Below the pieces are notes generated by a model. The model was given only the letters and a program-made list of their open reading frames with translations, ran no database searches and was not told the DNA's origin. From a virus, in the IMG/VR virus record IMGVR_UViG_3300024432_001337, positions 1 to 20,780 of that record: DNA of 20,780 bases, one strand, 5' to 3'. Below are positions 1 to 20,780 of the stretch, piece after piece (position 1 is the stretch's first letter; each line of letters opens with the position of its first letter). The translations under genes were made by a program, and so were the position numbers.

Positions 1-1980
1 TACAAGCCAATCTTTTATTCTTCCAGGTAATTCACGAATATAATCTATAAGTTGTTCGAACCATCCTTTTTTCACATCTGCGCTTTCTCCACCACCACTA
101 AAAAATGACCATAGCTTTTGGACTCCAATGATAACTTGTCCAAGGGGGGTCTGATAAAGGAAGATATTCCATACATTTTTAAATATATTTCCTATGAACA
201 TAATTGTTTTAGAAAACCATCCATCTTCTATTTTTGATTTTGCAAAGACTTCAAGTAGTAAATCAACACCTGCTTTAATCATTCTAAACGGTGCCAAAAT
301 TATATTAATTGCTCTTTCAACAGTCCACATGATGCCGCTAAGAAGCTTTTCACCTACTCCACCTTTAATTGAAATTCCAAATAAACCCAATACCCAATCA
401 GAAATCCATCCTATCAACTTAACAGGAAATTTTATAAAATCTTCAACGGTCTTCATTAAACCGCCCTTGATTTTTGTGATGATTCCACCTTCAGTTTTCA
501 TGAAACCTTTAACGAAACTAATAAGGCTTAAAACAATTTGGAGTGGCCATCCAAGAACTCTGAAACCTTTAGCCAAACCTGTAACAAACTTACCCAGCAG
601 TGGAATGCTCCTAGTGAATTGTGTTACCCATCCCATCATTTTGGCTATCTTGCCTGGTTTTAAAGATGCTGCTTTAGCAAAAAATTCACCTATTTTATCA
701 AGAACCTGAGCAACTTTTTTAACACCTTTTAAGGCTTTCCCTAATAACTCAAATGGTAAAAAAAGACTTCTTGTAACAGCACCAATTGTAAGTCCAAGTG
801 CAAACACTGCTGCTCCAAGTATCACCAACCATGGTGGTTCTTTCTTTTTCTTAGGTGGTCTTTCTTCCATTAATTCTTCTTTTCTTCTTGCACCAAAAAA
901 ATCTACAATATCTTCTAATAATTCTGTCTGTTGTTCCATTAATTCATATGTTGTTGCTCTTTGTTCTTCTGCTTCATCATCTTTTAAAAGGCTTTTTGCA
1001 AAAGAACTATACATTAATTTAGTAGTACTTGCTATAAGTGTAAAAGGTGACATTATAACTTTAGCAAGTAACCGTCTTCCAGTATCAGCCTTCTTAACTT
1101 CATCTAAATCAACACCAGTACTAATTGATAAAATATCTCTAATTTCTTCTAATCTATTTGTTATTAATTCTGTTCCTTTTGCAGTTTTGGCAATATGTCT
1201 AGCTGTAAATTGGCGAAGTGGTAACATTATTCTACCCCAAAACCCAAGTTGTTGTGTTTGTGCCAATCTCATTAATTCAATATCACTAGCCATTCTTCTA
1301 TTAATAAAACTTACTCTATCAATACCAGTTACCATATCTGTAGACCTTCGGGCTGTAATATCTAATGGGTCTCCAATCTCTATATTTGCGGCATTCATCT
1401 CTTTTCTTAATGCCATCATTTGTTCTTTCATTTCAGCATCTTGAGTGAAAAGAGAACCCTTAGTTGTGGCTTCTTTTGTTAATTCACTTATATTATCATC
1501 AATTCTTTCCTCTTCTGGTGTTGCTTCTATCTTTTCTTTTTTTCTTGGAATTAGAGATTTGAATACTTCTTTAGTTGATTCAGCTATTGGTGTAAATATT
1601 TTTCGTACACTACTAAATAAATTCATTAAATTAGAACCAATTATATCTGAAGTATGTTCACCTAATATACCAGATGCTTCTTTCATACCTTCTTTCATAC
1701 CACCATGCATTATAGGAACAACAGCCTTAAAATTTTCAGCAATACTCGGACCAACAATATCAGCTACATTACTACCCATAATCTGAGAAGATTCTGTCAT
1801 ACTTTCCTTAACACCATCTACCATTGTCTGTGAACCCTCAACTATGGCATCTTTTATACTTCTCTGTGTTCTTTCGGTTTCTTCCCTCATAGCCATACTA
1901 TTATTCCATAACAATTTCTGCAACTTTTTTATAGCTGTTTCATTAGTATTAGTTTTATTTGGTATATTTTGTTCTTGCAT
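1..1980 (-). CDS. Tail tape-measure-like protein, N-terminal 660 residues (runs off window)
   Basis: An open frame runs without a stop from the ATG at 1980 to the window edge, giving 660 residues of a longer protein. The start has a good SD (TAGGAGCAAG). The first ~380 residues are polar and helical, starting MQEQNIPNKTNTNE. A hydrophobic stretch follows near residues 381-405 (WLVILGAAVFALGLTIGA), then a long series of alternating amphipathic and hydrophobic helical segments rich in G, K, I, L, F and W. This composition, the great length and the position after tube and chaperone genes fit a tape measure protein, which sets tail length and later leaves through the tube. No lysozyme or peptidase motif is visible in the part present. 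I infer the role from architecture and gene order; it could be another large tail-core protein. A terminator-like hairpin lies just upstream of its SD. Confidence 0.7.
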   Translation of the reverse strand, partial: MQEQNIPNKTNTNETAIKKLQKLLWNNSMAMREETERTQRSIKDAIVEGSQTMVDGVKESMTESSQIMGSNVADIVGPSIAENFKAVVPIMHGGMKEGMKEASGILGEHTSDIIGSNLMNLFSSVRKIFTPIAESTKEVFKSLIPRKKEKIEATPEEERIDDNISELTKEATTKGSLFTQDAEMKEQMMALRKEMNAANIEIGDPLDITARRSTDMVTGIDRVSFINRRMASDIELMRLAQTQQLGFWGRIMLPLRQFTARHIAKTAKGTELITNRLEEIRDILSISTGVDLDEVKKADTGRRLLAKVIMSPFTLIASTTKLMYSSFAKSLLKDDEAEEQRATTYELMEQQTELLEDIVDFFGARRKEELMEERPPKKKKEPPWLVILGAAVFALGLTIGAVTRSLFLPFELLGKALKGVKKVAQVLDKIGEFFAKAASLKPGKIAKMMGWVTQFTRSIPLLGKFVTGLAKGFRVLGWPLQIVLSLISFVKGFMKTEGGIITKIKGGLMKTVEDFIKFPVKLIGWISDWVLGLFGISIKGGVGEKLLSGIMWTVERAINIILAPFRMIKAGVDLLLEVFAKSKIEDGWFSKTIMFIGNIFKNVWNIFLYQTPLGQVIIGVQKLWSFFSGGGESADVKKGWFEQLIDYIRELPGRIKDWLV

Positions 1981-1993
1981 ATCTTGCTCCTAA

Positions 1994-2038
1994 TAAAAAA
2001 GTCTAAAGAAAGTTCCTGTAAAAGAACGTCCTTTAGAC
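1994..2038 (-). terminator. Terminator or attenuator hairpin just upstream of the tape-measure gene
   Basis: On the minus strand GTCTAAAG (2038-2031) pairs with CTTTAGAC (2008-2001), with inner GTTC/GAAC pairs, followed at once by TTTTTT (2000-1995). This is a rho-independent terminator shape. It lies in the spacer after the 93-residue gene and only a few bases before the tape-measure SD, so it would reduce transcription into that gene rather than end the operon fully. Confidence 0.65.
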
Positions 2039-2092
2039 CCTTTTATGATCCGTTGAAATTAATCAAGCGAGACTTTCTTAAAATATTATATA

Positions 2093-2374
2093 TTAATCTG
2101 CTACTTCTGGATTTAACGCACCCATTCGCCTCATAATATCCATAAATCTTTGTCTGTGATACAATGCATCCTTTCTTAATTTTTCTAATCTATTATCCAC
2201 AACCGTATCACCTGTTTCGGTTGAAAGTTTTCCTACAATTTTATCTAAAATATCTTCCAACATAACAATAGTTCTTTTAATACTATATTTGAAGAGGTCT
2301 TTTATAAAGCTTTCCACTATCAAATCATCATTTGATTCTTTAAGATATTCTTCTATTTTTTTATCTACATCCAT
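2093..2374 (-). CDS. Small helical protein between tail chaperone and tape measure, function unknown
   Basis: A 93-residue protein beginning MDVDKKIEEYLKESNDD, all charged and probably helical, with no cysteine pair or membrane segment. The ATG at 2374 follows a GCGGGG SD-like stretch about 8 bases upstream. It starts 18 bases after the end of the frameshifted chaperone frame (2393), so the two are probably co-transcribed. Small genes here often encode tail assembly factors that work with the tape measure, but I recognise no family and assign no function. The sequence after it carries a terminator-like hairpin. Confidence 0.7.
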   Translation of the reverse strand: MDVDKKIEEYLKESNDDLIVESFIKDLFKYSIKRTIVMLEDILDKIVGKLSTETGDTVVDNRLEKLRKDALYHRQRFMDIMRRMGALNPEVAD

Positions 2375-2392
2375 TTTATACCCCGCTAATTT

Positions 2393-2577
2393 TTAATTAG
2401 TTAATTGGTCAGCTTCTGCTTTCAAATCTCTTATTAACATATTTAAACAAGCTTCTCTTTCAAAATCAGTCATATTATTACTTTCTAAGATACTTATACC
2501 CGCTTTTCTAGCTAATTGATATTGTTCTTCTAAAATATCTTCTAATTTATAACCACTAGTGAATAGGTATATTAGAA
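2393..2577 (-). CDS. Frameshift extension of the tail assembly chaperone (-1 frame, 60 codons)
   Basis: The -1 frame entered at the slippery site is open from the CTA codon at 2575 to TAA at 2395-2393, adding 60 residues (LIYLFTSGYKLEDILEEQYQ... ending EADQLTN). The frame has no ATG, GTG or TTG before an internal ATG about 26 codons from its end, so it cannot easily be a separate gene. Its peptide is typical charged helical protein. Fused to the 246-residue upstream protein it would give a 306-residue product. This matches the known G/G-T design of tail assembly chaperones, where a minority of ribosomes shift to make the longer form that binds the tape measure. The position between tube and tape-measure genes is the expected one. 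Confidence 0.72.
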
Positions 2578-2584
2578 AAAAAAA
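2572..2584 (-). promoter_or_regulatory. Programmed -1 ribosomal frameshift site (T TTT TTC)
   Basis: The minus strand has nine T followed by C and the stop TAA; in the zero frame this reads AAT TTT TTT TTC TAA. The last seven bases before the stop are T TTT TTC, a canonical X XXY YYZ slippery heptamer. After a -1 slip the next codon is CTA, entering a 60-codon open frame. Slippery codons immediately beside a stop codon favour shifting. I see no clear downstream pseudoknot. Confidence 0.72.
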
Positions 2585-3312
2585 TTACTTACTGGAATAT
2601 CTTTTTTTTCTTCAAAATCATTACAATGAATACATTTGGTCATATATGTAAAATCAGTACCAAACTCGTTTTTCTCAAACCATTCAGTAACTTTAGTATA
2701 ACCATCTTGTGTGATATTATTTAATAGAAATACTTTATCCATTAGATTAATATCTTTTTCTTCACCATCAGGTGTTATAATTGTTTCAATTACTTGTGCA
2801 TAAGTGTAAAGCGTCACTTCTGCCATTTTTTGTGTTTCAGTAAGGTTAGGAAGCTTATCAACTAATTTAAAGGCTTTTATTTGGTTTCTTCTTCTTATAT
2901 GTCCTATTTCAACCGTAATATTATCATCAACTTTAACCTTTTTACTTAATCTCTTATCAAGTTTAGTTATAGCTAAATTACTTAAATCAATATATTGAAT
3001 TGATTGTGATTTACACTTAGGACATGTAAAATCAAATTGATAAATTTTGCCTTTGGTTTTCTTCCTTAATTCCACAAGCAAATAGAATCTATCTTGAAGA
3101 TAAAGTTCTGTAATATCAAAATCCTCTGATATTACAGATGTTGTAATTAATTTATCTAAAGCTTCTTCTATTTTTGAGGGTCTTTTTTCACCCTCATAAA
3201 CCAATAAGCTTTTCATTTGTCCTGTTGTTATTGGTTTAAATTTAATTTCTTCACTACTTCCAGGCAAAATACAATCGAATTCATACACATTAACAAAATC
3301 TTTAAAACCCAT
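2572..3312 (-). CDS. T4 gp26-like tail assembly chaperone / baseplate hub assembly protein, zero-frame product
   Basis: A 246-residue protein with an N-terminal beta-rich segment (IKFKPITTGQMKSLLVYE), helical LDKLITTSVI and FDITELYLQDRFYLLVELRK segments, and two cysteine pairs, C97/C100 (CPKC) and C227/C230 (CIHC), that probably form a zinc ribbon. This layout resembles the T4 gp26 baseplate protein family (PF12322) as I remember it. Its position between the tube and tape-measure genes, and a -1 slippery sequence exactly at its stop codon, point to a tail assembly chaperone that loads the tape measure before tube polymerisation. The SD AAGGAG precedes the ATG at 3312. The family match is by eye, so the name is moderately sure; the chaperone role is inferred from context. 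Confidence 0.7.
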   Translation of the reverse strand: MGFKDFVNVYEFDCILPGSSEEIKFKPITTGQMKSLLVYEGEKRPSKIEEALDKLITTSVISEDFDITELYLQDRFYLLVELRKKTKGKIYQFDFTCPKCKSQSIQYIDLSNLAITKLDKRLSKKVKVDDNITVEIGHIRRRNQIKAFKLVDKLPNLTETQKMAEVTLYTYAQVIETIITPDGEEKDINLMDKVFLLNNITQDGYTKVTEWFEKNEFGTDFTYMTKCIHCNDFEEKKDIPVSNFFF

Positions 3313-3484
3313 AACACAATCTCCTTTTTATCATTATTTTTTGATAGAAAGTTTTATACTAATTTCTATTAAAAATTGCTTTAATATTACATCCTTCACA
3401 ACTTTCTACAAATTTAAATGTTATATTATGATTTCTACTTCTAAAATTTCCTCTTTTTATTAAATAGAAATCATATTTTAATTT
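3313..3484 (-). other. Tube-to-chaperone spacer with two inverted repeats and an in-frame extension
   Basis: This 172-base spacer has no ORF with a normal start. An 11-bp inverted repeat (TATGATTTCTA at 3427-3437 with its complement at 3465-3475) and a 9-bp one (TAGAAAGTT at 3345-3353, AACTTTCTA at 3400-3408) may fold in the RNA. After the tube stop the same frame stays open for about 41 codons and contains a CEGC motif, but has no start codon. A TATAAATA box overlaps the tube stop (3486-3493). The function is uncertain: leader, processing site, or decayed coding sequence. Confidence 0.4.
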
Positions 3485-4012
3485 TTATTTATATTCTATT
3501 ATGTGCCTTTGATATTTAAAGGTAACATCAAATTGTGCAACATCAGTTGTTGCATAATCCAAAGTTAATGCACCAATTGCTCCTGGCCATGCATCTATTA
3601 ATGTATATTCAATAATAGTTTTCCCATCAAGACCCAATAATTGAACCTTCTGGTCTCTCATATAATCAACAGGGTCTCCATGAACATTAGTTTCAGGATT
3701 ATGAATCATATCTGTCCATTTTGTAAACCATTCATGAATTTTTGCTTCTTGGTCAACGTTAAAAGAAACAGTCCAATCAGCAAACGTATACTTTGATGCC
3801 ATTTTGAAATCATATCCCTGCCAATTCACCAATGTTTCCTCTAGTGTTACTTCTGGTAAAGTAGTAGACCTTACAAGATAAACACTTTGGTCCTTATTAA
3901 AAGTTCCCGGAATATTTGGTATCATATAAAACAAATATTGACGTGCTCCGGCTCTAAAGTTATTTTTAAACTTTGTTATATCAAATGCATCAGGTTGATT
4001 TTTTTCACCCAT
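3485..4012 (-). CDS. 19: Tail tube protein, T4 gp19-like
   Basis: A 175-residue protein following the sheath gene by 23 bases, the usual sheath-tube order. The N-terminal FKNNFRAGARQYLFY, the central LPEVTLEETLVNWQGYDF and TFADWTVSFNVDQE, and the C-terminal FDVTFKYQRHIIEY match the pattern of T4 gp19-type tube proteins, which stack as hexameric rings to form the DNA-conducting tube inside the sheath. The length is close to the 163 residues of T4 gp19. The start at 4012 has the SD AGGAGGATT. The gene at 5846-6352 encodes a visible paralog. The operon continues into the chaperone gene after a 172-base spacer. Confidence 0.88.
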   Translation of the reverse strand: MGEKNQPDAFDITKFKNNFRAGARQYLFYMIPNIPGTFNKDQSVYLVRSTTLPEVTLEETLVNWQGYDFKMASKYTFADWTVSFNVDQEAKIHEWFTKWTDMIHNPETNVHGDPVDYMRDQKVQLLGLDGKTIIEYTLIDAWPGAIGALTLDYATTDVAQFDVTFKYQRHIIEYK

Positions 4013-4035
4013 TTCTTTTTAATCCTCCTATATTA

Positions 4036-5766
4036 TTAAGCTCTCATAGCTGCGATTTCGGTAAATGATGCACCAGTTTTTGTAGCTATAAAATTGAGGA
4101 CTATAAATTCTGCTGCTGTTGTGGGTTTAATATAAATATCACACCAAAGTTCACTTCGGGCAATTCTTTCCGGTGTATTATTTGTATCGTCACAAACTAC
4201 TAAGAACTCATAAATACCTCTTCTAGCTTGAACATCTCTTAAGAAAGGTGTAACCATATCTACCAATGTAATTCTTGTAAGACCAACATTAGGTTCAAAC
4301 AAGAAATACTTAGTTGCTGTACTAATTGCTTTTTCTAGAATCATAAACAATCTTCTAACATTAATTCTATTAAAAGCAGAAGTTTTTGAAAGCATTGTTT
4401 TTTGACCAAAAACAACCTTTCCGATACCAGCAAAACTTACAATTGGATTAATACCATTCTTATAAAGTATATCTCTTTGTCCAAGGTCTGGATTCCATGC
4501 AAGTCTTCTAATATTAAATAAAATTCCTCTATTAAGACCTGCTGGTGCAAACCAGGGGTCAGTAACATCATCTGTATTAGCAAAAACACCAGCTACATGA
4601 CCAGATGCTGGAACCCATCTATATTTTTGATTCCATTTATCATAAATTTCAAGCCAATTTCCATAAAGGGCTGCATAGCTTGAATTTTCATTCAAATTAG
4701 GATCGACAAGACCTAATCTCCAATTTCTTAAGTCTGTTGCTTCATTTCCTGAATTAAAAACAACTGAAGCATATGGACAATCTAAAACAGTCATAGCATC
4801 TTTTCTAATTTCACAAATACTAATTAGATAACTTTTAACTGTTTCTGATTTGTTAGAATCAATAAATAAATTAACATCAATTTCATCAGCATTTGCATAA
4901 AGGTCATATGCTGTCTGGATTGTTCCATCACCAAGTGAATCACCTCTGTCATTAGCACCTCCAGCAAATTGTTGAAATGATGATGTGACAATAGAAATAT
5001 CTTCATTTTTAAACGAAGCATTTAATACAATCCGAATATAATCCGATTGTTCATTAATAACAGTCTCAGCAAATCTTGAATAACCTTGGTCATCAATTTT
5101 ATTTTCATTTGTACTAACATTAAAAACCTCCACAGTAGACCATGTACTTGATCTTTGACCCTTTTCTTGAACAACTACCAGAAAATCTGTATCATCTTCT
5201 AATTGTTCATCGATTGCTATAAAAGTTGCATATGTATCCCATCCACTATTACCACCAGTAGCCATTTGGCTAAATGAGCTATAATCACATATAGCTAAAC
5301 GAATATTATTTCCCCATGCACCTCTAGAAGCTGCAATAAACCACATTGGAGATGGGCCAGATACAGTAACTTCACTAGCAAATTCATCAGGGTCTTCACT
5401 ACTGAAATCACTCAAAATATAAGCATTATCTGTGTCAAATGCTGTAAATGATTGACTAACCCCACTTGCGGCTTTAGTTCCAGAAAAATTAGCTGAAACT
5501 GGCATGGTTCTTGTACAATACAAACTATTTCCATATTTTAGAAAACCTGTACATGCTAAAACATCTTGATAACAAGCTGCTACATCTGTAGGTTCACCAA
5601 AAACACCAATAAGGTCATCTGTATTTGTGATTAATGTTTTCTTTTTTTCCGGCCCCTTATATGTATTTCTCAATACTGCAACACCTATTGACGTTGCAAC
5701 GGCAGGAACCGTTGTTGTTAAATCTCCTTCCTTGACATCAACAAGGGGTGAAAGATAGAAAGCCAT
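4036..5766 (-). CDS. 18: Contractile tail sheath protein, T4 gp18-like
   Basis: A 576-residue protein whose N-terminus (YLSPLVDVKEGDLTTTVPAV) and following GVAVLRNTYKGP are typical of phage sheath proteins. The C-terminal domain includes ILYKNGINPIVSFAGIGKVV, FGQKTMLSKTSAFNRINVRR and FLRDVQARRGIYEFLVVCDD, the conserved sheath core with its linker-exchange strands. Sheath subunits wrap the tube and contract on host binding. The length is a little under that of T4 gp18 (659 residues). The ATG at 5766 has the SD AAGGAGGAAT. A TATAAATA late-promoter box lies 56 bases upstream (5822-5829), and the tube gene follows directly. The product is a major virion component. Confidence 0.95.
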   Translation of the reverse strand: MAFYLSPLVDVKEGDLTTTVPAVATSIGVAVLRNTYKGPEKKKTLITNTDDLIGVFGEPTDVAACYQDVLACTGFLKYGNSLYCTRTMPVSANFSGTKAASGVSQSFTAFDTDNAYILSDFSSEDPDEFASEVTVSGPSPMWFIAASRGAWGNNIRLAICDYSSFSQMATGGNSGWDTYATFIAIDEQLEDDTDFLVVVQEKGQRSSTWSTVEVFNVSTNENKIDDQGYSRFAETVINEQSDYIRIVLNASFKNEDISIVTSSFQQFAGGANDRGDSLGDGTIQTAYDLYANADEIDVNLFIDSNKSETVKSYLISICEIRKDAMTVLDCPYASVVFNSGNEATDLRNWRLGLVDPNLNENSSYAALYGNWLEIYDKWNQKYRWVPASGHVAGVFANTDDVTDPWFAPAGLNRGILFNIRRLAWNPDLGQRDILYKNGINPIVSFAGIGKVVFGQKTMLSKTSAFNRINVRRLFMILEKAISTATKYFLFEPNVGLTRITLVDMVTPFLRDVQARRGIYEFLVVCDDTNNTPERIARSELWCDIYIKPTTAAEFIVLNFIATKTGASFTEIAAMRA

Positions 5767-5821
5767 ATTTATTCCTCCTTAAAAATTCTTTGTTCCTTAT
5801 TACTATTTATCACTTCTGTAT

Positions 5822-5829
5822 TATTTATA
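5822..5829 (-). promoter_or_regulatory. T4-type late promoter box upstream of the sheath gene
   Basis: The minus strand reads TATAAATA, an exact match to the T4 late-promoter -10 element, in the 79-base spacer before the sheath start at 5766. Transcription would begin about 50 bases before the ATG and leave the SD intact. The box is short and could occur by chance in AT-rich DNA; its intergenic placement before a highly expressed gene supports it. Confidence 0.55.
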
Positions 5830-5845
5830 AAAACTGTTAAGAATT

Positions 5846-6352
5846 TTACGTTTCTCTTATTTCAAAATAATCATAAGCGAAATTTACTGTACTTTCTAGG
5901 AGTGTTTCACCTTCTCTATGTGTAAGTGTAATTTCTCCTAGCATATTAATCCATACATTTATAAAATGAATACGTAAGACCTCTTTTCTAAAATTATCCG
6001 TTACTCTAAGAGTAGCATCCACAACATAATTAGCAGGGTCTTCACCGAATTTATCTTTATTATTATTAATAAAAGTAATCCATCTATAAAGAAGTTTCCA
6101 ATTATTAAATTCTGAATCAACAATAAAATTTACTGTCCATGGATCAAATGTAACATTTCCACTATCAGATTGAAATTTTGCACCCATCCATCTATGTTCA
6201 ATACTATCTAAATTTAGGCCAGGAATTATAGTTCCATATATATTTAAAGAAAATTCTTCCGTGGCATTAATGGCTGTTTCTGTTGGTATTAATGGAAAAA
6301 CTAATTCATATGAAGTTGGTGTTGCTTTATTTACATTAATATTTATACTCAT
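5846..6352 (-). CDS. Tail-tube-like paralog (gp19 fold), possible minor or terminal tube protein
   Basis: A 168-residue protein that aligns by eye with the main tube protein. IPGLNLDSIEHRWMGAKFQS (from residue 43) parallels LPEVTLEETLVNWQGYDFKM, and TFDPWTVNFIVDSE parallels TFADWTVSFNVDQE; both then have a W-rich helix and a C-terminal beta segment ending in aromatic residues (VNFAYDYFEI). It is therefore probably a tube-fold protein, such as a tube terminator, initiator or head-proximal ring. The ATG overlaps the stop of the gp15-like gene (TAATG at 6354-6350), so translation is probably coupled. Lying between the gp15-like and sheath genes suggests a role at the neck end of the tail. The exact function is inferred. 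Confidence 0.68.
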   Translation of the reverse strand: MSININVNKATPTSYELVFPLIPTETAINATEEFSLNIYGTIIPGLNLDSIEHRWMGAKFQSDSGNVTFDPWTVNFIVDSEFNNWKLLYRWITFINNNKDKFGEDPANYVVDATLRVTDNFRKEVLRIHFINVWINMLGEITLTHREGETLLESTVNFAYDYFEIRET

Positions 6353-7122
6353 TAATCAAACACCTCATATTTATAAAGTATTTCACCTGTTTCGTCTTTA
6401 CCAAGTGCTTTCATCCATAATGATTCGGCTTCATGACCACCACCAGAAGTATACTCAGTTTCTGTTCCCAAATAAGTATGTAGTCTATCTTCTTCATCAT
6501 ATATTTTTGTAATAACCTCTTCTACTAAACCAGTTTCACCCACTGGTTGGAATAGAAAACCATGGACCATAAAATCCAAATTCCATTTAATAATTCTTCT
6601 TTCTTCATCTGGCATTTCAAAAACTATATCTGGGGCTGCTGACTGAAAAAGAACCTTAACTTCAAAATATGTATCCATTTCAGGAATATGAATTCGCATC
6701 ATAACATAAGGTGCAAAATATGGAAGAATTTGTTCAAGAAGCATATCTATATCAACCATATGTAATGACCAAATATTTAATTGAAACAATATGTTATATG
6801 GTATTGGATTTACATAACGTGCAATAGAACCACCAGAAGTATCAGTTGATGTTGTTATTTTATGATGTTTATTTGTCATCCTTTCCGGTGAAAAATCCAT
6901 ACTATTTATTTGTGCAGATAGAATAGGTAAAAGTTCATCATCTTTTCTTTCATTAAGCCAATAAAAAACTTTTTGTTTTGGTGCAAATTTCAATGGTACT
7001 TTGACCATTTTAATAATTTGACCAGTTTCCTTATTATATCTAGCAACCTGTAAATCGTTGAAAAGATCGAGAAACTGAATGATCGTTTTCCTTAACGATT
7101 TATAATAATAAAATTGTTTCAT
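6352..7122 (-). CDS. 15: Tail sheath stabiliser and completion protein, T4 gp15-like
   Basis: A 256-residue protein. The opening KQFYYYKSLRKTIIQFLDLF with NDLQVAR and VKVPLKFAPKQK parallels the start of T4 gp15 (aromatic-rich start, a DLFSNIQIKR-like segment, then V-P-I-Y-A-S-K). LLEQILPYFAPY (near residue 130) matches the VEQILPYFQP segment of gp15, and SAAPDIVFEMPDEERRIIKW matches its later beta region. gp15 caps the finished tail and joins it to the neck. The length is close to the 272 residues of T4 gp15. The gene follows the gp14-like gene, as in T4 order, and its stop overlaps the next start. Confidence 0.86.
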   Translation of the reverse strand: MKQFYYYKSLRKTIIQFLDLFNDLQVARYNKETGQIIKMVKVPLKFAPKQKVFYWLNERKDDELLPILSAQINSMDFSPERMTNKHHKITTSTDTSGGSIARYVNPIPYNILFQLNIWSLHMVDIDMLLEQILPYFAPYVMMRIHIPEMDTYFEVKVLFQSAAPDIVFEMPDEERRIIKWNLDFMVHGFLFQPVGETGLVEEVITKIYDEEDRLHTYLGTETEYTSGGGHEAESLWMKALGKDETGEILYKYEVFD

Positions 7123-7146
7123 AATAATTTTTTACACCCTTTTCAT

Positions 7147-7764
7147 TTAAAAACCATAGACCGACTCATCCACGTCAGTATAATCATCGATTTTATCACT
7201 TTCTTCTTCAATCCATTTATTGTCTCCATATGCCGTAAGAGGTTGTGTAAGTGTAGAATCAAGATCAGATGAAATAACATCTGCTGAATCACTTGTACTT
7301 GATACTCTATAGGGACGGAGTACAAGTTCCCAAATCATTTTCTTTAATTGAAATATATGTGCTTCTTCTCCAACATCAACAATCTCATATGCTCTATTAT
7401 TCCATAAAATTTTAACTACATCCCCTGGTTTAGGGTCATAACTAGCACTAACATCCCTAGAAAAGGTTGTCTTAGGAATAAATCCATACTGAATCATATC
7501 CTCAGAGACAATTCCAAAAGTATTTGTCATAGATACTTCTTCTGTTAGTTCATAGATCAATTTGGTTGTTTTTGGTGAAAGGTATGCTGTTTCCGTGGTT
7601 TCACCATAAAGTCTATCCATTTCTATACTTTGGTCTCTAATATAATATTCTATTACAATTCCGGCTATATCTGTAAATTCTACTACAGTACTGTCGAATA
7701 ATTCATGTTCAGGATTGCCATGAATATCATAAAGTTCCCATTTTGGTTTTGTTTTATCTGTCAT
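7147..7764 (-). CDS. 14: Neck / head-completion protein, T4 gp14-like
   Basis: A 205-residue protein. The segment IAGIVIEYYIRDQSIEMDRL followed by YGE resembles the [20 protein letters not shown] region of T4 gp14, and DPKPGDVVKILWNNRAYEIV resembles its EPKEGDLIYF...FEI segment. gp14 and gp13 complete the portal vertex so the tail can dock. The C-terminus (from about residue 155) is acidic and low in complexity and is probably flexible; it is shorter than in T4 (256 residues). The start at 7764 lies one base after the preceding stop, and the gp15-like gene follows after 24 bases, keeping the T4 14-15 order. Confidence 0.78.
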   Translation of the reverse strand: MTDKTKPKWELYDIHGNPEHELFDSTVVEFTDIAGIVIEYYIRDQSIEMDRLYGETTETAYLSPKTTKLIYELTEEVSMTNTFGIVSEDMIQYGFIPKTTFSRDVSASYDPKPGDVVKILWNNRAYEIVDVGEEAHIFQLKKMIWELVLRPYRVSSTSDSADVISSDLDSTLTQPLTAYGDNKWIEEESDKIDDYTDVDESVYGF

Positions 7765-7765
7765 T

Positions 7766-8056
7766 TTAACTCTGTTTCTTTAACCATGTCTTAAATTTTT
7801 TCATTTCTTTTTCACAATTTGCTACTACCTTCAATGCCTCTTTATATTTTCCATTCATAGCATATTCTACAGCAACTCTAAGCCAATCATCCATACCTTT
7901 AAATTGTCTGCCATCATCGGGGTCTTTACCCGCTGTAAGTTCGGAGTATGTAAAACCTCTCTTCTCTGATAATAAATGATCTTGTATTTTTAATTTTTTC
8001 AGATGTTCAGATTGCTGTTCATTAATATATTTTTCTATTAATTTTATTATATCCAT
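7766..8056 (-). CDS. Small protein between gp13- and gp14-like genes, function unknown
   Basis: A 96-residue protein beginning MDIIKLIEKYINEQQSEHLK. A longer version starting at 8092 is possible, but it would overlap the upstream gene by 34 bases. The ATG at 8056 lies two bases after that gene's stop and has a GGGG SD-like stretch 6 bases upstream (GTGGGGTAAAAATG), so it is preferred. The middle has GKDPDDGRQFKGMDDWLRVA, and the C-terminal half is a helical pair with lysine-rich ends (EALKVVANCEKEMKKFKTWL). I do not recognise the family. Its place in the neck operon suggests a head-tail joining accessory or assembly factor, but that is only context. Confidence 0.72.
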   Translation of the reverse strand: MDIIKLIEKYINEQQSEHLKKLKIQDHLLSEKRGFTYSELTAGKDPDDGRQFKGMDDWLRVAVEYAMNGKYKEALKVVANCEKEMKKFKTWLKKQS

Positions 8057-8058
8057 TT

Positions 8059-8844
8059 TTACCCCACTTCGATGCCATATCCAATATAGCACTCTTCTAG
8101 CCTCAAAGATTCATCTAATCTTTCTTTTTCTTCTTTACCTTCACTTATCATAGAATCACCATCAAGAGCAATTCCTGTATTTCCAATCGATGTAAAATTA
8201 GCAAATTTATTTCTTATTATACCAAGACTAATTTTTGAAAGTGCTGTTACATAATCCAAAATCCATCCGGCACCATAAAAATGAAAATCATTAACATCTT
8301 TATCAAAATTTTCATTATCAATTGTGGATTCTGTAATCATATATGTACGAAGTAAAATCCATCCTGGGGAGATATATACACCACCAGATACTGGGGGTGG
8401 TTGAATTTCTAACTGATTTGAATATGGATGATATTTATAATTATATATATCTATTAAATATTTATTTAATGTTTCAAGGAAATCTCTAGCTATATGATAA
8501 GATACAAGAGTAAAGCTTCCTTCTGTAGATAAAAGAGCATCAAACAATCCTTGATTATAGAGATAATTCTCAACTGTAAAAAGTGTATTAATTCCACCAG
8601 TTGAAGTATGTGTATCATAACCTATTACTTCAATGACACCATTAGGTAAATCGTATAGATGTTGACCTGCTGAAAGCTGAAGAGTAAAAAATACTTCTTG
8701 AGTTGCCTGTCCTGTAGCCCATTTGATAAATTTATCTCTAGAATAGTCAATATGGTCAAGGATTTGCATATCATCCAATTCTACTTTAATCATTGGATGT
8801 CCTAATCTTCGCTTTACTTTCTCTAATAAATCACTTCTTGTCAT
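8059..8844 (-). CDS. 13: Neck / head-completion protein, T4 gp13-like
   Basis: A 261-residue protein. The N-terminus has the pattern typical of gp13-type head-completion proteins: a short helix with RRLGHP, then KVELDDMQILDHIDYSRDKF, an acidic helix that normally contacts the portal. A beta-rich centre follows, then the conserved-looking GWILLRTYM and a helical C-terminus (GAGWILDYVTALSKISLGII). It is followed two genes later by the gp14-like protein, as expected for a neck module. Identification rests on pattern and order rather than a catalytic motif; other connector adaptors have similar N-termini. The SD GGAGAGG precedes the ATG at 8844, and a CATAAATA box lies upstream. Confidence 0.7.
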   Translation of the reverse strand: MTRSDLLEKVKRRLGHPMIKVELDDMQILDHIDYSRDKFIKWATGQATQEVFFTLQLSAGQHLYDLPNGVIEVIGYDTHTSTGGINTLFTVENYLYNQGLFDALLSTEGSFTLVSYHIARDFLETLNKYLIDIYNYKYHPYSNQLEIQPPPVSGGVYISPGWILLRTYMITESTIDNENFDKDVNDFHFYGAGWILDYVTALSKISLGIIRNKFANFTSIGNTGIALDGDSMISEGKEEKERLDESLRLEECYIGYGIEVG

Positions 8845-8861
8845 AATTTTAACCTCTCCAC

Positions 8862-8876
8862 GTATATATTTATGAA
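8862..8876 (-). promoter_or_regulatory. Late-promoter-like box upstream of the gp13-like gene
   Basis: The minus strand reads TTCATAAATATATAC, containing CATAAATA. The same 15 bases recur at 20286-20300 before the scaffold gene. NATAAATA is the relaxed late-promoter consensus known for marine T4-like phages. The box sits in the spacer after terL and would give a short leader with a complete SD. Confidence 0.5.
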
Positions 8877-8884
8877 AATGTTAT

Positions 8885-10444
8885 TTAAGTTAAACTTATG
8901 TCTCTTAACCAATCCCAATTATCAACAGCATCTTCAATATCACTAAGAACACCCCAAACATCTTCTTCATTATCTCTTCCATCAGCATATTTTTTTAATT
9001 CTGCCCCTTTTTCAAATATATTCATTTCAAAAATAAAACATGCCCAATAAAGAGCTGAAATAAGGTCATCTCCTTTATCCATACCAAAGAATTTGTTCTT
9101 AATTTCAACAAAAGCAGTAAGTTGTTCTAATGTATTTTTATCGACAAGTATAAGACAAAAATCTTCAATTAATTTTTTCATAAGAAGAACTGCTTTTGGT
9201 TTGTTATTTTTTTTGGCTCTAATCCCTAAATCGATTTTTTTAGAACCTGTACTAATAAGATTAGGATTTTCATGTTCCCATTGAAGTCTTGTAACAACAG
9301 CAGCACCTTCTGCATTATTTTCACACATGATATATCCACTGTTATAATAATAACTTAACCTATTTACAACTTCGGCAAATCTATAAACATCAATTATATT
9401 ACTTTCAAAAACAGCAACTTGTTTCATTGTAATAGGTTTTAAAGAATCAAGTCTAAGAATTTGAACTGTAGATGCATTTTCTCCTGTTCCTTTCGCAACA
9501 TCAACACCAAGAATATAGATATCCCCTTCTTTTGGTTTCTCATAAATACGAAGTTTTCCAGCAAGGTCAACAAATTCTGGCTCAATCCAATGAGCTATAA
9601 TATTTTCAAGAACATCAGGGTCTATAACTGTACTTGTAGAACCTAAGAATTCTACAGCAAATTCTTGTCTAAATTTTTGTTTACCTAGATTTCTAATTTG
9701 TTCTTTTGCCCATTTTTTTGTTCTTCCAGGTACTGATTCCCATGATACCTTCATATGAACAAATGAATTTTCATTTCTTTCAGATTGAGAATATAGCCTA
9801 TGGAAAATATTGAACATCCCATTTGGAGTAGATATGATTATAATCTTGGATTCTTTAGATGCAGAAATTGTTGGATAATTTGATGCCCAAAACTCTTCAG
9901 CTTGATGGGCAGGAACAAATGCAAATTCATCACAAATCAAAAGATTAATAGTTTCACCACGAAATGCATCTTCTGATGTGGCTGAAATCTTAATTTGTGA
10001 ACCATTATCAAATGTTACAAATGTTTTTGAATATTCAGAAACACCAGGCTTTAACCAAACAGGAAGGCTCTCATACATCCTTCTAATTCTTCCCAAAATC
10101 ATCTTTGAGGAAGATTCTTTATTTGAAACAATTCCAACAATCTTATCATCATGAAAAATTGCATACCATAAAGCATAGACAGAAACGGATGTGGTTTTCC
10201 CACTCTGTCTGGATAGTAGACAAATGTTGAATCTATGGTTTTGGAATTTTTTTAGAAGCTTCTTTTGATATTTATAGATATATTTTTTGAAATAAACTTC
10301 ACCATGGTCTGGATGAATTATTTTTACATATGGTATAAAAGTATGGACACTAGTTGTACATTTTTGTAATTCTAGAATATGATGTGGTTCATAATCAAAT
10401 TCCGCATGTGGACGTTTCACAACTTGAGAATATTTTACAGCCAT
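8885..10444 (-). CDS. terL: Terminase large subunit (packaging ATPase and nuclease), T4 gp17-like
   Basis: A 519-residue protein with all core motifs. In the ATPase domain: Walker A SRQSGKTT (78-85), Walker B LLICDE (168-173) and coupling motif ISTPNG (204-209). In the RNase H-like nuclease domain: D315 (ILGVDVAKG), E375 (YIMCENNAEG) and D459/D460 (KGDDLISALY), the expected acidic triad. It cuts concatemeric DNA and drives it through the portal. The length is shorter than T4 gp17 (610 residues) but complete. The SD AGGAGG is followed by ten T and A before the ATG at 10444, an unusually long spacing of 11 bases. The upstream hairpin and late box (10455-10491) suggest translation mainly from late transcripts. 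Its usual partner, TerS, lies 5.5 kb upstream, separated by the prkA-spoVR cassette. Confidence 0.97.
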   Translation of the reverse strand: MAVKYSQVVKRPHAEFDYEPHHILELQKCTTSVHTFIPYVKIIHPDHGEVYFKKYIYKYQKKLLKKFQNHRFNICLLSRQSGKTTSVSVYALWYAIFHDDKIVGIVSNKESSSKMILGRIRRMYESLPVWLKPGVSEYSKTFVTFDNGSQIKISATSEDAFRGETINLLICDEFAFVPAHQAEEFWASNYPTISASKESKIIIISTPNGMFNIFHRLYSQSERNENSFVHMKVSWESVPGRTKKWAKEQIRNLGKQKFRQEFAVEFLGSTSTVIDPDVLENIIAHWIEPEFVDLAGKLRIYEKPKEGDIYILGVDVAKGTGENASTVQILRLDSLKPITMKQVAVFESNIIDVYRFAEVVNRLSYYYNSGYIMCENNAEGAAVVTRLQWEHENPNLISTGSKKIDLGIRAKKNNKPKAVLLMKKLIEDFCLILVDKNTLEQLTAFVEIKNKFFGMDKGDDLISALYWACFIFEMNIFEKGAELKKYADGRDNEEDVWGVLSDIEDAVDNWDWLRDISLT

Positions 10445-10454
10445 TAAAAAAAAA

Positions 10455-10491
10455 ACCTCCTATTCTGTAAGTATTTATACAAAACGGAGGT
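10455..10491 (-). promoter_or_regulatory. terL RBS-sequestering hairpin containing a late promoter
   Basis: On the minus strand ACCTCC plus GTTTTGTA (10491-10478) can pair with TACAGAAT plus GGAGGT (10469-10455), with one bulged A and two G-U pairs and a loop of 8. The 3' arm contains the terL SD. TATAAATA (10479-10472) lies mostly in the loop, so transcripts started there would begin near 10466 and lack the 5' arm. Read-through transcripts would have the SD hidden. T4 genes e, soc, 49 and I-TevI use this same logic. Confidence 0.7.
10472..10479 (-). promoter_or_regulatory. T4-type late promoter box upstream of terL
   Basis: An exact TATAAATA on the minus strand, followed by CTTAC, 28 bases upstream of the terL ATG. 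It lies 34 bases beyond the hairpin of the terminator that ends the spoVR transcript, which is where a new promoter is needed. Confidence 0.62.
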
Positions 10492-10513
10492 ACAATAATA
10501 AAATTCTTATCTT

Positions 10514-10547
10514 AAAAGAAAAAGGCCATAGCTGGTGGGCTATGACC
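10514..10547 (-). terminator. Rho-independent terminator after spoVR
   Basis: On the minus strand GGTCATAGC (10547-10539), loop CCACCA, then GCTATGGCC (10532-10524) with one G-U pair, followed by TTTTTCTTTT. It closes the prkA-spoVR cassette before terL. A second stem (10557-10580) just upstream, in the first 26 bases after the spoVR stop, has no U-tract. Confidence 0.88.
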
Positions 10548-10582
10548 TATGAGCTTAACCAAGGAGGATCAATCCTGGTTAT

Positions 10583-12097
10583 TTAACTTGTTTCTACTAT
10601 TTGAACTTTTTGACCATCTGCTACAAAACAATATTTTTTATTATTATATATTGTTTTTAGATATACTGGTCTATTCCATAAATTGTAAATATGCTTTAGC
10701 GTTTCTTCAGCATATTTTGGTTCAAGATTGGGGCCAGTATGTTTATGTTCCATTAAAAGTATTCCGGTATTATTATGATTTCCATTTCTTACAATTATTT
10801 TAGGAATTCCACTATGTGCAAAACTTTGCACTATAAGGTCTCTAACTTCTCTTGCTTTATGACCTGTTCGAACATAATCTATATGTGTCATTGATTCTAA
10901 TGGTGCAAAAACATATAGATTTAATTCATCAATTAAATCAGGTGTTAAAAAATCTTGCATAAAAAACCAATCTGTATAGCTTCTCAGTACCTCCATAACC
11001 CTTTCCATACCTTTCATTTCTTTAGTATCCCACTCTTCCTTTGCTTTGGTATCATGACAATTATCATAATCATATCCATGCTTGCCTTTATTCCATCTTT
11101 CTTCTATATCTTCCCACATTTTGGAACCCAAAAGATATGGATTTAAAGTCTGTTTATGTTCAGCTTTTACCAAGGCGTTTGAATAGTTATATTGACCATG
11201 TTCATTTTGTGTCAATAAACCCTCTTTAAAAAGTTGATTCATTATTTTCTGATGAATAAAAGTAGCAAATCCTTCATTCATATAACGAGTTTTGATAATA
11301 GGCCAATAATATTGACCTTCAATTCTGAGAATCTCTAAAATATCCTTATGCCAATCTTCTAAAATCCCAGAATTATCAATAATATATCGTAACAAATCTT
11401 CTGTTGGTACCACAGGTGTTCTTAATTTGATTTGCCTCCACAGTCTCTGATTTTCTAGAGCAATATCAACTCCAGGTTTTTTATCCATATCACCATCATA
11501 TTCTGTAAGGTCTGCAAATTCTGATGTCTTTGGTTTCTTCAATAATTTTTGTTGTTCGAAAACTCGCATTCTTTTTTCGTCTTCGGTTTCATTATCAAAA
11601 GGATTTGAATGTAACTGAAGAGCATGTCCAGCATCGACAATTGTTTCAATTTCATCAATTCCAAATCGTCTTTCATACTTGTTTACTCTTCTATTAGCTT
11701 CAGCCATAAATTCAATGATATCACGTCTGGATTCCTGGAACCATTTATTCTCAGTAAAGAAACCAACATGCCCATAAACATGAGCGAGAACAAGTGCCTG
11801 AACAGCAAAAGTATTTGAATTCATAAGATATGCTCTTGCCGGATTACTATTTATAACAACCTCATAAGGCAATCCGGGGTCTATATTCTCATGAATTGTT
11901 CTTAGCTTTTCATAATCTCTTCCAAATTTCCAATTAGAAAGATTAACAGGAGACCTATATGCCATAATTTCTAGCATTTTTTGAGTAGGAACAATATCGA
12001 ATTCAACTGGAATACATTGAATCCCCATTTCATCAATAAGAATTTCTTTAATCCGGTCTTCAATTTTTATCAATCTTCTTAAATCATTCTTTTCCAT
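10583..12097 (-). CDS. spoVR: SpoVR family protein
   Basis: A 504-residue protein of the SpoVR family (Bacillus SpoVR, E. coli YcgB), close to the usual ~470-510 residues. Visible family features are the N-terminal amphipathic helix, YRSPVNLSNWKFGRDYEKLR, NSNTFAVQALVLAHVYGHVG with HVYGH at 106-110, and RYMNEGFATFIH with E275 and H282; the histidine/glutamate motifs look like a metal site. In bacteria spoVR/ycgB co-occurs with prkA and yhbH and is tied to spore cortex formation or to starvation and stress survival; its biochemistry is unresolved. Its ATG overlaps the yhbH stop (TAATG at 12099-12095), so translation is probably coupled. It is the last gene of the cassette and is followed by a terminator. 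It is intact, with no frameshift seen. Confidence 0.95.
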   Translation of the reverse strand: MEKNDLRRLIKIEDRIKEILIDEMGIQCIPVEFDIVPTQKMLEIMAYRSPVNLSNWKFGRDYEKLRTIHENIDPGLPYEVVINSNPARAYLMNSNTFAVQALVLAHVYGHVGFFTENKWFQESRRDIIEFMAEANRRVNKYERRFGIDEIETIVDAGHALQLHSNPFDNETEDEKRMRVFEQQKLLKKPKTSEFADLTEYDGDMDKKPGVDIALENQRLWRQIKLRTPVVPTEDLLRYIIDNSGILEDWHKDILEILRIEGQYYWPIIKTRYMNEGFATFIHQKIMNQLFKEGLLTQNEHGQYNYSNALVKAEHKQTLNPYLLGSKMWEDIEERWNKGKHGYDYDNCHDTKAKEEWDTKEMKGMERVMEVLRSYTDWFFMQDFLTPDLIDELNLYVFAPLESMTHIDYVRTGHKAREVRDLIVQSFAHSGIPKIIVRNGNHNNTGILLMEHKHTGPNLEPKYAEETLKHIYNLWNRPVYLKTIYNNKKYCFVADGQKVQIVETS

Positions 12098-13404
12098 TAG
12101 TTTTTCCTTTTCTCAAATAAGAAATGTTTTAGACAAGGATAAACATGCTGTTTGTTTCTTATGATACACGCTAAAAAATGCAACTCACTATTCTTATAAA
12201 ACTCAGTTCCTTGTTCTTCCATTTTTTTGAACTTAAAATGTTTCTTAAAAGCATCGAGCAAATCACCACTATATGAATGGAAAGCTGCCTCTGAATCCAG
12301 ATTAATTTCAGTATAACCAAACATATTAATTTTCTTTTTTAACATTTCTTGTACTGAACGTACTGTTTTAACAGAATCAAAATCTTCACCATCAGATATA
12401 TACATTGAATAAACATTCCATTCAGCAACAGGATATTCAGTATCAATCAGATAATTTGCTTTATCAATAGCGGTATGGCAAAATGTACCACCAGATTCAC
12501 CCTCATGGAAAAAATCATGTTCGCTCACAATTTTGGCTTCTGTAGTATGTGTAATAAAACGAATTTCAACATATTCATAAGTCTTCTTAAGAAACTCTAC
12601 AAGCCAAAAAAGCATTGACCTAGCCAGATATTTCTTTTCTGTTGTCATTGAACCCGAAACATCCATCATAGCTAAAACAACAGCATTTGAATGAATTTCA
12701 ATATCTTCTTCAATTTGTTTATATCTTAAATCTTCATCTTGGATATAGATAAATGGTTCAACCGATTGATCTACTTTGTTTTCCGTAACAATAGTAAGTG
12801 CGTCTTCAATATCACCTTTAGCTTGTGCAAGTGCTCTATTTGCATCATCTTCACTACATCCTGTCTCTTCTATAATTTCATTAACAAATGAAGCACTTCG
12901 TTTAATTGACTCTTTGAATGTTCTTTTCTTATGAATTCTAGCATTTGTACCTTTTTTAGAAATTGATTCAAATTTCCATCCTTTGGGTACAAGTTGTTTG
13001 GCTTTGGTTTTTTCTTTAATGTAAGGCAAACCAAGGTCTTCAAACATTATATCAATTAAATAATCGATATCAACTTCAGTCTCAAGAATATCATCACCTA
13101 AACGGTCTCCAGGTTTTCTATCCTTTTTATTTCTTTTTTCCTTACTGTCAATGATATCTCCTTTCTTACCTTCACCCTGACCAACACCACCACCACCATT
13201 GTTACTACCATAAACAAATCGATAGTCTTTAAGACCTCTTACAGGTATCCGAACTTTCTTTCCTCTTTTCTTAGTAATAATGGTTTCTTCTGAGATTACA
13301 TCTCTGATATTTTTACGAATGTGGTCATCAATTTTCTCTCTATGACGAGCAGCATCCTTTTTTCCTTTCTCACTCAAACTCCAATCATCATGATCTACAA
13401 TCAT
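12097..13404 (-). CDS. yhbH: YhbH/YeaH (DUF444) protein with von Willebrand-like domain and UBA-like insertion
   Basis: A 435-residue member of the DUF444 family (Bacillus YhbH, E. coli YeaH). The N-terminus has the family RHREKIDDHIRKNIRDVISE helix, a basic strand region and a Gly-rich linker (residues 69-79). A von Willebrand A-like domain begins at about 239 with the metal-site motif DVSGSM (248-253), ESGGTFCHTA and ISDGEDF. E. coli YeaH works with the kinase YeaG in stress and nitrogen-starvation responses. Residues about 173-207 (NEIIEETGCSEDDANRALAQ, then GDIEDALTIV) look like a UBA-type three-helix domain, which I do not recall in standard YhbH. The C-terminus (about 395-435) extends past the domain. 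The start at 13404 has the SD GGGAGAG inside the end of the macro gene. It forms an operon with the genes on both sides. Confidence 0.94.
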   Translation of the reverse strand: MIVDHDDWSLSEKGKKDAARHREKIDDHIRKNIRDVISEETIITKKRGKKVRIPVRGLKDYRFVYGSNNGGGGVGQGEGKKGDIIDSKEKRNKKDRKPGDRLGDDILETEVDIDYLIDIMFEDLGLPYIKEKTKAKQLVPKGWKFESISKKGTNARIHKKRTFKESIKRSASFVNEIIEETGCSEDDANRALAQAKGDIEDALTIVTENKVDQSVEPFIYIQDEDLRYKQIEEDIEIHSNAVVLAMMDVSGSMTTEKKYLARSMLFWLVEFLKKTYEYVEIRFITHTTEAKIVSEHDFFHEGESGGTFCHTAIDKANYLIDTEYPVAEWNVYSMYISDGEDFDSVKTVRSVQEMLKKKINMFGYTEINLDSEAAFHSYSGDLLDAFKKHFKFKKMEEQGTEFYKNSELHFLACIIRNKQHVYPCLKHFLFEKRKN

Positions 13405-13405
13405 T

Positions 13406-13834
13406 TTATCTCTCCCATTTACAAATTATTGCATCTGGAATTTCTTCTTCTATGATTTTTTCAACTATGTTCCAATCACCACCAGCAAGGCTACATCCTA
13501 TTTTATAAGGGATGTAAATAGGAAGATTCAATAGTCTTGTTACACCTTGAAGACATGTTCTTAAGGCCCTGTAATCAGTATATCTTTTACCCCTTCCATA
13601 TCCACCCTGACCACAAAGATTAGCAACCATTATTCCAGCATCAACAGAAACTATTTGGGTAAATCCTAATTTCAGTTGATTCTTTTTGAAGGCATACCTA
13701 TAAGCATCATAGACATAGGGCCATTTTTTTCTAATCGAAAAGGCTAAACCTGCACCCATAACACCTTTGCAATTTACTTGGTGACAGATTAGCCCTTTTT
13801 CAATCTCAAGAATATTTTTTCTTATTACTTCCAT
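13406..13834 (-). CDS. Macro-domain protein (ADP-ribose binding/hydrolase type)
   Basis: A 142-residue single macro domain. Loop 1 is CHQVNCKGVMGAGLAFSIRK, followed by KKWPYVYDAY; the region ANLCGQGGYGRGKRYTDY and the second loop IPYKIGCSLAGGDW form the ADP-ribose pocket. The pattern is nearest to TARG1/Poa1p/DarG-type macro proteins, which remove ADP-ribose from proteins or DNA or act on ADP-ribose 1''-phosphate; which reaction applies cannot be read from sequence alone. A TTG start at 13840 is possible (two extra residues), but the ATG at 13834 is preferred; neither has a strong SD. The upstream 54-residue ORF ends inside this gene, so translation is probably coupled. It sits between prkA and yhbH, a position not usual in bacteria. 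A role in reversing ADP-ribosylation during infection is inference. Confidence 0.88.
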   Translation of the reverse strand: MEVIRKNILEIEKGLICHQVNCKGVMGAGLAFSIRKKWPYVYDAYRYAFKKNQLKLGFTQIVSVDAGIMVANLCGQGGYGRGKRYTDYRALRTCLQGVTRLLNLPIYIPYKIGCSLAGGDWNIVEKIIEEEIPDAIICKWER

Positions 13835-13970
13835 CGACAATCACAAATTCTCGTTTGGGTTTATAGATATGTTTATTCCCATCCAGGAGTTTATACATCA
13901 TCTGTCTATCGATATAATGTGTTGCCAAAACCTTATATACTTTGTTTGTTATTTTATGCTTCACTTGCAT
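13806..13970 (-). CDS. Small ORF (54 aa) between prkA and the macro gene
   Basis: An ATG at 13970 opens 54 codons to TGA at 13808-13806, starting MQVKHKITNKVYKVLATHYI and ending KKKYS. The SD AGAGGAA lies at the very end of prkA, 6 bases before this start region, and the ORF fills the 135-base gap, then overlaps the macro start by 29 bases. The basic, Y/K-rich composition with alternating hydrophobics (EFVIVDG) looks like a small folded beta protein. I recognise no family. A good SD, gap-filling position and overlap support a real gene whose translation feeds the macro gene. Confidence 0.65.
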   Translation of the reverse strand: MQVKHKITNKVYKVLATHYIDRQMMYKLLDGNKHIYKPKREFVIVDGSNKKKYS

Positions 13971-13975
13971 AAAAT

Positions 13976-15937
13976 TTATTCCTCTTTTCGAAGAATTTCA
14001 CCAACAAAGGCCAACAACATTTCACCACAATGTTTGCAATAACCACGTTTTTCCAACAACCTAACTGCTGATCTTCTCCTGATTTTTGCCTTTTTGGATG
14101 TAGTTGATTTATCAGCTATTGTTAATGATACTACATTCTTAAGGTCTCCAAAAAGCTTCTTTTCAATAGCTTCTTTTAGTGGAGCATAAGACTTAAATGT
14201 AAAACTTTCTCCACGTTCTAAAGCTGTTGATTTGTATACAAAGATTCCATTTCTGAACTCAGCTTTTGAATTTATCGGAACTGAAATTATTTCCTCAATT
14301 GACCGCATTAATTTTTCATCAGGATTTGAATATTCTTCTGTGATTGAATCATAGACTTTCTCTTTTCGACAATATGCTTCAGCATTCATTATATAATTCT
14401 CGAATAGAGACTGTGCTTGGTCATCATATGCACTAAGAAATGCAAAATTGACTTCCTTTTTGGCTTCTTCTTTAAATTCTGAGCTAACAGAATCCTTCTC
14501 ACCTAAAAGAATATTCAGATAACGGGATTTGTCTTCATCAGATATTCCAATATGATGGTCAAAATTTTGCCTTAATGCCCTGATAATATCAATTGGATTG
14601 ATACAATTTTTCTCTTCCTTCATTCCAAGAGCAACATTAAGAGCATTAATGATAAATCGGGGTGAAACACCATTCATTCCTTCACCCTTTTCTCGACCTT
14701 CTTGAATCAAGGTCTTGACATCAATTTCCTGTTTTTTAAAATCTTCAGTAACATCACCATTATAAAGCTTCATTTTTTCCAATAATGAAGTTACTTTAGT
14801 AGAACTTGCAAGTCTTGAAAGAACCGCAAATTGAGCAGCTATCTTTAAAGTATGCGGTGCGATATGGATGGTTTTAAAATCAGATTCCTTAATCAATTTT
14901 TCATAAATCTTAACTTCATCGTTTACACGAAGATTCCACGGTACCATAACGGGATACATTCTATCATGCATGGCCTCATTTTTCTTTTCAGCCTTGAATA
15001 TATCGAATTCAGTTTGATTTGTATGTGCCAAAATCAATTCATCAATATACATCTGAGGAAAACCTGGAGACTTGATTACCTGTTCTTGTGCTGCTGTAAT
15101 AAGAACATATTGAAGCTTGATATCGGTTTTCAACAACTCAATCATTTCAATCATACCACGGTTTGCAATTTGCATTTCACCGTCAAACTGATATGCTCTT
15201 GGGTCTGTTTCACCAAATCTTGCGATTTTGGACATGTTAATCCGACCAATTAATTCGGAAACATCTTGTGATTTGGGGTCTGAAGGTTGAAATGTACCAA
15301 TACCAATACGTCTTTGTTCAGAAAATACAACCTTTTCAACAGGAATTTCATCCCATCTAACCACACCATCTTCACCAGTATGTTCTGAATCCACGTTTGA
15401 TTGACATACAGGACAAACAACACCTTCAATCTTTATACCAAGTTGTCCTTCCCAATATTCCCGGTCAGCTAAAGGAATAAGATGTAAAGGCTCTTCATTG
15501 ATAGGACAACCTTTGATTCCATATATTGGTGTATCATCATTCTCAAGACCTCTCTTGAAAAGCATGGCAAGTGTACTTTTACCCGAAGCCACAGGTCCAA
15601 CCATAATAAGGATTCGTTTTCCTGTTTCTGTCCTACGGGCAGATGCTTTTAGGAATTTCATAAGGTCATGAATAGATTCATAAGTACCAAAAATCTTTCC
15701 ATCAAAAAACTTATACTGTACAAGGTCTTCATAACCCCTTATTTTCAAAGAAGAATCAACTTCTCTGGTACCATATTTCATAATCATATCATATATTCGA
15801 CCAGAGGCAAATTGAGCAATTTTTGGAGCTTCCCTAACTAAATAGAGATAATCCAAACATGTACCTTCCCAAGGTTTGTGTTCTTTACCCTGTCTTTGTT
15901 CCAAAATCACATTTCTGAAATCTTCATCATTCATCAT
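13976..15937 (-). CDS. prkA: PrkA/YeaG family AAA+ serine protein kinase
   Basis: A 653-residue PrkA-family protein, near the usual ~630-645. Features: N-terminal helical region; AAA+ Walker A GPVASGKST (114-122); a Cys pair CPVC (175-178) after EDREYW-like PLADREYWEGQ; SEQRRIGIGTFQPSDPKSQD and DPRAYQFDGEMQIANRGMIE typical of PrkA; and a C-terminal kinase-like domain ending RGYCKHCGEMLLAFVGEIL (C634, C637). Bacterial PrkA/YeaG acts with YhbH/YeaH and SpoVR/YcgB in sporulation, stress or nitrogen-starvation survival; it has been described as a serine kinase and as an AAA+ protease-like protein. The ATG at 15937 has the SD AGGGAG; a second ATG follows directly. A sigma70-type promoter lies at 15981-16009. 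No damage to key motifs is visible. Confidence 0.96.
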   Translation of the reverse strand: MMNDEDFRNVILEQRQGKEHKPWEGTCLDYLYLVREAPKIAQFASGRIYDMIMKYGTREVDSSLKIRGYEDLVQYKFFDGKIFGTYESIHDLMKFLKASARRTETGKRILIMVGPVASGKSTLAMLFKRGLENDDTPIYGIKGCPINEEPLHLIPLADREYWEGQLGIKIEGVVCPVCQSNVDSEHTGEDGVVRWDEIPVEKVVFSEQRRIGIGTFQPSDPKSQDVSELIGRINMSKIARFGETDPRAYQFDGEMQIANRGMIEMIELLKTDIKLQYVLITAAQEQVIKSPGFPQMYIDELILAHTNQTEFDIFKAEKKNEAMHDRMYPVMVPWNLRVNDEVKIYEKLIKESDFKTIHIAPHTLKIAAQFAVLSRLASSTKVTSLLEKMKLYNGDVTEDFKKQEIDVKTLIQEGREKGEGMNGVSPRFIINALNVALGMKEEKNCINPIDIIRALRQNFDHHIGISDEDKSRYLNILLGEKDSVSSEFKEEAKKEVNFAFLSAYDDQAQSLFENYIMNAEAYCRKEKVYDSITEEYSNPDEKLMRSIEEIISVPINSKAEFRNGIFVYKSTALERGESFTFKSYAPLKEAIEKKLFGDLKNVVSLTIADKSTTSKKAKIRRRSAVRLLEKRGYCKHCGEMLLAFVGEILRKEE

Positions 15938-15980
15938 AGTCTTTTCTCCCTATTTTAGGTTATTTTCCAAAATTTATCTC

Positions 15981-16009
15981 ATTGTACCATATTTTAAACC
16001 TTTTGTAAA
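15981..16009 (-). promoter_or_regulatory. Sigma70-type promoter for the prkA cassette
   Basis: On the minus strand TTTACA (16009-16004), a 17-base spacer, then TACAAT (15986-15981), with TGG just before the -10 (extended -10). It overlaps the end of the TerS gene and would start transcription near 15974, some 37 bases before prkA. Two further promoters in the window share TTTACA and the 17-base spacing. Confidence 0.7.
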
Positions 16010-16488
16010 TCATTTTTTTCTTCAATCTGTAATCTTTTTTTACCATCCTTTAATATTTTCATAATTGATTCACGATCAGTTACAATAATCTGTTGTTTGG
16101 TTACACCCCCATTTCTACGTAAATCTAACTGTTTAGCTCTAATTTTTAATTCTATAGCCTTCAAATCTATTATTTGCTGTTTAATATCTATGAATTGTTC
16201 ATTATATTGAGATGCAATTATTTGATTGGCTGAATTTGTGACTGAATTGATTAATTGGCCAGCGACTTCAACTAATGCGGCTGAAAAACCACCTTTTTCT
16301 CGACTTTCCATGGTTTTTTCCACCATATTAAGAATTCTATTAGCTCTGGCAATATTATCTTTCAGGATTTCTTGAGGATTGTCAGAAACCTCAATATTTT
16401 CAAGGTCTTGTTTTATTTCTTTAGCATCTTTCTCAATGGATTCAATATTAAATTCTTCATCTAATCGTTTAATATCTAATTCTGGCAT
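15994..16488 (-). CDS. terS: Probable terminase small subunit, T4 gp16-like
   Basis: A 164-residue, almost wholly helical protein, exactly the length of T4 gp16. After an acidic N-terminus (MPELDIKRLDEEFNIESIEK), residues about 45-118 follow the gp16-type pattern: DNIARANRILNMVEKTMESR, then LVEVAGQLINSVTNSANQII and a second long helix (IKQQIIDLKAIELKIRAKQL). The C-terminal IIVTDRESIMKIL resembles the short strand-helix tail of cyanophage gp16. TerS forms the ring that recognises DNA and regulates TerL. The assignment rests on pattern and phage context; other coiled-coil proteins are possible. The SD TTGGAGGAC precedes the ATG. It has its own sigma70-type promoter at 16513-16541 and is separated from terL by the prkA cassette. 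Confidence 0.72.
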   Translation of the reverse strand: MPELDIKRLDEEFNIESIEKDAKEIKQDLENIEVSDNPQEILKDNIARANRILNMVEKTMESREKGGFSAALVEVAGQLINSVTNSANQIIASQYNEQFIDIKQQIIDLKAIELKIRAKQLDLRRNGGVTKQQIIVTDRESIMKILKDGKKRLQIEEKNDLQKV

Positions 16489-16512
16489 AAAAGTCCTCCA
16501 ATAGTTAACTCT

Positions 16513-16541
16513 ATTATATAGTAATAAAACTGAAATGTAAA
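16513..16541 (-). promoter_or_regulatory. Sigma70-type promoter upstream of terS
   Basis: On the minus strand TTTACA (16541-16536), 17 bases, then a consensus TATAAT (16518-16513). It starts just after the stop of the homing-endonuclease-like gene and would begin transcription about 18 bases before terS, leaving the SD in the leader. Confidence 0.75.
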
Positions 16542-17969
16542 CTAAAAAAATCTATGATTTATTATATTATATTTTATATTACCACAGTCCCAAATTCTAT
16601 CCCATCCATTTCTTTGCATTATTTCCCATTCTGTTCCTTTTCCTTCTAATTTATCTCTTCTGAAATTGAAACGATGGTATCTTCTTGTACCATCAGTATT
16701 ATTCCTTTTGAAGTACCAATAATTAGGTTTTGTATATCCTATCTTTTCAAATCCTATTTTTTCATAAACATTTCCAATACTCCATCTTCTATCTGCAAAA
16801 GAAAAAATTTCTTCCCATTCAAAATTTCTTTGAAAATATTTTAATAATCTAGATGCTATTCCAACTACTGTTTTAGATGTACAAAATCTTGAAAGTTCCC
16901 ATATATTACTCTGTTGGTCTTTACGACCTTTAGATAAAGAAGGCTTTGAAAATGTCATTACAGCGACTAATTCATAATTATAATATGCACCAATTTTAAT
17001 TCTGCAAGAAGTATATCCCTGAATATGGATTTTTTCTATAAAACATCTTGCAGTTTTAGTATTAATTTCTGTAATATAACAATTTCTTGCATAAATTTTC
17101 TTTTTATTAAATCCGAGAATATGCTTGAGTCTTTGTTTAACTATTTCTCTTTTATTGACCCATTCATCTTCAAATAAAGTTAATAATTGTAAATCTTTAT
17201 TTAAGCATTTTTCTAATTTGTTGAGATGATAAAATTTATCTTTACCATTATTTTCTGAATGCCAATATAATCCACAATATTCAATAGCTATTTTCTTTGA
17301 TGGTAAATAGATATCTAATTCTTGAGGAAAAATTATACTTCTTACATTATATTTGAGATATAGATTCAAAGAATGTAAATATTCTTTCAATTCTATTTCT
17401 TGTTTAGATATTGATTTAGAACAAGATGGACAACGACTTTTTGAATTCCAATAATTCCATGTTGTTACATGTTTATGACCTTTAGAACATATATATTCAA
17501 GTTTAGATTTACTATTTTTATAATCTTTTTTAGAAGTAAGAAGTATATAACCTTCTTCCTTCATTGATTCCATAATTTTTTTATATTTTATTTTTGCATT
17601 ACCTGCACATGTAGGACATCTAGATTTTCTTCTATCCCAATTATCCCAGGATACTGAATGTTTATGTCCAGAAGGACAAATATAAGACATTTTATATTTT
17701 GCATTAATATAAACTTCATCTAATAATACATAACCTTCTTTTTTGAAGGATTTTTTAATTAGTTTAAAATCTACAGGTGCATTATGTTTACATTTTTTAC
17801 ATTTTTGACCATTATTCCAATGTGCCCAATCTATTTGATGTTGATGTTTTTTATTACAAATGAATCTTATTTTTGATTGATTATTTTTATATTCAGATGG
17901 TTTACTTAAAATTATATATCCTTCACTTTTAAATGATTTAACTATTTTTTTGAAATCCACCTTTTTCAT
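16542..17969 (-). CDS. Free-standing homing-endonuclease-like protein: three zinc repeats, Vsr-like nuclease, GNAT-like domain
   Basis: A 475-residue multidomain protein. Residues 1-184 are three ~60-residue repeats, each with a motif such as SEGYIIL or EEGYILL followed by C-x3-H-x-H and C-x2-C, for example C98/H102/H104/C118/C121 and C161/H165/H167/C180/C183; they are probably zinc-binding DNA-contact modules. Residues ~186-272 resemble an EDxHD (Vsr-like) nuclease: QELDIYLPSKKIAIEYCGLY with WHSE, then YHLNKLEKC and LLTLFEDEW. Residues ~290-425 resemble a GNAT/Mom-like acyltransferase fold found in phage proteins (YNYELVAVMTF, ELSRFC, FADRRWSIGNVYEKIGF). Such proteins cut unoccupied sites and spread by homing. 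The gene is visibly richer in A/T, K, Y and N than its neighbours and is flanked by 22-bp direct repeats. Its last residues lie in one repeat. The SD before the ATG is weak. Confidence 0.8.
   Translation of the reverse strand: MKKVDFKKIVKSFKSEGYIILSKPSEYKNNQSKIRFICNKKHQHQIDWAHWNNGQKCKKCKHNAPVDFKLIKKSFKKEGYVLLDEVYINAKYKMSYICPSGHKHSVSWDNWDRRKSRCPTCAGNAKIKYKKIMESMKEEGYILLTSKKDYKNSKSKLEYICSKGHKHVTTWNYWNSKSRCPSCSKSISKQEIELKEYLHSLNLYLKYNVRSIIFPQELDIYLPSKKIAIEYCGLYWHSENNGKDKFYHLNKLEKCLNKDLQLLTLFEDEWVNKREIVKQRLKHILGFNKKKIYARNCYITEINTKTARCFIEKIHIQGYTSCRIKIGAYYNYELVAVMTFSKPSLSKGRKDQQSNIWELSRFCTSKTVVGIASRLLKYFQRNFEWEEIFSFADRRWSIGNVYEKIGFEKIGYTKPNYWYFKRNNTDGTRRYHRFNFRRDKLEGKGTEWEIMQRNGWDRIWDCGNIKYNIINHRFF
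16545..16566. repeat. Direct repeat, copy A, at the end of the homing-endonuclease-like gene
   Basis: This 22-base element (six A, then a T, then CTATGATTTATTATA) matches copy B at 18007-18028 at 21 of 22 bases. Copy A holds the last codons of the 475-residue gene. The flanking bases GAAATGTAAAC lie just before it (16532-16542). Confidence 0.75.
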
Positions 17970-17980
17970 ATATCTACCAA

Positions 17981-17988
17981 TATTTATA
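17981..17988 (-). promoter_or_regulatory. Late-promoter box before the homing-endonuclease-like gene
   Basis: TATAAATA on the minus strand lies 11 bases before the ATG at 17969. Late transcripts would have almost no leader. With the sigma70-type promoter further upstream this would give tandem early and late promoters, as for T4 I-TevI. The match could be chance. Confidence 0.4.
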
Positions 17989-18006
17989 CTAATATCGTAA
18001 TCAGAT

Positions 18007-18028
18007 AAAAAACCTATGATTTATTATA
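18007..18028. repeat. Direct repeat, copy B, upstream of the homing-endonuclease-like gene
   Basis: The partner of copy A, differing at one base (C instead of T at the seventh position). On the minus strand it carries the -10 hexamer TATAAT of the promoter at 18023-18051. The shared GAAATGTAAAC lies after this copy (18042-18052), so the two copies sit in different relation to the -35 box. Confidence 0.75.
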
Positions 18029-18051
18029 CATTAATTAGATAGAAATGTAAA
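18023..18051 (-). promoter_or_regulatory. Sigma70-type promoter before the homing-endonuclease-like gene
   Basis: On the minus strand TTTACA (18051-18046), a 17-base spacer, then TATAAT (18028-18023), immediately after the capsid terminator. Transcription would start near 18016 and give a leader of about 47 bases. Confidence 0.75.
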
Positions 18052-18055
18052 CCAA

Positions 18056-18093
18056 TAAAAAAAAAGCCCTGTGATTTTTTATTATCACAGGGC
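18056..18093 (-). terminator. Strong rho-independent terminator after the major capsid gene
   Basis: On the minus strand GCCCTGTGAT (18093-18084), an 8-base loop, then ATCACAGGGC (18075-18066), a perfect 10-bp stem, followed by nine T. It ends the scaffold-capsid transcript 36 bases after the capsid stop. Confidence 0.95.
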
Positions 18094-18129
18094 CTTTACT
18101 ATAATCTAACTATACCTAATTACTGTGTA

Positions 18130-19332
18130 TTAAGGCATGTCTTGTACTGTTATCTTATGATAATAATTTGCAGCGCCGAATATATGGCTATGCACGGCGT
18201 ATCTTGACATAAGACCAACTGCCGGGTTAAAAGAGTCTTCAAATGTAGCCTTGCTAACCAATAACTGAATATATGGTAGGTAAATAACACCTGTATCATA
18301 CTCAGATGGTCCTTTATAACCTAGAGTTGCATCGGAAGTTGTTCCACTTGCGCCTACTGTCTCTGTAGCGAATGTATCACGATAAACTGTGATTCTTCCA
18401 TCCAGAGAACCTAGTCTTGCTACACCAGTTATGGCTGTATTGACATCAGCATTTACGGGTGAAATTGTAAAACTTGACATTGCTTCAAGGGACGCACAAA
18501 CAGAAGGTGCACAAATAATAAAATTAGCTGCACCACGTCTTGTGAGTTTTGCAATAGAATTAGCTTTACGAATAATCTCATTGTAAAGACATCTATACTT
18601 CTCAGCTTCCCATCTACCATCAGCATTTGACAAATATGACCATGTTGATGTATTTGCAACACCATTAATTGTATCAACTAATTCACGATCAATTTCTGCT
18701 GTGATTTCATAAGCCAAGATGTCCATCATTTCTTCTTCAAGATCAAGACCATGCATTGCTTTAAGGTCTTGAGCAACTTCGAGTGACCAACGGCTTCTCA
18801 ACTTGCGAGTTTCTGCTTCTACTTGGGCCTTTTCGACTGTCATGTTAACTTCTTTGATATGAGTACCAGCACCAACACCGATACCAATATCTCCACCAAC
18901 ACCTGAACCAGCTTTTGAACCAAGAGTTTCACCTGCTGTTGTGACAACTGAACCCGTATATGTCTTATCGATTGTATTAAATCCAAGTTCTTGACCTGCT
19001 GGTTGTCCTGAATAAGTTGAACCTGCTCTGAATCTAAGAGCAAAAGCCAAACCTACAGGGCCTGTTAAAGGTTGAACACCAACGATTTCATGAGCAATTA
19101 ACTCAGGAAATGTTCTACGTACCATGGGAATAGCAATCTTATGAAATTCACCAGAAGTTGCATATCCACCTGATTTATTGAGCATTTGCTCTGTATATCC
19201 ACCAGCTTCATGGAGATAATTGTATTCATTCTCCAACATTAGAGCAGTACTTTTCTTGACTTTAGGGTTTTTAATCTCAACACCCTCAGTGAGAACTTCT
19301 TCCCATTTCTTAATAAGTCCTTTTAAGTCCAT
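18130..19332 (-). CDS. 23: Major capsid protein, T4 gp23-like
   Basis: A 400-residue HK97-fold capsid protein of the T4 type. Diagnostic stretches are FPELIAHEIVGVQPLTGPVG with LAFALRFRAG, SRWSLEVAQDLKAMHGLDLE, and EITAEIDRELVDTINGVA; the C-terminus has GVIYLPYIQLLVSK, FNPAVGLMSRYAVH and NYYHKITVQD. It builds the head as hexamers. T4 gp23 is 521 residues, so this version is compact. The N-terminal LHE/AGG at residues 40-45 fits the L/I-x-E consensus of the T4 prohead protease, predicting a mature protein from A43. The SD AGGAGGATAG precedes the ATG. It is co-transcribed with the scaffold gene just upstream and ends at a strong terminator. Confidence 0.95.
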   Translation of the reverse strand: MDLKGLIKKWEEVLTEGVEIKNPKVKKSTALMLENEYNYLHEAGGYTEQMLNKSGGYATSGEFHKIAIPMVRRTFPELIAHEIVGVQPLTGPVGLAFALRFRAGSTYSGQPAGQELGFNTIDKTYTGSVVTTAGETLGSKAGSGVGGDIGIGVGAGTHIKEVNMTVEKAQVEAETRKLRSRWSLEVAQDLKAMHGLDLEEEMMDILAYEITAEIDRELVDTINGVANTSTWSYLSNADGRWEAEKYRCLYNEIIRKANSIAKLTRRGAANFIICAPSVCASLEAMSSFTISPVNADVNTAITGVARLGSLDGRITVYRDTFATETVGASGTTSDATLGYKGPSEYDTGVIYLPYIQLLVSKATFEDSFNPAVGLMSRYAVHSHIFGAANYYHKITVQDMP

Positions 19333-19367
19333 TCTAACTATCCTCCTATTTTATTTTTACTTCTTTG

Positions 19368-19390
19368 TTTCATTTACTACGCTAATGAAA
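19368..19390 (-). other. Hairpin in the scaffold-capsid spacer
   Basis: TTTCATT and AATGAAA (7 bp) enclose a 9-base loop in the 75-base spacer between the scaffold stop and the capsid SD. No U-tract follows, so it is not a terminator; it could stabilise or be a processing point for the abundant capsid mRNA. This is weak evidence. Confidence 0.35.
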
Positions 19391-19407
19391 AGGGATTCGA
19401 TGAAAGC

Positions 19408-20244
19408 TTAAAACTTGTTTTCTTTAAGAATTTTCTTCCATTCTTTCACTGATTGTGCAAAAGGACTATCATCTTCGTTGAGGTTATCAGCGTCTTTATC
19501 TTCTATATTACCTTTTCCTTCATCAGCTTTCTTATCCTTATCATCCTTGTTATCTTTGTTATCTTTGTTATCTTTGTCCTTGTTCTTGTTCTTTTTCTTT
19601 TTCTTACCGTCTTCATCATCATCGTCATCATCATCATCTTGCTCACTAATCTTAGCTGTCTCTACAACAATATCAAATTTCTTATCAATTTCATCTCTGT
19701 CTGTAGTATCACCAAGAATTGTAAGAACATGAGCTTTTTGAGATTCTGTAAGACCATCACATTTCTCTCTGAGATAGAGGGCTGCTGCCAATTTTTGACC
19801 ATCAAGTTCTAATTCAAGTTTTTCGGCTGTGGCTTCATCCATTTTTTCTCTTAGAGTAACAATCTCGTCTTTGGCTTCTTTCAATAAAGCCTTGACTTCA
19901 TCATCAACAAGTCCTTCATCAATTCCCACACGAATTTTGAATTGTTCAATCAATTCACTATAAAGTTCGCCTTTACGAGCAAATTCAACAATCTTTTCAG
20001 GAATTACGAATTCTTCCTCTAAGATCGAATCAACAAAGTTAGAAAATTTAGATGTAATTTCCTTTTTGTACTCTTCAAACTTATCTTCGTATTCTTCCAT
20101 CAAGCGTTCTTTTTCTTCCGTAAAAAGAGGTTCAACTTGTTCTTTGGCCTTAACTTCGATGATTTGCTCAAGCTTTGTTTTGATTTCTGTTTGCTTTGCT
20201 TCATCTAATTTTTTAACACCAAGCATTTCAAGAAGTTTATCCAT
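19408..20244 (-). CDS. 22: Prohead core scaffold protein, T4 gp22-like
   Basis: A 278-residue, highly charged, mostly coiled-coil protein directly upstream of the capsid gene, as gene 22 is in T4 (269 residues). The N-terminus MDKLLEMLGVKKLDEAKQTE and the helices that follow (EPLFTEEKERLMEEYEDKFE, SNFVDSILEEEFVIPEKIVE) have gp22 character. It forms the inner core that guides capsid assembly and is then degraded by the prohead protease. Residues 203-240 are low complexity: eight Asp, then a Lys/Asn/Asp run containing three KDN-type repeats, a feature I do not recall from gp22. The C-terminus (SPFAQSVKEWKKILKENKF) is helical and probably contacts the capsid. The SD TAGGAGGAC precedes the ATG at 20244; a late-type box lies upstream. 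Confidence 0.85.
   Translation of the reverse strand: MDKLLEMLGVKKLDEAKQTEIKTKLEQIIEVKAKEQVEPLFTEEKERLMEEYEDKFEEYKKEITSKFSNFVDSILEEEFVIPEKIVEFARKGELYSELIEQFKIRVGIDEGLVDDEVKALLKEAKDEIVTLREKMDEATAEKLELELDGQKLAAALYLREKCDGLTESQKAHVLTILGDTTDRDEIDKKFDIVVETAKISEQDDDDDDDDEDGKKKKKNKNKDKDNKDNKDNKDDKDKKADEGKGNIEDKDADNLNEDDSPFAQSVKEWKKILKENKF
19550..19576. repeat. Tandem 9-base repeat in the scaffold gene
   Basis: Three exact copies of TTATCTTTG (plus strand) encode repeated Asp-Asn-Lys residues. It is followed by a GAT/GAC trinucleotide run (about 19613-19640) encoding eight Asp. Such tracts can change in length by slippage while keeping the frame. Confidence 0.85.
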
Positions 20245-20285
20245 GTTTCTCTGTCCTCCTATAAAATTTAATTACCTATATTCCT

Positions 20286-20300
20286 GTATATATTTATGAA
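20286..20300 (-). promoter_or_regulatory. Late-promoter-like box upstream of the scaffold gene
   Basis: TTCATAAATATATAC on the minus strand, identical over 15 bases to the box before the gp13-like gene (8862-8876). It lies 42 bases before the scaffold ATG and could drive the scaffold-capsid transcript. Confidence 0.5.
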
Positions 20301-20358
20301 GATAGTATTAAAAATCCAGCTTTATATATTTTGCTTAATAGTTAAGGATTTTAAGTTG

Positions 20359-20631
20359 CTATTCCTTCATTTTTTCTTTAACATGTTTCTGAACATTTTT
20401 AGGTAAGTCTTTAAAAAGAATTGATTTTCCTAAATGTTTTCCTAGTTTAACAGGCCCTGGTTCTATTTGGGAAACCCCTTGTGGGTGCTCTGGATTATCA
20501 GAAAGTGCTAATGCACTTCTGTCTGAAAAAACGATAGTATATCTATCTGCTGTTTTTCCACCATTATCATATATAGCTTTTACAGCTAATTCATTAATAA
20601 GATATTTTTCAATCTGTTCTAAAATATCCAT
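20359..20631 (-). CDS. Small conserved-looking phage protein of unknown function
   Basis: A 90-residue protein with VKAIYDNGGKTADRYTIVFS, ALSDNPEHPQGVSQ and a C-terminal GKHLGKSILFKDLPKNVQKH. The YDNGGKTxDRYT...SDNPxHPQG pattern is one I remember from small hypothetical proteins in many phages, but no function is known to me. The gene starts four bases after the stop of the preceding gene, without a strong SD, so translation may be coupled. It lies just upstream of the scaffold gene but behind its late box. Not a known head protein. Confidence 0.8.
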   Translation of the reverse strand: MDILEQIEKYLINELAVKAIYDNGGKTADRYTIVFSDRSALALSDNPEHPQGVSQIEPGPVKLGKHLGKSILFKDLPKNVQKHVKEKMKE

Positions 20632-20635
20632 TTAT

Positions 20636-20779
20636 TTAACCTATTTCCTTTTCGATTTCTTTCTGTGCAACTTTCATATTTTTAAAATCATTAAATTTTT
20701 TACCATCTAAATACACACGAATCTTAGAAGATAAACTAGCCTTACCCCATTTACCAACACGAACAAATTTTACTGTATG
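20636..20779 (-). CDS. C-terminal 47 codons of an unknown gene (runs off window)
   Basis: An open frame enters from the right edge and ends at TAA 20638-20636. It encodes HTVKFVRVGKWGKASLSSKI, then RVYLDGKKFNDFKNMK and ends KEIEKEIG. The beta-like, basic peptide and the 4-base gap to the next gene support a real coding end. The amino end lies outside the window and no family can be named. Confidence 0.6.
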   Translation of the reverse strand, partial: HTVKFVRVGKWGKASLSSKIRVYLDGKKFNDFKNMKVAQKEIEKEIG

Positions 20780-20780
20780 A

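Follow-up and report, generated by a model that had tools for sequence, protein, structure and literature searches.

A bacterial-type PrkA-YhbH-SpoVR gene set between the terminase genes in a clade of uncultured T4-like phages

The locus and the phage

The window, by which we mean the whole stretch of DNA analysed, is an IMG/VR record of 20,780 bases and represents one metagenomic fragment. The relatives with which it is compared are IMG/VR fragments only and many of these loci are short. All window genes of interest lie on the minus strand. Three open and complete reading frames, prkA (15937-13976), yhbH (13404-12097) and spoVR (12097-10583), are placed between terS (16488-15994), encoding the gp16-like small terminase, and terL (10444-8885), encoding the gp17-like large terminase. 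TerL is recognized by Terminase_6N (1.2e-19) and a PHROG terminase profile (3.3e-55); the match of TerS to PHROG 445 is weak (E value 4e-4) and its position is conserved across the clade described below. The major capsid protein gp23 is encoded at 18130-19332 (Gp23 profile, 5e-97), and sheath (3.5e-99), tube, gp15 and T4 baseplate genes are also present. The gp23 capsid, T4-type terminase, contractile tail and late promoters identify a T4-like phage. A first-pass annotation had placed the trio between terS and terL of such a phage, and the coordinates together with the gp23, sheath and baseplate genes bear this out.

The same annotation described a tight operon of three genes. The trio and its adjacency stand; the restriction to three genes does not, since a further ORF lies between prkA and yhbH. 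This accessory ORF (13840-13406) encodes 144 residues resembling a macro domain of ADP-ribose-binding type (PHROG 335; PDB macrodomain-type chains from 4.8e-17). Its translation probably starts at the ATG near 13834, and a short ORF (about 54 codons, approximately 13970-13806) lies upstream and overlaps the macro-domain ORF. In those relatives whose prkA-yhbH interval was read, no macro-domain ORF was found. A second accessory gene, an HNH/homing endonuclease (16542-17969), separates the late promoter from terS. Homing endonuclease insertions are common around trio loci, and in L002, L040 and other loci such ORFs lie inside the trio. In L040 (6456-10000) terL itself is in pieces, with intein/intron-like and homing endonuclease ORFs between them. 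One sub-lineage (L011, L012, L017, L019, L020, L022, L025, L027 and L037) carries small J-domain (DnaJ-like) ORFs between spoVR and terL, and several of its loci have a methyltransferase-like ORF in the same interval.

The three proteins

The first-pass annotation recognized three intact families from short motifs, and profiles and residue positions in the window agree. PrkA is full length at 653 residues and comprises an AAA+ ATPase domain and the PrkA C-terminal domain (Pfam AAA_PrkA, 7.8e-112, and PrkA, 9.7e-67; scores of 374 and 226 bits, the cut-offs being 25). A profile of the phage proteins matches PDB entry 9xip at 5e-214. The Walker A motif, GPVASGKS, spans residues 114-121 and its lysine (Lys120, equivalent to YeaG Lys116) is present in 132 of 132 phage copies. 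The position of YeaG Lys426, residue 431 in the window protein, is occupied by asparagine in 129 copies, the window among them, and by aspartate in the other three.

YhbH (DUF444, 6.1e-92, 309 bits) is a VWA/MIDAS protein of 435 residues. DVSGSM occupies positions 248-253, and the MIDAS residues Asp248, Ser250, Ser252 and Thr307 are invariant in 145 of 145 copies. The predicted structure matches VWA folds, including that of MDN1-MIDAS (midasin, PDB code 8ql1). Alignment, Pfam and the structure model delineate an insert at approximately residues 159-209 (about 12930-12778), N-terminal to the VWA domain; it amounts to some 40 residues, is predicted to be helical and resembles UBA domains, with matches to Pfam UBA_8 and EF-Ts_N that are both sub-threshold. 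Counted by alignment occupancy, the insert is found in 145/145 phage proteins, 14/14 from the sister-type bacteria and 0/15 from other bacteria. That it is an invention of the phages can be discounted, as the sister bacteria possess the same insert.

SpoVR, with 504 residues (SpoVR, 1.4e-96, 324 bits; SpoVR_C, 7.4e-10, 39 bits), is encoded by a gene whose first base is also the last of yhbH. HVYGH and NEGFATFIH correspond to residues 106-110 and 274-282, respectively. His106, His110 and Glu275, contributed by HVYGH and NEG, are invariant in 148 of 148 copies and form a putative metal site. The predicted structure has a pLDDT of 90.5 and a comparison with PDB folds gave no match at E ≤ 0.001. 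Assignment as a gluzincin-type metallopeptidase was rejected on account of this result and because the glutamate of HEXXH is replaced by valine, cysteine or alanine.

Distribution and conservation

Searches with PrkA, SpoVR and TerL, after removal of sequence duplicates, left 91 distinct loci with prkA or spoVR in uncultured phages. The complete order terS-prkA-yhbH-spoVR-terL occurs in 48 of them. No T4-type phage with the trio as a standard part was known to the first-pass annotation; here it is a core gene set of an uncultured T4-like clade and not a one-off. A chimeric assembly is excluded, the terS-prkA join recurring in 62 distinct loci and the spoVR-terL join in 72. The TerL and capsid proteins share no more than about 36% identity with the best isolate matches among those listed and, to judge from these sequences, the clade is one of T4-like phages without a near cultured relative. 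To find the host, TerL was sought in binned genomes, 395 from the phylum of the Desulfarculales locus and 296 from that of the Spirochaetales locus; there was no match, but neither search, lacking a positive control, is informative.

A count not ascertained through the trio was taken from the clade loci found by TerL alone that have more than 4.5 kb of upstream sequence (n = 21, distinct). Upstream of terL spoVR is present in 20 of the 21, as is yhbH. The exception, L043, and L197 are the nearest TerL relatives (47-50% identity) and lack the trio, and between terS and terL both have instead a reversed lipoprotein-like ORF and a nucleotide-kinase-like ORF (the pair at 5192-6410 and 3021-4201, respectively). 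Insertion of the trio is on this basis placed on the stem of the clade. Neither gene occurs in the available sequence (median 3.3 kb upstream) of the 66 outgroup loci, in which TerL identity is below 45%. The terS-trio-terL block is inverted as one unit relative to its neighbours in L009, L010 and L013; percent identities in the synteny comparisons refer to best BLAST segments.

Median dN/dS values, from pairs that are not independent, are 0.091 for prkA, 0.094 for yhbH, 0.129 for spoVR, 0.087 for terL and 0.071 for mcp. By this sequence-based measure the trio is under purifying selection as strong as that on terL. The genes are routine in related phages but not neutral; the first-pass annotation had named the two properties together as refuting its case. 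Pairwise identities across 32 loci correlate among the trio proteins with r of 0.83-0.88, and with those of TerL at 0.70-0.84.

Transcription signals

In the clade TATAAATA, the core of T4 late promoters, outnumbers every other 8-mer upstream of both terS and terL. It precedes terS in 31 of 59 loci (shuffled mean 2.8) and terL in 30 of 55 (shuffled mean 1.8), at distances to the start codon that mostly fall between 23 and 65 nt. Upstream of prkA (1/63), yhbH (0/65), spoVR (0/74) and mcp it is about at or below chance. Exact copies in the window are positioned at 17988-17981, at the head of hnh-terS-prkA-macro-yhbH-spoVR, and at 10479-10472, serving terL. The motif carries information only when matched exactly over the whole clade; a search of the window by itself that allowed up to one mismatch showed no excess, nor do sigma-70-like promoters in the window exceed shuffles. 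A terminator hairpin 3′ of the capsid gene (18097-18062) would mark the upstream bound of the unit and another 3′ of spoVR (10548-10523) the downstream bound. Such hairpins follow mcp in 45/48 loci, spoVR in 23/72, terS in 0/58 and yhbH in 1/71. In 19 of 64 loci there is also one in the 150 nt that follow prkA, a possible site of attenuation between prkA and yhbH. Late promoters stand before terS and terL but not before the trio genes, and a terminator separates the unit from the capsid gene; we conclude that terS, its first conserved gene, and the trio constitute one predicted late transcription unit.

Origin and related systems

The PrkA tree unites 32 phage proteins in a single group (support 99), and the sister is one group (98) of proteins from Desulfobacterota, Spirochaetota and Fibrobacterota. 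The branch joining phage and bacterial groups has a support of 85, or 96 in a wider set that includes one long-branched protein. Single phage groups are also recovered for YhbH (100) and SpoVR (99), so that the comparison with bacterial proteins, proposed at the outset as a check, yields a single phage clade for each member of the trio. By these trees transfer could have gone either way between phage and bacteria. L099 and L110 are deep branches within the PrkA clade; spoVR was not found in L110 within 21.7 kb of sequence. Cyanobacteria/Melainabacteria-type genomes (L299-L302) have at least two tandem PrkA-like matches, which are only 22-29% identical to the query.

The sister-group operon, which we term UBA-type, shares with the phages the order prkA-yhbH-spoVR, a PrkA 55-59% identical, the UBA-like insert in YhbH and, in all three PrkA sequences aligned, asparagine at the position of YeaG Lys426. 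It differs in being chromosomal rather than part of a phage late operon, and it is sister to the phage clade, not within it. In E. coli the same three families are represented by yeaG-yeaH and ycgB, with ycgB located apart from the other two. The Walker A lysine is in common with the phage proteins, but the E. coli-type PrkA is only about 30% identical (Enterobacter YeaG was compared), Lys426 is present and YhbH has no comparable insert. An ATPase with a MIDAS-bearing VWA partner, like PrkA with YhbH, is also a feature of MoxR-type systems such as RavA-ViaA, CbbQ-CbbO and NorQ-NorD, although these employ another AAA+ family and have no SpoVR counterpart.

Thermus, jumbo and huge phages were already known to carry the trio or part of it. 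All three genes occur in the Thermus phages whose region was read (phiYS40, MN1, Lalka27b and phiLo), as in the clade, and TMA also belongs to this group. These phages are not members of the T4-like clade, their gene order is yhbH-spoVR-prkA, the copies aligned have no UBA insert, and their PrkA is 31-35% identical to that of the clade and falls elsewhere in the tree. In Lalka27b (L053) the trio is situated between the minor head gene and terL, close to packaging genes as in the clade, and in phiYS40 (L049) it is 1.1 kb from terL; in these two phages it thus adjoins terL, portal or minor-head genes. Uncultured huge phages of 595-642 kb have PrkA and SpoVR, with YhbH seen in LR756511, and Ralstonia jumbo phage RsoM2USA carries PrkA and SpoVR (PMC8504454). 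The distance from the trio to terL is about 30 kb or greater in MN1, L128 and four huge phages. The adjacency in Lalka27b and phiYS40 is therefore suggestive only, and a universal link with packaging genes is ruled out.

Function

What might such a gene set do late in infection? In our judgement, with a probability of roughly 0.45, it is a captured bacterial-type trio that acts as a late AAA+/VWA/SpoVR remodelling machine supporting virion assembly and packaging. A complete bacterial-type operon would have been acquired once, next to terS, by the ancestor of the clade, becoming part of the core set and being transcribed late together with terS from the T4-type promoter. PrkA, as a ring-forming AAA+ ATPase, and YhbH, as its VWA/MIDAS adaptor, would remodel proteins, the UBA-like insert possibly binding substrate and SpoVR, with its putative metal site (His106, His110, Glu275), serving as partner or effector. 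The likely use would be protein remodelling or quality control for virion assembly and packaging late in infection. From gene content, conservation, the single origin of each protein, selection and operon signals, all computed directly, we infer the complex, its remodelling activity and a virion-linked target. The conserved order, movement of the block as a unit, late signals, selection, invariant residues and single phage clades argue for this explanation, as do the positions in Lalka27b and phiYS40, phages outside the clade, and the J-domain-like ORF that some clade members have ahead of terL. The findings suggest that the trio helps to make or finish particles rather than to steer the host early.

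PrkA has been proposed variously to act as a kinase, a protease or a scaffold. The first-pass annotation allowed for a phosphorylation-dependent process, which the sequences disfavour. E. coli YeaG requires Lys426 (PMC4664914), and for a Ser/Thr kinase in the YeaG sense this required lysine is absent from all 132 phage copies. Assayed in vitro, the PrkA of B. anthracis showed negligible activity as a kinase or as a protease (PMC13001217). For these reasons AAA+ remodelling appears a better fit than phosphorylation signalling.

Other observations weigh against the preferred explanation. T4-like phages with TerL 33-40% identical lack the trio near terL, SpoVR fits no solved fold, and the target is one that we infer only. 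Within the PrkA clade, L063/L107/L069, L100 and L099 have the trio away from both terS and terL, with no late promoter close by. These cases, together with the distance from terL in MN1, the four huge phages and L128, indicate that a strict packaging role is not general. The relocated trio of L063 counts instead for the preferred explanation, having genes for Hsp20, an M24 peptidase and a Clp-like AAA protein in its neighbourhood. The Clp-like AAA+ gene (L063, 19889-21941) has a Hint (intein-like) domain. The narrower proposal of a dedicated virion-morphogenesis machine, an AAA+/VWA/SpoVR complex acting on terminase, portal, capsid or tail proteins, we regard as plausible though less likely than not.

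A credible, if less favoured, alternative to late remodelling for assembly is that the trio is a late physiology module, keeping a starving, slow-growing host alive and productive through a long latent period, as YeaG/YeaH do in nitrogen-starved E. coli. In bacteria the trio serves starvation, stress and sporulation, and the phages keep theirs even where it has moved from the packaging genes. B. anthracis requires PrkA in sporulation and under osmotic stress (PMC13001217), and spoVR is the most abundant sporulation-related viral gene reported in an oxygen minimum zone (PMC8940887). However, the lysine on which the starvation role of YeaG depends is missing from the phage proteins and from the bacterial sister type. 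Host-takeover genes are usually early, and the trio shares one probable late operon with terS. As regards the first-pass suggestion that the phage may reshape host dormancy, the predicted late promoter speaks against early host takeover, not against a late physiological role.

It is improbable that the trio serves counter-defence or competition, as an AAA+ machine dismantling a host defence or a complex of a rival phage. AAA+ proteins are employed by phages and hosts alike in their conflict and a macro-domain ORF, suggestive of ADP-ribose handling, has joined the operon in the window phage, but that ORF is missing from the gaps read in relatives. Counter-defence genes are moreover usually early and patchy, whereas the trio is late, core and constrained like the terminase. 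An assembly artefact or neutral hitch-hiker can be dismissed given the recurrent joins (62 and 72 loci), dN/dS of about 0.1 and invariant active residues.

In bacteria, where the trio is widespread, its biochemical role is unsettled. Its place as a core component of a probable late operon in a phage clade narrows what it could be doing to something useful late in infection, and the conserved feature, we argue, is the AAA+ activity and not the kinase residue. The phages supply some 90 diverse natural homologues with which to study the system. If the morphogenesis reading is true, a bacterial stress system would have been turned into a phage assembly factor, which may in turn hint at the role of the trio in bacteria.
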